Shown piece by piece: positions 1 to 64,000 of a stretch of DNA of 64,000 nt (positions within the stretch are counted from its first letter, which is position 1; every line of letters begins with the position of its first letter). Made by a program: the position numbers and the translations under genes. The stretch spans positions 248,001-312,000 of the forward strand of contig NZ_JARGDQ010000004.1 in the NCBI RefSeq assembly GCF_029210385.1, read 5' to 3'. Origin of the DNA: Desulfurivibrio dismutans. Lineage in GTDB: Bacteria > Desulfobacterota > Desulfobulbia > Desulfobulbales > Desulfurivibrionaceae. The notes under the pieces are model-generated. The model did not search any database. It was given only the letters and a program-made list of their open reading frames with translations, and was not told the DNA's origin.

Positions 1-632
1 GGCTGCAGCAGATAGCGGCCGATGATGGCCAGGTCCGAGTCGGTGGTGCCGGGGGGCGGTTTTTCCACCATCCGCCGCACCCGGTGCACCCGCTCCTGTA
101 CCGGTTCGCCTTCAACAATACCGTACTGGCCGGTCTCCTCCGGGGACACCTTCTGGATGGCGACGATGGACTCCTGCACCTCCTCGTAGAGGTTGAGCAT
201 CTGCCTGCAGCAGGGCAGGTTCTCGGAGAGCACCAGGTCGTCTCCCAGCAGCACCAGGAAGGGCTCGTCACCCACCACGTTGCGGGCGCTCCAGATGGCA
301 TGCCCCAGCCCCAGGGGCTTTTTCTGGCGCACGGCGATGATGTCGATGAGGTTGGAGATATGGCGCACCTCTTCGTACAGTTCGGGCTTGTTTTTCTCCC
401 GCAGCAGGGTGTCCAGCTCGAAGTTGTAGTCGAAGTGGTTTTCGATGGCCGACTTGCCCTCGCTGGTGACAAAGATAATCACCTCGATGCCGGAGTTGAC
501 CACCTCTTCCACGATGTACTGGATGGTGGGTCGGTCGACGATGGTCAGCATCTCCTTGGGGATGGCCTTGCTGGCCGGCAGAAAACGGGTACCCAGGCCG
601 GCGACGGGAATTACGGCTTTGCGAACTTTCAT
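1..632 (-). CDS. galU: UTP--glucose-1-phosphate uridylyltransferase, 5' part only
   Basis: Makes UDP-glucose from UTP and glucose 1-phosphate in the cytoplasm, for envelope polysaccharides. Only the first 210 residues are inside the window; the gene leaves through the left edge. The start shows the nucleotidyltransferase signature GLGTRFLPASKAIPKEM (residues about 12-28), followed by IVDRPTIQYIVEE and LLGDDL, as in GalU. The ATG at 632-630 is preceded by a good AGGAGA ribosome binding site. It is divergent from tilS; the short space between them holds a TATAAT-like box at 686-691. Family assignment is secure; the missing C-terminus cannot be judged. Confidence 0.95.
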   Translation of the reverse strand, partial: MKVRKAVIPVAGLGTRFLPASKAIPKEMLTIVDRPTIQYIVEEVVNSGIEVIIFVTSEGKSAIENHFDYNFELDTLLREKNKPELYEEVRHISNLIDIIAVRQKKPLGLGHAIWSARNVVGDEPFLVLLGDDLVLSENLPCCRQMLNLYEEVQESIVAIQKVSPEETGQYGIVEGEPVQERVHRVRRMVEKPPPGTTDSDLAIIGRYLLQ

Positions 633-771
633 TTTGATTCTCCTGGTTGACAACAAGGTTTGCCTGGCATCGGCGAAACATTAACTATAATATGTTGCAC
701 ATTGTCCATCTTAGCAACCGTTTTGAAGCGCCCACGGTGGACGGCAGATTAACTTGAACGGCTTGAAAAGC

Positions 772-1947
772 ATGCACCCGTTGGAGAAAAAAGTCAAAAA
801 AAGTATTGTCGACCATGGCCTGTTGGTGGCTGGTGATTTGGTGGTGGCGGGGACCTCCGGCGGGCCGGATTCCATGGCCCTGCTTCATGCCCTCAAGGCT
901 TTGGGGGCAACCATGAACTTCGGCCTGCTGGCGGTCTATGTCGATCATGGCCTGCGGCCGGCAGAAAGCCGGGGGGAAGAGCAACTGGTGGCGGCGGCGG
1001 CGGCCGAACTGAATATTCCCTGGCGCAGCGGCCGGGTGGCGGTGGCCGATCATGCCCGGCAGCATGGCCTTTCCTTGGAACATGCGGCCCGGGAGTTGCG
1101 TTATCGTTTTTTCGCGCAAGTGGCGGAAGAAACCGGGGCGGCCCGGATCGCCGTGGCTCATACCGCCGATGACCAGGCGGAAGAGCTGCTGCTGCGCCTG
1201 CTGCGCGGCACCACTCGGGGCGGTTTGAGCGGCATGGCGCCGCTGGCCCGCGAGTGCATTATCCGACCGTTGCTGGCGGTGAGCAAGGCCGAGGTGCTGG
1301 ACTATCTTGCTCAGCGTGGCCTGGCCTTTGCCGAGGACAGCTCCAACCACGACCGGCGCTTTGTTCGCAACCGGGTGCGGCTGGATCTGGTGCCCTGGCT
1401 GGAGCAGCGGTTTAACCCCCGGTTGCGGGAAACTCTCTGTCATACCGCCACCGTGTTGCAGGACGAGGAGGAACTGCTGGCCGTCATGGCCGACCAGGCC
1501 TACCGGCAAGCCGTGACCGCTGGACAGGCGCTGGTTGCCAGACAAAATGCGGCCGCAGGTCAGGCGATGGCGGCGTCGACCACGGAGCAGTCTGTGTTTG
1601 GCGACCCATTGTGTCAAGTTAAAGCCGGGTTAGGCAGCGACGGGCTGGGCAAGGCCGGGACGAGCCAAGCCGCACCGGCGACCCTGGCTCTCTCCCTGGC
1701 AGTGTTTGCCGCCCAACCCCGGGCCCTGCAGCGCCGCCTGCTGGAAAAGTCCCTGCTGGTCATGGGCCTTAAACCCGCCGGTCGCCAGATTGAGCAACTG
1801 CTGCACGGCGCCGGCCGGGGTGGCCAAGGGGTGATCGGCCACCTGGCCGCCGGCATCACGGTTTACAAAAAGGCCAAGATTCTGGCTTTTTGCCGCGAGA
1901 TACCGGGTCAGCGCCGTCGCCCCCCGCCCAGCGCCCCAAAACCTTAA
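772..1947 (+). CDS. tilS: tRNA(Ile)-lysidine synthase
   Basis: Converts cytidine 34 of the CAU-anticodon tRNA-Ile to lysidine using ATP and lysine, so that the tRNA reads AUA. The N-type ATP-pyrophosphatase P-loop SGGPDSMAL lies near residue 29, followed by VDHGLR, HTADDQAEELLLRLLRGT and RPLL, all typical of TilS. An Ala/Gly/Gln-rich stretch around residues 250-310 separates the catalytic domain from a short C-terminal substrate-binding domain, giving 391 residues. Start is uncertain: ATG at 772 is used because it fits family N-termini, but an in-frame TTG at 754 would add six residues and neither has a strong ribosome binding site. Confidence 0.92.
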   Translation: MHPLEKKVKKSIVDHGLLVAGDLVVAGTSGGPDSMALLHALKALGATMNFGLLAVYVDHGLRPAESRGEEQLVAAAAAELNIPWRSGRVAVADHARQHGLSLEHAARELRYRFFAQVAEETGAARIAVAHTADDQAEELLLRLLRGTTRGGLSGMAPLARECIIRPLLAVSKAEVLDYLAQRGLAFAEDSSNHDRRFVRNRVRLDLVPWLEQRFNPRLRETLCHTATVLQDEEELLAVMADQAYRQAVTAGQALVARQNAAAGQAMAASTTEQSVFGDPLCQVKAGLGSDGLGKAGTSQAAPATLALSLAVFAAQPRALQRRLLEKSLLVMGLKPAGRQIEQLLHGAGRGGQGVIGHLAAGITVYKKAKILAFCREIPGQRRRPPPSAPKP

Positions 1948-2027
1948 TAGCCTAAAAAATCTTTACGCCCAGCCCGATCCGTGGTAATGAAGCGTGCAAC
2001 CCGTCACGGCGGGGTAACACCATAAGT

Positions 2028-2104
2028 GGGCGGGTAGCTCAGCTGGATAGAGCGTTAGCCTCCGGAGCTAAAGGTCGTGGGTTCGAATCCCGCTCCGCTC
2101 ACCA
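2028..2104 (+). tRNA. tRNA-Arg (anticodon CCG)
   Basis: Full cloverleaf. Acceptor GGGCGGG (2028-2034) pairs with TCCGCTC (2094-2100) with two G-U pairs. D stem GCTC/GAGC, anticodon stem TTAGC/GCTAA, loop CTCCGGA giving anticodon CCG at 2062-2064. T stem GTGGG/CCCGC with loop TTCGAAT. The CCA end is encoded (2102-2104). It reads CGG codons. Confidence 0.96.
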
Positions 2105-2115
2105 CGAAAATTGAA

Positions 2116-2153
2116 GGGAAATCGGATTGTTTAATCTGGTTTCCCTTTTTTTG
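2116..2153 (+). terminator. Rho-independent terminator after tRNA-Arg
   Basis: A 13-bp stem with G-U pairs (GGGAAATCGGATT at 2116-2128 against 2133-2145), a GTTT loop, then a run of T. It lies 11 bases after the tRNA and ahead of pyk, so it ends the tRNA transcript. Confidence 0.85.
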
Positions 2154-2234
2154 TTTTTTGGGCTGAATTTAGGTACTGTGGTTATGGCCTTTGGGGATAA
2201 AAAGACGGATCGCTAACAGCAGTGAGGTTTGGGG

Positions 2235-3719
2235 ATGACGGAGCAGTTTGAAATAGGGGTGGCAGCGGCTGATGTGCGGCCGCGGCGGACCAAGATTGTT
2301 TGCACCATCGGGCCGGTTACCGCCTCCTTTGAGGCTATCTGCCGGCTGGCGGTGCAGGGGATGAATGTGGCCCGGCTCAACATGTCCCACGGCAGCCGGG
2401 AGTGGCATCGGGGGGTGATTAGCAACATCAAGCGCTACAACAAAAAACATGCCGGCTCCCTGGCGGTGCTGCTGGATACTCGGGGGGCGGAGATTCGCAG
2501 CGGTGATCTCAAGCAGGATATTGTACTGCGGGTGGGCGATGGGCTGACCCTGACCACCCGGCGCCAGGCCGAACTGGAGCCCGGCTGCGTGGAGGTCAGC
2601 CACGACGGTTTCGTGGCCGAGGTGACGCCGGGGGATATCATCCTGGTGGACGGCGGCATGCTGCGGCTCAAGGTATTGGAGGTGGGGCGCACCGATGTCC
2701 GTTGCGAATCCCTGGACGAGGGGGTGCTGGGCTCCCGCCGTCACCTCAATATCCGGGGTAAAAGTGCCGACTTGCCGGCCATCACCGAGCAGGACTGGGC
2801 CGATATCGAGTTCGGCATGGCGCAGCGGGTGGACTTCATCGCCCTTTCCTTTGTCCGTACCGCCGAGCCCATCCAGGTGGTGCAGCAGCACCTGGCGGCC
2901 AGGGGCGTGACCATGGAGGTAATGGCCAAGATCGAAAGCGCGGCCTCCATCTCCCAGCTTGATGCCATCATCGCCGCCGCCGACGGGGTGATGGTGGCCC
3001 GTGGTGATCTGGGGGCCGAGTTGCCCTATGAAGAAGTGCCGCTGCTGCAGGATGAAATCGTCGCCAAGTGCCGACGGGCCGGCAAGCCGGTGGTGGTGGC
3101 CACCCACATGCTGGAGTCGATGATCGTCAACCCCACCCCCACCCGGGCCGAGGTCACCGACATCACCCATGCCGTACAGCAGGGGACCGATGCCATCATG
3201 CTCTCCGGGGAAACCGCCACCGGCCGTTACCCCTACAAGGCCCTGGAGGTCATGGATGCGGTGGCCCGGCGCATCGAAAGACACCAAGAGCAGCAGGGAC
3301 GCCAGGCCGGTTTTGGTTGCGCCTGTCAGTTGGGGCTTCAAGGCGGCGGCAGTGACCGCCTCCGCTCCAAGATGGAGATTTCCCGCAGTGCGGCGATTTT
3401 GGGCAACAACCTGGGGGCCGCCGGCACTCTGGTCATCACCCGCCGGGGGCTGATGGCCGCCCTGCTTTCCAACTGCCGGCCCGCCGCCCCCATCCTGGCC
3501 TTTACCAACACCACCCATGTGCGCCGCCGGCTGGGGATTTACTGGGGGGTGCAGGCCTTTGTGGTCAAGCTTTCCAGCGACCCGGAGGTTTCCATCCAGC
3601 GGGCGGTGGAGCAACTGCAACGCAAGGGGATCATCCGCCGGGGGCAAAGGATCATCGTGCTCTCCGATATTCTGGCCGGCGGCCTTTTCGTGGAAACGGT
3701 GCAGGTGCGGGTTATTTAG
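2235..3719 (+). CDS. pyk: pyruvate kinase
   Basis: Last step of glycolysis: phosphoenolpyruvate plus ADP to pyruvate plus ATP, cytoplasmic. Visible motifs: TKIVCTIGP near the start, NMSHG, the catalytic segment [22 protein letters not shown], and the metal/substrate segment [20 protein letters not shown]. After the barrel there is a Gly/Gln-rich insertion (about residues 355-375) before the C-terminal domain. 494 residues is close to the usual 470-500. ATG at 2235 is chosen because GAGG at 2224-2227 is well spaced; an in-frame TTG lies two codons earlier. Its stop overlaps the stop of the convergent wrbA by four bases. Confidence 0.95.
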
Positions 3720-4327
3720 CTACTGAGTTTTTTCGCAATTTTAGCCACGTGTTCCCCCTGGAAGCGGGCGCCGGCCAGTTCGTTGGCGCTGGGCTGGCGG
3801 CTGCCGTCGGCCCCGGCGATGGTGGAGGCCCCGTAAGGAGAGCAGCCGGAGATTTCGGTGGCCTCCATCTGGCCGCTAAAGCTGTAGGGCAGCCCCACGA
3901 TCACCATGCCGTGGTGCAGCAGGGTGGTGTGGAAGCTGAGAATGGTGGATTCCTGGCCGCCGTGCTGGGTGTTGGAACTGGTGAACACACTGCCGGCCTT
4001 GCCCACCAGGCTGCCCTGGGCCCAGAGTTGGCCGGTGGCGTCGAGAAACTGCCGCATCTGGCCGCACATGTTGCCAAAACGGGTGGGGGTGCCGAAAATA
4101 ATGGCATCGGCCTCGGCCAACTCTTCCGGGCTGCAGACGGGGATGCTTTCCTGTTGTTGTTGCGCCTCCGTCGCCCCCATTTTAGCCAGCACCTCGGCGG
4201 GCAGGGTTTCCGGTACCCGGCGCAGGATCACTTCCGCCCCCTCCACCTGGCCGGCTCCCTCGGCCACGGCTTGGGCCAACTGCTGGATGTGGCCGTACAT
4301 CGAGTAGTAGACGATCAGTACTTTCAT
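3716..4327 (-). CDS. wrbA: NAD(P)H:quinone oxidoreductase WrbA, flavodoxin fold
   Basis: FMN-dependent two-electron quinone reductase that avoids semiquinone formation, cytoplasmic. The 203-residue protein starts with the FMN phosphate loop YYSMYGHI and has PTRFGNM and the WrbA signature [18 protein letters not shown] near residues 110-130. Its ATG overlaps the stop of the upstream histidine kinase gene (ATGA), so translation is probably coupled. It is the last gene of a three-gene reverse operon (binding protein, hybrid kinase, WrbA). This suggests a quinone or redox stress reductase made together with its sensor, but that link is inference. Confidence 0.93.
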
Positions 4328-6675
4328 TTTGGATCCTCCTTGTGGCTTTCAGTTGATGCTGTAAGCACCTTTTCCAGTTCCTTAAGCATGTAAGGCTTGC
4401 TGATAACGCCGTTAAAACCATATTTTTCCGGGTCGGCCATGATCGGGTCGTTGGCGTAGCCGCTGGAGACGACCACCCGGGCTCCGGGATCCAGCCGGCG
4501 GAGCTCCTGCACTGCCTCCTTGCCGCCCATACCGCCGGGGATGGTCAGGTCCATGATCACCAGATCAAAGGGGTTTCCCTCTTCCCGGGCTTTGTGGTAG
4601 GCGGCGACGGCCGCCTCCCCGTCCGCCGCTTCCTGCACCTGGCAGCCCAGCTGCTGCAGAATCTTTGCCGCCACCTGCCGTACCATCTCTTCGTCATCCA
4701 TCAGCAACACCTGCAGCGGAGAGGTCCGGAGAGGCGGGGGATGATCATCGACGGCGGGCAGGGAACCGGGGTCGGTGGCCGCCGGCAGCAGGATGGTGAA
4801 GGTGGCGCCTCGGCCCGGAGTCGAATCCACGGTAATTCTACCATAATGCTTCTCAATAATGGAATGGCAGACCGCCAGCCCCAGGCCGGAGCCTTTTTCC
4901 TTGGTGGTGAAGTAGGGGTCGAATATTTTCGCCTGGTTCTCCATGTTGATGCCGCCGCCGCTGTCGCTGATGCTGATTTCCACATAACCGTCGGCGGGCA
5001 GGTTTTCCATCGGGCCCCGGTTGCGGCAGCTCACGGTGATGGTGCCGCTGCCGTTGATGGCCTCCCGGGCGTTGATGATGATGTTCTGGATCACCTGGCT
5101 GATCTGGCCGCTGTCCACCTTGACCAGTTTTAAATCTTGGGGAATTTCATAGGTGCAGCTCACCTCGCTGCCCCGCAGGACAAAATCGGCGGAGTCGCGG
5201 ATGATGTCGGCAATGGAGGCGGTCTGGCGGATGGGGGCGCCGCCCCGGGCAAAGGTCAGCAACTGCTGGGTCAATCCCCGGGCCCGTTGCGAGGCTTTTT
5301 TACCCTCCTCGATCAGGCTGCTGGCCTGGTGTTCCGGCCCCAGCAGGTAGCGGGCCAGCTCCAGGTTGCCCAGGATGGCGGTGAGAATATTGTTGAAATC
5401 GTGGGCAATGCCGGCGGCCAGCACCCCCAGGGATTCCAGTTTTTTGGCCTTGAGCAGTTCGGCTTCGGTGCGTAAAGCCTCGCTGACATCGCGGAAGACC
5501 AGCACCACCCCGATGATCTCACTGTTGAAGTCGCGGATGGGGGAGCCGCTGTCGGCGATATGGTACCGGCTGCCGTGGCGCGAGATCAGCACGGTGTGGT
5601 TTTCAAGCTCCACGTTGAGGCCGGTCTGCAGCACTTTCTCCACCGGGTTGGGGCACGGCTCACCGGTGCGGTCGTTGATGATCCGGAACACCTCCGGCAG
5701 CGACCGGCCCCGGGCCTCGTCCTGGGACCAGCCGGTGAGCCGCTCGGCCACCAGATTTAACAACACCACCCGGCCGTCGGTGTCGGTGGTGATCACCCCG
5801 TCGCCGATGCTGCGCAGAGTCACCGCCAGGCGTTCCTTTTCCGCCGCCAGCTCAGCCTCCCGCCGGCTGATGATTGCGACCTGCTCAGCGGCCTCCCTGG
5901 CTCGCCGCTGCAGAGTAGCGACCATGCTGACCAGGCTGTCGCGCAGGGTGGCAAGTTCCAGGATAAAACCGGAGCGAGGCGGCTGGGACTGGTCATCGTC
6001 AAAACCTTGGCTGGCATAGTGGTTGAGTTGAATGATGGGCCTGATCAGGTAACGCTGCAGGCCGTAAACGAACAGCGCCGCCACCAGCAGCACCATCGCC
6101 AGCACCGTTAAATTGATCTGCAGAAACATATGTTTGGGGGCAAAAAGCTCGTCGTGACTGATGGTCAGACCGACATAGCTTTCCCATGGCTGGTAATACT
6201 CAAAGGCCGCCAGTTGCCGACCGACGGCGTTGTCGTAGGTGATAATATGCTGGCCGGGCGATGTGGTGTTAAGGGTGGTCAGAAAATCGTGGAAATGGGG
6301 GTCGTTGTCCGCCGCAAATTCCTTAGCCAGCAAAATTTCGCCGCTCCGGTTCACCACAAAAACCGAACCGCTGTCCCGGTAGCGATAAGCTTTAAATTCG
6401 TTCAGGGCCAGATTCTTGATCTCCCGCTGGTGCACCAGGCTGTCTTCCAGGCCAATGCGGTACAGGGTTTCATAGCGGCGGTCCACCGGCTCCAGCAGGG
6501 CCAGCAGCTTGCTGTGCAGCAGCTCACCGCCCATTTCATGGATGTTGCGGTCCATCAGGCGGGTGCCGGCCAGCAGCAGGGGCAGGGAAATGGTGATGAT
6601 CAGCAGCAGCATGGCGCCCAGAAAAAAGGTGCGGATGGAGCCGGTGGTGGTCGGCGGCGGCGAATTGGCCGTCAT
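4324..6675 (-). CDS. hybrid sensor histidine kinase (periplasmic sensor-PAS-HisKA-HATPase-REC)
   Basis: 783-residue membrane sensor kinase. Order: transmembrane helix (about 15-38), periplasmic Cache-like region (about 40-180), second helix (about 183-205), HAMP-like linker and coiled coil, PAS (about 285-405), HisKA with H-box HDFNNIL, HATPase_c with [15 protein letters not shown] and GSGLGLAV, and a C-terminal receiver with the phospho-acceptor Asp in [12 protein letters not shown]. The start shares one base with the stop of the binding-protein gene (TAATG), and the stop overlaps wrbA. The upstream binding protein probably presents a ligand to this kinase. No separate DNA-binding regulator is in the operon, so the output is unknown. 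Confidence 0.9.
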
Positions 6676-7724
6676 TATCTTACCACCATGTCCACCGCCT
6701 CAAGAGCGGCAAAGGGAATATTAATACCCAGTTTCCCGGCATTACGAAAATCGATAAAGGCCATCTGGCGGGCCGGCCGGGGGATTACCTCGGTGATGGC
6801 GCTGCGGCCGTCAAACAGGTCGGCGCTGATTTCCGCCGCCTGGCGGCCGGTATAGCTGAAGGGATTAAAAAGCCCGGCCAAGGTGTTATCGACGGCGGTG
6901 AAGTCGGCGATATCCTCGATTTCGATGTCCGGAGTGAAGGCGGTGATCACCGGCAATTCACTGCCGGCCAGGGTACGGCGATGGGGCAGGTAGCCAACAA
7001 TGCCGCCGTAGGCGCCGATATTGCCCTGTCTCAGGGCGGTAAGCACCGGTTCAAGGCCCTGGGCCAGATCCAGGTAGTGGAGATTGATACCGTAACGGGA
7101 CGGTGTCGGAAGTTGGCGGTAGGCCCGGTAAAAAGATACATCTGCCGGGATGCGGGAGTCGTAAATAAAGGCGTAGTCGGTAAGCTGCGGCATCAAAAGG
7201 CGGGCCAGGCGGAGAATTTTCTCCGGCGGGTACATCAGATACATCCCGGAAAGATTGGTGTTGGGCGGCTCCTGCAAGGAGGGCAGCGTTCGGCGGGCGA
7301 CGCTGTCCAGCACCGGCACGAAGAGCTGGGGGGTGTCGGTATGCTGCAGAATTTCCCGGGCCACCATGGAGATCCAGCCACTGGTGATGAACAGGTCGGC
7401 CTGCTCAAGATGGCGCTCTACGGCGGCGATGACTTCCGGTATTGATTCCTGGTCGGTGGTGGTGGTTAAAACATCGATATAGGTCAGCTCCCGCCCGGCC
7501 CGGTAGCCCAGTTTGGCCATGGTATCCTGATAGGCTTCCACCACGGGGGTAAAGTGATTGGGCTCGATGGGGTAGCGGATGAACACCACCGTTTTGGGCT
7601 CGGCCATGGCCGACACGGGCAGGGCACCAAGCATCCCCGTCAAAACAAGGCTCAACAGCAGCAGCCGGAGCAGCGTCCGGGCCGGGTAGACGGTTCTTGT
7701 GCTGTGCTCCTTCGCTCCAGGCAT
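6675..7724 (-). CDS. ABC-transporter-type substrate-binding protein (PF04392-like), exported
   Basis: Periplasmic binding protein of the tryptophan/tyrosine-type ABC substrate-binding family. The 349-residue protein begins with a signal peptide: basic n-region, Leu-rich core RLLLLSLVLTGMLG, and a site after VSAMA. The mature part has the two-lobed pattern seen in this family (IDVLTTTTDQES, PVLDSVARRTLP, GIVGYLPHRR). ATG at 7724 is chosen because GGGAGA lies five bases upstream; a longer reading adds 28 residues ahead of the signal. No permease or ATPase is adjacent. It overlaps a sensor kinase gene, so a sensing role is more likely than transport (inference). Confidence 0.82.
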   Translation of the reverse strand: MPGAKEHSTRTVYPARTLLRLLLLSLVLTGMLGALPVSAMAEPKTVVFIRYPIEPNHFTPVVEAYQDTMAKLGYRAGRELTYIDVLTTTTDQESIPEVIAAVERHLEQADLFITSGWISMVAREILQHTDTPQLFVPVLDSVARRTLPSLQEPPNTNLSGMYLMYPPEKILRLARLLMPQLTDYAFIYDSRIPADVSFYRAYRQLPTPSRYGINLHYLDLAQGLEPVLTALRQGNIGAYGGIVGYLPHRRTLAGSELPVITAFTPDIEIEDIADFTAVDNTLAGLFNPFSYTGRQAAEISADLFDGRSAITEVIPRPARQMAFIDFRNAGKLGINIPFAALEAVDMVVR

Positions 7725-7842
7725 TTGCTCTCCCGGTGGTTGAGTTATTGGTCGTCTGCCAAGGCGAAGCCTCTCGGTTGGTCCGGTTCGCTCAGCCGCG
7801 TCTGCCACTGAGTGTACCTGAAGGCGGGGTGGCTGTGAAGAG

Positions 7843-7887
7843 CAAAAAAAAACGCCCTGGCAAGCAACTGGCTAACCGGGGCGTTTT
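7843..7887 (-). terminator. terminator after the 11-heme cytochrome gene
   Basis: AAAACGCCC at 7849-7857 pairs with GGGCGTTTT at 7879-7887. Read on the minus strand the stem is followed by a long T run. It lies 22 bases beyond the cytochrome stop and separates it from the binding-protein operon. Confidence 0.8.
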
Positions 7888-7908
7888 AAGCAAAGTGAAA
7901 CAAAAAGG

Positions 7909-9072
7909 TTACTTATGACACCTGGCGCAGGCGGTGGCGGCAAAGGCTGCCTGGCCGTTGTGGCAGGAGCCGCAGAACTGGCCCTGGTACATCTGGTTCA
8001 TGTTCATGGGTGTGGCGTGGGCCTCCATGGTCCAGGGTTCGTTATGGCAGGTGTCGCAGTTGAAGGCCATGCCGTGGAAGCTGTGGTTGAAGTCCACCGG
8101 GGCAAAGCCTTCCATGGTGTAAGTAATGGGCTCCTGGGGCATGGGGGCCTGGCCGTGGCAGGAGTTGCAGTCGTAAGAGGCCATCCGGCCGTTGTGGCAG
8201 GAGTAGCAGTAATTGCTGCTGGTGTGATCGTCAAAGCTGATTTCGCTGACCCCGACCTTCATGGGGAAGAGGTCGGTATGGCACTGGTCGCAACTGAACA
8301 TGGCGCCGTGGGTGTCATGCCGGAAGCTAACGGCGCTGTCGCCTTCACCCATGACGATCTCCGACATGGAGATTTCCCCGGCCTGTTCGCGGTGGCACTC
8401 GCTGCAACGGTTCAGGTCCACCGCCGCCCGGTACTCCCCGCCGTGTACCATTCGATGATGACAGTCCATACAGGTCAGGCCGGCGTTGATGTGCCGTTGG
8501 TGGTTGGGGTCGATGTCGCTTTTCAGCTCGTCGGTGAAGATATCGCGCATGCCGCGCTCCTGCCGGAATTCCGGATTCTCCACCGTGTCCAGCAGCCGGA
8601 ACTTATGCCCGATGGACATCAGGCGTTCGGAGCGGATTTTCTGATTGACGCTGTCGGTATGGCAGAACAGACAGGTGGTGGAAGGCACCAGGTTGGCGGC
8701 ATACTGGGGATCGTCGATGGCCTTGTTGAGAATTTCAAGCTTGTATTCTTCGGAGTGAAAGATCTCCACGTAGGTGTCGTACAGGCCGCCTATCTTGGCC
8801 TTCTTGTAGCCGAAGATGCCCGGTTCGCCATGGCAGTCCAGACATTTGACGCCGGCTTCGGCGTGGATGTTCTGGCGCCAGGTGTGGACCTCGCTCAGGG
8901 CGCCGGTGCCGGTGCCGGGATGGCACATCTCGCAGAATCCGGGCTCACTGGTCATGTGCATGGCCTGCAGGTTGACGTAGCTGAAAACGGCGATAAAGGC
9001 GATTAAAATGACAATGCTGGTTTTGGGACGTTCATTGACAAATTCTTTGACTTTACGAAATAGTTTTTTCAT
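7909..9072 (-). CDS. membrane-anchored 11-heme cytochrome c (NapC/NirT-like N-terminus plus two triheme repeats)
   Basis: Electron-transfer protein, probably taking electrons from the quinone pool to the periplasm. An N-terminal anchor (residues about 18-36) precedes eleven CxxCH motifs starting near residues 47, 77, 134, 201, 223, 261, 289, 302, 339, 367 and 382. The first four follow the NapC/NirT layout. The C-terminal part has two copies of a triheme pattern, each with an F-x-H-x2/3-H lead-in and a terminal CxxCHNG...CxxCH block, resembling c7-type triheme domains. 387 residues. It follows the Sec-rhodanese gene but a strong terminator lies between, so it may have its own promoter. Partner and acceptor are unknown. 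Confidence 0.9.
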   Translation of the reverse strand: MKKLFRKVKEFVNERPKTSIVILIAFIAVFSYVNLQAMHMTSEPGFCEMCHPGTGTGALSEVHTWRQNIHAEAGVKCLDCHGEPGIFGYKKAKIGGLYDTYVEIFHSEEYKLEILNKAIDDPQYAANLVPSTTCLFCHTDSVNQKIRSERLMSIGHKFRLLDTVENPEFRQERGMRDIFTDELKSDIDPNHQRHINAGLTCMDCHHRMVHGGEYRAAVDLNRCSECHREQAGEISMSEIVMGEGDSAVSFRHDTHGAMFSCDQCHTDLFPMKVGVSEISFDDHTSSNYCYSCHNGRMASYDCNSCHGQAPMPQEPITYTMEGFAPVDFNHSFHGMAFNCDTCHNEPWTMEAHATPMNMNQMYQGQFCGSCHNGQAAFAATACARCHK

Positions 9073-9207
9073 CGTCGTTTCCCGGAATTATGGCAATTTA
9101 ATGGTGCTGGGGTGACACCACGTGGGTGCCTGACCACTCTCTCAAACTGCCTCGTTTACCAAATCCCGGGAACAAAGTCAAGCTGGCGGTGCCCGGTGGT
9201 CGCTTAC

Positions 9208-9259
9208 AAAAAAACCACGGAACCGGGTCGCCGAGAGGAGGAAGCGACCCGGCCCGTGG
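9208..9259 (-). terminator. strong terminator after the rhodanese gene
   Basis: On the minus strand an 18-nt arm containing GGGCCGGGTCGC pairs with GCGACCCGGTTCCGTGG and runs into seven T. It separates the rhodanese from the 11-heme cytochrome. Confidence 0.85.
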
Positions 9260-9298
9260 CCGGGGTAAAGCTAACTAACTGGTGCTGTCGTTTACCGC

Positions 9299-10495
9299 TT
9301 ACTTGACGGTGAAAGTACCGTCCGCGGCGTACGCAATCCCCTGGTTCAGGTACTGGACCCCGTGGGGGTTGCTGTAAAGTTCGGGTTCATCGAGCATGAT
9401 GTCGCTGACCATGAAGAAAACCCCGCCGGAACGGGCGCCGGTGGCGCAGATGATGATCACCCGGCGATCAGTGGGCAGTTTGGCCATCGCCCCTTCGAGA
9501 TCCGCATAAAAATCCCCGTCGGGAATGTTGATGGCGCCGGGAATACTGCCCTCGGCAAATTCCCGCTCACTGCGCACGTCAACCAGGGCCACGTCGTCGG
9601 CCTTGACCGCCGCCATGAAATCTTCCGGGGTAATGGTTTCCGGCAGGGCGTCGGGATCCACCTCGGCCATTTCCACTCCGGCGGCCTCGTAACCCCACAG
9701 CGGCAGATCGGCCTTCTTCCAGGCCGGCACCCCGGCGGAGTAAACAAAGACCTTGGTGTAGCCAAGCTCCAGGGCGGCCTTGGCCGAGTTATGGCTCAGG
9801 TCGCAGTGGTGACCGCCGCAGTAGAAGATCAGCGGCAGGTCCTTGTCCGCCGGCAGCAGGCCTTTCTTCTGTTCAAAGAGCACCCAGGGGATCGAGACTG
9901 AGCCCGGGATGTGCTCACCCTGATGCACCCGGGGGGGCCGGGAGTCGATCAGGACAAAGTTTTCCCGATCGCTGGCCTCCACCAGCCGCTGGACATGGGG
10001 GGTGTCGGTGATGCGATAGTTGCCGGCTTTAGTCCAGAAGGGTTCGCCTTCGTAGTATGCACGGATATCGGTGAAACCATGTTCTTGGGCGACGACCGCC
10101 GCCTCTGCGGTGAAGGGTCAGGTGGGCCCTCCGCAGTAAAAGATCAGGGTCCGATCTTTGGGGAGCTTGGGGATATCCTGGGCAAAACGCGGGGTGGGGA
10201 TGTTGATGGAGCCGGGAATGGTGCCTTCATTGAAACGTACGGGCGGCCTGGTGTCGATGAGCAGAAAGCTGGTGTTTTTTTTCAGCGTTTCTTCAATCAG
10301 CGGCGCATCGCCGTACTCCTTGGCAAACAGGTCCATCAACTGTTGCGTGGTGATCCGCAGTTTGGGATCCTGCTCCACCGCCTTGGTGTGGCCGGCCGCC
10401 GAGGGGGCGACCGCCTGGCCCGAGGTGGCGGCGCAGCCCGCTGCAAAGAGCAGGAGCAGAACCGCCAGGGCGCTGGTTAAAAAACGTGGCTTCAT
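9299..10495 (-). CDS. triple-rhodanese lipoprotein, putative selenoprotein (UGA at codon 126)
   Basis: Sulfurtransferase-type protein with three rhodanese domains. The 398-residue frame is open except for one TGA at 10118-10120. N-terminal lipoprotein signal with Cys21 in FAAGC. Domain 1 (about 45-145) has YCGGPT-UGA-P; domain 2 (about 150-262) has the matching YCGGHHCDLS, so UGA126 lines up with Cys231, and Cys121 with Cys226. Domain 3 (about 280-385) has the single Cys350 in ICATGARSG. The sequence after the UGA keeps rhodanese character (EHGFTDIRAYYEGEPFW). A GGUC-capped hairpin follows the UGA. ATG at 10495 has AAGGAGG six bases upstream. It lies downstream of psrABC. It would carry sulfane sulfur in the periplasm (inference); a stop-codon pseudogene is the alternative. 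Confidence 0.85.
10088..10103 (-). promoter_or_regulatory. candidate bacterial SECIS hairpin
   Basis: Minus-strand GGCGGC-GGTC-GTCGCC: six pairs (one G-U) closing a GGUC loop. The loop begins 20 nt after the in-frame UGA. In Escherichia coli fdhF the SelB-binding loop is also a GGUC placed just under 20 nt after its UGA. Position and loop sequence fit a SelB-dependent SECIS; folding was judged by eye. Confidence 0.65.
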
Positions 10496-10578
10496 GGTAG
10501 GCCTCCTTGTGCGTTGTGTGTTTAAGGGCCGGCGCGACCCTTTCGCGCCGGCCGTGGTCAACGGCTTTATTTGGTTGT

Positions 10579-10711
10579 TACTGTCCGGCAGTACCCCCGA
10601 AAGCGGCGATCAGGTCGGCTTGAGTACCTGATGTACGCTACGCCGACTTGGCTTACCGCAACCTGGGGCACGGCTGTTCAGTTACCTGCCGGAATGAGCT
10701 GGATAGTTATA
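10579..10711 (+). repeat. dispersed palindromic repeat, family 1, copy 1 (long form)
   Basis: Imperfect palindrome centred on GAGTACCTGATGTACGC with flanking arms GTCGGC and GCCGAC. The unit from CTGTCCGGCAG to GAGCTGGATAGTTAT matches the reverse complement of 57478-57614 at roughly 85% by eye. It lies between the PsrC-like and rhodanese genes. Confidence 0.75.
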
Positions 10712-10716
10712 TTTGG

Positions 10717-11877
10717 TCAATGGTTGTCTGCGTCCAGGTTGAAAAAACGGCCGGCCAGGATATAAAGCAGCAAACACAGGCCCATCCCACCCAGCACAAT
10801 GGCGATCTCGGTCAGCGAGGGGGTGTAGCTGAGCAGTCCGCTGGCACCCACCGCGTCAACATCGGAGCGCAGGGGAACTAGCTGGCCGGTGACCACCAGG
10901 TTGTAGCGCATGAAGAAGATCCCGATCATGCTGCTCAGGGCGGCCCAGGTGGCGACCTTGAGGTTGCGCCCCCCGGTGGCCAATAGCAGGATGAAAGGCA
11001 GCAGCATCCCCAACAGAATCTCAAACCCCCAGAAGCTCCAGGAAAGTGGGCCGCTGAGCAGGATCATCATCGCCTCGTATTTTCCCGGGGCGCCGCCATA
11101 AACCGAGGTCAGTACCTTCCAGGCCTCGAAGAAGAGCAGGATTCCCAGCAGCATGGCGAAAAGGCGGCTGATGGAAACCAGGGTCTCGCTGATCCGGACC
11201 GGCATCTCCTCCCGGGCGTAACGCACGGCGTAAAGCAGCAGGATGATGGCGCAACCGGTAACGGCGGCGGAAAGAATGAAATAAATCGGCAGAAAGGGAC
11301 CATGCCACCAGGGACGGGCGTCAAGATAACCGAAAACCGCGCCTAAGTTGGAATGGGCCGCCACCCCGGCGATGAAGCCCGCCAGGCCCAGGTAACCGGC
11401 CCATTTGTGGTTGACCTTGATCATAAAACGGAACTCCAGCAGGATAAAAACCAGGTAGAGCCCGTAAAGGGTGCCCATCCACCAGATGGCGGCGGCCAGG
11501 TTGGGGGTCAGGATGTTGTAGATCAGCATCCGGAAGGGATAGCCGATTTCAGCGGCGATCACCGCGAAACCGGAAAGCAGGGTGATGATGGCCATGGCAA
11601 TGGCCCGTTTGCCGATCACCTCGAACTGCTTGATGCCGAAAACATGCCCCAGTGACGAAACCAGGCAGAGCCCGGTGCTGGAGACCACGAAGAAGATGTA
11701 GGTGGAAATCAGGATTCCCCAGGGCACCTGCCGGTAAATGTTGTAGGCGTCATGGCCCTGGATCAGGTAATTGGCCAGCCCGACCAGCCCGATCAGGCAC
11801 AGAACCCCGGTGGTCAGCAGCCAGGCCAGGTCGCCGCGGGAATTTATCAATTTGCCGTTAATGGTAAGAGTGTTCAT
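10717..11877 (-). CDS. psrC: NrfD/PsrC-family quinone-interacting membrane subunit
   Basis: Membrane anchor that exchanges electrons between the quinone pool and the Fe-S subunit of a polysulfide/thiosulfate reductase-type enzyme. 386 residues with about nine or ten hydrophobic helices and the NrfD-family arrangement, including helix segments around GILISTYIFFVVSS, WWMGTLYGLYLVFILLEF and FLPIYFILSAAVTG. It follows the PsrB-like gene by 12 bases in the same operon. The substrate cannot be read from this subunit; psrC is used by analogy with PsrABC. Confidence 0.85.
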   Translation of the reverse strand: MNTLTINGKLINSRGDLAWLLTTGVLCLIGLVGLANYLIQGHDAYNIYRQVPWGILISTYIFFVVSSTGLCLVSSLGHVFGIKQFEVIGKRAIAMAIITLLSGFAVIAAEIGYPFRMLIYNILTPNLAAAIWWMGTLYGLYLVFILLEFRFMIKVNHKWAGYLGLAGFIAGVAAHSNLGAVFGYLDARPWWHGPFLPIYFILSAAVTGCAIILLLYAVRYAREEMPVRISETLVSISRLFAMLLGILLFFEAWKVLTSVYGGAPGKYEAMMILLSGPLSWSFWGFEILLGMLLPFILLLATGGRNLKVATWAALSSMIGIFFMRYNLVVTGQLVPLRSDVDAVGASGLLSYTPSLTEIAIVLGGMGLCLLLYILAGRFFNLDADNH

Positions 11878-11889
11878 GCCGACCCCCTG

Positions 11890-12459
11890 TTATGAAAGAT
11901 AGAAAAGACTGGGTTTGGTGCCCTTCTCCGGCTTGAGCACGTAGTAATGGTGCCGGGCCAGCAACCGGGAAACTTCGCTGTCGGGGTCGTTGAGATCCCC
12001 GAACACCCGGACCTTGGTGGGGCAGGTATCAACACAGGCCGGCAGCTTGCCTTGGGCAATCCGGTGGGCGCAAAAGGTACACTTGTCGATCACCTTGGTC
12101 TGGGGCGACTTGAAACGGGCATCGTAAGGGCAGGCCAGGATACAGGTGGCGCAGACGATACAGCGCTTGTAGTCGATGGCCACCAATCCCTCCGGTGTCT
12201 GGTAGGAGGCGCTGGTGGGGCAGACCTTGACACAGGGCGGATTATCGCAGTGTTGGCACTGGCTCGGTTCAAAGCGTTGCTTGAGGTGGGGAAAGGTGCC
12301 TTCCACGCCCTTGGAGGTGATCCAGTTGCGATAAACCTGCCGGTCGGTGCCGGCGTCAATCTTGTTTTCCCGCTTGCAGGCAACGTCGCAGGCCTTGCAG
12401 TCGATGCACTTGTCGGGGTCTACCACCATGACCCACCGTTTTTTTCTCTCTTGCGACAT
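11890..12459 (-). CDS. psrB: 4Fe-4S electron-transfer subunit (PsrB/PhsB-like)
   Basis: Carries electrons between the membrane subunit and the molybdenum subunit. The 189 residues hold sixteen cysteines in four groups (18/21/24/28, 68/71/76/80, 100/103/106/110, 127/130/142/146), the pattern for four [4Fe-4S] clusters in DmsB/PsrB/PhsB. There is no Tat signal of its own, so it would be co-exported with the catalytic subunit. It starts three bases after the catalytic-subunit stop. Confidence 0.9.
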   Translation of the reverse strand: MSQERKKRWVMVVDPDKCIDCKACDVACKRENKIDAGTDRQVYRNWITSKGVEGTFPHLKQRFEPSQCQHCDNPPCVKVCPTSASYQTPEGLVAIDYKRCIVCATCILACPYDARFKSPQTKVIDKCTFCAHRIAQGKLPACVDTCPTKVRVFGDLNDPDSEVSRLLARHHYYVLKPEKGTKPSLFYLS

Positions 12460-12462
12460 GGT

Positions 12463-14661
12463 TTAGACCCTCCTGATTTCGACAATGGTTTCATGCATCA
12501 GGGCATTGCCGGAGATCGGCTCGAAGTGGGATTCCAGGATGGCGGCCTGGGAGGCTCCCCGTTGATAAACCAGGGGCTTGCCCGGCGAAATGCCGCCGTA
12601 ACCCGGGGCGTAGTAAACGCAGTCGGGACGAATCCCTTCGGTGACCTTGGCCTTGACGGTGACCTGGCCGCCGCTGCGGTTTTGCATCCGTACCGTATCA
12701 CCGTCCTTGATCCCCAGCCGGCGGGCCGGTTCGGGGTTGAGCCAGACCGCGTTTTCCGGCAGATGCCAGTTGAGCTCGGGAAAAGCGGCGGTCATGGAGT
12801 TGGTGTGGATGGCATGGCGACCAACCAGGAAGCGGAAACGGTCATCGCCCGGCTCTTCGGGCCGGCGGAACACCGGTAGCGGGTCGAGCCCCCGGCCGGC
12901 AAAATCTTCGCTGTAAAGCTCGACCTTGCCGGTGGCGGTGTTGAATCTTCTTCCGTCTTGCCGGTAGGCCCCGAATTCCACCTTGGGGATGGCGAAAAAG
13001 GCTTTTTTTCGCAGTTGTTCCCAGGCGCCGGGGTGATCGGCGAGCGCGTCGCGGGCATGATCTTCCGGAGTTCCTTCGAAATATTCGTTCAGCGGAAAGC
13101 CGTCCTCGTCTTCAAAATAGGCCCCCAGTTCGGTGACGATCTCAAAGCAGGGCTTGGTGTCGTAAAGGCGGTCGATGAGGGGTTGGCGAAAGACCACCGT
13201 GGGTTCGATGCCGCCCATGCCGTAGGCGTTGGGGGGATCGAAGCGCTCCAGGTAGTTGCTCTCCGGCAACACCACGTCGGCATGCCAGGCGGTTTCGCTC
13301 ATGACGGTGTCGATGCAGACGATGATATCCAGCTGGTCGAACAGCTCCAGGCTTTTGTCGCGGTTCGGCACCGATTCCAGCACGTTCTGCTTGTAGATGA
13401 ACAGGCCGCGAATGCGGTAGGGGTCGGCCTTGAGGGCGCGATCCCGCCAGGCTACCCAGGAGCCGTCCCGGGGGTTGAGAAAAATAACGTCATCGCTTTC
13501 CAGCCGGGGTCGGGACTGGCTGTACCAGGCCGGTTCATAAAAATAAGAACGCATGGGGACGTTGGTTGCCGGCAGCAGTCCGCCGGGGCGGTCAAAGGCC
13601 CCGATCAGGGCGTTGACGATGGCAATCGCCCGGCGGGTCTGTACCTCTTCCCCCTGCCAGGAGGAGCGTCGGCCGGGGTAGAACACCGAATGGGGGGTGG
13701 TGGCCAGCTCCCGGGCGATCTGCCTGATATCGACGGCGGCAATCCCGGTTTCACCTGCAGCCCACTCAGGGCTGTATTGCTTGACGTGTTCGGTAAGTTC
13801 CGCCAAGCCGGTGCAGAAATTATCCACAAAGTCGCGGTCGTAGAGATTTTCGGCGATTATCACGTGGGCCAGGGCCAGGGCGAAGGCCATATCGGTGCCC
13901 GGTTTGATGGGCAGCCACTGGTCGGCCTTGGCGGCGGTTTTGGTAAAGCGCGGGTCGAGATAGATCAGTTTGTAGCTGCCCTTGGGGCGGCTGAAGATGT
14001 CCATGGTGTCCGGGGTGAAGATGGCCTCGGCGCGGTTGGCGCCTGCCATGATCACGTAACGGGCGTTTTTCAGGTCGGTTACCGGATAAGTGCCGAATAC
14101 CGATTGAAAGCCGCGAATTACCGAGCTTAAGCAAAGAGTTGGATGGCGCAGGGAGTTGGGGGAGCCAAAAACTTCGCGGAACTGATTCCAATAATGCTCC
14201 TGAAAAGTGCCCTCCGAGGAGGCAAAGCCGATGCAGGAGCGATGGCCGTCTTCTTCTTCCACCACCTGATTGGTTTTGTCGGCGATATATTTATAAGCCT
14301 CTTCCCAGGTGGCCTTGCGCCATTTACCCTCACCCCGCTTACCGGTGCGGATCATGGGGTACTTGACCCGGTCGGGGTCGTACGGGGTCCAGGCGCCGGC
14401 GTTGCCCCGGGCGCACATCATGCCCCGGGACTTGGGGAAATCAGGTTCCGGCTCCAGGCGTTGAATCACTCCGTTGACCACCTGGCCGCGAAAGACGCAC
14501 TTGCTGGTGCAGATGGCGCAACTGGAGTTGACGTAGCGCACTTCCCCGGCTCCGCTTTTAGCCTCGGCCTTGCGGACAAAGCGTAGCCCCGCCGACCCTG
14601 TTCCAAGGGCACCGAGACCGGCCACCGAACCGGCCAGGAATTTTCTTCTCGAGACTTTCAT
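12463..14661 (-). CDS. psrA: molybdopterin oxidoreductase catalytic subunit (polysulfide/thiosulfate reductase type)
   Basis: Periplasmic bis-MGD enzyme of the DMSO reductase superfamily. 732 residues. Tat signal SRRKFLAGSVAGLGALG, then a [4Fe-4S] site at Cys48, 51, 55 and 83, and a candidate molybdenum-ligand Cys177 in LRHPTLCLSS. A Cys ligand fits the PsrA/PhsA/NapA side of the family. Downstream MGD-binding segments include VIMAGANRAEAIF, PGRRSSWQG and a C-terminal domain from FRFLVGRH. Its neighbours are a TorD-like chaperone upstream and PsrB- and PsrC-like genes downstream. Substrate is inferred: polysulfide, sulfur, thiosulfate or tetrathionate are all possible, with the adjacent rhodanese favouring a sulfane-sulfur substrate. 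Confidence 0.88.
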   Translation of the reverse strand: MKVSRRKFLAGSVAGLGALGTGSAGLRFVRKAEAKSGAGEVRYVNSSCAICTSKCVFRGQVVNGVIQRLEPEPDFPKSRGMMCARGNAGAWTPYDPDRVKYPMIRTGKRGEGKWRKATWEEAYKYIADKTNQVVEEEDGHRSCIGFASSEGTFQEHYWNQFREVFGSPNSLRHPTLCLSSVIRGFQSVFGTYPVTDLKNARYVIMAGANRAEAIFTPDTMDIFSRPKGSYKLIYLDPRFTKTAAKADQWLPIKPGTDMAFALALAHVIIAENLYDRDFVDNFCTGLAELTEHVKQYSPEWAAGETGIAAVDIRQIARELATTPHSVFYPGRRSSWQGEEVQTRRAIAIVNALIGAFDRPGGLLPATNVPMRSYFYEPAWYSQSRPRLESDDVIFLNPRDGSWVAWRDRALKADPYRIRGLFIYKQNVLESVPNRDKSLELFDQLDIIVCIDTVMSETAWHADVVLPESNYLERFDPPNAYGMGGIEPTVVFRQPLIDRLYDTKPCFEIVTELGAYFEDEDGFPLNEYFEGTPEDHARDALADHPGAWEQLRKKAFFAIPKVEFGAYRQDGRRFNTATGKVELYSEDFAGRGLDPLPVFRRPEEPGDDRFRFLVGRHAIHTNSMTAAFPELNWHLPENAVWLNPEPARRLGIKDGDTVRMQNRSGGQVTVKAKVTEGIRPDCVYYAPGYGGISPGKPLVYQRGASQAAILESHFEPISGNALMHETIVEIRRV

Positions 14662-14710
14662 GGTGCTCCATCTCTCCTTTACTTATGTTGTTTTGGTCTT
14701 GCCCGGTTGG

Positions 14711-15223
14711 TCAGTTGTCCAGCCGGCTGTTGCCGCCGTGGCTTAAACCCGCCAGGATTTCCTTGAGTTCAGCTGCGGCGGCGGCGTAGAAACCCACCTC
14801 GTCGTGTTCTTCCAGGGCGGCGGCGAAGCGTTCCGGCCATTCCTGGTAATACCTTTCCAGTAGCGAATTAATGTCCAACCCCGGTGACTCCTTGGCCTCG
14901 GCCAAAAGCAGGGCCAGCGTTTCCAGCATGGCGGGAATATGGTCGGGCGGATGGCCGGAGCTGATAACAATACCGCGTTCAAGACAGATACCGCTGAAAT
15001 CGATCATGAACTGTCGTCGGTCATGCTGATCCAGGTAATGGCCGGCGTAAGGCGGGGCTTTAGTGCCGCCGCGGTCGTTGATAAACAGCCGCACATGGGT
15101 GTTTTCCAGCTGATCAAGTTGTAAGTTCAATTGCTGCGCCAAGGCGGCGGATGGGTAGTCGAAGCAGCCGGCGAGGTTGAGCAGTTGCCGGGGGGCGGGC
15201 GTGGTGTGCGAAGTTGCTTCCAT
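14711..15223 (-). CDS. TorD/DmsD-family redox enzyme maturation chaperone
   Basis: Cytoplasmic chaperone that binds the Tat signal of molybdoenzymes and helps cofactor insertion. 170 residues from ATG 15223; a longer frame adds eight residues. All-helical composition with family motifs: APPYAGHYL near the middle and the signature HPPDHIPAMLETLALLLAEA. ATG 15223 is preceded by GTGGAG at good spacing. It lies 50 bases upstream of psrA, its likely client. Confidence 0.85.
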   Translation of the reverse strand: MEATSHTTPAPRQLLNLAGCFDYPSAALAQQLNLQLDQLENTHVRLFINDRGGTKAPPYAGHYLDQHDRRQFMIDFSGICLERGIVISSGHPPDHIPAMLETLALLLAEAKESPGLDINSLLERYYQEWPERFAAALEEHDEVGFYAAAAAELKEILAGLSHGGNSRLDN

Positions 15224-15254
15224 GTTTTTTCTCCACATTTGAAGCATGGCTGGG

Positions 15255-15297
15255 TGAAAAAGCCGATGGCCGTCGAATTTATGCTTCGACGGCCATC
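15255..15297 (-). terminator. hairpin between exported 114-aa gene and torD-like gene
   Basis: Perfect 13-bp inverted repeat (15265-15277 against 15285-15297) with a 7-base loop, followed on the minus strand by GGCTTTTTC. It would terminate or attenuate transcription between the 114-aa gene and the psr genes, or protect the upstream message. Confidence 0.7.
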
Positions 15298-15303
15298 ATC
15301 AGA

Positions 15304-15648
15304 TCAACCACAGGATTCCGGTTTCTGGTTCATGGGGTCATCGGAATCACTGGCATGCTCATGGAGAAAGAGGAAAATGTGCTTCGCTACTCTGGCGTTA
15401 ATACCGCTGCCGCCACAGGGCAGCTTGTCCTTGGCGGTGGTGAACATTTCCCGCCACTCTTCCCGGGTATGGGCGCCGGGCACCGGAATTTCTTCATCGC
15501 AGGTGCGGGCTTGCCCGGTGAACCAGGCCCATTGGCCGCGCTCCTTGTTGGCATTTTCAAAGCCGTCAAGGTCCCAGGCCAGGGCCAGGCCGGGCAGGGT
15601 GGCGAGAACAAAGGCGGTGATCAGGGCGAGTGAGAGTAAGCGTTTCAT
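15304..15648 (-). CDS. small exported protein of unknown function, first gene of the psr locus
   Basis: 114 residues, not recognised as a named family. A clear signal peptide (KRLLSLALITAFVLATLPGLALA) leaves a mature part of about 90 residues. That part has three cysteines (about 50, 78 and 113) but no CxxCH, so it is not a c-type cytochrome. AAGGAG six bases before the ATG is a strong start. It lies upstream of the chaperone and molybdoenzyme genes in the same direction, separated by a perfect hairpin. A periplasmic accessory role in sulfur metabolism is a guess from context only. Confidence 0.75.
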   Translation of the reverse strand: MKRLLSLALITAFVLATLPGLALAWDLDGFENANKERGQWAWFTGQARTCDEEIPVPGAHTREEWREMFTTAKDKLPCGGSGINARVAKHIFLFLHEHASDSDDPMNQKPESCG

Positions 15649-16254
15649 GTCGGTCTCCTTTTGTGAAAGATTGTTCTTTTTGGTTTAGGAGGAGGAGCGC
15701 CACCTCCTGTTGCCTTACGTTTACGTCGCAGATTTAAAAATATATTGCAACTTAATGACTACAGCCCCCTGAAAAGAGAACATTCTTTCTTGTTGGACGG
15801 CTAAAAAAAACATCTCGCCGATGTTCACTGTTTACATACTGGTTTGCCTGGCCAAGTTTCATTTTGTTAATACTTATGCTACCTGGTGCCAAGATAGAAA
15901 AACCATCTAACAAAGTCAATAGAAAAACTGTTCTTTTTGTTTTTATTTACTGTGGTGGTTGACTTTAAAAAGACACATTGTGTCAATGCTTTATCGTTCG
16001 AAAAGCTAGCGTGTTGGGCTCTTAACTGTGCTACATTGCGAAGAGAAATGAGGGCAATCAAGTTGTGCTTGGGTGGCCATTAAAATAGTATGGCGCACCA
16101 TCGCCTGACAGTAAACTGCGGTCGTTTTGTGGGGTAACTATGATAAACAGCGAAGTACCACGTGATTACACGTGTCAGGGGCTGCTGGAAGGAATTGGGA
16201 GATGGCAGATCGTGGTACCGGAGTAAACCGAAAAACAAAAAAGGTGGTTGGCGG
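15649..16254. other. 606-base AT-rich intergenic region upstream of the psr locus
   Basis: No convincing gene. The region is markedly AT-richer than its surroundings and probably holds the psr promoter. The motif TGTTCTTT occurs more than once (for example near 15671 and 15930), a short palindrome AACATC-TCGCC-GATGTT is near 15809-15826, and two CACGTG boxes flank ATTA near 16159-16176. These could be operators, possibly for the TetR-type protein encoded just upstream, but no binding site is proven. Confidence 0.4.
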
Positions 16255-16899
16255 CTAAGCCTTAATGGCCGCCCAGGCGTTGGCCATCAGTTGTTCGGTA
16301 TGGGCGGTGAGCGGATCGTGCAGCACGCATTGAATGCGGAGCTGGGCCGGGCGAAGGATAGCGCCGGTGAAGGAAACGGCGGTGAGAAAGACATCACCGG
16401 GTTTGACCTCTCCCGTTTCCATGCCTTCAGCGATGATCCGGCGGATGACCTGAAAAGGCTCGGTGAAGCATACCGGGGCGGCATCTTCCATGAATTCAGC
16501 GTGCTTCATGAACAGCAGGTATTCCATCATCGGCGGGTCTTTTTCGGTGAGCTCGTAAATTACCTCGGCAAAGGCCCGCAGTTTGGCCTGGGTGGTTTCC
16601 CGTCCGTGCAGGCGCTGGAGGAACATCTCGTTGAAATCGCCCAGGGTTTTTTTGTGCAGCACCTTGGCCAGGTTTTCCTTGCTGCCGAACAGGTTGTAAA
16701 TGGCGCCGGTACTGACCCCCGAGCTGTGGACAATGTCCGGAATCGATACCCGGTAGTAACCCTTTTCCACAAAGAGCTTGCGGGCGCTGTCAAAGATTCG
16801 GCGGGCCTTGTCTTCGGGATCGATGGTGCGTTTTCTTTTTTCGGAAGTCATTTGCGCGCCGGAACCTTTTAAAGTTTGCATGTTGCTCGGTGAATTCAT
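16255..16899 (-). CDS. TetR/AcrR-family transcriptional regulator
   Basis: 214 residues. Helix-turn-helix at about residues 33-80: ARRIFDSARKLFVEKGYYRV, then IPDIVHSSGVSTGAIYNLFGSKENL, a textbook TetR N-terminus. The C-terminal ligand domain is not assignable. Three in-frame starts (16899, 16881, 16851) lack a clear ribosome binding site, so the first 16 residues are uncertain. It is transcribed toward the psr locus, 600 bases away, and could control that locus or itself. Confidence 0.88.
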   Translation of the reverse strand: MNSPSNMQTLKGSGAQMTSEKRKRTIDPEDKARRIFDSARKLFVEKGYYRVSIPDIVHSSGVSTGAIYNLFGSKENLAKVLHKKTLGDFNEMFLQRLHGRETTQAKLRAFAEVIYELTEKDPPMMEYLLFMKHAEFMEDAAPVCFTEPFQVIRRIIAEGMETGEVKPGDVFLTAVSFTGAILRPAQLRIQCVLHDPLTAHTEQLMANAWAAIKA

Positions 16900-17279
16900 A
16901 GTTTACGGGAATTTTAATAAGGAGTTGCTGTTGTTGTGCCGCGGTAGCCATTGTCCGTGGCAAACAGGGTGGCTGACCTCCCCGGGGTCGCCGTAGCCGG
17001 AGGGCATATATAGGCAATTTGTACGATTTTTGCAAAGCAAATTAGACCCTATGAACCCGGATGGCAAGTGGTTTTATGTGGTTCGGCTCAAATGGCGTTT
17101 GTTCCCCGTGGTTAAGGGGAACAAGCCAAAAACAGTACCACAGATTAAAAAAAAACTTGCTTCGGTCGAAAAATCTCTTCATCATGCCTTTTATGTGGAT
17201 TTGCGTGATCTTGAGTTTACGGATTGCGGATAGGGTGGCGTGAGGGCGCCGGAAATTCAGTGGCAAGGAGTGAAGGGTT
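16900..17279 (+). other. 380-base region: leader of the cold-shock gene
   Basis: No supported gene. It holds a TATATA-like box near 17008 and an inverted repeat TTGTTCCCC/GGGGAACAA at 17099-17107 and 17116-17124. A long leader is usual for cold-shock mRNAs, whose leaders fold and respond to temperature. A 60- to 67-codon frame (stop at 17233) has no good ribosome binding site and is probably chance. Confidence 0.4.
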
Positions 17280-17492
17280 ATGTCGGAACGAATCAGTGGC
17301 CGGGTAAAATGGTTTAACGCTCCCAAAGGATTTGGTTTTATCGAACGGGACAATGAATCGGATGTGTTTGTGCACTACCGGGGAATCCGGGGGGAGGGGT
17401 ATCGATCGTTACAGGATGGGCAGAGTGTCAGCTTTGCGGTGGTGGAGACCCCCAAAGGGTTGCAGGCTGAAGATGTGGATGTGATTGACTGA
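17280..17492 (+). CDS. cold-shock domain protein (CspA family)
   Basis: 70-residue OB-fold RNA chaperone. Both RNA-binding motifs are present: RNP1-like KGFGFIER (about 16-23) and RNP2-like DVFVHY (about 28-33), preceded by [13 protein letters not shown] lies nine bases before the ATG. A long leader and a perfect terminator delimit it as a single-gene transcript. Confidence 0.93.
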
Positions 17493-17520
17493 GGATCTCC
17501 GTCCAATTCAGTCAGTAAAA

Positions 17521-17550
17521 AAAAAGCCCGGGAAAATCCCGGGCTTTTTT
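17521..17550. terminator. bidirectional terminator between cold-shock gene and small reverse gene
   Basis: Thirteen-base arms containing AAAAAGCCCGGGA and TCCCGGGCTTTTT around an AAA loop, with A run on the left and T run on the right. It serves the cold-shock gene and the convergent 126-aa gene. Confidence 0.9.
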
Positions 17551-17582
17551 GTGGGCAACCGTGGCGCTTAATAAACCGGCGA

Positions 17583-17963
17583 TTACATCCTGATCTTGGC
17601 GTTGGTCTTTTCAGGGTGTTTTTCCAGGTGTTTGAAGCGGTTCTGCGCCGTCTGGGCCAGGCGGCCGACGACGTGGGGTAAATCCGAGTTATCCCATATT
17701 TCCATAAAGTCCGTTCTGCTTTTCAGGTGTTCCGCCACGGTGAAGGCGGGTGCTCTGTTTAGTGCTTCGGGATTGAGTTTGATATCTTCATATTCGGTTT
17801 TCAGCTTGTCGCCGAAAATTCTGATCAGCAGTTGCCCGGTGGTCTGGGCGAAGACCTTCTTCACGTCTTCGGTGGATTCCGCCTTGCTGATTTTGTTGCG
17901 AAAGTCCGGCAGAAGTTCGTTTTCGTCCTTGCTGAAAGAAAGTTGGATGGTCATACGCCTCAT
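17583..17963 (-). CDS. hypothetical protein, 126 aa, coupled to the acidic protein upstream
   Basis: No recognised family. A soluble, charged, mostly helical protein with a Lys/His-rich tail (RFKHLEKHPEKTNAKIRM). The first ATG (17963) overlaps the stop of the 88-aa gene (ATGA), suggesting coupled translation; a second ATG three codons later is better placed from the GAGG box. The tight pairing suggests the two proteins act together, but no function can be read. Confidence 0.7.
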   Translation of the reverse strand: MRRMTIQLSFSKDENELLPDFRNKISKAESTEDVKKVFAQTTGQLLIRIFGDKLKTEYEDIKLNPEALNRAPAFTVAEHLKSRTDFMEIWDNSDLPHVVGRLAQTAQNRFKHLEKHPEKTNAKIRM

Positions 17964-18226
17964 TCCTCCTCGATTTCGCTGGGTTCTATATCGAGATCAT
18001 CTTCGTCGTCAAAGGTGCCGTAACCCCCGGTCCACTGCTCCGGCGGATCAATGGGGTCAGCCCCCAGGTCCTCCCAGGTTTCCAGTTCAAGTTCTTCAAG
18101 CCGGTCGTCGTCGTACTGGATCTCCACCATGCCCTCCTCTTCATCCACCGTCACCACGGTAAAAATTTCGCCGGAGGGAAGTTCGTACCAGTTTCCTTCA
18201 ATGGGCTCATCGGCGTCGGAAGACAT
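17960..18226 (-). CDS. small acidic protein, DUF6763-like
   Basis: 88 residues, very acidic, with the C-terminus almost entirely Asp/Glu. The pattern NWYELPSGEIFTVVTVDEEE, followed by IEIQY-like residues, an acidic spacer and WTGGYGTFDDE, resembles the uncharacterised DUF6763 family as I recall it. No signal or membrane segment. It precedes and overlaps the 126-aa gene. Function unknown. Confidence 0.7.
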   Translation of the reverse strand: MSSDADEPIEGNWYELPSGEIFTVVTVDEEEGMVEIQYDDDRLEELELETWEDLGADPIDPPEQWTGGYGTFDDEDDLDIEPSEIEEE

Positions 18227-18311
18227 GTGCTCATCCTTTCAGGTTAGGGTTTACAATTAAAGGTTGTTGTTATGAAAAAAGAGAAAATTGGCATGGTCGT
18301 CGGGGCGGGCA

Positions 18312-18412
18312 AGCGGTAGGCAGTGCCGCAGGTTGCGGCAAGCGGACCGGCGCCGCGTACATCAGGTACGCAAGCCGGGCCGATCGCCGCAAAGGTGCGG
18401 TGCTGCAGGCCG
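18312..18412 (+). repeat. dispersed palindromic repeat, family 1, copy 2
   Basis: Long imperfect hairpin: GCGGCAAGCGGACCGG... mirrored by ...GGGCCGATCGCCGC around the family centre GCGTACATCAGGTACGC. It lies just beyond the 3' end of the universal stress protein gene. Confidence 0.7.
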
Positions 18413-18417
18413 TTTGC

Positions 18418-18876
18418 CTAGCGTGGTTTGACGGTCATTACCGGGCAATGCGCCTGCTTCAGCACCCGCTCCGCCACGCTGCCGAAGAGAAACTTGGGCA
18501 GCCCCTTGAAACCCTGGGTGGCGATAATGATCAGGTCGCAATTGTTCTCCTCAGCATGGCGGATAATTTCCGCCGCCGCATCGTTGCCGGTGATCACCTT
18601 GGCCTGATGCGGCACCCCGGCGGGCATGTTTTCTTCGAGAAAGCTTTCCATTTTCTTCTCAGCATGGGCGTATAGATCCTTGCCCATGGAATCCAGTGGG
18701 ATATGCGGCACGGCAAAACCCATGTAGGGGGCCAGAGATTCCACCACGTGTACAACTTCCAGTTCGGCCCCCAGCTCCTGGGCGACCTTGCCGGCCTTCT
18801 TGATCAACATGATGGAGTTGCCGGAAAAGTCCAAAGGGACCAGGATTTTTTTGATCTCCGGTTCAGGGTTTCCCAT
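18418..18876 (-). CDS. universal stress protein (UspA family)
   Basis: 152-residue single-domain Usp. KKILVPLDFSG at the start and the C-terminal ATP-binding signature TQGFKGLPKFLFGSVAERVL followed by HCPVMTVKP mark an ATP-binding Usp. AGGAGG precedes the ATG at good spacing. It stands alone between two repeat elements. The specific stress role is not readable. Confidence 0.92.
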   Translation of the reverse strand: MGNPEPEIKKILVPLDFSGNSIMLIKKAGKVAQELGAELEVVHVVESLAPYMGFAVPHIPLDSMGKDLYAHAEKKMESFLEENMPAGVPHQAKVITGNDAAAEIIRHAEENNCDLIIIATQGFKGLPKFLFGSVAERVLKQAHCPVMTVKPR

Positions 18877-18959
18877 GTTTTACCTCCTGCGTCAGGGTTT
18901 GAATGGTAGGGTCTGTGTAATCAGCATACAACGAAAGAGTCGGGGAAAAAAAGCAGATA

Positions 18960-19090
18960 TTTAACCGGGCGGCAAATTTGTCGGCACTGCTGACCGGGCA
19001 TGCCCGGTAGCCGGATGTTTTGGTCTTGCCGGCCAACACGTTTGGCAGTTTTGTGCGGATTTGTCAAATTTGCTACCGCTTCTTGCGGAC
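18960..19090 (-). repeat. intergenic repeat, family 3, weak copy C
   Basis: Minus-strand GCCAAACGTGTTGGCCGGCAA (21-nt core, split here as GCCAAACGTG + TTGGCCGGCAA) resembles segments at 41973-42065 and 51915-52020. Nearby CGGCCAACACCTTTTGGCCGG forms a second hairpin. The match beyond the core is partial. Confidence 0.4.
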
Positions 19091-19117
19091 TGCCGGCCAA
19101 AAGGTGTTGGCCGTTTT

Positions 19118-21124
19118 TTACAACTCGAGGACGAACTCCTGGGTCTCATAGCTGGGCGGGTCATCCTGGGTTTGGTCCTCTTCTTCGACGGTCAGCGGCC
19201 GCAGCACCCGCACATTGACGGTTTGGCCGGCCTGCTGGTAGAGCATGGCAATGCGTAAATCATTGGCGCCGGTTATTTCCCACTCGTTCAAAGCGATAAT
19301 CAGGTCGCCTTCCTGGATGCCAGCGCCCCTGGCCTTGCCATGGGGGCTGAGACCGGCGACCAGGGCGCCGGCGGTCTCTTCATGGTCCCGGATCCGAACC
19401 CCCAGCAGGGGCTGGTCGGGGAGGCTTTGCGGCTGGGTAAAAAAGAAATAATCGGCCGCCGCAGACGGGGCGGGCTGTTCCCGCACCGGCAGGATCACTT
19501 TCTGCGTTACCGGCAGACGGCGCGCCAGGCGTGGTGGGATGGCGTTAATCTTGTCACTGTGCCCCTGGCCCACCACCGCCAGCAGCCGGTGTTCGGGGTT
19601 GTTTTGTAAAAACTCGGCCATCCGGGCGGCCATCTGTTCATCCCAGAGACTTTGCGCCTGCAGGAAACCGCTGAAGCGCTCCAGGTCCTCTTCCGAGTCA
19701 TTGTCGTGCATGGCAAAGGCCGAACCGATTCGCTGCCTGAACCCGGGCAGGGCCAGGTCTCGGTCGGCCGGCACCAGGGCCAGCTCTTCGCCGCTCAAAG
19801 CGGCGACGCCGCCCTCACTGAAAACCTTGCTGGTAATGCCGCGCTCCAGGTTTAAAGCGACGATGGGCAAGGCATGGGCTCGGGCAAAGTCGATAATCTC
19901 CCGGTACAGGCGGTAGTCGAAGCTCCAGTGGGTGAAATAATCGGACTGCCGCAGGAACTCAGGTTCGTCGATGTCGCCGGCGACGTAAGCATCGATAACC
20001 GGTTGCACCGAGGTCGGAAACATCTCCATGGCCACCGCTACTTTGGGGTTTTGCTGGTACATGGCCCGCAATACCCTTAATTGGAGCAGGTGATCTTCGT
20101 AACGGTTGTGTACTTCGCCGACGTATATCACCCGGGTGTCGGCCAGTTCGGTCATGATATCGTGGAAGCCGCGGCGAGCCGGGGCGGCAATACCGTCCGG
20201 CGGCTGATCCAGCGGCACCAGCAGGCCTCGTTGGGCTGGGGGAGTTATTTCCTGCCGCCGCGTGCCGTTATCGATCTGCAGTCGGCTGAACAGGCCCGGG
20301 GAGTCGAGGGCCGCAAGCAGAGCCTGCAGGGCGGCCGTCGCCGGTTCGGTGTTCAGGTTGAGCAGGATGGCTGGATGGTCGGGGTTTATGGGGTTTTCTC
20401 GGGCCGTCAAATCGATGCGATGATCGGGGCCGGAGTAGGGCGGAGTGGCAAAAAATCCCTGGGCGGGGCTTTCCTGATCGGAATTAACAAACATCAGCGA
20501 AGCCGCCGCCATGTCCGTGGCTTCGATCTGGGACAGCGGCAGGGGTTCGATGCCAAGCCGGGTCAGCTCTTCCAGCAGGGGCTCCCAGGCCGCCGGCACC
20601 TCTTCGGGGATCACCGCCAGGCGCCGTTGGGCGGCCATAAAACCGGCCCAGGTGGGTGGGGTTTCGGCCGGGTCCAGTTGCCGGGGTAGTTCCTGGTAGG
20701 GGTCCAGACGAATTTCCGTGGGGCGGTCGGTAAGCTCCAGAGTAAAGGTGGTTTCAGCCTGGCGGCTGGACAGAGTGGTGGAGAAAACCTGGCGCGGGGT
20801 GCTGATCAGCAGGGGGATGGCCAGCGGCAGCGGGGTTTCCTGCTGCTGCCGCAAAGTAAGGCTTAACTCGACCCGCCCATTTTTTTCCTGCAGCCGGGCA
20901 TCTTCCACGACCAGCCGGGCCAGGTCGTGTTGCTCGCTGAATTGTCGCTGCAGAAGCTCCTGCCACCGCGACTGGTCGGCTTCGGCGGCGGTGACGATAA
21001 CCGACCAGGTCATCAGAAAGACAAGCAGCAGGGGAAAAACCACCAGCCAACGGGATATACAATACTCGTCATGATTGTAGCCAGTCAGCCAGGGCTTGGC
21101 GGGCGATTTGGGCACGGGTTTCAC
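19118..21124 (-). CDS. ChaN-family lipoprotein-like protein with C-terminal PDZ domain
   Basis: 668 residues. An N-terminal hydrophobic segment (about 27-47) acts as signal or anchor. The middle is unassigned (about 48-320), followed by a ChaN-type (PF04187) domain at about 325-560 marked by VIYVGEVHNRYEDHLLQL, VAMEMFPTSVQPV and GQGHSDKINAIP. A PDZ-like domain (about 575-655) has GVRIRDHE and AGIQEGDLIIALNEWEI. ChaN proteins bind heme or iron; the PDZ suggests a protein partner. The GTG at 21124 lies 56 bases inside trmFO and has only a weak ribosome binding site, so a shorter start is possible. Confidence 0.75.
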   Translation of the reverse strand: MKPVPKSPAKPWLTGYNHDEYCISRWLVVFPLLLVFLMTWSVIVTAAEADQSRWQELLQRQFSEQHDLARLVVEDARLQEKNGRVELSLTLRQQQETPLPLAIPLLISTPRQVFSTTLSSRQAETTFTLELTDRPTEIRLDPYQELPRQLDPAETPPTWAGFMAAQRRLAVIPEEVPAAWEPLLEELTRLGIEPLPLSQIEATDMAAASLMFVNSDQESPAQGFFATPPYSGPDHRIDLTARENPINPDHPAILLNLNTEPATAALQALLAALDSPGLFSRLQIDNGTRRQEITPPAQRGLLVPLDQPPDGIAAPARRGFHDIMTELADTRVIYVGEVHNRYEDHLLQLRVLRAMYQQNPKVAVAMEMFPTSVQPVIDAYVAGDIDEPEFLRQSDYFTHWSFDYRLYREIIDFARAHALPIVALNLERGITSKVFSEGGVAALSGEELALVPADRDLALPGFRQRIGSAFAMHDNDSEEDLERFSGFLQAQSLWDEQMAARMAEFLQNNPEHRLLAVVGQGHSDKINAIPPRLARRLPVTQKVILPVREQPAPSAAADYFFFTQPQSLPDQPLLGVRIRDHEETAGALVAGLSPHGKARGAGIQEGDLIIALNEWEITGANDLRIAMLYQQAGQTVNVRVLRPLTVEEEDQTQDDPPSYETQEFVLEL

Positions 21125-22379
21125 CTCGCAGTTTTTTGGGAATTTTTTTGCCGGGCAGGGGCGGGAAAAGCCCGAAGTTGATATTGCTGGGCTGAAACAC
21201 CTCGGCCTCGGTGGTGGTAAGATGCCGGATCATGGACCCCATGGCGGTGGCCGGCGGCGGCACGGAGATCGGCCGGCCTTGCAGCAGGGCGGCGGCGTTA
21301 ATCCCAGCCAGCAGCCCGCCGGCGGCCGATTCCACATATCCTTCCACCCCGCTTATCTGTCCGGCCAGCAGGATGTCGGCCCGGACCTTGAGCTGCAGGC
21401 TGGCCTGCAAAACTTTCGGGGCGCAGACGAAGGTGTTGCGGTGAATGCTGCCCAGCCGGGCAAAGCGGACCTGCTCCAGGCCGGGGATCAGCCTGAAAAC
21501 TTCCTTTTGTGCCGCATGGGTCAGCTTGGTCTGAAAGCCCACCAGATTGTAAAGGATGCCTTCCTGGTTTTCCTTGCGCAACTGCACCACCGCGTATGCT
21601 TCGCGGCCCGTGCGGGGGTCGATGAGGCCCACCGGTTTCATGGGGCCGAACCGGGGGGTGTCTTCACCGCGGGCGGCCATGATCTCGATGGGTAGACAAC
21701 CTTCAAAATACCTTGGTTCCTCAAAATCGTGCAGCGGCACCTGGGTGGCGCTGGTCAGGGCCTGGATGAAGCGCTGGTACTGCTCCCGGTTCATGGGGCA
21801 GTTAAGGTAGTCTCCTGGTCCTTCCTCGTAGCGGGAGGCGGAGAAAACAATTTCATGGTTGAGGGAGTCAGCGTAGACGATGGGGGCGATGGCGTCGTAA
21901 AAGGCCAGATGCTCGCTGCCGATCAGTTGCGCCAGGGAGGAGGAGAGTTGGGCTCCGGCCAGGGGGCCGGCGGCAATGATGATCGGCGCCTCACCCGGGG
22001 GCGGAATTTCCGTGACCTCACGGCGAACGATGTTGATCAGCGGTTCCTGTTCCAGGGCCTGCGTGACGTGCCGGGCAAACAGCGCCCGGTCCACCGCCAG
22101 GGCCCGCCCGGCCGGTACCCGGGTGGCGTCGGCCGCCGCCATGATCAGCGAGTCCAGCCGGCGCATCTCTTCCTTGAGCAGCCCCACGGCATTGTGCGGA
22201 TCCTCGGCCCGTAAGGAGTTGCTGCAGACCAGCTCGCCCAGGTCCGGTGTGTGGTGGGCCGGGCTGTAGCCGGTGGGCTTCATCTCGTAAAGCTCAATGT
22301 TACAGCCCCGGCGAGCGGCCTGCCAGGCGGCTTCCGCCCCGGCCAGGCCGCCGCCGATGATGGTTATTGGGCTACTCAC
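21069..22379 (-). CDS. trmFO: methylenetetrahydrofolate--tRNA-(uracil-5-)-methyltransferase
   Basis: Forms m5U54 in tRNA using methylenetetrahydrofolate and FAD. 436 residues. FAD-binding IIGGGLAGAEAAWQAARRG at the N-terminus, YSPAHHTPDLGELVCSNS with the conserved Cys, and the C-terminal FQPSNINFGLFPP are TrmFO hallmarks. GTG start at 22379 overlaps the adk stop (GTGA), so it is coupled to adk. Confidence 0.95.
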   Translation of the reverse strand: MSSPITIIGGGLAGAEAAWQAARRGCNIELYEMKPTGYSPAHHTPDLGELVCSNSLRAEDPHNAVGLLKEEMRRLDSLIMAAADATRVPAGRALAVDRALFARHVTQALEQEPLINIVRREVTEIPPPGEAPIIIAAGPLAGAQLSSSLAQLIGSEHLAFYDAIAPIVYADSLNHEIVFSASRYEEGPGDYLNCPMNREQYQRFIQALTSATQVPLHDFEEPRYFEGCLPIEIMAARGEDTPRFGPMKPVGLIDPRTGREAYAVVQLRKENQEGILYNLVGFQTKLTHAAQKEVFRLIPGLEQVRFARLGSIHRNTFVCAPKVLQASLQLKVRADILLAGQISGVEGYVESAAGGLLAGINAAALLQGRPISVPPPATAMGSMIRHLTTTEAEVFQPSNINFGLFPPLPGKKIPKKLRGETRAQIARQALADWLQS

Positions 22380-23023
22380 ATTCCCAGTTCGGATTTGATG
22401 GCGTTGACCACCGCATCACTGGAGGTGCCGGTGATGGTCTGAAGCTGACCTTCCTTTTCATAAAATCCGACCAGCGGTGCGGTTTTATCGTTGTAGGTCT
22501 CCAGGCGGTGGGTGATGGCCTCCACTGTTTCATCATCGCGCTGCACGATGGGGCTGCCGCATTTGTCGCAGACGCCTTCCTTTTTGGGGGGCATGCTTTT
22601 GACATTGTAGATGGCCTGGCAGTCGGAATTGGTGCAGGTGCGGCGGGTGGTCAGCCGGTCCAGCAGCACTTCCCGGGGCACGTCGATGTTGACCACCATG
22701 TCCAGCTTGATGTTGAGTTTGTTGAGCAGTTCCTTGAGGGCTTCGGCCTGGGGAATGGTGCGGGGGAATCCGTCCAGCAGAAAGCCGTTGGCGCAGTCCG
22801 GCTGCTGCAGCCGCTTCTCCATGATGCCCATGATCAGTGAATCCGGCACCAGGTCGCCCCGGTTCATGAACTCTTCCGCCTGGCGACCCAGGTCGCTGCC
22901 GGCCTGAACTTCGCCCCGGAGAATATCGCCGGTGGAAATCTGGACCGAACCGTCGACGGCGGTGAGCATCTTGGCCACCGTGCCTTTGCCGGCGCCGGGC
23001 GCGCCCAATAGAATAAGTTTCAT
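22376..23023 (-). CDS. adk: adenylate kinase, zinc-LID type
   Basis: Interconverts ATP plus AMP with two ADP. 215 residues: P-loop GAPGAGKGT, DGFPRT, and a long LID with CTNSDC and CDKC, four cysteines that would bind zinc. GAGGTTATCT precedes the ATG. It is the first gene of adk-trmFO-chaN. Confidence 0.96.
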   Translation of the reverse strand: MKLILLGAPGAGKGTVAKMLTAVDGSVQISTGDILRGEVQAGSDLGRQAEEFMNRGDLVPDSLIMGIMEKRLQQPDCANGFLLDGFPRTIPQAEALKELLNKLNIKLDMVVNIDVPREVLLDRLTTRRTCTNSDCQAIYNVKSMPPKKEGVCDKCGSPIVQRDDETVEAITHRLETYNDKTAPLVGFYEKEGQLQTITGTSSDAVVNAIKSELGM

Positions 23024-23128
23024 AGATAACCTCCTGTTGTGGTATTAGATAATAAGCGAGCGGAAAAACCATCTCTTATACACCATTTCCGTTTTATCAT
23101 CAGTAAAAAAAGCTGGTGGCGGCAAGTC

Positions 23129-23156
23129 TTGACAGCCGCCTGATCGGTATTATTTT
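23129..23156 (+). promoter_or_regulatory. candidate sigma-70 promoter for the hsp20 pair
   Basis: TTGACA at 23129-23134, a 16-base spacer, then TATTTT at 23151-23156, about 75 bases ahead of the first hsp20 start. No heat-shock (sigma-32-like or CIRCE) element was seen. Confidence 0.5.
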
Positions 23157-23232
23157 CTCAGGCATGAAAGCCGGAGTTCCGGGCTGATAGTCAGGCAACA
23201 AACAACAATGTATGAATGTATGGAGGTGGCTT

Positions 23233-23694
23233 ATGGCTATGAGGCGCTTTTATGATCAACCGGTTTTTCGCAACCCCTGGGCTGATTTTGAGAAAATGCG
23301 CCGGGAGTTCGATACTCTCTTCCGTAATTTGGGTAGTGAGGTGGAGCGCGGCGGCGGCACGGTGTTTCCCGCCCTCAACGTTTCCGAGGATGAGCATAAT
23401 ATTTACGTGCGGGCGGAAGTGCCCGGGGTGGCCGCCGCCGATCTGGAGGTGGCGGTGGAAGGCGACACCCTGACCATCAAGGGCGAACGCCGGAGATTTG
23501 AGGTTGGGGAAGCGGGGAAAGTGGCCTGCCACCGGCGGGAAATCGATTCGGGCCGTTTTAGCCGGGCTTTGAGTCTGCCCACCCGGGTCGATACCGAGCA
23601 GGTTACGGCGACGGGGAAAAATGGCATTCTGCTGATTACCCTGCCCAAGGCAGAAGAGGTAAAGCCGAGGCGGATTGCGATCAAGGCCGAATGA
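23233..23694 (+). CDS. small heat-shock protein, Hsp20 family (first of a pair)
   Basis: ATP-independent holdase chaperone. 153 residues with an alpha-crystallin domain (about 40-140): FPALNVSEDEHNIYVRAEVPGV, DLEVAVEGDTLTIKGER, and the C-terminal LPKAEEVKPRRIAIK. ATG 23233 is chosen because GGAGG at 23222-23226 is well spaced; an upstream in-frame ATG at 23212 has no such site. The second hsp20 follows 67 bases later behind an almost identical leader. Confidence 0.92.
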   Translation: MAMRRFYDQPVFRNPWADFEKMRREFDTLFRNLGSEVERGGGTVFPALNVSEDEHNIYVRAEVPGVAAADLEVAVEGDTLTIKGERRRFEVGEAGKVACHRREIDSGRFSRALSLPTRVDTEQVTATGKNGILLITLPKAEEVKPRRIAIKAE

Positions 23695-23761
23695 GCTCTG
23701 ATAAAACGCTGTTTGCAGCAAAATCGCACGTTTTTCAAGTTTTTGATAATGGAGGTGCGTT

Positions 23762-24166
23762 ATGAGCGACAAGGAAATGCAGGTTCAGCGCAAGCAGGAA
23801 TTGCAGCAGGCCGGTGAACCCACCAAACCCGAGCGCTATTTTGTTCCGGCCGTTGATATTTACGAGTCGGAGGCGGCGGTGCATTTGCGGGCGGAAATGC
23901 CCGGGGTGGACAAAGACGGCGTGGAGATCAATCTGGAAAACGACAACCTGACCATTCGCGGGGCGAAAGCGACCAACGGCGGCGAGGGCGAGCGGGTGCT
24001 GCTGCAGGAATTTGAAACCGGTCATTATCTGCGGCGTTTTACCATTGCCGAGACCATTGACCAGGAGAGGATCGAGGCCACCATGGCCGACGGGCTGCTC
24101 AATCTCACCCTGCCCAAAGTGGAGCCGGCACAGCCGCGCAAAATCGAAGTCAAATGCGCCTCGTAG
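23762..24166 (+). CDS. small heat-shock protein, Hsp20 family (second of a pair)
   Basis: 134 residues with the alpha-crystallin domain at about 25-130: VDIYESEAAVHLRAEMPGV, LENDNLTIRG and LPKVEPAQPRKIEVK. The N-terminal arm is short and Gln-rich. The ribosome binding site TGGAGGTGCGTTATG mirrors that of the first gene, pointing to duplication. The proteins differ enough to form hetero-oligomers or have distinct clients (inference). Confidence 0.92.
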   Translation: MSDKEMQVQRKQELQQAGEPTKPERYFVPAVDIYESEAAVHLRAEMPGVDKDGVEINLENDNLTIRGAKATNGGEGERVLLQEFETGHYLRRFTIAETIDQERIEATMADGLLNLTLPKVEPAQPRKIEVKCAS

Positions 24167-24169
24167 ATG

Positions 24170-24255
24170 GCCGGTAGCACCGCAGATTGCGGCGAGCGAC
24201 CAGGCTTGAGTACGGGAGTACGCGGCGCCGGGTCGCTCGCCGCACTCTCGGCCAT
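24170..24255 (+). repeat. dispersed palindromic repeat, family 1, copy 3
   Basis: Hairpin GCGGCGAGCGACC...GGGTCGCTCGCCGC with the variant centre GAGTACGGGAGTACGC. It begins a few bases after the second hsp20 stop. Confidence 0.7.
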
Positions 24256-24280
24256 TTACGACGGGGTGGACCGATATACC

Positions 24281-24330
24281 GCAAAAAAACATGCCGTGCT
24301 CAGTCAACTGAGCACGGCATGTTTTTTTGC
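24281..24330. terminator. perfect bidirectional terminator
   Basis: 24-bp perfect inverted repeat (24281-24304 with 24307-24330) containing CATGCCGTGCTCAGT, with an A run on the left and a T run on the right. It would end hsp20 transcription rightward and the sRNA candidate leftward. Confidence 0.92.
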
Positions 24331-24404
24331 CCTTACGGGCGTTGGGAAGGAGAGAGGGTAAAAGTACCAAACCTTATTATGAAGGAGGAGGATAAGGTTT
24401 CAGC
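24281..24404 (-). ncRNA. candidate sRNA 1 of a tandem pair
   Basis: Read on the minus strand from about 24404: stem AAACCTTAT/ATAAGGTTT holding a C-rich loop with CCTCCTCC, a single-stranded TACCCTCTCTCCTTCCC, a small GCCC-GTAA-GGGC hairpin, then the perfect terminator. A conserved upstream block (GGAACCTTT...CTGTCTTACTA) may be its promoter. No reading frame. The C-rich loop is complementary to Shine-Dalgarno sequences. Strand and ends are inferred. Confidence 0.5.
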
Positions 24405-24443
24405 CTTTGTATAGTAAGACAGGGCGGTGGTGAAAAGGTTCCC

Positions 24444-24570
24444 AAAAAAACTCCGGGCCGGCGATCTTTTGCGATCACCGGCCCGGAGGCTGTGCCCTTA
24501 CGGGCTGTTGGAAGGAGAGAGGGTAAAGCACAAAACCTTAGAAGGAGGAGGAAAGGTAATTGGCTCTGGT
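24444..24570 (-). ncRNA. candidate sRNA 2 of a tandem pair
   Basis: A diverged copy of the unit at 24281-24404: hairpin ACCTT/AAGGT with loop CCTCCTCCTTC, the same TTTACCCTCTCTCCTTCC strand, the same GCCC-GTAA-GGGC, then its own terminator. That terminator is a 16-bp stem at 24451-24488 with one mismatch, followed by TTTTTTT on the minus strand. The upstream block GGAACCTTTCCCACC...CTGTCTTACTA is shared with copy 1. Confidence 0.5.
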
Positions 24571-24608
24571 TAGTAAGACAGCCGCTGGTGGGAAAGGTTC
24601 CAGTGGAG

Positions 24609-24780
24609 AATGATTTTTTGATGACTTCGCAAGAAGTCATCAACGCGCCCATGGATGGGCGCGCAAGTCAATAGCTTGCTTGGTAAGCTATTGATTTGTA
24701 AGGAAAGCGGAAACCGCGTTTTCGCTTTCCGAGGAGCAAAAAGTCCATGGACGGACTTTTTGCGACTTCATCATTTTTTA
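24609..24780 (+). repeat. multi-hairpin element (MITE-like), copy 1
   Basis: Five hairpins in a row: GACTTC/GAAGTC, GCGCCCAT/ATGGGCGC, AATAGCTT/AAGCTATT, GGAAAGCG/CGCTTTCC and AAAAAGTCC/GGACTTTTT. The ends are inverted (GATGACTTC ... GACTTCATC). The same chain occurs in reverse orientation at 35051-35235. It ends seven bases from the 3' end of the DUF445 gene. Confidence 0.75.
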
Positions 24781-24786
24781 GGTTAC

Positions 24787-26370
24787 TCAAAAAACAGTCA
24801 AGACCACCAGGTTGAGCAGGCCGATGAGAAAGCCGATTAATGCCCCGAAAAAATTAATGTATTTGAATTGGTCTTGCATGATGGAGAGCAGCAGTCCTTC
24901 CAGTTGCAGCAGATCCAGGCGGTCGATTTTACGGGTGATGATCTCCCGGATGTTGAGGGCGTCAATCAGCGGCGGTACTTCGCGTTCCAGCAGGTTGTTG
25001 ACCTGGCTCAGCAGGTAGTCGTCGATACCGGCCCGCACTTCGCGGGGCAGCAGATCCGCCGGTCGGCCCAGGGGTTGGGCCAGCAGCCGGGTTTCGGTCA
25101 ACTCGATGAGCATCCGGTTCAGCATTCTCCTGGTGCGCTGTGAACGCAGCAGGCGCAACAACTCCTGCTGGCTGAACCGTTGTCCCCGCTCGGCGGCGTT
25201 CTCTCCCCAGAAATTTTGCAGCAGGGTGGCCAGTGGCTGTTCCCGGTGGGCGTTGAAGGCTTCCTGGAGGATGTTTCCCAAGGCGGTGGCGGTTTCCGGG
25301 CGGGCCAGGAGCCGGCCGATGGTCCCGGCCAGTTCCCGGCGGGCCTGGTCCAGTTGGGCCGGCGGTACTTCGGCCAGGAAATCGGCCAGTGGCCGGTGGC
25401 AGAATTTTTCGGCTTCCTGGCGCAGGGTGGCAGCCAAGTTGCGCCGGGCATCTTCGTCCAGCAGCCATTGGCCGGTGGTTTCACCGCTGCTGCCGAGCCA
25501 GGAACGGATCCGGCCGGAGACGGTTTCGGGGGTGATCAGGTTGCCCAGCACCGCCCCCATGGGCCCCAGGGAACGGCTGAAGCGGTGCAGGGCTTCCCCC
25601 AGGCCGGCGGCGATTTTTTCCTGGTTTTCCGGTTTGTCCAGCAGTTCGGCCAAGTGTGCCAGCAGGTGGGGGGTCTGCTGCTCCAGTTGGTCAAGCAGGG
25701 TGTCCAGGAAAGGGGCGGGCAGCAACTCGGCCGGAGTCCGGCCTTCGGCCAGCAACTGGTCCAGCTGGCGGTCGAGGTAAGCGGCCACGCTTTGCTGGAA
25801 AGCCGGGGCGGCCATGGCCCGGCGGCATTGTTCGCTTAGCGTGTCGATCAACTCCTGTCGCTGGGCCTCGGGCAGGATCCGCTCCAGGGGCCGTTGCATG
25901 ATTTCATTAAAATGTTCTGCGGTCGCTTCGGTCAGGGTGGCGGCAAATTCCGGACTCTGCAGGTGCTGGTGAAGTTGCTTTAAAAAACGCCAGCGCACCA
26001 CCTTGATCCCCACCCGGAAATAGGAGCGGAAGGCGTCGGGGACCAGGCTTTCAAGCGGCCCGAACCGGTTTTGCATGACGGCGTCGGTCTGGGCCTGGAT
26101 CAGCAGGCGCAGGTTGTGCTGAAATTCGGTTTCCCCCAAGGCCCGGTGAATGTCCCGGGGCGTCAGCAGGTGTTCGCCCACCATTTTGCCGATGTTGCGG
26201 GCCAGGCGATGGCGGGCGGCGGGGATCACCCCCGGGGTCAGGGGCAGGCGCCACCCGGCCAGGAGCCAGGGGCGCAGGGGGCGGAAAAGCATGCGGATGG
26301 CGATGTGGTTGGTCAGATAACCGATCAGGGCGCCGACCAGGGGCAGGCTCAGATAGGCAATGGTGCTCAT
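24787..26370 (-). CDS. DUF445-family membrane protein (YheB/YjiN-like)
   Basis: 527 residues. Membrane helices at both ends (about 5-25 and 500-525) with a long helical, amphipathic middle. The N-terminus LPLVGALIGYLTNHIAIRMLFRPLRPW, split by TN-x-x-A-I-x-M-L-F-x-P, is the DUF445 signature. The family is uncharacterised; some members are linked to spore or envelope functions. ATGA overlap with the upstream pheA-tyrA fusion gene. Confidence 0.88.
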   Translation of the reverse strand: MSTIAYLSLPLVGALIGYLTNHIAIRMLFRPLRPWLLAGWRLPLTPGVIPAARHRLARNIGKMVGEHLLTPRDIHRALGETEFQHNLRLLIQAQTDAVMQNRFGPLESLVPDAFRSYFRVGIKVVRWRFLKQLHQHLQSPEFAATLTEATAEHFNEIMQRPLERILPEAQRQELIDTLSEQCRRAMAAPAFQQSVAAYLDRQLDQLLAEGRTPAELLPAPFLDTLLDQLEQQTPHLLAHLAELLDKPENQEKIAAGLGEALHRFSRSLGPMGAVLGNLITPETVSGRIRSWLGSSGETTGQWLLDEDARRNLAATLRQEAEKFCHRPLADFLAEVPPAQLDQARRELAGTIGRLLARPETATALGNILQEAFNAHREQPLATLLQNFWGENAAERGQRFSQQELLRLLRSQRTRRMLNRMLIELTETRLLAQPLGRPADLLPREVRAGIDDYLLSQVNNLLEREVPPLIDALNIREIITRKIDRLDLLQLEGLLLSIMQDQFKYINFFGALIGFLIGLLNLVVLTVF

Positions 26371-28043
26371 GGGCGGCGGCTGTTTAAGACGCTGTCCACC
26401 GCCAGGGCCTGCTCCATGGTGGGGTGGAGAAAATCCTCGCCCAAGGCGGCCCGGTTTTCTTCAATCAGCCGGCACAGTTCGGGAATGTTTTCCGCTTCGG
26501 CCAGGTCAAGCACCCGCACCAGATTGGCGGCAAAATCCCGCACAACCCGCCGGCCCTCTCCCGGACAGGCGAGAATTTCGGCATAGGTGCGCGGGTTCTG
26601 GTAATGGATCCGGGCCATGGCCAGCATGGAGTAGGCCGAAGTCAGGGTGGCGTGGCGCTCGATCTCGTCCAGTGGCAGATCATGCTGACGCAGGGTCAGG
26701 GCCAGGGCCATGGCGGTGGCGCTGGGCAGCTTCTGGCTGACCCCCATTAACAGGTTATGGCGGGGGGCGGTATCCTGGGAGATCACCGCCCCGTGCTTGT
26801 AGAGAAAGGCCTCGAACTCCCGGCACAGTAGACCGCTGCGGGGGGTGCGCACCAGGGAGACGTTCTTGTCCTTCATGCTGGCGGCCTTGGGGCCCCACAG
26901 GTTGTGCACCAGCATAACTTCGACCTCCGGGCCGGTGGACTCCAGGGCAGTGGCCAGGCTCACTTCCGCCTCGCCGGCCAGCAGAATCAGGGCCTGATTT
27001 TTTTGCAGCAGGGGGCCGTACTGGCGGATAGCGGCCGCCGTGGCGCTGATAGGAACACAGATCGCCACCAGGTCCACCAGGGGAATCATCTCCTCGGGGC
27101 GCAGTTCGCTGCTGCGACCAGACAGCATCACTTCATACCCCTCGCCGGTCAGGCGGCGGGCAAACCACTGGCTCATCTCGCCGCTGCCGATAAAGCCGCA
27201 CCTTTTAATGATCTTAGTGCGGATATCCACCCGGGGAAAGGTGCCCAGGATCCGGATGCTGCCGGGTTCCTGAATCACCTCCTCTTCGACGTGCCGAAGG
27301 GCCTCTCGGATTTCAGGGGTTTGGGCATGTCCTTCCATTTCAATGAAGAAACTGAGTTTGCGGCTTTGGGGGTCGATTTCGGAGTCCATGTCCAGCAGGT
27401 TGATTCCCCGTCGGGCAAATTCGCCCAGCATGGCGTAAAGCAGGCCCACCCGGTCTTTAAGGGGACGGGTGATGACGGCGGTGGCGTCGTAGCCGCTGGC
27501 TGGCGGCAGATGGTCGCCCAGGACGGCAAACCTGGTCAGGTTGTGGGGGCTGATCTCCCGCTCCCGCAACATTAGACCGTAGTGATGGATGGCCTCTTCG
27601 GCTTCGATGAGGCCGAAGTCGGTGCGGCCGGCGCCTTGCAGGCCGTTGATGGTCCGGTCCAGGTCGTGGGTCGCCAGCAGATCGGCGGCGGGATAGCGGG
27701 CGGCCAGGTATTCCTCGCACTGGCGCAAAAAGTGCGGCCGGCCTACCACGGTGATGATGGGGTCGTCGTTGGCCGGTGAGCCCAAGGACAGGTGGACGGG
27801 GATTGTCACGTTGTCCTGCCAGTGGACGCGCTGGCTGTGGCCGAGCAGGCGGAAAAAATCCCGGTTGCGGCCTTCTCTGGTGTTGTGGGCCGGCAGCAGG
27901 GCGCAGGTCGCCTGGCCGTCGGTCAGGGCGGCGAGAACATCGGCGTAATTGGGCAGCAGCAGCAGTTGGGCGGTGGGGTCGTACTGCCGGGCGGCCTGCC
28001 AGGCATGGGAGCCTGCCGGGCCGATAGTGGCGATGGTGGCCAT
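26367..28043 (-). CDS. prephenate dehydratase-ACT-prephenate dehydrogenase fusion
   Basis: One 558-residue protein for both branches from prephenate, to phenylpyruvate and to 4-hydroxyphenylpyruvate. Dehydratase about 1-180 (IGPAGSHAWQAA, LPAHNT, catalytic NLTRF at 169-172), ACT about 186-270, then a TyrA-type NAD domain from residue 282 (CGFIGSGEMS) with HNLWGP and QDTAPRHNLLMG. No chorismate mutase domain is visible. The ACT domain lacks the usual ESRP motif (DSEIDP in its place), so phenylalanine feedback may be altered. The dinucleotide motif has Ser for the last Gly. Both activities are inferred from family; substrate of the second domain could be arogenate. Confidence 0.85.
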   Translation of the reverse strand: MATIATIGPAGSHAWQAARQYDPTAQLLLLPNYADVLAALTDGQATCALLPAHNTREGRNRDFFRLLGHSQRVHWQDNVTIPVHLSLGSPANDDPIITVVGRPHFLRQCEEYLAARYPAADLLATHDLDRTINGLQGAGRTDFGLIEAEEAIHHYGLMLREREISPHNLTRFAVLGDHLPPASGYDATAVITRPLKDRVGLLYAMLGEFARRGINLLDMDSEIDPQSRKLSFFIEMEGHAQTPEIREALRHVEEEVIQEPGSIRILGTFPRVDIRTKIIKRCGFIGSGEMSQWFARRLTGEGYEVMLSGRSSELRPEEMIPLVDLVAICVPISATAAAIRQYGPLLQKNQALILLAGEAEVSLATALESTGPEVEVMLVHNLWGPKAASMKDKNVSLVRTPRSGLLCREFEAFLYKHGAVISQDTAPRHNLLMGVSQKLPSATAMALALTLRQHDLPLDEIERHATLTSAYSMLAMARIHYQNPRTYAEILACPGEGRRVVRDFAANLVRVLDLAEAENIPELCRLIEENRAALGEDFLHPTMEQALAVDSVLNSRRP

Positions 28044-28414
28044 CGGTTTTCCTGTGTTTGGTGGTTTTTGGGTAGGTGTTTGGGCGGCCGCTCAGGGTCG
28101 CCGAGCTGGAAACAACAACTCTGTCCTTTTAGTGTGTTAAGTAAAAGGGGTCAACCGTTTTTGGGTCAGCGTCGCGCTAAAGACAAAGAACGCGCGTTCC
28201 ATAGTGTTGTAGATTGGTGTTTTTTTTGCCTTACATGTCAAAATATGCTTGCATTGCGTGCAGGAAACGGTCACTATGCTACCGAGTGTGACAAAATGTC
28301 GCATCTGGAATTGGCGTTGGAGCCGGTGTGATTCGCCGGCGGCTGGTTGCTCGGCGTCCTCGAAGGGCGAAAAAGTGATCGGCAAAATTAAAGCACCAGA
28401 GAGGAGAATAGGTT
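28044..28414 (+). other. 371-base divergent intergenic region
   Basis: Separates the pheA-tyrA fusion (-) from the exported monoheme protein (+). No gene is supported. AGAGGAGAATAGG just before 28415 is the ribosome binding site of the monoheme gene. No convincing -35/-10 pair stands out. Confidence 0.4.
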
Positions 28415-29542
28415 ATGAAAAAGAAGGTAATGGTTACGGCGGTGGCATTAACGATGTTGGTCGGAGGTTATCTGTCGTTCACCACCGTGGATGAACAAGC
28501 CGATAAAGCAGTGGCCGGGGCCAAGACCTACGAGGCTACCTTTTATGTGGCCGGTATGGGCGGGCATTTTGCCAAAGCGGATGCAACCATCGATCCCAAC
28601 AACACCGAACAGCCCATTATTCTTAAGGGTATGCCCGGCATGGTTAACATCGGCCGGCCCAACACCCATCCTACCCATGACGCCCGCATCGATGCCAATG
28701 ACCGCAACATTATGTTCTGGTCCACCTACCGGCCCGATGCCGATGGCAACCTTCATGTCGGCAAAACCGATCTTTCCACCGGCCGGGTGCTGATTGACAA
28801 GGCTCTGCCGCCGGACGAACGGGCCACCTGGACCGGCGCCAACTACTGCGGTTCCGGCCAGTCCAATGATTACTTCATGCCCGTATATATGGGCAACGAG
28901 GGTTACATCGATGTTTTCAGCAAGGATGATCTGAGCCACAAGCACCGGGTGTTCTTTGATGACCTTGGTTACGGCTCCGGCGAGTACACCTTCGCCCACG
29001 GCACCAACTCGCCGGACATGAAACACTTCCTGCTCAGCCTCAATCTGACCCCGGACGGGCATACCCAGTTCACCGGCAACACCCAGTTGATCCTGCTGGA
29101 CATGAAGGCCCTGGAACAGGGTAAGGTGAAGAAAGTAGCCGAGGCCAAGATCACCGGTAAGCCCCGGGATGCCTCCGGCGGTACCATCACCTTCCGCCAG
29201 TACTACACCGAAGACGGCAAGCAGATCTTCCAGTCCGGCGGCGATCGCGGTTACATCATCGACGCCAAGACCCTGGAAGTGAAGCAGGTGGCTGCTCCGC
29301 TGCCCGGCGAGGCCCACGATTTCATGCCTACTCCCGATGGCAAGTACGGGGTTTTCGCCCTTCGTAACAAGGTCTTCTCGGCTGCCGATGAGGGTGACGT
29401 TACCGACGGCTCCCTGGCCCTTTACGACGTCAAGGCCCGCAAGATGGTGGGTGAGGTGACCTCGGTCTGCTTGACCTGCCACAATGCCATGGGAATGACG
29501 GGTAGCGCCATCCTCTGTGGCCTGGATGCCAACTACAAATAA
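28415..29542 (+). CDS. exported propeller-like protein with one C-terminal heme motif
   Basis: 375 residues with a signal peptide (MKKKVMVTAVALTMLVGGYL). The body has repeating blade-like patterns (WSTYRPDADGNLHVGKTDL, RVFFDDLGYGSGEYTF, QIFQSGGDRGYIIDAKTL, DFMPTPDGKYGVFALRNK) as in YVTN/cytochrome d1-type propellers. A single CLTCH near residue 355 would bind one heme c. Periplasmic; the reaction is unknown. It precedes an FtsX-type permease and its ATPase in the same direction, with a hairpin between, so the ABC unit may serve its export or assembly. Not a recognised named protein. Confidence 0.75.
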   Translation: MKKKVMVTAVALTMLVGGYLSFTTVDEQADKAVAGAKTYEATFYVAGMGGHFAKADATIDPNNTEQPIILKGMPGMVNIGRPNTHPTHDARIDANDRNIMFWSTYRPDADGNLHVGKTDLSTGRVLIDKALPPDERATWTGANYCGSGQSNDYFMPVYMGNEGYIDVFSKDDLSHKHRVFFDDLGYGSGEYTFAHGTNSPDMKHFLLSLNLTPDGHTQFTGNTQLILLDMKALEQGKVKKVAEAKITGKPRDASGGTITFRQYYTEDGKQIFQSGGDRGYIIDAKTLEVKQVAAPLPGEAHDFMPTPDGKYGVFALRNKVFSAADEGDVTDGSLALYDVKARKMVGEVTSVCLTCHNAMGMTGSAILCGLDANYK

Positions 29543-29630
29543 CACCGCAATTTTTGAAATGGCCGGATAACGCTGGGTAAGATTTGCGCCGGCGGTTTTA
29601 AAAAAGTAAGCAGTTTAGGGTGTGAAAAAC

Positions 29631-29688
29631 AGAGAGCATTGGGGTATGTTGCCGCTGGCAACAGGCTCCGGTGCTCTCTGCCGTTTTT
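29631..29688 (+). terminator. terminator or attenuator after the monoheme gene
   Basis: AGAGAGCA (29631-29638) pairs with TGCTCTCT (29672-29679); an inner TTGCCGCTGGCAA hairpin fills the loop and GTTTTT follows. It lies between the monoheme gene and the ABC permease. Confidence 0.65.
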
Positions 29689-29754
29689 AAGGCCAAAGCG
29701 ATGGCCGATTTTGTTTTACTCCTGCTTTTTTTTAAATTTTTAATTGGCGGCAAC

Positions 29755-30943
29755 ATGCAACTCAGTTTTGTTACCCTGGCCTTAAAAAATCTGCGGCGCA
29801 AGGCATTCCGCACGGCGGTGCTGGTGTTTGCCATCGGCCTCTTCGTGGCCCTGCTGGTGTTTGCCGTTTCTTTCACCATCAGCATCACCTCCACCATTGA
29901 TCGGGTTTCCCAGCGTTTGGGGGCCGATATCATCGCGGTGCCCATCGGGGCCCGAACCGAGGCCCAGGAGTATTTGCTGGAATCCCGCAATACCTCGTTT
30001 TACATGCCAGCCAGCCTCCTCGATGAGGTCAAGGCCATCGAAGGGGTTAAGGCGATCACCCACCAGACCTATGTTTCCTCCATTGACGGGCTTTGTTGCG
30101 ACGTCATTCCCACCATGCTGGTGGCTTTTGACCCCGATACCGACTTTATTCTCAAACCCTGGCTCAACGAGGCCATCGGGCGGTACCGGCGCCGGCGAGG
30201 CCATCGCCGGCGCCGGTACCGCCGAAAACCTGGGTTTGGGACTGGTGGTGGTGGAAGCCACATTGTTCAACACTCCCTTCAGCATTGTCGGCGATTTGGA
30301 GGCCACCGGCACCGGCCTGGACAACGCCCTGTTCATGACCCAGGAGAGCTTCCAGCAGATCATCGACAGCGGCCTGTCGACGGTGCGGGATGATGATATT
30401 TCCGTGATCTTCATCCAGTTGGAGGACGGTCTTGACCCGGATTACATGGGGCGGGTGATCGAGGGGCAGATTTACAACGTCGATGTGGTAACCCGCAGCA
30501 GCATGGGAGTGCGCTGGCTGACCACCCTGGCGGATATCAACAAAATCTTTCTGGTTACCGTTTCTCTCTCGTTGCTGCTGACCGTTTTCCTGGTGTGGTC
30601 AATTTTTTCCGCCATCGCCAACGAGCGGATCCGGGAAATCGGGATTATGCGAGCCATCGGCGCCCGCCAGTCCCACGTGGTGCTGCTCTTTTTCCTCGAG
30701 GTTAACCTGCTGGGTTTTGTGGGCAGTCTGCTGGGAGTAGCCGGCGGCACCTGGCTGTCGGCGCACCTGGCGGCCAATTTTGATTTGCTGAGCAGTATCT
30801 CGGCCGGGCTGGAAATCTGGCAGCAGCTGCTGATCGGGATGTTGGGGATGCTGGTGGGTGCCGGAGTCTGCCTGGCCGGGGCCATGTTACCGGTCAACCG
30901 GATCAAAAAAGTGGAGCCTTTGCTTGCCATTAAAGACGCCTGA
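29755..30943 (+). pseudogene. FtsX/MacB-type ABC permease, frame broken near 30180
   Basis: Lipoprotein-export or MacB-type permease. The first part (29755 to about 30180) has the opening LALKNLRRKAFRTAVLVFAI with the first membrane helix and periplasmic domain. The rest (from about 30179 to 30943) continues one frame over with three helices and NERIREIGIMRAIGARQSHV, the family coupling segment. Joined, the protein is about 396 residues, full length for the family. Dropping one G of GGG at 30178-30180 restores a single frame (LNEAIG then GTGAGEAIAGAGTAENLG). The break sits at the edge of a perfect 20-bp inverted repeat. It may be a real mutation, a sequence error, or ribosomal frameshifting; the partner ATPase gene is intact. 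Confidence 0.75.
30179..30223 (+). repeat. perfect 20-bp inverted repeat inside the permease gene
   Basis: Arms 30179-30198 and 30204-30223 are exact reverse complements around a 5-base spacer GGCCA. It is very GC-rich (GGTACCGGCGCCGGCGA core). An 11-base direct repeat CGAGGCCATCG (30168-30178 and 30196-30206) overlaps it. It coincides with the reading-frame break. Confidence 0.9.
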
Positions 30944-31086
30944 ATGTCAGAGTTATCGGTTCCGGTTGGTTGCATCCGTGGGCTGTCGGACCGGGTAAAA
31001 GATTTCGTAAGCGATTCACCAGGGGTACCAACCTGCTGGTTTAACGGGCCGTAACCGTTACATGATTTCAAAATAAGAGGCATGGT

Positions 31087-31764
31087 GTGGCGCAGCTAGA
31101 GTTGAACGATGTCAGCAAGATTTACCGGGTGGGTGACAGTGAACTCACCGCCATGAATCGGGTTTCCCTGCAGATTGAAGAGGGCGATTTTATTTCCATT
31201 GTGGGGCACTCCGGCTCGGGCAAGACCACCCTGGTTTCGGTGATCGGTGGCATTCTGCGGCCCACCTCGGGACGGGTGCTGTTTGAGCAGGATGATATTT
31301 GCGCCATGGATGATGTCCAACTGTCCGGCTACCGTAACCGTAAAATCGGCTTTATGTTCCAGTTCGCCAGCCTGCTGCCCATGCTCACCGCCCGGGAAAA
31401 CGTGATGCTGGCGGCCCTGTTCGGCCGGGAACGTTCAGCGGAAGAGCGGCAGCGGGCCGATCATCTGCTGGAGCTGGTGGGCATTGGTGAGCGGGCGGGG
31501 GCTTACCCCGGTGAGCTTTCGGGCGGGCAGCAGCGGCGGGTGGCCATTGCCCGGGCCCTGATGAACAATCCCCGGATGCTCCTGGCCGATGAGCCCACCG
31601 GCGATCTCGACGAGGAAACCGAAGCGGAAATTATGAGCTTGCTGGGTAAGATCAACCGGGAACAGCAGGTGACCATGCTCCTCATTACCCACAACGGGGC
31701 GCTGGCCCGGACCGCCGACCGGATGTTGCGGATGCGCCAGGGCAGCCTGATCTCTGTCACTTGA
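31087..31764 (+). CDS. ABC transporter ATP-binding protein (LolD/MacB type)
   Basis: 225 residues. Walker A GHSGSGKTT (about 39-47), signature LSGGQQRRVAIARAL, Walker B MLLADEPTGDLD and H-loop LLITHNGALA. The LolD/MacB class works with FtsX-type permeases such as the one upstream. GTG start at 31087 with GAGG (31077-31080) in front; the nearby ATG at 31082 is out of frame. Confidence 0.92.
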   Translation: MAQLELNDVSKIYRVGDSELTAMNRVSLQIEEGDFISIVGHSGSGKTTLVSVIGGILRPTSGRVLFEQDDICAMDDVQLSGYRNRKIGFMFQFASLLPMLTARENVMLAALFGRERSAEERQRADHLLELVGIGERAGAYPGELSGGQQRRVAIARALMNNPRMLLADEPTGDLDEETEAEIMSLLGKINREQQVTMLLITHNGALARTADRMLRMRQGSLISVT

Positions 31765-31800
31765 CTTGAATTTATTTGGCGGGAGTGAAAAATTGCCTGA

Positions 31801-31966
31801 CCTCCTGCCGACCCCGTAAGGGGACCGACAGGAGGCTTGGGTCGACGAGGGGGGGCCGACCCAAACGGCAAACCGCAAAATGGAGGTAGGAGTGCAAGTT
31901 ATGAATTGCAACTATTACCAATGAAAGAATCGTGCCGCCCCTGCCTGGTCAGGGGCGTTTTTGTTT
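31801..31966 (+). ncRNA. structured RNA region ending in a terminator
   Basis: Hairpin 1 at 31801-31835 (CCTCCTG/CAGGAGG with an inner CCCC-GTAA-GGGG), hairpin 2 at 31837-31864 (TTGGGTCG/CGACCCAA), a GGAGGTAGGAG segment, a small TGCAA/TTGCA hairpin, then a Rho-independent terminator (GCCCCTG/CAGGGGC, 31937-31956, with GTTTTTG). It is either the structured 3' UTR of the ATPase message or a separate small RNA. Confidence 0.45.
31901..31924 (+). other. seven-codon reading frame with a strong ribosome binding site
   Basis: ATG at 31901 reads MNCNYYQ and stops at 31922-31924. AGGAG (31888-31892) is eight bases upstream. An in-frame ATG at 31880 would give 14 residues. Too short to judge by composition; it may be a leader peptide or chance. 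Confidence 0.25.
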
Positions 31967-32175
31967 TATCTCTTTGTTAATGCTTGCTAATATTTTTTTT
32001 TATTGCTGTGGGTAGAAGTGGTAAGTGTTGGTGATGTGATTAAGTTAACTTGCTGGCAGGACGTTTGTTGTGAGCCTATCTTGCTGAAAGGGCAGAAAAA
32101 ACACGGTAATCAGTTTTGCTTGACGATCAACGGATGTTTATTGCTTGCCGTACCCAGTGATCGCTTGCGGAAAGA

Positions 32176-33573
32176 CTATCCGTTGTCGGCGGCAGTGGCG
32201 GGGAAAATGGCGCGGGCGGTGGTGCCCTGGCCGGGCAGGGAGGTGAAATGCAGGCGGCCACCATGTTCTTCCATGATCCCGGCTGAGACCGAGAGCCCCA
32301 GGCCGGTGCCGCCGCAGTCGCGCTTAGTGGTGAAGAATGGATCCTGGATTTTTTCAAGATCCCGAGCCGGGATTCCGCCGCCCTGGTCGATTACTTTTAA
32401 AATAACCTGGTTATGGTTAGTGTCGTGCGCGGTGCGTACCGTTATGCCGTTTTCCGGTGAATCCAGGGCCTGGCAGGCGTTCTGAAGCAGATTGATGACC
32501 ACCTGCTCGACCCGCTGAAAGTTTCCCTTGATGGGCGGCAGGTCGCATGCCAGGTCAATCTGCAGGTTATGCGTGGCTTTTTTCAAGGGGGAGGCCAGCA
32601 GGGCGAGGGCGGCCCGGACCACCTGATTGAGGTCGAAAACCTGGCCCATTTCGGCGGCACTTTGCCGCGCGTAGTCATTGAGGTTGCGGACGATGCGAGT
32701 GATGCGGTCGGAACCATCGATGATGCCGGTGAGCAGTTCGGGGACATACTCCCGCAGTTCGCTGAATGGCAAGCCGGCCACCGTAAAATCGCCGTGGTTG
32801 GCCAACTGCCGATCCAGGATGGCGCTGGTGTCCGTCCATATCCTTTGCAGCAGCGGCGTGTTGATGGTGATGAAGTTGTTGGGGTTGTTGATTTCGTGGG
32901 CGACCCCGGCCACCAGAATGCCCAGGGAGGCCAGCTTGTCGGCTTCGATTAACTGGCGTCGGCGCTGTTCAGCCTCCATCTCTGCCCGTTGCCGGGCTCT
33001 GATATCCGCCTGCAGTTGTCGATTGGTGGCGGCCAGTTCCGCCGTTCTTGCTTCCACCAACTGTTCGAGATGCCGACGGTGATTGTCCAACTCCCGGTTG
33101 GAGCGGGCCAGTTCTTCCTGTTTTTCCCGCAGCAGTCGCCGCAGCCGGCAGTGTTCCATGCCCTTTTCCAGGGCGACCTCAATTTCCTGGGGGGAAAAGG
33201 GTTTCTGCAGGTAGTTGACGGCGCCCTGTTTCATGGCCGCTACCGCCGTTTTGATCTCGTGCTGGCCGGAAATGACGATCACTTCCAGCTCGGGTTGGCG
33301 GCGCCGGGCTTCGGCCATAAAGGTAAGGCCGTCCATTTCCGGCATCAGAATATCGGTCAGCAGCAGATCAAAACGCTTGTTGGCCATGATTTCCAGGGCC
33401 GCGGGGCCGCCGGGGGCGGTGCTGACCTGATAGCCCAGTTTTTCCGCCTGCAGGGTAATAAGCTGGAGTACCAGTGGCTCATCGTCCACCGCCAGAATGC
33501 GGCCCCGTTTTTGGTTGGGCGGGGTTCGCCGGAATGATGCCGGCGGTACTTGCGATTCGGACCGGCTGGTCAT
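32176..33573 (-). CDS. histidine kinase with N-terminal receiver domain
   Basis: 465 residues, cytoplasmic. Receiver about 25-140 (ILAVDDEPLVLQL, phospho-acceptor Asp in LLLTDILMPEMDG, K in LQKPFS), a coiled coil about 150-215, HisKA with the H-box AGVAHEINNPNNF, and HATPase_c with LLQNACQAL, DQGGGI and GTGLGLSVS. It follows the NtrC-type regulator by ten bases, so the two probably form one signalling pair with the receiver as intermediary. Signal unknown. Confidence 0.92.
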   Translation of the reverse strand: MTSRSESQVPPASFRRTPPNQKRGRILAVDDEPLVLQLITLQAEKLGYQVSTAPGGPAALEIMANKRFDLLLTDILMPEMDGLTFMAEARRRQPELEVIVISGQHEIKTAVAAMKQGAVNYLQKPFSPQEIEVALEKGMEHCRLRRLLREKQEELARSNRELDNHRRHLEQLVEARTAELAATNRQLQADIRARQRAEMEAEQRRRQLIEADKLASLGILVAGVAHEINNPNNFITINTPLLQRIWTDTSAILDRQLANHGDFTVAGLPFSELREYVPELLTGIIDGSDRITRIVRNLNDYARQSAAEMGQVFDLNQVVRAALALLASPLKKATHNLQIDLACDLPPIKGNFQRVEQVVINLLQNACQALDSPENGITVRTAHDTNHNQVILKVIDQGGGIPARDLEKIQDPFFTTKRDCGGTGLGLSVSAGIMEEHGGRLHFTSLPGQGTTARAIFPATAADNG

Positions 33574-33583
33574 GGCTGGCTGA

Positions 33584-34996
33584 TTATTGCCGCTTGAGAC
33601 GCTGGTTCAAGGCCTGGGGGGTGATTCCCAGCAGGCTAGCGGCGACCCGTTGGTTGTTGCCGGAACGGCGCAGGGCTTCCTGAACCAGGGTCATGGCAGC
33701 CACCTTCAGGGTGGGCAGGCGGTCCAGCTTCTGGGCCCATTCGGTGTCGTAGGTGGGCACCGATGGCCGCGGTTGATCCGGTGAACCCAGTTTCCCCTGC
33801 ACCGCCTTGATAAAGGTTTCCGTGCGCAGCAGCCGGGCCCGGTGGCCACTCATGGCATCAAAGACCATGGCTCTTAGTTCTCTGATATTGCCCGGAAAAT
33901 AATAATTTTTCAGCAGCGGGATGATTTCCTGGTGGTAGACTGGTTTTTTCTTACGAAATTCCTTGGCCGCCTCGCCGAGGAAGTGGTCCAGCAGCAGCGG
34001 GATATCCTCGGTACGTTCGCGCAGGGGCGGAAGGTGGACGTGATGGGTGCGCAGGCGGTAATAGAGATCGTGGCGCAGGGCGCCCGCCGCCCGCAGTTGT
34101 TCGGGGTCCTTGTGGGTGGCCACCAGTACCCGGGCATCGGATTCTTTCGCCTGATCTGACCCCAGCGGGTAATATTCCCGGGTTTCCAGAAAGCGCAGTA
34201 GCTTGACCTGCGAGGTGGGGCTCAGGTCACCAATTTCATCGAGGAAGAGGGTGCCGCCCTTGGCCTTTTCCACCAGCCCCGGGCGGGTCTGGTCGGCGCC
34301 GGTGAAGGCCCCTTTGGCGTGCCCGAACAGGGTGTCGGTGAACAGTTGGTCATCCAGGCCGGCCACGTTGACCGTTACAAATCGGCCTCGGCGCTTGCTT
34401 AAGCGGTGCAGGGCCTTGGCGATCTCTTCCTTGCCCACCCCGGTTTCACCGGTGATCAGCACCGGCTGGCGGCCTTCGGCCACCGCCTCGCAGTACTGGA
34501 AAACCGTTTGCATCTTGGGGTGTTCGGTAATTATTCCGGTGAAGGCTTCGGGGTTGCTGAGGTCGTTGGTGAAGAATCGGTCGGCCAGCAGGGAGTTTTC
34601 CCTCCTCAACTGCCTGATTTCCAGAGCTCGGGTGACGCTGGGCAGCATCTGGTCGGTTTTTACCGGCTTAACCAGGTAATCGAAAGCGCCACGGCGCATG
34701 CAGTCCACCGCCGTTTCCACTTCGTTGACCCCGGTAACCACGATCACCGGTATTTCCGGGTGGCGTTCGTTGAGCTGGCTCAGCAGTTCCTGCCCGGAGA
34801 TACCGGGCATGATCAGGTCCAGTAAAATCACTTCGACTTCCGTGTCGGCCACGATATCAAGCACCCGGCGGCCATCCGGGCAGCGAATGGTATTGTTGAT
34901 GCCGTGGGTTTTCAGGGCGATGTCAAAGCTTGCCAGGGCATGCTCTTCGTCATCGACCAAAAGAATCGGTTGGTTGGGATAGGTGTTGGCACCCAT
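33584..34996 (-). CDS. sigma-54-dependent response regulator (NtrC family)
   Basis: 470 residues: receiver (about 10-125; ILLVDDEEHA, Asp in VILLDLIMPG), AAA+ domain (about 155-390) with Walker A GETGVGKE, the sigma-54 contact loop GAFTGA, and Walker B TLFLDEIGD, then a Fis-type helix-turn-helix at the C-terminus (RRSGNNQRVAASLLGITPQALNQRL). It activates sigma-54 promoters when phosphorylated. Targets are unknown; no -24/-12 promoter was recognised nearby. Confidence 0.94.
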   Translation of the reverse strand: MGANTYPNQPILLVDDEEHALASFDIALKTHGINNTIRCPDGRRVLDIVADTEVEVILLDLIMPGISGQELLSQLNERHPEIPVIVVTGVNEVETAVDCMRRGAFDYLVKPVKTDQMLPSVTRALEIRQLRRENSLLADRFFTNDLSNPEAFTGIITEHPKMQTVFQYCEAVAEGRQPVLITGETGVGKEEIAKALHRLSKRRGRFVTVNVAGLDDQLFTDTLFGHAKGAFTGADQTRPGLVEKAKGGTLFLDEIGDLSPTSQVKLLRFLETREYYPLGSDQAKESDARVLVATHKDPEQLRAAGALRHDLYYRLRTHHVHLPPLRERTEDIPLLLDHFLGEAAKEFRKKKPVYHQEIIPLLKNYYFPGNIRELRAMVFDAMSGHRARLLRTETFIKAVQGKLGSPDQPRPSVPTYDTEWAQKLDRLPTLKVAAMTLVQEALRRSGNNQRVAASLLGITPQALNQRLKRQ

Positions 34997-35050
34997 TGCC
35001 TGTTGTCCCCCTCTTAAATCGGTGCTGGTTATAATTCTCGGTTAACTTAA

Positions 35051-35235
35051 GAATGATGAAGTCGTAAAAAGTCCGTCCATGGACTTTTTACTCCCCGGCA
35101 AGCGCCAACGCGGTTGCCGCTTTCCTTGCAAATCAATAGACTACAGAGCAAGCTATTGATTTGCGGCAAGCTATTGATTTGCGCGCCCGTCCATAGGGAC
35201 GCGGGGGCGCGTTGATGACTTCTTGCGAGGTCACC
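35051..35235 (-). repeat. multi-hairpin element (MITE-like), copy 2
   Basis: Reverse complement of the 24609-24780 element: same order of hairpins, same inverted ends (GATGAAGTC ... GACTTC), same AAAAAGTCC/GGACTTTTT arm. The AATCAATAGCTTGC part is duplicated here, making it slightly longer. It lies between the regulator and the SH3 gene. Confidence 0.75.
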
Positions 35236-35248
35236 AACTAAATGACGC

Positions 35249-35791
35249 TCAGATAATATCGGAGGGCCAGACCAGGTTGGTGCTCATCCAGCCGGTGGTA
35301 CCGTCGCTATGTTGGAGCTTGATCCAGTCCTGGCGGCGTTCGATGGGTTCAAAAACCACCCCGTAGCGGACCGTGGCCTTGACTTCGTAATTGGTGCCGG
35401 GGCCAACCCGCAGATTGGCGGTATCCACCCGTACGATTACCCGTTTTTCGTTGTCCAGCAGGGGAGTGTAGATCCAGCCCCGGTCATCTTCAAAATCTAC
35501 AATCTGGGCCCAATCGCCCTGGCGGGCAACAATTTTCAAGGGAAAGTCACGAAAGACCTCCCAGAGGATTTCATGGTCAGTTCCGGGGCCGGAACGGATG
35601 TTGATTTTGTCCCGCTGGACGCTGACGTATTCGGCCCAAGCCGGGGCAGGCATAGCCAGCAGCAGGGCGGCGACCATGATGATCAGCCCGCGGCGGGGCG
35701 TAAGCGGTAAACGTTGGGTAAGGCTGGTCAGAAAACTATGGGTTACCATGTTGCGGCTCATTGTGTTGGAGTTTTTTGGGGAGGCTGGCAT
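35249..35791 (-). CDS. exported protein with two bacterial SH3 domains
   Basis: 180 residues from the first ATG. A membrane/signal segment (GLIIMVAALLLAMPAPAWA) precedes two SH3b domains: about 55-110 (INIRSGPGTDHEILWEV ... WAQIVDFEDDRGWIY) and about 118-175 (ANLRVGPGTNYEVKATV ... WIKLQHSDGTTGWM). Such proteins bind cell-wall peptides or act as envelope sensors. Several ATGs (35791, 35761, 35749) are possible; none has a good ribosome binding site. Confidence 0.82.
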   Translation of the reverse strand: MPASPKNSNTMSRNMVTHSFLTSLTQRLPLTPRRGLIIMVAALLLAMPAPAWAEYVSVQRDKINIRSGPGTDHEILWEVFRDFPLKIVARQGDWAQIVDFEDDRGWIYTPLLDNEKRVIVRVDTANLRVGPGTNYEVKATVRYGVVFEPIERRQDWIKLQHSDGTTGWMSTNLVWPSDII

Positions 35792-35976
35792 CTCGGTATA
35801 TCACCGGGTGATCTATAACCGAGATTGGTGCACCTTTTTACCAGTTGTCGGTGATCAACATATCTACGTCAAATTAGCACCAACCGCCGGGCAAGTCAAT
35901 ACTGATGCCCCGGCCCTACCCCGGTGCCACAACCAATGACTTTGATGCGTCCCTGCCGGTGCCAACCCGACAGGGC

Positions 35977-37626
35977 TCAGCAATCACGTTGGGACGCCGA
36001 CAGCTCTCGTTCGGCATAGGGGCGGTAAACCTTTTTATTGATGAAAAAATCCGTGATCTCCGGGTCGATATGGCCGGCCTCTTGCATGGAGTTCATGATT
36101 GCCAGAGCTCGGGACAGCGGCATGGGCTCTTTGTAAGGGCGATCCGGGGCGGTAAGGGCCTCAAAAATGTCGGCAACGGCAATGATTCGTGCCGGCAAAG
36201 GGATCTGGCCGGCGGTAAGCCCGAAGGGGTAACCGCTGCCGTCGAGTTTTTCATGATGACTGGCGGCATATTCCGGTACCCGCCGCAGTTTTTTGGGAAA
36301 GGGCAATTCGCTGAGCATCTTGTGTGTGACCCGGACATGATTTTCGATGATTTTCCGTTCTTCTTCGTTGAGGGTGCCTTTGCGGATGCTGAGGTTGTGC
36401 AACTCGTCGGCGGTCATCCGGCAGTCACCACCGACGTTGACGCAGGAACGAGCGGCAATCTGCTGCAGCCTGGTTATTTTTTCGTCATCCATGTGTTCCG
36501 TCGGCTGGTTGCAGTGCTCGATAAAACGTTTCTCCGCTTCGAGCTCGGTCAGTTCACCGGCTAAATCCTGGTCCGGAGGTGTTGCCTCCTCGGCACGGAC
36601 CGCTGGAGATGCCGGCGGTTCCGGTCGCTGCTCGGCCAAAGCCTGTTGCAGGGCCTGGATCTGGCGGTCCCGTTTGAGAATCTCATATCGGGCCCTGATC
36701 AGCGCAATGCGGTCATGTACCGCCTCGAGCTTGGTGGCTTTGGCCACCACATGTTCAGGGGTGACAATCTTGCCGATATCATGCAGCCAGGCGGCGATAC
36801 TCAGTTCCCGCAATTCATCTTTGTTCAGTCGGAATTCCCGGAATTTTCCCTGATCTTCGTTCATCGTCCGGGCAATGTCCATGGTCAGGGCCTGGACCCG
36901 GCGGATGTGGCCGGCGGTGTGGGGCGATTTCTCATCGATGGTGATGGCGATGGTTTTGATAAAGGCGTCAAAAAGGTTTTCCAGGTCACGGTAAAGGCGG
37001 GCGTTGGTGATGGCCACGGCGGCCTGGGAGGCCAGGGAGGCAATCAGGTCCACATCTTGGGGGGGGAAAGGTGTCGGTTGGCCTCGATGGTCCAGGGCGT
37101 TGATCAGTTGCAGTACCCCGATGATCTCACCTTCCTTGTTTTGCATGGGGATCAGCAGCATCGAGACCGAGCGGTAGCCGGTGCCGGCATCAAACTGTCG
37201 GGTGCCGCTGAAGTCGAAACCTTTGGCCTGGTAAACGTCGGGAACATTGACTATTTCGCCGGTCAAGGCGGTGTGGCTGGAGACGTTGGTGTGGTTGGCG
37301 ACGCCATCGATGTAAAGCGGCACCGGCGGCCAGGTGATGGGACCGGTGCTACCCCCCATGCGAACCCCCATGGTGGTGTTCTGGATAATGGTGAATTCCA
37401 GGTGTTTGCCGGTGTCGTCGATTAAATACAGGGTGCCGGCGTCGGCGTTGGCAAAAACCCGGGCCTCATCGACGATCTTTTCCAGCAGCACCGGCAGGTC
37501 GTGCTCGGCGGAAAGCGCAATCCCGATGGCGGCCAGTTTGGCCAGGTGGCTTTGCAGATGTTGCCGGTCGTGGTTGCCGCCGACGTTTGCCGCGGCGGCC
37601 ATGACCGGTCCGTTGTTGGTTGTCAT
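35977..37626 (-). CDS. GAF-HD-GYP protein, probable c-di-GMP phosphodiesterase
   Basis: 549 residues. GAF domain about 28-210, then HD-GYP with HD at 282-283 (WLHDIGKIVTP), H430, HHEKLDGSGYP at 457-467, and VADIFEALTAPDRPY. A helical insertion of roughly 130 residues (about 300-428) with two or three cysteines (SCVNVGGDC) lies between the HD and second metal-binding part. The GYP motif is intact, so hydrolysis of c-di-GMP is expected. The GAF domain could sense a small ligand. Confidence 0.9.
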   Translation of the reverse strand: MTTNNGPVMAAAANVGGNHDRQHLQSHLAKLAAIGIALSAEHDLPVLLEKIVDEARVFANADAGTLYLIDDTGKHLEFTIIQNTTMGVRMGGSTGPITWPPVPLYIDGVANHTNVSSHTALTGEIVNVPDVYQAKGFDFSGTRQFDAGTGYRSVSMLLIPMQNKEGEIIGVLQLINALDHRGQPTPFPPQDVDLIASLASQAAVAITNARLYRDLENLFDAFIKTIAITIDEKSPHTAGHIRRVQALTMDIARTMNEDQGKFREFRLNKDELRELSIAAWLHDIGKIVTPEHVVAKATKLEAVHDRIALIRARYEILKRDRQIQALQQALAEQRPEPPASPAVRAEEATPPDQDLAGELTELEAEKRFIEHCNQPTEHMDDEKITRLQQIAARSCVNVGGDCRMTADELHNLSIRKGTLNEEERKIIENHVRVTHKMLSELPFPKKLRRVPEYAASHHEKLDGSGYPFGLTAGQIPLPARIIAVADIFEALTAPDRPYKEPMPLSRALAIMNSMQEAGHIDPEITDFFINKKVYRPYAERELSASQRDC

Positions 37627-37636
37627 GCTTGGCTCG

Positions 37637-38383
37637 TCATGGAGTTTGAGAGCTGTTTTGCAGTTTCGCCAGAAATTCCAGATTACCTTTCGGGCCCGGC
37701 ACCGGGGAAGTAATTACTCCCTGCCAGTCCAGGCCCAATTTTTCGGCAAAGTCGCGCAATCTGGTCACCACTTCCCGGTGCAACTCCTCATCGCGGACCA
37801 CGCCGCCCTTGCCGACCTTACCCTTGCCCACCTCAAACTGTGGCTTAATCAGGGGGATAATCAAGGCTGCCGGTTTGAGTAGCGGCAGCAGCGGCGGCAG
37901 CAGCAGTTCCAGCGAAATGAAAGAGGCATCCAGTACCGCCAGGTCCATGGCTTCGGGAAAGCTGGCGGGGGTTAAGTGGCGGGCGTTGGTGCGCTCCATC
38001 ACCACCACCCGTGGGTCCTGGCGCAATTTCCAGGCCAACTGACCATAGCCCACATCAACCGCGTACACCCGGGTGGCGCCCCGCTGCAGAAGGCAGTCGG
38101 TAAAGCCGCCGGTGGAGGCGCCAATATCCAGGGCCACCAGGCTGGCGGGGTCAACGGCAAAATAATCCAGAGCGGCATCCAGTTTCAACCCCCCCCGGCT
38201 GACGAAAGGGCAGGGGTTCTCTTTAACCTCCAGGGTGGTGGTCGGGGGCAGCATGGTTCCGGCCTTGTCCAGTACCCGGCCGTGTTCACCTCGGACCAGG
38301 CCGGCGGCGACCAGGGCCTGGGCCCGTTGTCGGCTGGGGACCAGGCCACGGGCCACCAGCAATCTGTCCAGCCGCTGCTTCAT
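37637..38383 (-). CDS. tlyA: TlyA-family rRNA 2'-O-methyltransferase (S4 + FtsJ domains)
   Basis: 248 residues. S4 RNA-binding domain (about 1-60; QRLDRLLVARGLVPSRQRAQ) followed by an FtsJ/RrmJ methyltransferase: ALDIGASTGGFTDCLLQ (SAM site), YAVDVGYGQLAWKLRQDPRV, LDASFISL, PLIKPQFEVGK. TlyA enzymes make 2'-O-methylcytidine in rRNA. ATG 38383 lies two bases after the glmM stop; a longer frame would overlap glmM. Confidence 0.92.
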   Translation of the reverse strand: MKQRLDRLLVARGLVPSRQRAQALVAAGLVRGEHGRVLDKAGTMLPPTTTLEVKENPCPFVSRGGLKLDAALDYFAVDPASLVALDIGASTGGFTDCLLQRGATRVYAVDVGYGQLAWKLRQDPRVVVMERTNARHLTPASFPEAMDLAVLDASFISLELLLPPLLPLLKPAALIIPLIKPQFEVGKGKVGKGGVVRDEELHREVVTRLRDFAEKLGLDWQGVITSPVPGPKGNLEFLAKLQNSSQTP

Positions 38384-38385
38384 CT

Positions 38386-39735
38386 TTATTTCGTCTGCTG
38401 CTGGATGTGGGCGCAAATTTCTTGTGCCATCAGGTTGATCCGGGCCTGGTCGGGGCCCTCCACCATTACCCGGATCAAAGGTTCGGTGCCCGAGGGGCGG
38501 ATCAGTATTCTGCCTTCCCGGCCCAGCTCTGCTTCCCGGGCACTGATCAGTTCCGGCAGGCCTTTGATCCGGGCGAGAGCGACGGGCTGTTTCAGGCGGA
38601 CGTTTACCAGAACCTGGGGGGCGGCGGTCATTAAGCCGGCCAGTTCGGAAAGCCTTTTGTTCTGTTTAAGCATCACCCCCAGCAGGCGCAGGGCGGCGAG
38701 AATACCGTCGCCGGTGGTGTTGTGGTCGAGAAAGATCAGGTGCCCCGACTGTTCGCCGCCGAAATTGTATCCTCGGGTGCGCATCCGTTCCACCACGTAG
38801 CGGTCGCCCACCGGCGTACGTTCCAGGTGGCCGCCCTGGGCCAGCATGAATTGCTCCAGCCCCAGGTTGCTCATCACCGTGGCCACCAGGGTTTTGTGGT
38901 GCAGTTTATCTTCGGCCAGCAGATCGGCGGCGCAAATGGCCATGATCTGGTCGCCATCGAGGATGGTCCCGGTTTCGTCGGCCACGATCAGCCGGTCGGC
39001 GTCACCGTCCAAGGCCAGGCCGATATCCGCGCCGGTTTCCCGGACCTTGGCGGCCATGACTTCGGGGCACAGGGCGCCGCAGCTCCGGTTGATGTTGGTG
39101 CCGTCGGGCTCCACGCCGATGGTGGTCACCTTGGCCCCCAATTCGCTGAACACGTGGGGCGCCACCCCGTAACCCGCGCCGTTGGCGCAATCTAAGATGA
39201 TGTGGAGATCGTCCAGGCTGTGGTCGGCGGGGAAGGCGTTTTTCAGGTAAACGATATAGCGCCCGCGGGCGTCGTCGATGCGGCTGGCCCGGCCAACTTC
39301 CTCGGCGGTGGGCCGCAGAGACGCCATTTTTTGCGAAAAAATCAAATCTTCGATGGCCAGTTCATCGGCGTCGGGCAGCTTGTAGCCGTCGGCGGCAAAG
39401 ATCTTGATGCCGTTGTCGGCAAAAGGATTGTGGGAGGCGGAAATCACCACCCCGGCGTCGGCCCGCATGCTGGTGGTGATAAAGGCGATGCCAGGGGTCG
39501 GCAGGGGGCCGACCAGCAGAATATCCACCCCCATGGAACAGATGCCGGCGGCCAGGGCGTTTTCGATCATGTAGCCGGAAAGGCGGGTGTCTTTGCCGAT
39601 GACGATGCGATGACGGTGGCTTTTTTGTTTGACCAGAAAGGCCAGGCCACGGCCGACCTGCATGGCGATTTCGGTGGTCATGGGATAAAGGTTGGCCATC
39701 CCTCGGATGCCGTCGGTTCCGAACAGTCTTCTCAT
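38386..39735 (-). CDS. glmM: phosphoglucosamine mutase
   Basis: Glucosamine-6-phosphate to glucosamine-1-phosphate for peptidoglycan and LPS. 449 residues: FGTDGIRG, the phospho-Ser in ISASHNPF (Ser101), DGDADR metal loop, GEQSGH, and a C-terminal [12 protein letters not shown] phosphate site. ATGA overlap with the CdaR-like gene. The cdaA-cdaR-glmM order matches the known c-di-AMP/peptidoglycan module, where CdaA and GlmM interact. Confidence 0.96.
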
Positions 39736-40484
39736 GGCTGGGGCTCCTGCGGTGCCACCAACTCCAGGTCGGTGGTCTGTTCGTCGTCATCCTTGTTTAT
39801 CGCCTCGATGACCAGCCGCACATTGACCGTGGTTTCACCCAGTAATTCAGTCAGCTCTTCATCCATAATCAAGGCAACTTGACGGGTGGTGGTGCTGGTT
39901 AAGCCGTCGATATCGACGGGCTCAGTGGGTAAGCTGTCGGCGCTGCCCAGCATGGTGGCCGGACCGCGGATGCTGATGCTGGCCGGATCCGTTTGGATCA
40001 GCAACAGTTCGTGGCCAGGGGCCGGTCGGCCGCTGATCGTCGGTTCCACCGGAAAGTTTTTTTCTTGCAGGTGGTCGATGATCAGGGTGGTGTGGGCCGG
40101 CTGCACCCGCAACACCTCGATTCCACGGGGGAAGCGCAGTGATTCCGGGTCGTTGCGAACGGCCATGGTTCCGGGTTGAGCGCCGGCCAGGTTGATGTCG
40201 CGGGTAATGTTCTGGCGCCGCAGGCCGTCGATCAGTCCCCGCGGCCCGGCAATGGTGACCTCCAGTTGCTGCTTGTAGGGGTTGACGATCACCATGTCGC
40301 GGGGCAGGTTGACCAGTTCCACCGGCACCAGGACATGGGTGTCGATCTTGTCCTCGCCGACCACGAAATGCCACAGCAGTATGGCAAAGATCAGAGCCAG
40401 CAGGCGCAGCACCCAATCTTTGGGCCAGTAGTCGGTGACCTCGATGGTGGCCACCTTCTTTATTTGTTCAACCAGTTTTTCCAT
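39732..40484 (-). CDS. cdaR: YbbR/CdaR-like regulator of diadenylate cyclase
   Basis: 250 residues. One membrane helix (about 23-43; [20 protein letters not shown]), then extracytoplasmic YbbR repeats with VPVELVNLP and [11 protein letters not shown]. CdaR binds and modulates CdaA in other bacteria. It overlaps the end of cdaA by 25 bases and glmM by four. Confidence 0.85.
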
Positions 40485-41251
40485 AATTTGGGAGAGATGT
40501 ATTCTTTGGGCAGAAAAATATTATCCAGCCTGCTGCGCAAAGCATTTTCGTCCAGATCCAGGGTCAGGGCGCCGTGCTGGGCCAGGGAGACCCGACCGGT
40601 TTCTTCTGAAACCACGATTACCACCGCGTCGGTTTCTTCGGTAATCCCGATGGCGGCCCGGTGCCGGGTGCCAAGGTGTTTACTGATATAGGGGTTTTTG
40701 GTCAGCGGCAGAAAACAGCCGGCGGCGGCGATCTTGTCGTTGACGATAATCACCGCCCCGTCATGCAGCGGGGAGTTGTGCAAAAACAGGGAGTAGAGCA
40801 ATTGGTGGCTGACCTCGGCATTCAGGGTCTGGCCGGACTCGAGAAAGTCTTTCAACCCGGTGCGCCGTTCAATGACGATCAGGGCACCGATCCGGTCCCG
40901 GGACAACAGGTAGGCGGCCTTGACCGTCTCGGCCAGGACATGCAGGGTCTCTTCGCTGGATTTACTGAACGGGGTGCGGCCGAATTGGGTCAGGGCCCGG
41001 CGGATATCACGCTGAAAGATAATGATAATGATCAGGAAGATGGAGCTTAGAAATGATCCCAGCAGCCAGTAAAGGGTAAGAAACTCCAGCTCCCGGGCGG
41101 CGAAATAGATTACAATCAGCACCACGATGCCGATGAGCATCTGCACCGCTCGGGTGCCTTTGATCAGCAGCATGATCCGGTAAATGAGATAAGCAACGAT
41201 AAGGATATCGAGAACGTCTTGCCATCTCAGTGAGGTCAGGTTCGTCAGCAT
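40460..41251 (-). CDS. cdaA: membrane diadenylate cyclase (c-di-AMP synthase)
   Basis: 263 residues. About three N-terminal helices followed by a DAC domain with the two catalytic motifs LHDGAVII and GTRHRAAIGI, as in CdaA/DacA. It makes c-di-AMP from two ATP. A frame continues 125 codons upstream without a stop but that part has no homology-like character and covers the rpsT promoter, so ATG 41251 is used. Downstream cdaR and glmM complete the module. Confidence 0.92.
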   Translation of the reverse strand: MLTNLTSLRWQDVLDILIVAYLIYRIMLLIKGTRAVQMLIGIVVLIVIYFAARELEFLTLYWLLGSFLSSIFLIIIIIFQRDIRRALTQFGRTPFSKSSEETLHVLAETVKAAYLLSRDRIGALIVIERRTGLKDFLESGQTLNAEVSHQLLYSLFLHNSPLHDGAVIIVNDKIAAAGCFLPLTKNPYISKHLGTRHRAAIGITEETDAVVIVVSEETGRVSLAQHGALTLDLDENALRSRLDNIFLPKEYISPKLWKNWLNK

Positions 41252-41527
41252 CTGGTAGAAAATCGTCGAGAGCGAGGAAGAGCCGGAAAAATCAAGAGGG
41301 CGCAGCGCTTTCCGGCCGCCGGCGGGGCTGCACCCGCCGTTAACCGACGGTCTTGCCACTCTGTTGGCGCCACCGTCGCATAACACAATAGCCGATAAAG
41401 ACCCGGAGGGGCAAGGGGAGTATTTGATTTTTCTCCAAAAAAGATTGATGAGTGCTTTTTGCTGCGGGCCGGTTCGAGCCAGTTTGGCCGGTGACCGGGA
41501 AAAAGGTGGAAATTTGTTGCTTGCCGC

Positions 41528-41556
41528 TTGACAGTCCCAGTCTTTAGCGGTATATA
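41528..41556 (+). promoter_or_regulatory. sigma-70 promoter of rpsT
   Basis: TTGACA at 41528-41533, 17-base spacer, TATATA at 41551-41556. Near-consensus, 60 bases ahead of the rpsT start. Confidence 0.8.
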
Positions 41557-41614
41557 ACCCCTTTTGCACTGTCCCAACCAACTTAAGACATTTATGCAGC
41601 AAGGAGATGTAGCT

Positions 41615-41887
41615 TTGGCGAATCATAAGTCGGCAATTAAAAGAAATCGGCAGAATGTGGTCCGGCGTGAACGTAACCGGTCCAACCGCTCCCGCCTAAA
41701 AACCCTGTACCGCCGGATTGATGAGGCAATGGTGGCCAACTCCCCCGACCAGGCCCGCGAGGCTTTGCAGAACGCGGTGCCGATGATCGCCAAGGCGGTC
41801 AACAAAGGGGTTTTACACCGCAATACCGCCGCCCGTAAAATATCGCGGCTGACCCGCCGGGTTAATGCCTTTGCGCAGAATGCCTGA
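41615..41887 (+). CDS. rpsT: 30S ribosomal protein S20
   Basis: 90 residues: MANHKSAIKRNRQNVVRRERNRS split family start, then a basic helical bundle ending RLTRRVNAFAQNA. Binds 16S rRNA early in 30S assembly. The start is TTG at 41615 with AGGAGA (41602-41607) in front. Escherichia coli rpsT also starts with UUG, which is tied to its autoregulation. Confidence 0.95.
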   Translation: MANHKSAIKRNRQNVVRRERNRSNRSRLKTLYRRIDEAMVANSPDQAREALQNAVPMIAKAVNKGVLHRNTAARKISRLTRRVNAFAQNA

Positions 41888-41919
41888 TCCTTTCGGCCTT
41901 GAGAGTTTAATGTGACCAG

Positions 41920-41957
41920 TAAAAGCCATGGCGCCTTCGGGAGCCGTGGCTTTTTTT
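41920..41957 (+). terminator. rpsT terminator
   Basis: AAAAGCCATGGC pairs with GCCGTGGCTTTT around CGCCTTCGGGA, then a T run. Confidence 0.88.
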
Positions 41958-41972
41958 GTCGTTACCGGTGAC

Positions 41973-42065
41973 CGCTCGGCAAAAAACCGCCATACGTGCT
42001 GGTCGGTAATGCCGCAACAATAGAGTTACAGTGCGTGCCCAGTCGGCGGCGCAGTTTTTTGCGGC
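41973..42065 (+). repeat. intergenic repeat, family 3, copy A
   Basis: Shares with the reverse complement of 51915-52020 an ordered series of blocks: CTCGGCAAAAA, GGTCGGTAA, AACAAT, AGTTACA, GTGCCCAGTCGGCGGCGC and TTTTTGCG. It lies between rpsT and trpE. Roughly 75% identity over 90 bases by eye. Confidence 0.65.
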
Positions 42066-42097
42066 GCTGATCAGTGCCGCCGCAGGCAGGGGTTAGC

Positions 42098-43624
42098 ATG
42101 CAACGGCCGGACCTGGAAAATTTCAAGCAACTTGCCGCCCGCCACAATCTGGTGCCGGTTACCCGTGAGTTGATCGTCGACCTGGATACCCCGCTGACCA
42201 TTTTCAGCAAGGTGGCCGGGGGGCAATCCCACGCCTTTCTTTTTGAAAGCCTTGAAGGCGGCGAAAAATGGGGTCGCTACTCCTTCATCGGCTTTGATCC
42301 GCTGCTGATCTTTACCAGCCGTGGCGAAGAGGTGGAGATTAGTCGGAGGCCACCGGGAACAGCCGCCGATGCCGACCAGGATCCGGTATTCAGCCGGGAG
42401 CGGCGGCACGGTGATCCCCTGCAGATCCTGGAGCAGTTGCTGGCCGAACTCAATCCCGCCATCTTCGACGGTTCTCTGCCCCGCTTCAGCGGCGGGGCGG
42501 TGGGTTTTCTCGGCTACGACATGGTCCGCTTCATGGAGCGGCTGCCGGCCGACAATCCTCCTCTGGCCGATTTCCCCGACAGCAGTTTTCTCATTCCCCG
42601 GGTGGTGCTGGTATACGACAACCTGCGCCAGCGTTTAATGGTGGTCAACTGGGTGAACATCACCGGCGATGACGATCTGGAGCAGCTCTACGACCAGGCT
42701 CGGCAACGGCTGGATCGCCTGGAGGAAGCCCTCCGCCGGCCGCTTGCCCCGGAACTGCTCACCGATATCCGGGCAGATGCCGCCCCCCGCCACCAGTTCA
42801 CCGCCAACATGGAACCCGATGAGTTCAAGGCGATGGTGGCCAGGGCCAAGGAGTACATCCGGGCCGGCGACGTCATCCAGGTGGTGCTGTCCCAGCGTTT
42901 CCAGACCACCACCACGGTGGCTCCCCTGAAGCTATACCGGGCCCTGCGCCATATCAATCCCAGTCCTTATCTCTTTTATCTCAAGCTGGGTGAGCTGGTG
43001 CAGATCGGTTCCTCGCCGGAGATTCTGGTGCGGCTGGAGGGCGAGGATATCGAATTGCGGCCCATCGCCGGCACCCGACCCCGGGGGCGGGACGCCGCCG
43101 AAGACCTGGCCCTGGAGCAGGAACTGTTGGCCGACCCCAAGGAGCGGGCGGAGCATTTGATGCTGGTGGACCTGGGCCGGAACGATGTGGGCCGGGTGGC
43201 CCGTTACGGTTCGGTGGAAGTACGTGACCTGCTGGTGGTTGAGCGTTACAGTCACGTGATGCATATCGTCTCCGGCGTCCACGGCCGACTGGCCGCCGGC
43301 TGCAACCAGTTCGACGTGGTGCGGGCCTGTTTCCCTGCTGGTACGGTCTCCGGGGCCCCCAAGGTGCGGGCCATGGAGATCATTGAGGAACTGGAACCCC
43401 AGCGGCGTGGCCCCTATGCCGGGGCGGTGGGTTATTTCGGCTTTACCGGCAACATGGATTTCTGTATCACCATCCGTACCTTTGTGTTGCACGGCGAGGA
43501 GTTGTGGGTGCAAGCCGGGGCCGGGATTGTGGCCGACTCCGATCCCCAGTCAGAATATACGGAAACGGTCAACAAATCCATGGGGCTGCGCCGGGCCCTG
43601 CAACTGGCCGAAATGGTGTCCTGA
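42098..43624 (+). CDS. trpE: anthranilate synthase component I
   Basis: Chorismate to anthranilate with the amidotransferase subunit. 508 residues. N-terminal domain with the Trp-site region ([17 protein letters not shown]), catalytic domain with [48 protein letters not shown] and [19 protein letters not shown] 42098 follows CAGGGG. The stop shares one base with trpG. No leader peptide rich in Trp codons was found. Confidence 0.96.
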
Positions 43625-44211
43625 TGCTGGTGGTAATCGACAATTACGACTCTTTCACCTACAACATCGTCCAGACCCTCGGCGGCATGGGGGCGGAGAT
43701 GGTGATTTACCGCAATGATGAGGTGGATATCGCCACCGTCGAGGCCCGCCGCCCCAATCGCCTGCTGATTTCGCCGGGCCCATGCACCCCGGCCCAGGCC
43801 GGCATTTCCGTGGCGATGATCAGGCATTTTGCCGGTAAAATCCCGGTGCTCGGCGTCTGCCTGGGGCACCAGGCCATCGGCGAGGCCTTCGGCGGCAAAA
43901 TTGTCCAGGCTTCCCGCCTGATGCACGGTAAGACCAGCATGATCAGCCATGACGGTAAAGGGGTTTTTCGCGGCCTGCCCGATCCCTTCGAGGCCATGCG
44001 CTACCATTCCCTGGCGGTGGAAGAAGAGAGTCTGCCGGACTGTCTCGAAATCACCGCCCGTTCCGACCAGGGTGAGCTGATGGGCTTAAGGCATCATGAA
44101 CTGGCGGTGGAGGGGGTGCAGTTCCACCCCGAGTCCATCATGACCCCGGCCGGGGTGAATCTGCTGAAAAACTTTATTGATTCCGATTATCCGTCATTTT
44201 TACGTGGTTGA
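43624..44211 (+). CDS. trpG: anthranilate synthase component II (glutamine amidotransferase)
   Basis: 195 residues. Class I amidotransferase with nucleophile Cys in [16 protein letters not shown] and the His/Glu pair in GVQFHPES. Supplies ammonia to TrpE. The start overlaps the trpE stop (TGATG). It might also serve aminodeoxychorismate synthase, as in some bacteria. Confidence 0.95.
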
Positions 44212-44301
44212 TTGAAGTCGGTTAGGACTGTTCTGGTCCGGCCAACACTTCTACGGGCTTTTAGTGAAGCCCCGTTTAACGTGCTTTTATAAGGGGAAAG
44301 A

Positions 44302-45345
44302 ATGATCAAGGAAGCAATTGCCCGGGTAGTGGCCGGCCATGATCTCGAGGAAGCCGAGATGGTCGGGGTGATGCAGGAGATCATGGGAGGGGAGGCCACC
44401 GACGCCCAGATCGGCGCCTTTATCACCGCCCTGCGCCTCAAGGGAGAAACGACGGCGGAGATCACCGGGGCGGTGCGGGTGATGCGGGAAAAGGCCACCC
44501 CCATTACCCCTTTCACTCCCGAAGAACTGGCAGCCGGGCAGGTGCTGGTCGACACCTGCGGCACCGGGGGCGATTCTTCCGGTACCTTCAATGTTTCCAC
44601 CACCACCGCCTTTGTGGTAGCCGCCGCCGGGGTGCCGGTGGCCAAGCACGGCAACCGCTCCATCACCAGTTCCTGTGGCAGTGCCGATGTTCTGGAAAGC
44701 CTGGGGGTGGATCTGCAACTGGCCCCGGAGCGGATCGCCCGGGCCATCCGGGAGGTGGGGATCGGCTTCATGTTCGCCCCGGCCCTGCATGGGGCCATGA
44801 AGCACGCCATCGGGCCCCGCCGGGAAATCGGCATTCGTACCATTTTCAATATCCTGGGGCCGCTGACCAACCCGGCCGGGGCCAATGTGCAGGTCATGGG
44901 GGTTTATGATCCCGCCCTGGTGGAAACCCTGGCCGAAGTGCTGGGCCGTTTGGGCAGTCGCCGGGTAATGGTGGTCTGCGGCGAGGGAAACATGGATGAA
45001 ATTACCGTTACCGGCCCCACCAGAGTAGCCGAGTATCACCGGGGACGGGTGAGCAGTTATACCGTGGCGCCGGAGGATTGCGGGTTGCCCCGGGCCGGGC
45101 TGGCCGAGATCAGCGGCGGCCGGACGGCGGCCGAGGCGGCCGGCCAGTTGCGGGCGGTGCTGGCTGGTGAACCGGGAGCGCGCCGGGATATGGTGTTGCT
45201 CAACGCCGCCGCCGTTTTTGTCGCCGCCGACCGGTGTCCCGACCTGGCGGCCGGGGTGGCGATGGCCAAGGAACTTTTGACCAGCGGGGCGGCTTTGGCC
45301 AAGCTGGAGGCCCTGGTTGCTTTTTGCCGGGATGAGCGCCAATGA
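44302..45345 (+). CDS. trpD: anthranilate phosphoribosyltransferase
   Basis: Anthranilate plus PRPP to phosphoribosylanthranilate. 347 residues: DTCGTGGDSSGTFNVSTTTA (PRPP loop), KHGNRSITSSCGSADVLE, and NILGPLTNPAGA. AAGGGG precedes the ATG. The stop overlaps trpC (ATGA). Confidence 0.96.
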   Translation: MIKEAIARVVAGHDLEEAEMVGVMQEIMGGEATDAQIGAFITALRLKGETTAEITGAVRVMREKATPITPFTPEELAAGQVLVDTCGTGGDSSGTFNVSTTTAFVVAAAGVPVAKHGNRSITSSCGSADVLESLGVDLQLAPERIARAIREVGIGFMFAPALHGAMKHAIGPRREIGIRTIFNILGPLTNPAGANVQVMGVYDPALVETLAEVLGRLGSRRVMVVCGEGNMDEITVTGPTRVAEYHRGRVSSYTVAPEDCGLPRAGLAEISGGRTAAEAAGQLRAVLAGEPGARRDMVLLNAAAVFVAADRCPDLAAGVAMAKELLTSGAALAKLEALVAFCRDERQ

Positions 45346-46109
45346 TTCTGGATCGGATTGTCGCCCGCAAACGGGAAGAAATCGCCGCCCTCAAGCGCCT
45401 TGGGATTTCCGCCCCCGCCGAACCGCCGGCCCCGCCGCGCGGCTTTATCGCCGCCCTTACGGCGCGGCCGGAAGTTGCCATCATTGCCGAATTGAAAAAG
45501 GCTTCGCCCTCCAAGGGGGTTATTCGGCCGGACTTTGCGCCGGTGGTCATTGCCGCCGCCTACCAGCGGGGCGGGGCCGCCGCCCTGTCGATTCTCACCG
45601 ATGTCGATTTTTTCCAGGGTTCCCTGGCCTATATTCCCCAGGTGCGGCAGGAAGTGGACCTGCCGGTGCTGCGCAAGGATTTCCTCATCGATCCACTCCA
45701 GGTGGAAGAGGCCGCTCGCTACGGGGCCGATGCCATCCTGCTGATTGCCGCCATCCTGGAGGTTGAGCAGATGGAGGACTTGCGGCTGCAGGCGGAGTCT
45801 TTGGGGATGGATGTGCTGGTGGAGATCCATGACGAGGCCGAGGCCGAGCGGGCCCTGGCTGCCGGGGCGCGTTTGATCGGGGTCAACAATCGTGATCTGC
45901 GCGATTTCTCCATGGATCTTAATACCACCTTTCGTCTGCGCCGGCTGATCCCCGCCGGGATTCCCCTGGTCAGTGAATCGGGGATTCGCGATCATGCCGA
46001 TATCACCGCTTTGGCCGAGCACCGGATTGCCGCTGCGCTGGTGGGGGAGACCCTGATGCGGTCCGATGACCCCGCCCGGGCGCTGCTGGCACTGCGCGGC
46101 GTGAATTGA
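45342..46109 (+). CDS. trpC: indole-3-glycerol-phosphate synthase
   Basis: 255-residue TIM barrel. Catalytic Lys/Glu motifs IAELKKASPSKGVIRPDF, LRKDFLID, IGVNNRDLRDF and SESGIRDHADI. Monofunctional, since trpF is a separate gene downstream. Confidence 0.96.
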   Translation: MILDRIVARKREEIAALKRLGISAPAEPPAPPRGFIAALTARPEVAIIAELKKASPSKGVIRPDFAPVVIAAAYQRGGAAALSILTDVDFFQGSLAYIPQVRQEVDLPVLRKDFLIDPLQVEEAARYGADAILLIAAILEVEQMEDLRLQAESLGMDVLVEIHDEAEAERALAAGARLIGVNNRDLRDFSMDLNTTFRLRRLIPAGIPLVSESGIRDHADITALAEHRIAAALVGETLMRSDDPARALLALRGVN

Positions 46110-46200
46110 GTCAACGAGCAGCTGCACCGCCGAAAGCGGCGATCGGCCCGGCCCTTAAGGGGACAGAATTCAGATCTGTCCCCGATCACGCTGAACGTTT
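46110..46200 (+). repeat. partial family-1 repeat plus a palindrome in the trpC-trpF gap
   Basis: CAGCTGCACCGCCGAAAGCGGCGATCGGCCCGG looks like one truncated half of the family-1 element. It is followed by the palindrome GGGGACAGAATTC-AGATCTGTCCCC. The gap to trpF is 180 bases. Confidence 0.45.
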
Positions 46201-46289
46201 ACGGCCCGTGAAGGCAACAGGTTATGGGTTTGTAACTGATCACGGGGTCGACGGGGTAAGCGGTTACGTAAATTGACAAAGGTGAGGCC

Positions 46290-46925
46290 ATGGAAGGAAG
46301 GACACGGATCAAGATTTGCGGAATGACCGAGCCGGTTCGGGCCAGGGAAGCGGTGGCCGCCGGGGTTGACGCCCTGGGTTTTATCTTTGCCGCCGCCAGT
46401 CCCCGCCGGGTGCTGCCTGAACAGGCCCGGGAGATTATCGCCTCTCTGCCCCCCTTTGTCGATGCAGTCGGGGTTTTCGTCAACGAAGAGGCTGGGGTGG
46501 TGAGGGATATCGCCCAGTACTGCGGGTTGACCATGCTGCAGCTGCATGGTGAAGAGGATCCGGATTTCTGTCGCTCCATGCCTTTGCGGGTGATGAAGGC
46601 GATTCGGGTGGGGGAGCACAGTCTGGCCGCCGATCTGGGCACCTACCGGGGTTGTGTCAGTGCCTTCCTGCTTGATACCTATCAGCCCGGGATCGCCGGC
46701 GGGACCGGTGAAAGTTTTGACTGGCAGCTGGTGGCCCGCCTGGCCCCGCCGGCGCCGGTGGTGCTGGCCGGTGGCCTGACCCCGGACAATGTCGGCGAGG
46801 CCATCGCCCGGGTGCGGCCTTTTGCGGTTGATTTCAACTCCGGCCTGGAGTCCGCCCCCGGGATTAAAGATTCCAGTCTGCTGCGCCGGGCCGTGGCCGC
46901 CGTTGGCCGGGCCGATGGCCGGTAA
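46290..46925 (+). CDS. trpF: phosphoribosylanthranilate isomerase
   Basis: 211-residue TIM barrel: IKICGMTEP (catalytic Cys), ALGFIFAAASPR, LQLHGEEDP, LLDTYQPGIAGGTG and VDFNSGLESAPGIKD. GTGAGG precedes the ATG. It is separated from trpC by a repeat-bearing gap. trpB and trpA are not in the window. Confidence 0.95.
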   Translation: MEGRTRIKICGMTEPVRAREAVAAGVDALGFIFAAASPRRVLPEQAREIIASLPPFVDAVGVFVNEEAGVVRDIAQYCGLTMLQLHGEEDPDFCRSMPLRVMKAIRVGEHSLAADLGTYRGCVSAFLLDTYQPGIAGGTGESFDWQLVARLAPPAPVVLAGGLTPDNVGEAIARVRPFAVDFNSGLESAPGIKDSSLLRRAVAAVGRADGR

Positions 46926-47173
46926 TTTCCCCCTGCTGTTTTGGGTGTACGCGACCGGTGCCGACTATCCGGCGCAACCCGCTTCCATTCCCTCTCCCTG
47001 CTCCCTTTTTCTTTATCAGTTCTGCCGCCGTTGCCGATATAAACGTGTAGCTGTTGGTTTTGTTGACAATTTTATTTACATAAACCTCAGATTTGCGTAT
47101 TTTTTGGCAAGTCTCCAGCGCATTGTGCGTAATTGATCATGGGGTCCACGGTGGTGCGGCACTAGGGTAAAGC

Positions 47174-48613
47174 ATGGCCAGCGACAAGCTCTTCAAAAGC
47201 GGGATCGAGTTCCAGGATGGGGCCTTTGTGTTGAAGGCTTCCAAGGATCGCCTGTGCATCATTGTCCAGGCCCGGGAAACCGAAACCCCGGTGGATCTGG
47301 ACCGTGAGGCGTTGAAAGGGCTGCTGTCCGAAGAGGGGATTGTCCACGGCCTGTTGCCGGAGCCGGCGGCGCGTTCCGACGGTTCCCTTTGCGTGGCTCG
47401 GGGGCTGGCGCCGCAGCACGGTGAGGACTCCCGGGTTAAAATGCATGTCAAGCCTTCGGTGGTCCGGGTACCCAAGGTCAAAGATCCCAGCCGGGACCAG
47501 GTGGATTTCCGCGAACTCGGTTCCATCGTCAATGTGGAGAAAGGCCGCCTGCTGCTGGAGATTATCCCCCCCACGCCGGGCACTCCCGGCAAGAACGTCT
47601 TCGGGGAAGAGGTGCCACCAAAACCCGGCAAGGAGCGCAAGCTAAGAACCGGGCCCGGGGTTACCGTTTCCGATGATCAGCGCAAAGTTTATGCCGCCTG
47701 CACCGGCAAGTTCGTCATGGCCGACGGTAAACCCGGAGTTTATGAGGAGCATGCGGTCTCCGGCGATGTGGACATGTCGGTGGGCAACATCGCCTTTGGC
47801 GGCAAGAAGCTGACTATCAACGGCGAAGTGCCCATGGGGTTTGCCATTAAATGCCGGGGTGATATCGTCATCGGCAAGGGGGTTTATAACAGCCTGATAA
47901 TGGCCGGCGGTAAACTGACGGTGCGGGGCAGCGTGGTGGGGGAAGAAACGGTGCTGCGGGCCCGGGGAGATGTGGAGGTCGCCTTTATGGAAAACGGGCC
48001 TTCGGTGGAGGCCGGCGGTGACCTGATCATCAACGATTCCGCCATTCAGTGCCAGGGCCTGGTGGGGGGAGCTTTGTACGCCAAGGGGCAGGGAGTGCTG
48101 GTGGGGGGCAAGTACATTATCGGTGGCTCGGTTTACGTACGCGATCTGGGCACCGACGCCGAAGTGCAGACCACTTTGCATGTGGGGGTGGTGCCCTCAA
48201 TCCAGGGGCGGAAGCAAAAAGTGGATGAAGATCTGCACTTATGGGCCGAGCGGCTCAATGAGATCATTAAGAATATCAGCACCCTTGAGAAGATGAAAAA
48301 GGAGCAGGGAGGGCGCTTTCCCGAAGAGCGGGCGGCGATGCTGGGCAAATATAAAACGGCCATGCCCAAGGCCATGGATCGGGTGAACAACCTCACCGAG
48401 CAGGCCAATGCCCTGGAAAAGGAGCTGGAGCAGATGGTGGCCGAAAGCGTTTATGTATTCGGCACCATCTTTCCCGGCTCGGTGGTGAGTATTGGCAGCG
48501 CCACCCGCTATATCACCGCTGAAGAACAGCAGTGCGTGGTCTATTACGACCAGAGTACCCGCCAGATCCTGATTCGCAAGATGACTCAGGAAGAACAGAA
48601 TCTTTTCAAATAG
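47174..48613 (+). CDS. FapA-family protein (DUF342)
   Basis: 479 residues. Beta-helix-like core (about 110-370) with repeated short strands ([35 protein letters not shown] split, [16 protein letters not shown]), then a coiled coil (about 345-425). The FapA/DUF342 family is linked to polymer formation, biofilm or motility control but is poorly known. Its stop overlaps the convergent pdxJ end by eight bases. Confidence 0.85.
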
Positions 48614-49331
48614 CGGCCTGCTGGATGATCTCCCGCATCTCCCGGACGGCTTTTTCCAGGCCAACCAGGATGGCCCGGGCCATGATGGCATGCCCGATGC
48701 TGAGTTCCTCAATGGTATCCAGGGCGGCCACCCGGCCGGTGGTGCGGTAGTCCAGGCCGTGGCCGGCGTTGACCCGTAAGCCGGCGGCCAACGCCTCTTC
48801 CGCCGCTTCGGCCACCAAGGTAAACTCCCGCTCCTGCTCTTCTTCCGAAACAGCGTCGCAATAGCGGCCGGTGTGAATTTCCACGAAAGTGGCGCCGATG
48901 GCTGCCGAGGCCGCGATCTGGGCCGGGTCGGGGTCGACAAACAGGCTCACCGGAATCTCGGCCTGGTTCATCTCATTGATCACCCCGGCCAGCTTTTTTT
49001 GCTGGCCTTTGACGTTTAGTCCGCCTTCGGTGGTCAGCTCCCGCCTTTTTTCCGGTACCAGGGTGACCATATCCGGTTTGAGTTTTAAAGCGAAATCGAT
49101 GATTTCCGCCGCCGCGGCCATTTCCAGGTTGAGCTTGCTTCTTACCGTCTGTCGCAGCAGCAGCACATCGCGGTCCTGGATATGGCGGCGGTCTTCCCGC
49201 AGGTGGACCACAATCCCGGCGGCGCCAGCCAGTTCACAGATGCCGGCGGCCAGCACCGGGTCGGGTTCGTTGATTCCCCTGGCCTGGCGCAGGGTGGCCA
49301 CATGATCGACATTGACGGCAAGCTGGGTCAT
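48606..49331 (-). CDS. pdxJ: pyridoxine 5'-phosphate synthase, internal-start reading of the fusion
   Basis: 241 residues if translation starts at the internal ATG 49331, which has GAGAGG nine bases upstream and matches the normal PdxJ N-terminus ([12 protein letters not shown]). Condenses deoxyxylulose 5-phosphate with 3-amino-1-hydroxyacetone phosphate. Key residues are as given for the fusion. Whether it is made separately, only as the fusion, or both cannot be decided from sequence. Confidence 0.8.
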
Positions 49332-49793
49332 TTGGTGTTTCCTCTCGTGGTCTTGAAGTTTGCGCCGCAGATCCTGTTCGGCTTTGGCCATTTGCCGGGC
49401 CCCGGCGGCGCTTTTTTCATGGTCGTAGCCCAGCAGATGCAGCAGGCCGTGGCTCAGCAGCCAAGTCAGCCGCCGGGTGAGACTGACCCCCTCGGTTTGG
49501 GCTTCCCGCCGGGCGGTGTCCAGGCTGATAATCACGTCGCCCAGCATTTCGTCCCCCAGCCCGTCGGGCAGGCCAGGGGTCTCCCGCAGGGCAAAGGCCA
49601 GGACGTTGGTGGGGCGGTTGAGCCCCCGGAAGCGGTGGTTCATCTCCTGCATCCGCCGATCATCCACCAGCAGCAGGCTCAACTCGGCCCGGGGCTGGCC
49701 GGTGAGGCGCAACAGGCTGGCGGCCTGTTTTTTCAGCCGGGTAAGCTCGGCGGAACTGATTTTGCCGCCCTGATGCTTTAACAGTACCGGCAT
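48606..49793 (-). CDS. YbeY endoribonuclease fused in frame to PdxJ
   Basis: One 395-codon frame. The YbeY part (about 1-145) has the metal site in [18 protein letters not shown] (H-x3-H-x5-H) and [10 protein letters not shown]. The PdxJ part begins at codon 155: [45 protein letters not shown] and [10 protein letters not shown]. Only about ten residues link them and there is no stop. GAGAGG lies nine bases before an internal ATG (49331), so free PdxJ may also be made. ATG 49793 lies one base after the phoH stop. YbeY is needed for 16S maturation and PdxJ closes the pyridoxine phosphate ring, an unrelated job. Confidence 0.85.
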
Positions 49794-49794
49794 C

Positions 49795-50862
49795 TCAGCT
49801 TTCCTTGAGGGCTTTAGCTTTAGGGGGGCTGGGGCTGGCCTGGCGTTTTTTGTGGCCGGAGGGCGGCGGCGTGGTCGCCACTTTGGCGGCGCCCCGGGGC
49901 TTATGGCCGCCGCTTTGCTGGTAGGCCATGATGATCTTCTGCACCAGGGGATGGCGCACCACATCGGCATCGCTGAATTCGCAGAAGGAAATGCCTTCCA
50001 CCCGCTTGAGAATCCGGCGGGCTTCAATCAGGCCGGATTTTTTCTCCGGCGGTAGATCAACCTGGGTGACATCACCGGTGATCACTGCCTGGGAGCTGAA
50101 CCCCAGGCGGGTGAGAAACATCTTCATCTGCTCGGAGGTGGTGTTCTGGGCCTCATCCAAAATGACAAAGGCGTCGTTCAGGGTGCGGCCGCGCATGAAA
50201 GCCAGGGGGGCGATTTCAATGACCCCTTCCTCCAGCAACTGGGCCACCTTGCCCGGACCCAGCAGATCGTTAAGGGCGTCATGGAGGGGGCGCAGGTAGG
50301 GGTTGACCTTCTCGGCCAGATCGCCGGGCAGAAAACCCAGCCGCTCGCCGGCCTCCACCGCCGGCCGGGCCAGAATGATCGACCTGACCCGGCGGTTGAC
50401 GTAAGCGGCCACCGCCATGGCCACCGCCAGGTAGGTCTTGCCGGTGCCGGCCGGGCCGATGGCGAAAACCACATCATGGCGGCGGATGGCGTCGATGTAG
50501 GTTTTCTGGTTAAGGCTTTTAGGTGAGATCACCTTCTGTTCGGCGGTGATATAAACCTTGTCCAGAAAGATATCTTTCAGCACCGCTTTCGGTGAGGCGG
50601 CCAGCACCCGCAGGGCGTAGGCGACATCGGCCGGGTAAACCGGATAGCCGGAGCGGATCAGTTCGTAAAGTTTGCGCAGGGCCGAGGCGGCCAGGGCCAC
50701 TTCGGTTTCGCCGCCCGTGAGGGTGACGGTGCCACCGCGTACCTGGATGCCAGCGCCGCTGGTTTCTTCAATGATCGCCAGGTTACGGTTCAGCTCCCCG
50801 TAAAGCTGTCCCACCAGGGCATTATCGTTGAAACACAGTTCCTCGGTGGTCTGGGTCATCAT
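49795..50862 (-). CDS. phoH: PhoH-like ATPase (YbeZ)
   Basis: 355 residues. Walker [18 protein letters not shown] near residue 137, Walker [12 protein letters not shown], plus GRTLNDAF and [10 protein letters not shown]. Basic, Pro/Lys-rich tail (last 35 residues). It is adjacent to ybeY, as the ybeZ-ybeY pair is in many bacteria. The start ATGATG overlaps the stop of the DsbA-like gene. Confidence 0.93.
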
Positions 50863-51719
50863 CTCGCCAGGGCTTCTTCAACCATTTTTCGCATATTTTC
50901 CGGCGAGCGTTGTTCCAGCAGGATGCCGTTGATAAAGATGGTGGGAGTGCCGCGCACCCCGGCCTGCTGGCCGTCCTGGAGGTCCTGTTCCAGCCGGCGG
51001 TGCAGTTCGCGGCTGCGCAGATCGCGGTCAAAACGTTCCATGTCAAGCTCCAGTTCCCGGGCGATGGCGCGGATCCGTTCCGGGCCGATTTCGCGTTGCG
51101 CGGCAAAAAGTTTGTCGTGAAATTCCCAGAATTTGCCCTGATTCTGGGCGGCCATGGAGGCCAGGGCGGCCGGCTTGGCGTACTCGTGGGAGGAGAGCGG
51201 GAAATGCTTGAAAACCACCCTCACCTGATCGGGGAACTGCAGCAGAATCTGCTCGGTCATGGGTTTGACCCGGGCACAGTAGGGGCATTGGAAATCACTG
51301 AACTCGACGATTTCCACCGGGGCGTCGGCCCGGCCCAGAAATGGCGAGCCTTCGGTGTTGATGGCGATGGCATAACGCAGGTCCAACTCCTGGACCTTGC
51401 CGCCGGCTGTGCCGATGAGGATGATTTTCTCCGGGAGCCCGGCTTTCTGCAAGCCCACGGCGCTGATCCGATCCATGTCGGGGTCGACGGGGATGGTGCC
51501 GCCGAGTTTGCCCTGCTGATCATAAATCAGCACCTTGCCGCCTTCAACCAACACGTAAATGCGGCTGGCATCAAGGGAAGAAGCCACGTCCAAAGGCTTC
51601 TCATCCAGGGTGAAGGATCTGCCCTCCTGCCAGGTTACTCCGGCCAGGGCCGGGCCACTGAAGAGAAAAGCCGAGCAGACAATTAACACCGTCAGAGCAG
51701 TAAAGATGCGTAAAAACAT
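50859..51719 (-). CDS. exported DsbA-like thiol oxidoreductase
   Basis: 286 residues. Signal peptide (MFLRIFTALTVLIVCSAFLF), an N-terminal strand-rich region of about 95 residues with propeller-like phrases (YVLVEGGKVLIYDQQG), then a thioredoxin-fold DsbA/DsbG-type domain with the active site FSDFQCPYCARV and cis-Pro loop VRGTPTIFINGI. It forms or shuffles disulfides in periplasmic proteins. ATG 51719 with AAGGA upstream; the longer upstream frame is not coding-like. Confidence 0.88.
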   Translation of the reverse strand: MFLRIFTALTVLIVCSAFLFSGPALAGVTWQEGRSFTLDEKPLDVASSLDASRIYVLVEGGKVLIYDQQGKLGGTIPVDPDMDRISAVGLQKAGLPEKIILIGTAGGKVQELDLRYAIAINTEGSPFLGRADAPVEIVEFSDFQCPYCARVKPMTEQILLQFPDQVRVVFKHFPLSSHEYAKPAALASMAAQNQGKFWEFHDKLFAAQREIGPERIRAIARELELDMERFDRDLRSRELHRRLEQDLQDGQQAGVRGTPTIFINGILLEQRSPENMRKMVEEALAR

Positions 51720-51914
51720 AGAAATAATCCTTGTGTAGGTTTTGTTTGATGCCGTGGCCGGGGTTAGGTCGGTCACGGTGCTGATTACCGGGGCATTATA
51801 AGAACTCTTAAAAAATACGCAAGCTTGCCCTGGCCATCGGCAGGAACCAGTCAAAGCCATTGGTTTTGGCTTCGCGTTCACCGTCCCAGCGCGACTTTGA
51901 CAGATCCCTGCGGC

Positions 51915-52020
51915 CATAACGTTTAAGGCTGTCGGCGTCGCAAAAAGCCGCGCCGCCGACTGGGCACTCTTTGTAACTAATTGTTTTCGTGTTACCGACC
52001 AACCCGTTTGGTGTGTTTTT
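51915..52020 (-). repeat. intergenic repeat, family 3, copy B
   Basis: Reverse-strand match to 41973-42065 (blocks GGTCGGTAA, AACAAT, AGTTACA, GTGCCCAGTCGGCGGCGC, TTTTTGCG). It lies in the 316-base gap between the Fe-S oxidoreductase and dsbA-like genes; nothing else is recognised in that gap. Confidence 0.65.
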
Positions 52021-52035
52021 GCGAGGCTATCAAGG

Positions 52036-53379
52036 TTAGTCACCGGTTCCTCTGGTCAGCCGGTCCAGCAGGACGGCCAGGTGCACCACCCGGGCCTGGT
52101 GGTAACCCTGGCGGCGGGCCTGCCGCCAGTGCAGCAGACAGCCGGTGCAGGCGGTGGTGATGACCTGGGGGTTGAGAGTTCGGGCGGCCTCGCTGACGCG
52201 CTGGAGGATGCCGTCGGCGCTCTCCGGGTGGGCCAGGTGAAAAAGGCCGCCATGGCCGCAGCATTGGGGGCCGTCCGGTAACTCCAGCAGCTCCAGGCCG
52301 GGCAGCCCTGTGAGCAGTTGGCGCGGAGCCCGGGTGATCTGCAGGCCGAAGCGCAGATGGCAGGGATCGTGGTAGAGAACCTTGAGGGTGGCCGGTTCAT
52401 CGCTTCCTGGCAACTGTTCACCAGGGTCGGTAACCTGTTGCTTTAACGGGCGGTAAGCATCGCTGCCGCTGAGTGGCGACTGTTCGCTGAGCAACTGCGA
52501 AAATTCCCGGATGCGGCCGGCGAAGTTCTCTGCCCGGGAGGCCCACTGCGGGTCGTCGGCCAGCAGTTCCGGATAGCGCCGCAGGTGGGCGGCGCAGGAA
52601 GCACAGGCAACCACGATGGGGTTTTGGCCGGGATAGGCGGCGATATTTTTTCGGGCCAGCCGCCGGGCTTGTTCCCGCTGGCCGCAGCTGTAGGCCGCCA
52701 AGCCGCAGCAACCCTGGCCAGAGGGGGTGTCGGCCGGTGCCGGACCGGTCCGGGTCAGCAGAGAGAGCAGGGAGCGGGTGATCTCCGGCTCGATATAGGT
52801 GGCAAAGCAGCCGCTGAACACCTGCGGCATCCCGTGCTCGCTTACTCCAGACTGAACCCTGTGATCAGTTATCTTCGGTTTTTGTGCCGCCGGGCTTGAA
52901 ATGGTCGCAGGGGTGTCGGAGGTGTTGTCCTGGTTGGCGGCTGCCGCCGATTCCTGGTCCGGCATAAGGCCGAGGCGCAGGTTGAGGCCGCTGTCCGCCG
53001 GCAGTCTGAGTTCTTTAAGTCGGCGGGCCATGGGGGCCAGGGCCTTCAGCAGGTGTGGGCGGCTCAGCAGCCCGCCGCTTAAAGCCCGCAACATGACCTG
53101 GCGACCGGCCCGGCGGGTCAATTCTCCGCGGGCTTCGGCCAGCAGTTCAGCCACCGGCAGTTGGCGGCTGCAGACCTGGCTGCAGGCCCCGCACAGCAGG
53201 CAATGGGAGAGAATTTCGGCGTAGGTGGCGCTGGCTTCAGCCGGGTCCAGCTTGCTCAGCAGATGCAGCTTGCCCCGGCCGGTATGGTACTCCCGGCCGG
53301 TTTGCCGGTAGACCGGGCAGACCGTGGTGCAGGCCCCGCATTTGGCGCAGTTTTGCGCAAACCGGGAGCCGGTGGTCAT
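52036..53379 (-). CDS. Fe-S oxidoreductase, GlcF/LutA-like (two CCG domains)
   Basis: 447 residues. Two 4Fe-4S motifs near the N-terminus (CAKCGACTTVCPVY, CLLCGACSQVC) and two cysteine-rich CCG domains (GCCGLAAYSCGQ ... CASCAAHLRRYP and HDPCHLRFGLQ ... QCCGHGGLF ... CTGCLLHW). This is the layout of glycolate/lactate oxidase Fe-S subunits and heterodisulfide-reductase-like proteins. A Ser/Ala/Pro-rich linker separates the halves. No FAD partner gene is adjacent. ATGA overlap with prfB. Confidence 0.85.
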   Translation of the reverse strand: MTTGSRFAQNCAKCGACTTVCPVYRQTGREYHTGRGKLHLLSKLDPAEASATYAEILSHCLLCGACSQVCSRQLPVAELLAEARGELTRRAGRQVMLRALSGGLLSRPHLLKALAPMARRLKELRLPADSGLNLRLGLMPDQESAAAANQDNTSDTPATISSPAAQKPKITDHRVQSGVSEHGMPQVFSGCFATYIEPEITRSLLSLLTRTGPAPADTPSGQGCCGLAAYSCGQREQARRLARKNIAAYPGQNPIVVACASCAAHLRRYPELLADDPQWASRAENFAGRIREFSQLLSEQSPLSGSDAYRPLKQQVTDPGEQLPGSDEPATLKVLYHDPCHLRFGLQITRAPRQLLTGLPGLELLELPDGPQCCGHGGLFHLAHPESADGILQRVSEAARTLNPQVITTACTGCLLHWRQARRQGYHQARVVHLAVLLDRLTRGTGD

Positions 53380-54486
53380 GACGGCTGCCAGAGCAGATAG
53401 GAGATGATGAAGGGGTCCAGGTCGCCGTCCAGCACACTGTCCACGTTGCCCGTTTCATGGTTGGTCCGGTGGTCCTTGACCAGCCGGTAGGGCTGCAGAA
53501 CGTAGGAGCGAATCTGGCTGCCCCAGGCGATTTCCTTTTTGTCGCCGTGGAGGTGCTGCTGCTCTTCCTGGCGGTTGGCCCGCTCCCGTTCATAAAGCTG
53601 GGCTTTCAGCATTTTCATGGCGGTGTCTTTGTTGCGGTGCTGGCTTCTTTCGCTCTGGCACTGCGCCACAATGCCGCTGGGCAGGTGGGTGATGCGAATG
53701 GCCGAACTGGTTTTGTTGACGTGCTGGCCGCCGGCGCCGCTGGCCCGGTAGGTGTCGATGCGCAGATCCTTGTCATTAATCTCCACTTCGATGTTGTCAT
53801 CTAGTTCCGGGAAAATAAATACCGAGGCAAAGGAGGTGTGGCGGCGCCCGCCGGTGTCGAAGGGGGAGATTCGGACCAGCCGGTGAATCCCCATCTCGGA
53901 GCGGAGGAAGCCGTAGGCCCAGCGCCCCTTCACCATGACGGTAACGCTTTTGGTGCCCGCTTCATCGCCGGGCAGGTGGTCGAGAATCTCGGTGGAAAAA
54001 CCCTTTTTTTCGGCCCAGCGCAGGTACATGCGCAGCAGGATGTCGGTCCAGTCCTGGGCTTCGGTGCCGCCGGCGCCGGCGTGGATGGTTAAGATGGCGT
54101 TGCTGGTGTCATGTTCGCCGTTGAACATGCATTCCAACTCGAGGGCCGCCAAGCGCTTCTCGACATTTCCCAGCGCAACGGCCACCTCCTGTTCGGCTTC
54201 CTGGTCGTTTTCCGCCACTGCCAGTTCCAGCAACACCTCGCCGTCTTCAAAAGCGCTGATTAGTTGCTGCCAGTTGTCGATGGTGTCCTGCAGGTCGCTT
54301 TGCTCCTTTTGCACCACGGCGGCGGCTTCCGGATCGTTCCAGAAGTCCGGGGCGGCGCTGCGGTGCTCCAGTTCTTGAATGCGGAGTAACTTGTTGTCCA
54401 GGTCAAAGATGACTCCGCAGGGTTTGCAGGCGGCCTTGCAGGTTTTCGGCTTTCTCTTTCAGATCGGCGGCAATACTGATGCTCAT
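53376..54486 (-). CDS. prfB: peptide chain release factor 2 with programmed +1 frameshift
   Basis: RF2 ends translation at UGA/UAA. The ATG at 54486 (GAGGA upstream) opens a 27-codon frame ending CTT-TGA at 54408-54403; reading CTTTGAC with a +1 shift joins the main frame, giving 369 residues. A GGAG lies just before the slippery site, as in the classic RF2 autoregulatory frameshift. RISPFD (stop-codon recognition) and GAGGQHVNKT (hydrolysis) are present. Regulation: low RF2 raises frameshifting at its own UGA. Confidence 0.95.
54402..54408 (-). promoter_or_regulatory. RF2 +1 frameshift site (CTTTGAC)
   Basis: In-frame CTT followed by TGA and C, with GGAG a few bases upstream. Rest of RF2 continues in the +1 frame. 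Confidence 0.93.
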
Positions 54487-54542
54487 GGTGTTCCTCGAGA
54501 TATTCGGTAAAATTAAAAATTTAAGGATGCAATCCAGACCAA

Positions 54543-54579
54543 AAGCGGCGGTGCGGGGCGGTGCCCCGTAACCGCTTAC
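54543..54579 (-). terminator. hairpin between lnt and prfB
   Basis: AAGCGG/CCGCTT outer arms and CGGGGC/GCCCCG inner arms, with a short T run on the minus strand. It would end the corC-lnt transcript. Confidence 0.6.
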
Positions 54580-54621
54580 TTACTTGCTTGCGTGATGGAT
54601 CCGGTGATCCTTACAACAAGC

Positions 54622-56268
54622 TTAATCACGCCTTATAACATAAATATGCCGGCCTATGCCAGCGATAAGCAGCAGCAGGCAGAAGGGGCCAAACAGAAAA
54701 CCGCCGGCGGTGAACAGGCTGTTCATCCTGGCGTTCGGACCAGGTACCGGCAGGGCGGCGTGGCGAGTGTCCGGCACGAAGAGTTCGGTGGCCTGATGCA
54801 GCCGTCCGTCCGGGGTGATCAGGACACTGATGCCGGTGTTGGCGGCCCGGGCCATGGAGCGGCGGTTCTCCACCGCCCGCAGGGTGGCCATGGAAAGATG
54901 CTGCCAGGGGGCGTTGCTGTCGCCGAACCAGGCGTCGTTGGTGATATTGACCAGCAGGTCGGCTCCTTTGGCGGTCATCTGCCGGGCCAGCCGGGGAAAA
55001 ATCGCCTCAAAGCAGATCAGGGTGCCGATCCGGCGATCGTCGCAGCTCAGCAGAGTGGGTCCAGGGCCGGGGGTAAAATCGCCCAGAGTTTCCACCACCG
55101 GGGCAAAAAAAGGCAGCAGCCGGCGAAGGGGAATGTATTCCCCAAAGGGTACCAGATGCTGTTTGTGGTAGATTCCGGCCGGCTGCTCGGCGCCCGATGT
55201 CGGGCCGATCAGCAGGGCGCTGTTGTAATACTGCAACTGCCGGTCGGCGTCAAGCTCCCGGTGGGGGGCGCCGACCAGCAGGCAGTTGTCGTGGCGGGTG
55301 GTGAAATCGATAAGGTCATAAAACAGGGGATGTTCCAGGGGGTAGAAGGGCAGAGAGGTTTCCGGCCAGACGATGAGCGCCGGTGACCGGTCCGGCCCCG
55401 ATGCTTCGTCGCCGGTGGCCACTGACTCGCTCAACTCCAGATAACGTTGGATGGTGGCGGCCCGCAGCTCCTGGTCCCATTTCTCTTCCTGGGGGATATT
55501 GCCTTGGACAACGGCCGTTTTGATCATCGGGGCGGCCGCCAGGATCTGGGGATACTGCTGCAGGCGGATGGCGCCGTACAGTGCTGTCGAGATCAGCAGC
55601 AGCAGGGCAAGGGCCAGTGACCAGCGGTCCGTTCGAAGGACAATGGCGGGCCGGGCGGTAGGCCACCGTTCCTCAGGCGACCCGGCAACCTGCTGCTTTA
55701 AGTGGCCTTTTACGACGGGGCTGATGAGCAGGGCCAGCAGGGTGCCGCTTAGCACGAGCAGGAAGGTGATGGCGTGGTGACCGCCCAGGTCGGCCACCTG
55801 GGTCAGCAGGGGCAGTTGGTACTGGCTGTAGCCCAGGTCCTGCCAGGGAAAACCGGTAAACAGGCGGGCGCGGAGCACGTCCAGCCCGACCCAGATCACC
55901 GGTGCGGCCCACAGCGCCCCCAAGCGCCCATGGTTTTTGCCCCAGTAGGTAAAATTAACCAGCAGGGCGGCAAAAAGGGCGAGGTAACAACTCATGTAAA
56001 GGGCCAGCAACCCCAGGGCCAGAGCCGCCACCAGTGAGTGGACGCCGCCGTAGACGCCCAGCACGATGGTGATCCAGTGCAGCAGGGGCAGGTGGTAAAC
56101 CAGCCCGGCCAGCAGCCCCAGACCGGCGGCCCGCCGCCAGTCAAGTTTTTCTATCGCCAGCAGCAGCGGGGTCAGCGCCACCCAGGCCATCAGGGCATGA
56201 CCGCCACTGCCGGGCGAGGAAAAAAAGAGCAGCAAGCCACTGAGTGCCGCCAGCATGATTCTAATCAT
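54622..56268 (-). CDS. lnt: apolipoprotein N-acyltransferase
   Basis: 548 residues. Several N-terminal membrane helices, then a periplasmic nitrilase-type domain with catalytic Glu (VWPETSLPF), Lys (YHKQHLVPFGEY) and Cys (GTLICFEAIFP), and NDAWFGDSNAPWQH. Adds the third acyl chain to lipoproteins. ATGA overlap with the corC-like gene; corC-lnt is a common pair. Confidence 0.94.
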   Translation of the reverse strand: MIRIMLAALSGLLLFFSSPGSGGHALMAWVALTPLLLAIEKLDWRRAAGLGLLAGLVYHLPLLHWITIVLGVYGGVHSLVAALALGLLALYMSCYLALFAALLVNFTYWGKNHGRLGALWAAPVIWVGLDVLRARLFTGFPWQDLGYSQYQLPLLTQVADLGGHHAITFLLVLSGTLLALLISPVVKGHLKQQVAGSPEERWPTARPAIVLRTDRWSLALALLLLISTALYGAIRLQQYPQILAAAPMIKTAVVQGNIPQEEKWDQELRAATIQRYLELSESVATGDEASGPDRSPALIVWPETSLPFYPLEHPLFYDLIDFTTRHDNCLLVGAPHRELDADRQLQYYNSALLIGPTSGAEQPAGIYHKQHLVPFGEYIPLRRLLPFFAPVVETLGDFTPGPGPTLLSCDDRRIGTLICFEAIFPRLARQMTAKGADLLVNITNDAWFGDSNAPWQHLSMATLRAVENRRSMARAANTGISVLITPDGRLHQATELFVPDTRHAALPVPGPNARMNSLFTAGGFLFGPFCLLLLIAGIGRHIYVIRRD

Positions 56269-57137
56269 TTTTTCTGGATTTTTACCGTTATTACTCGGCG
56301 TTTGTCGGCGGCAATCACTTCAAACACCAGGGAGTTGATGTTCAGGGTAACCCCGGGGGGCGGCACCTGGTCCAGGTGGTGGATAATCAGGCCACCCAGC
56401 GATTCATAGGGGCCTTCCGGTAGTTCTGTGCCGAAAAAATCTTCCACCTCTTCGATGTCCACCTTGGCGTCGGCCAGCACGGTATGCTGGTCCACCACCT
56501 TCCAGCGTCGGGTTGTGCGATCGTGCTCGTCGACGATCTCTCCGACGATCTCTTCGACGATGTCTTCCAGGGTGATCAGGCCCCTGACGCCGCCGAATTC
56601 GTCGTTGACCACGGCCATGTGGGTTTTCTGCTTCTGGAAGCGCTTCAGCAGTTTGATGACCTTGCTTTTTTCCTGCACAAATTCGGCGGGCTTGGCCAGC
56701 ATCCCGGCGGTTGGCGGTTCGCTGCTTTCCAGGCAGTAGGGCAGCAGGTCTTTGGCGTGCAGGATGCCGATGATCTGGTCGGGGCTGTTCTGGTAAACCG
56801 GGATCCGGCTGAAGCCCCGGTCGATGATGAGCCGGAGCAGTTCCGCCAGCTGGGTGGCGGCTTCCACCATGACCATTTCGGCCCGCGGAGTCATAACCTC
56901 GTAGGCCTGGGTATCCTTGAGTTCCATGATGCCGGCGATCATTTCCCCCTCTTCGGGGGTGATCAGCCCCTGCTCTTCGCCTTCATCAAGGATTTCCTGG
57001 ATTTCCTGTTCGATTTCTTCGGCGGTGTCGGGATTTTTGCTGATGCCGAGCAGATTCAGCAGGCGATGGAAGGTCGATTCCGTCGCCCTGGGCGAGGCCG
57101 GAGGCTCCGCCGGGGCGGGTTCTGGTGATGGGTCCAT
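56265..57137 (-). CDS. corC: CorC/HlyC-type CBS-domain protein
   Basis: 290 residues, soluble. Acidic helical N-terminus, two CBS domains (about 85-200; MTPRAEMVMVEAATQLAELL, FSRIPVYQNSPDQIIGILHAKDLL, MAVVNDEFGGVRGLITLEDIVEEIVGEI split), and a CorC_HlyC C-terminal domain. Linked to magnesium/cobalt resistance or to ribosome function near ybeY-lnt in other bacteria. ATG 57137 is preferred; a longer frame adds 48 unlikely residues. Confidence 0.9.
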   Translation of the reverse strand: MDPSPEPAPAEPPASPRATESTFHRLLNLLGISKNPDTAEEIEQEIQEILDEGEEQGLITPEEGEMIAGIMELKDTQAYEVMTPRAEMVMVEAATQLAELLRLIIDRGFSRIPVYQNSPDQIIGILHAKDLLPYCLESSEPPTAGMLAKPAEFVQEKSKVIKLLKRFQKQKTHMAVVNDEFGGVRGLITLEDIVEEIVGEIVDEHDRTTRRWKVVDQHTVLADAKVDIEEVEDFFGTELPEGPYESLGGLIIHHLDQVPPPGVTLNINSLVFEVIAADKRRVITVKIQKK

Positions 57138-57477
57138 GATGGTGGTAAATATCTCCCGATGTATTATAATTGTTGCATGCAGCCGTTCAGCCGGCGCGTT
57201 TTTCGCCGGAATGACGTTCCGGATATCCTGTTGGGACGTTTTGAGATTCTGTCTTTGATAACTGACGCACCGTCCAGACAATAGTAACGGGGTGGGGTGC
57301 CGTCAATATTATTTTTGGCTGGTCGGCGGTTGAGGCCGGCCGACAGACGACCTTTTCCTCTTTTCTTTTGCGGTCAAATAGGTTAGATATGGCCGCGACC
57401 GAAGGGAAAAGGACGGTGGCCGGAACCCGTTGTTCCGCCTGCCCTTTTTCCTTTTCTTTTGCGTTGAGCATAAAGGG
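57138..57477. other. 340-base intergenic region
   Basis: No gene is supported. It holds a GGTCGGCGG/GGCCGGCCG-like GC-rich inverted stretch near 57320-57345 and a pyrimidine-rich tract (TTTTCCTCTTTTCTTTT) around 57351-57368. Promoters for corC (-) or the carboxylase operon (+) may lie here, but none is clear. Confidence 0.35.
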
Positions 57478-57614
57478 GTATAACTATCCAGCTCTTTCTG
57501 GCACGTAAGTGTTCAGCTGTGCCCCCAGGTTGCGGTAAGCCAAGTCGGCGTAGCGTACCATCAGGTACTCAAGCCGACCTGATCGCCGCGAGATAGGGTG
57601 CTGCTGGACAGTTA
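57478..57614 (-). repeat. dispersed palindromic repeat, family 1, copy 4 (long form)
   Basis: Reverse complement of the 10579-10711 unit at about 85% identity by eye, from CAGCAGCACCC to GAGCTGGATAGTTATA. It lies immediately upstream of the biotin carboxylase gene. Confidence 0.75.
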
Positions 57615-57628
57615 CAAAGGGGTTAACA

Positions 57629-59035
57629 TTGAAAGACAAGGTATTGATTGCCAACCGGGGTGAGATCGCGCTGCGGATTATGCGGGCCTGCCGGGACCTG
57701 GGGCTAGACTATGTGGTGGTATACACCGAGGCCGACGAGCAGTCCGAGCATGTGCAGCGCAATATCGACAGTGAGAGCAACCAACGCCGGGCCTGGCGGG
57801 TGGCCAGCTATACCGATCCCAACGATATCCTGGCGGTGGCCGATCACACCAAATGCACGGCCATTCATCCCGGGTACGGCTTTTTTTCCGAAGATTACCG
57901 TTTTGCCCGTCGGGTGACGGTGCGGGATCAGCCCCTGACCTTTATCGGTCCCAAATGGGAAGTGATCAAGGACCTTGGGGACAAGATCAACACCAAACGG
58001 GTGGCCAACCAGTTGGGGATTCCCACCATTCCCGGCACCGACGGCCCCATCTATAACGAAATCGATGCCGAGGAAATCTCCCGGCGCCTGCTGGAAGATC
58101 AGGCGGAAAGGGGGATCAGCCAGCCTTCGGTGCTGGTTAAGGCGGCCGCCGGCGGCGGCGGTATGGGTATTGAGGAAGTGCATGAGATCGAGCAGTTCCG
58201 CCGGGTTTATCGCCAGGTGCAGAACTACGCCAAACGCCAGTTCGGCGACCCCGGGGTGCTGATCGAGCAGTGTCTGCGTGATTACAATCACCTGGAGGTG
58301 CAACTGCTCTGCAGTCGGCACGGCGAGCGGGTCCATTTTGGCACCCGTAACTGCACTATTCAGAGTACCGGCCGGCAGAAAAGGCTGGAGGCCGCGCCCG
58401 GTTTCGACACCTCCTGTTTTCCATACGAGTTTGACGCCCCCGCAGTCCTGGATGAGATCGTTGAAAACTCACTGAAGCTGGCCTCTCATGTACGCTACGA
58501 CAATGTCGGCACCTGGGAGTGGATCGTCAGCCGCAGCGGCCAGCCCTATCTGCTGGAAGTCAATACCAGGATCCAGGTGGAAAATGACGTCTCCGCCCGG
58601 ATCAGCTACCTCAACGGCCAACACCCCAACCTGATCCGTGAGCAGATCCGGCTGGCCCTGGGCGATAAACTGGGTTACAGCCAGAGTGATATCGAATTTC
58701 GCGGCACCAGTATCGAGTTGCGGATTGTCGCCGAAGATCCCCAGCGCGGCTTTGCCCCCTGGATCGGGACCATTTCGCAGTTTTCCTTTCCCAGGCATGA
58801 ATGGTCGGCGGTTTATACCCATGTTCCCACCGACCGGCCCTACGCGATTCCCAGTGATTACGACCCCAACCTGGCCCTGGCCCTGGTCTGGGGTGACTCC
58901 ATGGCCGAGGCCAAGCAGCGGGCCCGGCGTTTCCTCGATGAGATGGTAATTGAAGGCCATAACTCCTCCGGGGCGCCGATCAATACCAACCTGCAATATC
59001 TGGCGGACAATATGGATCGCCTACTGACCTTCTAA
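57629..59035 (+). CDS. accC: biotin carboxylase (acetyl-/acyl-CoA carboxylase)
   Basis: ATP- and bicarbonate-dependent carboxylation of biotin. 468 residues with KVLIANRGEIALRIMRA, HPGYGFFSED, the ATP-grasp Gly-rich loop VKAAAGGGGMGIEEV, YLLEVNTRIQVEN and a C-terminal biotin-carboxylase domain. TTG start at 57629 with AGGGG upstream. The FTRNCTIQSTGRQK-like region (FGTRNCTIQSTGRQKRLEAA) replaces the usual ERDCSIQRRHQK wording, so it is a divergent branch. Followed by an AccA-AccD fusion. Confidence 0.9.
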   Translation: MKDKVLIANRGEIALRIMRACRDLGLDYVVVYTEADEQSEHVQRNIDSESNQRRAWRVASYTDPNDILAVADHTKCTAIHPGYGFFSEDYRFARRVTVRDQPLTFIGPKWEVIKDLGDKINTKRVANQLGIPTIPGTDGPIYNEIDAEEISRRLLEDQAERGISQPSVLVKAAAGGGGMGIEEVHEIEQFRRVYRQVQNYAKRQFGDPGVLIEQCLRDYNHLEVQLLCSRHGERVHFGTRNCTIQSTGRQKRLEAAPGFDTSCFPYEFDAPAVLDEIVENSLKLASHVRYDNVGTWEWIVSRSGQPYLLEVNTRIQVENDVSARISYLNGQHPNLIREQIRLALGDKLGYSQSDIEFRGTSIELRIVAEDPQRGFAPWIGTISQFSFPRHEWSAVYTHVPTDRPYAIPSDYDPNLALALVWGDSMAEAKQRARRFLDEMVIEGHNSSGAPINTNLQYLADNMDRLLTF

Positions 59036-59051
59036 AGGACGGTTACCCCCG

Positions 59052-61301
59052 ATGGAAGACCTACGAAAACGCTTGCTCAAGGCCGAGGAACGGATCAGTT
59101 ATCTCGGTTGGATCAAGGAAGGCTCGGAATGGGCCAACCTGCCCGCCCTGCAGGAAAAGCTGCAGGGGCTGCGGGATGCCTTTTATGAGCACAGCCATGA
59201 GCATCTGGCCGAAAAAATCGGTGCTCTGGAGGAATCTCTGACCTTTCTGGAGAGCCGCTGCGAAGAGTCCCTGAGCCCCATGGAGCGGGTGCGGATTGTT
59301 CGCAGTCCGCTACGCTTTTCCCTCAAGGATATGCTGGAAAACGTCTACGAGGAGTATACCGAGCTGGGCGGAGAAGAGGACGCCAATATCGACCCGGCGC
59401 TGGTGGCGGCGCGGGCCAGTATTGCCCGCCGGGTAAAAAACAAGGTGGTGATGCAGCAGGTCATGGTCATCGGCCATGAAAAGGGCCAAGGCGAGGAATA
59501 CCGCCAGGGGGGCAGCACCAAGCCCTGGGGCAATGAAAAGGCCCTGCGTTACATGCGAGTGGCGGAAACCGAAGGGATTCCCATTCATTTTTATGTTTTC
59601 ACCCCCGGCGCTTTTCCCGTCGAAGACTACCCCGGGGCCGGGCAGCAGATCGCCCGTAACCTTTACGCCATGGCCAAGCTCCGGGTGCCGATGATCGCGG
59701 TGACCTCGGAAGGCGGCTCCGGCGGGGCCGAGGCCGTGGGCATGGGCGATATCCGGTTGATGTTCTCCCATGGTTATTACTCGGTAATCTCCCCGGAAGG
59801 GGCCGCCGCCATTGAGGGCAAGATCCGGGAGGGGGTCAAGGTACCCAAGGATCTGCTGGAAAACTGCGCCGAACGCCTGGCCATTACCGCCGGCGACAAC
59901 CTGCGCCATGGCACCATCGACCGGGTTATCCAGGAACCCCTGCTGGGGGCCCGGCGTGATGATTTTGCTTTCTTTCGCCGGGTCAAGGATGAGATGATCC
60001 GAGCCACCGACGAGGTGGTGCTGAAGACCAAAAGCCTGCGGGCTTTCCGGGCCTATGAATTGAAGATGGAAAAGGCCGGGGCCGATGATGACCTGCGGGG
60101 CTACGTTTCCTGGGAACTGGCCGACGATGAAATCGGCCGGCTAATCCTTTACCGCTCCCGCAAGTATCGCCAGATGGCGATCCAGGGGTATCGTGAGCAT
60201 CTGTCCACCGGAGCGGCGATGTACCGCCGGCTTGGCCGGGGGCTGGCCAAATTTTACTATACCTTGCGTTATGATGTGCTGAAAAGCCGGCACAAGCAGG
60301 TTAAGAAGGTGATGGAGGATGTCTCCGGCGAGGGTTCGGTGCTGATCAAGCAGGTGTCCGCCCCCTTCACCGCCGCCTACGATTTCATTACCCGCAAGCC
60401 CGGCTCCCGGGTGGCCCGCAGTTCAGCCGGCTGGGGTTCCAGCAGCCCCGAACAGATCGAGTACGGCGAAATCTACACCTCGTCGCTGGCCAACGAGGAC
60501 CGCACCGTGAGCTGTCCCAACGCCGATAAGCACGGCTGCAAGGATCTCTGGGTGCCGGATCTCTATGGCGAATTCTGCGGGGTCTGCGAAAACTGCGGCC
60601 ATCATTTTCCCCTGGAATACCAGTGGTACATGAAGCATCTTTTTGAGCCGGATTCCATTCGGGAGTTCAACGCCGACCTGGCCTCGATCAATCCCCTGTC
60701 GTTTCCCGGCTTCGACAAGAAGCTGGAGGCGGCCCGCAAGAAAACCGGGCGCCCCTGTGCCATGATCACCTTTGACGCGCGGGTGATGGGGGTCGACATC
60801 GTGGTGGCCATGCTCTACAGCGACTTCCGTAACGGTACGGTGGGGGCGGCCGAGGGTGAGAAGTTTGTCCGGGCCTGCGAGATCGCCCGGATCAAACGGC
60901 GGCCGTTGCTTTCCTATGTGCACACCACCGGTGGGATCAGGATTCACGAGGGCACCCTGGGGGTGATTCAGATGCCCAAGTGCACCATGGCGGTGCGGGA
61001 GTATATCGACTCCGGCGGCCTCTACATCGTGGTTTACGACAACAACTCCTACGCCGGGCCGGTGGCCAGCTTCCTGGGCTGTTCGCCCTACCAGTTCGCC
61101 ATCCGTTCCAGCCGGCTGGGCTTTGCCGGCCCCCGGGTGATCCGCGATACCACCGGCGAAGACGTACCGCCCGATTACCACAGCGCCCGCAGCGCTCTGA
61201 AGCGGGGACACATCCAGGGCATCTGGGACCGCCGGGATTTCCGGCGTAACCTGCATAAATCCCTGATGACCATGGGCGGCGGCAACCTCTATTACCGGTA
61301 A
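59052..61301 (+). CDS. carboxyltransferase: AccA-like and AccD-like domains in one chain
   Basis: 749 residues. The N-terminal half is AccA-like (about 1-325; VVMQQVMVIGHEKG, MRVAETEGIPIHFYVFTPG, VTSEGGSGGAEAVGMGDIRLMF split). After a linker of about 130 residues comes a four-cysteine zinc site (about 487-515; CPNADKHGC, CGVCENC), then AccD (about 520-749; CAMITFDARVMGVD, LLSYVHTTGGIRIHEG). Order is alpha-beta, the reverse of known AccDA fusions such as those in some actinobacteria. It transfers carboxyl from biotin to an acyl-CoA. Sixteen bases after accC. Substrate could be acetyl- or another acyl-CoA. Confidence 0.85.
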   Translation: MEDLRKRLLKAEERISYLGWIKEGSEWANLPALQEKLQGLRDAFYEHSHEHLAEKIGALEESLTFLESRCEESLSPMERVRIVRSPLRFSLKDMLENVYEEYTELGGEEDANIDPALVAARASIARRVKNKVVMQQVMVIGHEKGQGEEYRQGGSTKPWGNEKALRYMRVAETEGIPIHFYVFTPGAFPVEDYPGAGQQIARNLYAMAKLRVPMIAVTSEGGSGGAEAVGMGDIRLMFSHGYYSVISPEGAAAIEGKIREGVKVPKDLLENCAERLAITAGDNLRHGTIDRVIQEPLLGARRDDFAFFRRVKDEMIRATDEVVLKTKSLRAFRAYELKMEKAGADDDLRGYVSWELADDEIGRLILYRSRKYRQMAIQGYREHLSTGAAMYRRLGRGLAKFYYTLRYDVLKSRHKQVKKVMEDVSGEGSVLIKQVSAPFTAAYDFITRKPGSRVARSSAGWGSSSPEQIEYGEIYTSSLANEDRTVSCPNADKHGCKDLWVPDLYGEFCGVCENCGHHFPLEYQWYMKHLFEPDSIREFNADLASINPLSFPGFDKKLEAARKKTGRPCAMITFDARVMGVDIVVAMLYSDFRNGTVGAAEGEKFVRACEIARIKRRPLLSYVHTTGGIRIHEGTLGVIQMPKCTMAVREYIDSGGLYIVVYDNNSYAGPVASFLGCSPYQFAIRSSRLGFAGPRVIRDTTGEDVPPDYHSARSALKRGHIQGIWDRRDFRRNLHKSLMTMGGGNLYYR

Positions 61302-61404
61302 ACGGGCAGCAGCACCGCATCTTGCGGCGAGCGGACCGACTTGCGTCCTGATGCACGCGGCACCGGTCCGCTTGCCGCCACCTGCGGCACTGCCGCCCCC
61401 GTTT
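61301..61404 (+). repeat. dispersed palindromic repeat, family 1, copy 5
   Basis: Long hairpin from AAACGGGCAGCAGCACCGC to its mirror GGCACTGCCGCCCCCGTTT, centre TTGCGTCCTGATGCACGCGG. It overlaps the stop region of the carboxyltransferase gene and precedes the biotinyl-like gene. Confidence 0.75.
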
Positions 61405-61483
61405 ACCCGGGCAAAATCATTTATCTATGGACGGTTTTGCCGGTTGTTCTCGATCATGCTGTTAAAGAAGGTTGGAGTCTCTT

Positions 61484-62134
61484 ATGCAGGAACATGATAT
61501 TGATTTTGATGCCATTTTAGGCCGTTACCGGGCCGACCCTTTTGCTTACCGGAAAGTCCGGACCGCTCATACCGGTCGTTTGCGCTGCAAGGTGCGGGAA
61601 GGTGACGAGGTAGTGGGGCCATCCGGAAAATTTCGCCATATTCCCGGCACTCTGCTCTACGAGCTGGAGCGGGAGCGCAATCTTAAACGGATTACCTCTT
61701 TTATCAACGGGCAGGTTGCCATGGTGCGCAGCGATCTGGAGGGCAGTTTCGTCGAGGCCGGCGAACATGTGCTGACCATTCGGCATCCCCTGAAGAAAAG
61801 GGAGATTGTGGAAGATATCCTGCGTCAGGTGCTGACCCCCTACACGGCGCCAGAGAGGGCCAAATATTTCTTTTCTCTCGATTTGCAGTCCAGCATCGAC
61901 AAGTATGGTCAGCGCTCGGTGAGTATCAAGCCGGGGGATGAAATCCTGACCATGTCCCTGATGAAACGTGATACGCCGGTATATTACGATGGTGAGCCGG
62001 GAATCATTCACTCGGTTTATTTTAAGCCCGGGGTCAGCGTTGATCAGGGGGAACCCCTGTTCGGGATTTGTCCCAAGGATCGTTTGCCCTTGATCGAAAA
62101 GATCATTACCCGCGTAAAAGCTGAATGGGAATAG
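61484..62134 (+). CDS. twin biotinyl/lipoyl-like carrier protein of the carboxylase operon
   Basis: 216 residues from ATG 61484 (GGAG in front). Two beta-rich lipoyl/biotinyl-like halves: one around 75-112 with HPLKKREIVE, one around 145-197 with SLMKRDTPVYY followed by a strand set (GIIHSVYFKPGVSVDQGEP). Lys161 in LMKRD takes the place of the Lys in the AMKM biotinylation motif. It is not a normal AccB (no Ala/Pro hinge), but its position after accC and the carboxyltransferase suggests it carries the biotin. Function inferred. Confidence 0.6.
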   Translation: MQEHDIDFDAILGRYRADPFAYRKVRTAHTGRLRCKVREGDEVVGPSGKFRHIPGTLLYELERERNLKRITSFINGQVAMVRSDLEGSFVEAGEHVLTIRHPLKKREIVEDILRQVLTPYTAPERAKYFFSLDLQSSIDKYGQRSVSIKPGDEILTMSLMKRDTPVYYDGEPGIIHSVYFKPGVSVDQGEPLFGICPKDRLPLIEKIITRVKAEWE

Positions 62135-62137
62135 TTA

Positions 62138-62166
62138 CCTGCTGAATTGAGCTGGATAGTTACTAA
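62138..62166 (+). repeat. tail fragment of the family-1 long repeat
   Basis: TTACCTGCTGAATTGAGCTG then GATAGTTAC matches the right end of the 10579-10711 unit. It sits between the converging carrier-protein and gspB genes. Confidence 0.55.
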
Positions 62167-62170
62167 GTTA

Positions 62171-62806
62171 TTAGCGTTCCATGTGGAAGGGCTGGTTGCG
62201 GTGGGAGAGTTCGACGCCGTCGGGGGTGATTTTTTCCAGTTTCAGATCGTCGGGCAGGCGGTCTCCTTCCTGGTACTGGCGGCCGCCGATCATGATAAAG
62301 CGCCGGGACGGGTTTTCCGAATAGACATGGACCTCAAGGATGGGGGGGGTAATCTGCTGCCGGACTGTGGTCGGCAACTCGCTGAACTTTGGCACCGATG
62401 GCCCCGATGGCACCGGAGGCGCTGACTCCACCGGGGTGGCCATGGGGGCTGCGGTGGGTGGGCTGATTACAGGCGGCTTTGTCGTAGCCTTTGGCTCCAC
62501 CGGCAGGGCCGGCGTTTCTGCCGTGGGGATGGTTGTCGCCGGTGCTGGTTGGAGTTCGGCGGGGGCCGGGGCGGTTGCTTCCTGGCTCCAGCGGCTTAAA
62601 AAACCGGGAGTGGGCTGACCGATTATCAGATAGCCCAGCAGCCCGAGCAGCAGTGCGGCGTTGAGTAAGAGGACCGGCAACAGGCGGGAGCGGGTTGACC
62701 GCCGGGCGGTACTGGGCAGGCTTTCCTGCGCGGTTTCCAGGCGGGGAACGGTGCCCAGGTCGCGCTCCCGTTGGGATTTTTTCAGGGCTTCAAGAATATA
62801 GGACAT
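62171..62806 (-). CDS. gspB: GspB/PulB-type general secretion protein B
   Basis: 211 residues. Short cytoplasmic N-terminus starting SYILEALKKSQRERD, one membrane helix (about 42-62), a Pro/Ala-rich periplasmic stalk (about 70-140), and a C-terminal GspB domain with LEVHVYSENPSRRFIMIGGRQYQEGD. It works with the ExeA-type ATPase to place the type II secretion secretin. The ExeA-like gene ends 55 bases upstream. Confidence 0.85.
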   Translation of the reverse strand: MSYILEALKKSQRERDLGTVPRLETAQESLPSTARRSTRSRLLPVLLLNAALLLGLLGYLIIGQPTPGFLSRWSQEATAPAPAELQPAPATTIPTAETPALPVEPKATTKPPVISPPTAAPMATPVESAPPVPSGPSVPKFSELPTTVRQQITPPILEVHVYSENPSRRFIMIGGRQYQEGDRLPDDLKLEKITPDGVELSHRNQPFHMER

Positions 62807-62861
62807 AACTTTTTCCTGTCGTGGGACTTTTTGTTCGCCTGCTCTTGGTTGAACCCTGAGA

Positions 62862-64000
62862 TCAGTGACTGCCGGATGATTGATCGCGGCGGGTCGCGGG
62901 GGCCGGCGGCGGCAACTCAGCCAGTGAGCGGTGCAGTTGCCGCAGGGTTTGCGGGCCGACCATGCCGTCGGCCTGCAGGTCGTGGGCGGCCTGGAAATCG
63001 CTCACCAGGCGGGTCAATCCGGCATCGAAATAATCGGCTTCGCTCTCGGTGGCCGCCTGGGCCGCCACCGTTTCCGCGTCCGTATCATAGCCGGGCAGTT
63101 CGGCGGCCAGCCAGGTTAACAGCAAGCGTAGCTGCCGTACCTCCGGCCCCCGGTCGCCTTCCTGCAGCAGCTCGGTGGGCATCAGCGGCGGCCAGAGAAG
63201 ATCCTCGGCGATGGTTACCGCTTCCTCCGGCCGTTCGGTGGTGACCACCGGCGGCGTTGACGGCAGGGAGCGGTAAGCCAGCAGGCCGGCGGGGAGCAGG
63301 GCCAGAAGCAACAGGGCGGCCAGCAGCAGCCGTCTCAGGCCCGGTGCGGTCAGGGAGCGCCGCCAGCGCTGGGGCAGGTTGTCCTCGTTTTGGATCTCCC
63401 GGGCGGCCCGGCGCAGAATGGCGGCATCGACTTCATTGCGCTCTTCAACATAAGCCCCCAGCAGGGCCCGGTCGCAGATGACGTTGATCAGCCGCGGGAT
63501 ACCGCCGCTCAGTCGGGCCAGGGCCTTCAGCGCACCACGGGTAAAGAGCGGCCGGCTGACCCCGGCCACCCGCAGCCGGTGCCGCACATAAGCCACGGTT
63601 TCTTCCAGGTTCAAAGGATTCAAATGATAGCGGGCGGTGATCCGTTGGGCCAGTTGGCGCAACTCCGGCCGGGCCAGTATTTCCCGCAACTCCGGCTGAC
63701 CCAGCAGGGTGATTTCCAACAACTTGCTTTCAGATGTCTCCAGGTTGGTCAGCAGGCGTACCTGCTCCAGGACCTCCGGGCTGAGGTTCTGGGCCTCGTC
63801 GATGACCAGCACCGTCCGCCGGCCGGTGGCATGGCTCTGCAAGAGATGGTCGTTGAGGGCCCCGACCAGGGTCCGGAGGCTGGTACAGCCGGGCGGGTAG
63901 CTGATCTGCAACTCGTCGCAGACGGCGGCCACCAGCTCCACCGCATCCAGGCGGGGGTTGAGGATCAGGGCCAGGTCCACCTGGGGGGGGAGTTGCTCCA
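62862..64000 (-). CDS. ExeA/GspA-type AAA ATPase with peptidoglycan-binding domain, 3' part
   Basis: The start lies beyond the right edge; about 379 residues are visible. AAA region with LILNPRLDAVEL and Walker B VLVIDEAQNL, QRITARYHLNPL and a sensor-like SGGIPRLIN. Then a membrane helix (about LRRLLLAALLLLALLPAG) and a periplasmic peptidoglycan_binding_1 domain (LQEGDRGPEVRQLRLLL, DFQAAHDLQADGMVGPQTL). Partner of GspB in moving the secretin through the wall. Confidence 0.88.
   Translation of the reverse strand, partial: EQLPPQVDLALILNPRLDAVELVAAVCDELQISYPPGCTSLRTLVGALNDHLLQSHATGRRTVLVIDEAQNLSPEVLEQVRLLTNLETSESKLLEITLLGQPELREILARPELRQLAQRITARYHLNPLNLEETVAYVRHRLRVAGVSRPLFTRGALKALARLSGGIPRLINVICDRALLGAYVEERNEVDAAILRRAAREIQNEDNLPQRWRRSLTAPGLRRLLLAALLLLALLPAGLLAYRSLPSTPPVVTTERPEEAVTIAEDLLWPPLMPTELLQEGDRGPEVRQLRLLLTWLAAELPGYDTDAETVAAQAATESEADYFDAGLTRLVSDFQAAHDLQADGMVGPQTLRQLHRSLAELPPPAPATRRDQSSGSH

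Follow-up and report, generated by a model that had tools for sequence, protein, structure and literature searches.

A probable selenocysteine in a triple-rhodanese lipoprotein encoded by a polysulfide/thiosulfate-reductase-type operon of Desulfurivibrio dismutans

Sud of Wolinella, a small, single-domain rhodanese without selenocysteine (Sec), delivers sulfur from polysulfide to an enzyme of the Psr/Sre type. Rhodanese sulfur suppliers of sulfur reductases were reportedly also described by Aussignargues in 2012. Desulfurivibrio dismutans is a soda-lake sulfur bacterium. In D. dismutans AMeS2, the Psr operon RS06465-06490 is strongly upregulated in S0 disproportionation, and RS06465 is presented as a three-rhodanese sulfurtransferase with a signal peptide and a predicted lipid anchor; the main text of that paper contains the string 'seleno' 0 times (PMC12142623). 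We analysed a 64,000-nucleotide stretch of D. dismutans DNA, hereafter the window, which holds a six-gene operon ending in a triple-rhodanese gene. Numbered in fives, RS06465-06490 would likewise comprise six locus tags, and the window gene is very probably RS06465. Since the paper credits RS06465 with all three domains, the public gene model may already cross the in-frame UGA at codon 126.

The original prediction mentioned Sec-containing rhodanese-like proteins from selenoproteome surveys, and Sec rhodaneses are indeed a known kind. Rhodanese form 1 is catalogued with the motif UxxS (WP_010941598.1; PMC13188914 Table 1), from which the window protein departs with U-P-F-T. TsoB (NF045694, UxxxxU) shares with the window protein the spacing of two chalcogens within a rhodanese domain. 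However, TsoB itself is DsbD-fusion-like and carries two Sec, whereas the window protein is CxxxxU, contains only rhodanese according to Pfam, and scores 97.9 bits against the TsoB cut-off of 805. The 126-position profile NF041203 (rhodanese form 3, (seleno)protein, CxU) matches two stretches of the window protein at 70 bits, below its cut-off of 115, and has its Sec two residues after the Cys, whereas the spacing is five in the window protein. Altogether 19 NCBIfam models match the protein, none above its own cut-off, and in the open-access literature searched we found no passage that names this protein as a selenoprotein.

The triple-rhodanese gene lies on the minus strand at 9299-10495, ends in TAA, and follows a ribosome-site-like AAGGAGG at 10502-10508. 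Retranslation gave 398 codons with TGA at codon 126 (10118-10120, minus strand) as the sole break, exactly as the original prediction had stated. Pfam places PF00581 at three stretches (E=1.7e-45, 154.1 bits versus a gathering cut-off of 22.2), and the third domain holds a canonical CATGAR loop, which bears out the earlier remark that rhodanese character resumes past the UGA. The N-terminus shows a lipobox by eye, LFAAGC (Cys21), and the protein is probably secreted and lipid-anchored. Specifically, domain 1 carries YCGGPT-U and domain 2 YCGGHH-C with equal CxxxxC/U spacing; the predicted placing of the UGA opposite Cys231, with the C-G-G-x-x-C spacing kept, proved exact in spacing and residue numbers. 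Cys121 (10133-10135), the first Cys in the active loop of domain 1 (C-G-G-P-T-Sec), does not vary among the 11 rows of alignment A2, nor does Cys226 of domain 2 (9818-9820), and Cys231 (9803-9805) is Cys or Sec in all rows, being Sec in the paralogue described below. The domain-3 loop from Cys350 to Arg355 (9431-9448; all four features on the minus strand) is nearly invariant, and the pairs Cys121/Sec126 and Cys226/Cys231 occupy the positions of its Cys350 and Arg355. The AlphaFold model of the window protein is of middling quality (mean pLDDT 71.5, pTM 0.46), and for this reason we do not state how far residue 126 lies from Cys121. Most of the PDB structures that match the model are rhodaneses with one or several domains, 1yt8 being the best match.

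Comparative evidence indicates that UGA126 is almost certainly read as selenocysteine. The D. dismutans genome (G000) holds selA, selB and selD above curated cut-offs, selD itself with an in-frame TGA, together with a tRNA-Sec of anticodon TCA (UCA). TGA is kept at codon 126 in three genomes of the genus, the other two orthologues being 91% identical (G002) and 83% identical over part of the gene (G001). Ka/Ks is lower after the TGA than before it in all three comparisons (0.09 versus 0.181 for G000-G002, 0.114 versus 0.207 for G000-G001, and 0.101 versus 0.264 for G002-G001), the segment before the TGA taking in the poorly conserved, variable signal region. Among the paralogues described below, the ratio is lower after the domain-1 site in two of three comparisons and higher in one (0.157 before, 0.229 after). 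Over the 45 codons from the TGA to the first possible in-frame restart, we counted 3 nonsynonymous and 13 synonymous changes, with 43 of 45 residues identical, and a TGA in so conserved a frame far exceeds what chance would give. In G622 (TGT), G003 and f12, the homologue has Cys at the Sec126 position, and such exchanges of Sec and Cys between relatives are the strongest evidence for Sec126. The original prediction of a probable selenoprotein has therefore gained the sel genes and tRNA-Sec, Cys homologues, and TGA in independent genomes; three of the checks that it had proposed, for sel genes, for homologues with Cys or U at the site and for a bacterial SECIS element, turned out in its favour, the last by our own script with published constraints.

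The predicted six-pair hairpin with a GGUC loop, beginning 14 nt after the UGA, is present exactly as described (10088-10103, minus strand). In the published bSECIS model, the loop has 3-9 nt with a G in the first two positions, the stem 4-16 bp, the distance from the UGA is 16-37 nt, and the energy is at most -7.5 kcal/mol (PMC13188914). The window hairpin, GGCGGC-GGUC-GUCGCC with its loop at +20 and -9.0 kcal/mol, lies within these constraints, and 3-6% of control positions equal it. Specifically, a hairpin as stable occurs at 3.1% of the 2968 in-frame positions in eight ORFs of the window, after 94 of 1857 TGA triplets of the window (the one studied here included), and in 6% of 200 synonymous recodings of the gene. 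Rfam at its gathering threshold reported only a tRNA across the whole window. The window hairpin is consistent with Sec and no proof alone; it is the comparisons between genomes that convince, the hairpin by itself being weak evidence.

For statistics across sites, our script took its loop and spacing limits from the published model, required at least 4 contiguous base pairs in the stem and applied a threshold of -4.5 kcal/mol, which is less strict than the -7.5 of that model. The 51 Sec and 26 Cys sites came from best-match loci plus hand-picked regions and span several rhodanese families, and their ratio is not a frequency because many were chosen for holding TGA. Duplicate loci L014, L015, L016 and L017 were dropped, and L048, L050, L052 and L051 were kept instead. 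A hairpin at this threshold follows 51/51 Sec sites versus 11/26 Cys sites and 15% of the 23978 remaining in-frame positions; among the Sec sites, 36/51 reach -6 and 28/51 reach -8 kcal/mol, a value that two of the 26 Cys sites also reach. At the commonest hairpin position, at least four of five pairs form in 48/48 distinct Sec sites versus 12/25 Cys sites, and pairs are exchanged on both sides among 45 Sec sites, as at one pair that is C-G in 34, A-T in 9 and T-A in 1. In the register that gives the window hairpin its greatest stability (centre 21.5), at least four of five pairs form in 11/48 Sec versus 10/25 Cys sites, and this register does not separate the two classes. Protein sequence at these rhodanese sites favours hairpin pairing, and the fraction of synonymous recodings as stable is 0.05 or less at only 22/51 Sec sites and 2/26 Cys sites.

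D. dismutans also encodes a paralogue (C23:311388-312563) that shares 49% identity with the window protein; its domain 1 reads YCGGLH-C and its domain 2 YCGGYG-U. The two proteins are mirror images of each other, C/U versus U/C. The paralogue type occurs in G001, G002 and G004 as well, and the G003 copy has Cys in both domains. Full-length trees separate a window group (support 84/77 in the first tree and 100/100 in the second) from a paralogue group, and place G003 beside the paralogues. From the loci L091-L100, alignment A2 took L092 and A3 took L095, L097, L099 and L100. The domain tree was built with all ten, and L094 was additionally included in the first full-length tree.

Farther away, a scan of 395 genomes of the phylum gave 13 with E <=1e-44. 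Two species of genus g197 in family f74, G428 and G622, carry orthologues about 60% identical to the window protein and identical to each other in 346 of 394 residues. The G428 orthologue (L182) has TGA at the site, followed by a hairpin of -7.3 kcal/mol that is nearly identical to that of the window and differs by a two-sided change of the outermost pair from G-C to A-U; its domain-2 Cys site also has a hairpin, at -5.4 kcal/mol. The G622 orthologue has TGT at the site and no qualifying hairpin. G622 retains selA and selB above cut-off, the two genes looked for, and its Cys is therefore not explained by loss of the Sec machinery. Since Cys/Cys versions persist in selA-bearing genomes, Sec is not essential to the role of the triple rhodanese. 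Scans of genome-contig and viral-contig collections confirmed no close relative of the window protein, and a plasmid search returned 70 records, all below 60% identity and with less than 80% of the query covered.

Sec rhodaneses are widespread around this lineage: 94 of 97 related genomes match the window protein somewhere, many with one TGA inside. An order-wide sister family, with Sec at YCGGPTU-GM in the first rhodanese domain, occurs on 75 contig stretches in an 84,980-species collection, and by our own reading of the titles 50 of these carry Desulfobulbales-type names and 25 broader ones. A hairpin at the -4.5 kcal/mol threshold follows the TGA in 75/75; the frame stays open for at least 200 codons past it in 69/75, and 5 of the other 6 run into the end of the stretch. 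A third-domain CxTGxR-type motif is present in 68/75, three Pfam rhodanese stretches were seen in both of the two members scanned, and the one member compared with NCBIfam gave no score above cut-off. Like the window protein, this family has Sec five residues after the loop Cys and the hairpin at the corresponding place. Unlike it, the family has a different N-terminal region and, in the ten aligned, a middle rhodanese without a Cys pair, and no reductase genes were recognised from ORF N-termini in three 8-kb stretches (L119, L103, L118). Most of the family (U-G-M-S) fits the UxxS motif of form 1, as does the paralogue (U-P-H-S), and the family, set beside form 1 by motif alone, may be that catalogued form.

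Three-domain Sec rhodaneses as such are therefore not new and are common in Desulfobulbales, and the original impression that Sec was unfamiliar in this layout does not stand. What is new here is the CxxxxU pair in the window protein, its place in a reductase operon and the alternation of Sec between domains; two CxxxxC/U domains together with the reductase operon make the window type unusual. Additionally, D. dismutans has a single-domain rhodanese with an in-frame TGA (YCRGYDU; L044, G000:C28:79211-79480) and a hairpin of -9.3 kcal/mol, a stability matched in 26.5% of synonymous recodings; it is probably a third selenocysteine rhodanese of this species. Some rhodanese matches elsewhere are broken by one in-frame TAG or TAA in place of TGA (G005:C117:1013-1456, G050:C46:6138-6743, G096:C74:7579-8217 and G081:C100:7865-8521), and these could be two adjacent genes or decay.

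The window operon lies wholly on the minus strand and runs from a small protein with a signal-like N-terminus by eye (15304-15648; orthologues in G002, G428 and G622, and no Pfam or NCBIfam match) through a TorD-like assembly chaperone (14711-15247; PF02613, E=4e-12), a molybdopterin catalytic subunit of PsrA/PhsA type (12463-14661; PF00384, E=1.1e-39), a PsrB-type 4Fe-4S subunit (11890-12459; PF13247, E=1.3e-26) and an NrfD/PsrC-type membrane subunit (10717-11877; PF03916, E=3.2e-24) to the triple rhodanese as the last gene. By Pfam, the gene set of a polysulfide/thiosulfate reductase, with Mo, FeS and NrfD membrane subunits, is present. The Mo subunit scores 482.7 bits against NCBIfam PhsA, below the cut-off of 694, so polysulfide or thiosulfate as its substrate is unproven. 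All five other operon genes adjoin the orthologue in both G428 and G622, whose Mo subunits are 68.8% and 70.2% identical to that of the window, respectively. In G080 and G085, Cys/Cys triple rhodaneses adjoin Mo, FeS and NrfD genes; in G197 and G462 their neighbours are Mo and FeS genes, and no NrfD match was obtained there. With Cys/Cys proteins also beside reductase genes, the reductase linkage is wider than Sec. The paralogue adjoins a TusA gene, not a reductase, in G000 and G002, and in the stretches examined none of the operon genes was found near the triple-rhodanese copies of G003, G004 and G378. The reductase is thus not a fixed partner of the family.

Several neighbours were noted in passing. 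A distant relative of the small protein (BLASTP E=2e-4, single comparison) adjoins the f12 triple rhodanese. Directly downstream of the rhodanese gene, 7909-9072 encodes a multihaem cytochrome with 11 CxxCH motifs, found in the same place in G002, which is a possible electron partner. The window also encodes a hybrid histidine kinase with PAS and receiver domains (4324-7808) next to a protein that has no Pfam match and looks substrate-binding-like by eye, and this pair might sense a sulfur compound. At the paralogue locus (L043 9974-11176 and onwards, G000:C23), the TusA-family gene is followed, as judged from ORF N-termini, by sensor kinase and response regulator genes, a large lipoprotein and a porin-like protein, with a similar layout in G002.

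We consider the three-domain Sec rhodanese to be a periplasmic sulfane-sulfur carrier for the polysulfide/thiosulfate-reductase-type complex of its operon, with a probability of about 0.68. Gene structure, comparative support for Sec and conservation of the operon were observed directly, and secretion, lipid anchor, chemistry, direction of sulfur flow and partner are parts that we infer. Two readings would deny the selenocysteine itself. If the TGA were an ordinary stop, the gene would yield a one-domain lipoprotein, and the two downstream domains would be made separately from the GTG at 9982. An ORF from that GTG does exist, but it begins at codon 172, the earliest in-frame start-type codon past the TGA, and the 45 codons before it are conserved as protein; moreover, G622 and G003 encode the whole protein with Cys at the site, which makes this reading very improbable. 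Less probable still is a sequencing error or a recent pseudogene. A lone TGA in an otherwise open frame can look so, but the TGA recurs in G001, G002 and the distant G428, and Ka/Ks is low beyond it. Reinitiation, pseudogene and sequencing error were rejected on conservation past the TGA and on its presence across genomes.

A stronger competitor, although an unlikely one in our view, accepts the selenoprotein and gives it another task, namely maintenance of thiol/persulfide redox state or sulfur delivery to import (YeeE/TusA), and not supply of the reductase. The TusA gene beside the paralogue and the copies of G003, G004 and G378 away from operon genes speak for it, and the PDB matches of the AlphaFold model are an assortment of rhodaneses, sulfurtransferases and persulfide reductases that would suit it as well. 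Secreted sulfurtransferases of D. dismutans have been given both roles in the published work (PMC12142623). On the other hand, the window copy is the last gene of a reductase operon, and G428 and G622 have the complete operon as well, as do G080 and G085 with a Cys/Cys rhodanese.

Returning to the carrier for the reductase, the reductase genes lie upstream in the same operon, which is induced in disproportionation, and the simplest role would therefore be to provide the reductase with sulfur from polysulfide, in the way that Sud serves Psr in Wolinella. Cys121 and Sec126, at the positions occupied by Cys and Arg in canonical rhodaneses, would act as a redox pair. Polysulfide would put sulfur on Cys121 (or on Se), and the partner selenol or thiol would close an S-Se or S-S bridge. 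Closure would free HS- or transfer the sulfane sulfur to the Mo subunit; the bridge would then be reopened by a reductant or by more polysulfide. The original prediction had described a redox-active, low-pKa sulfur carrier, and the low-pKa argument is weak. D. dismutans grows at pH 8.5-10.25 with an optimum of 9.5 (PMC12142623), which makes a low pKa a poor reason for Sec in the predicted periplasm, where a Cys thiol would be largely ionised too. Sec is more likely to serve faster S-Se exchange or reversible oxidation. More tentatively, we propose that the protein may represent a respiratory sulfur carrier whose tandem domains bear one Cys/Sec and one Cys/Cys pair; over evolutionary time its Sec could occupy either domain, and it would serve fast S-Se exchange, not antioxidant defence.

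This case bears on how microbes bring reactive or insoluble sulfur to the reductase when they respire or disproportionate sulfur. If our reading is true, this would be, to our knowledge, the first selenoprotein to stand directly in the path of sulfur during these processes. For gene annotation there is a warning, as callers that stop at UGA would cut short a protein of an induced respiratory operon. The natural Sec/Cys pairs, that is, G428 with G622 and the two paralogues of D. dismutans, make the benefit of selenium directly testable. Sec in a sulfur carrier would, if true, tie selenium supply to the sulfur energy metabolism of this organism.
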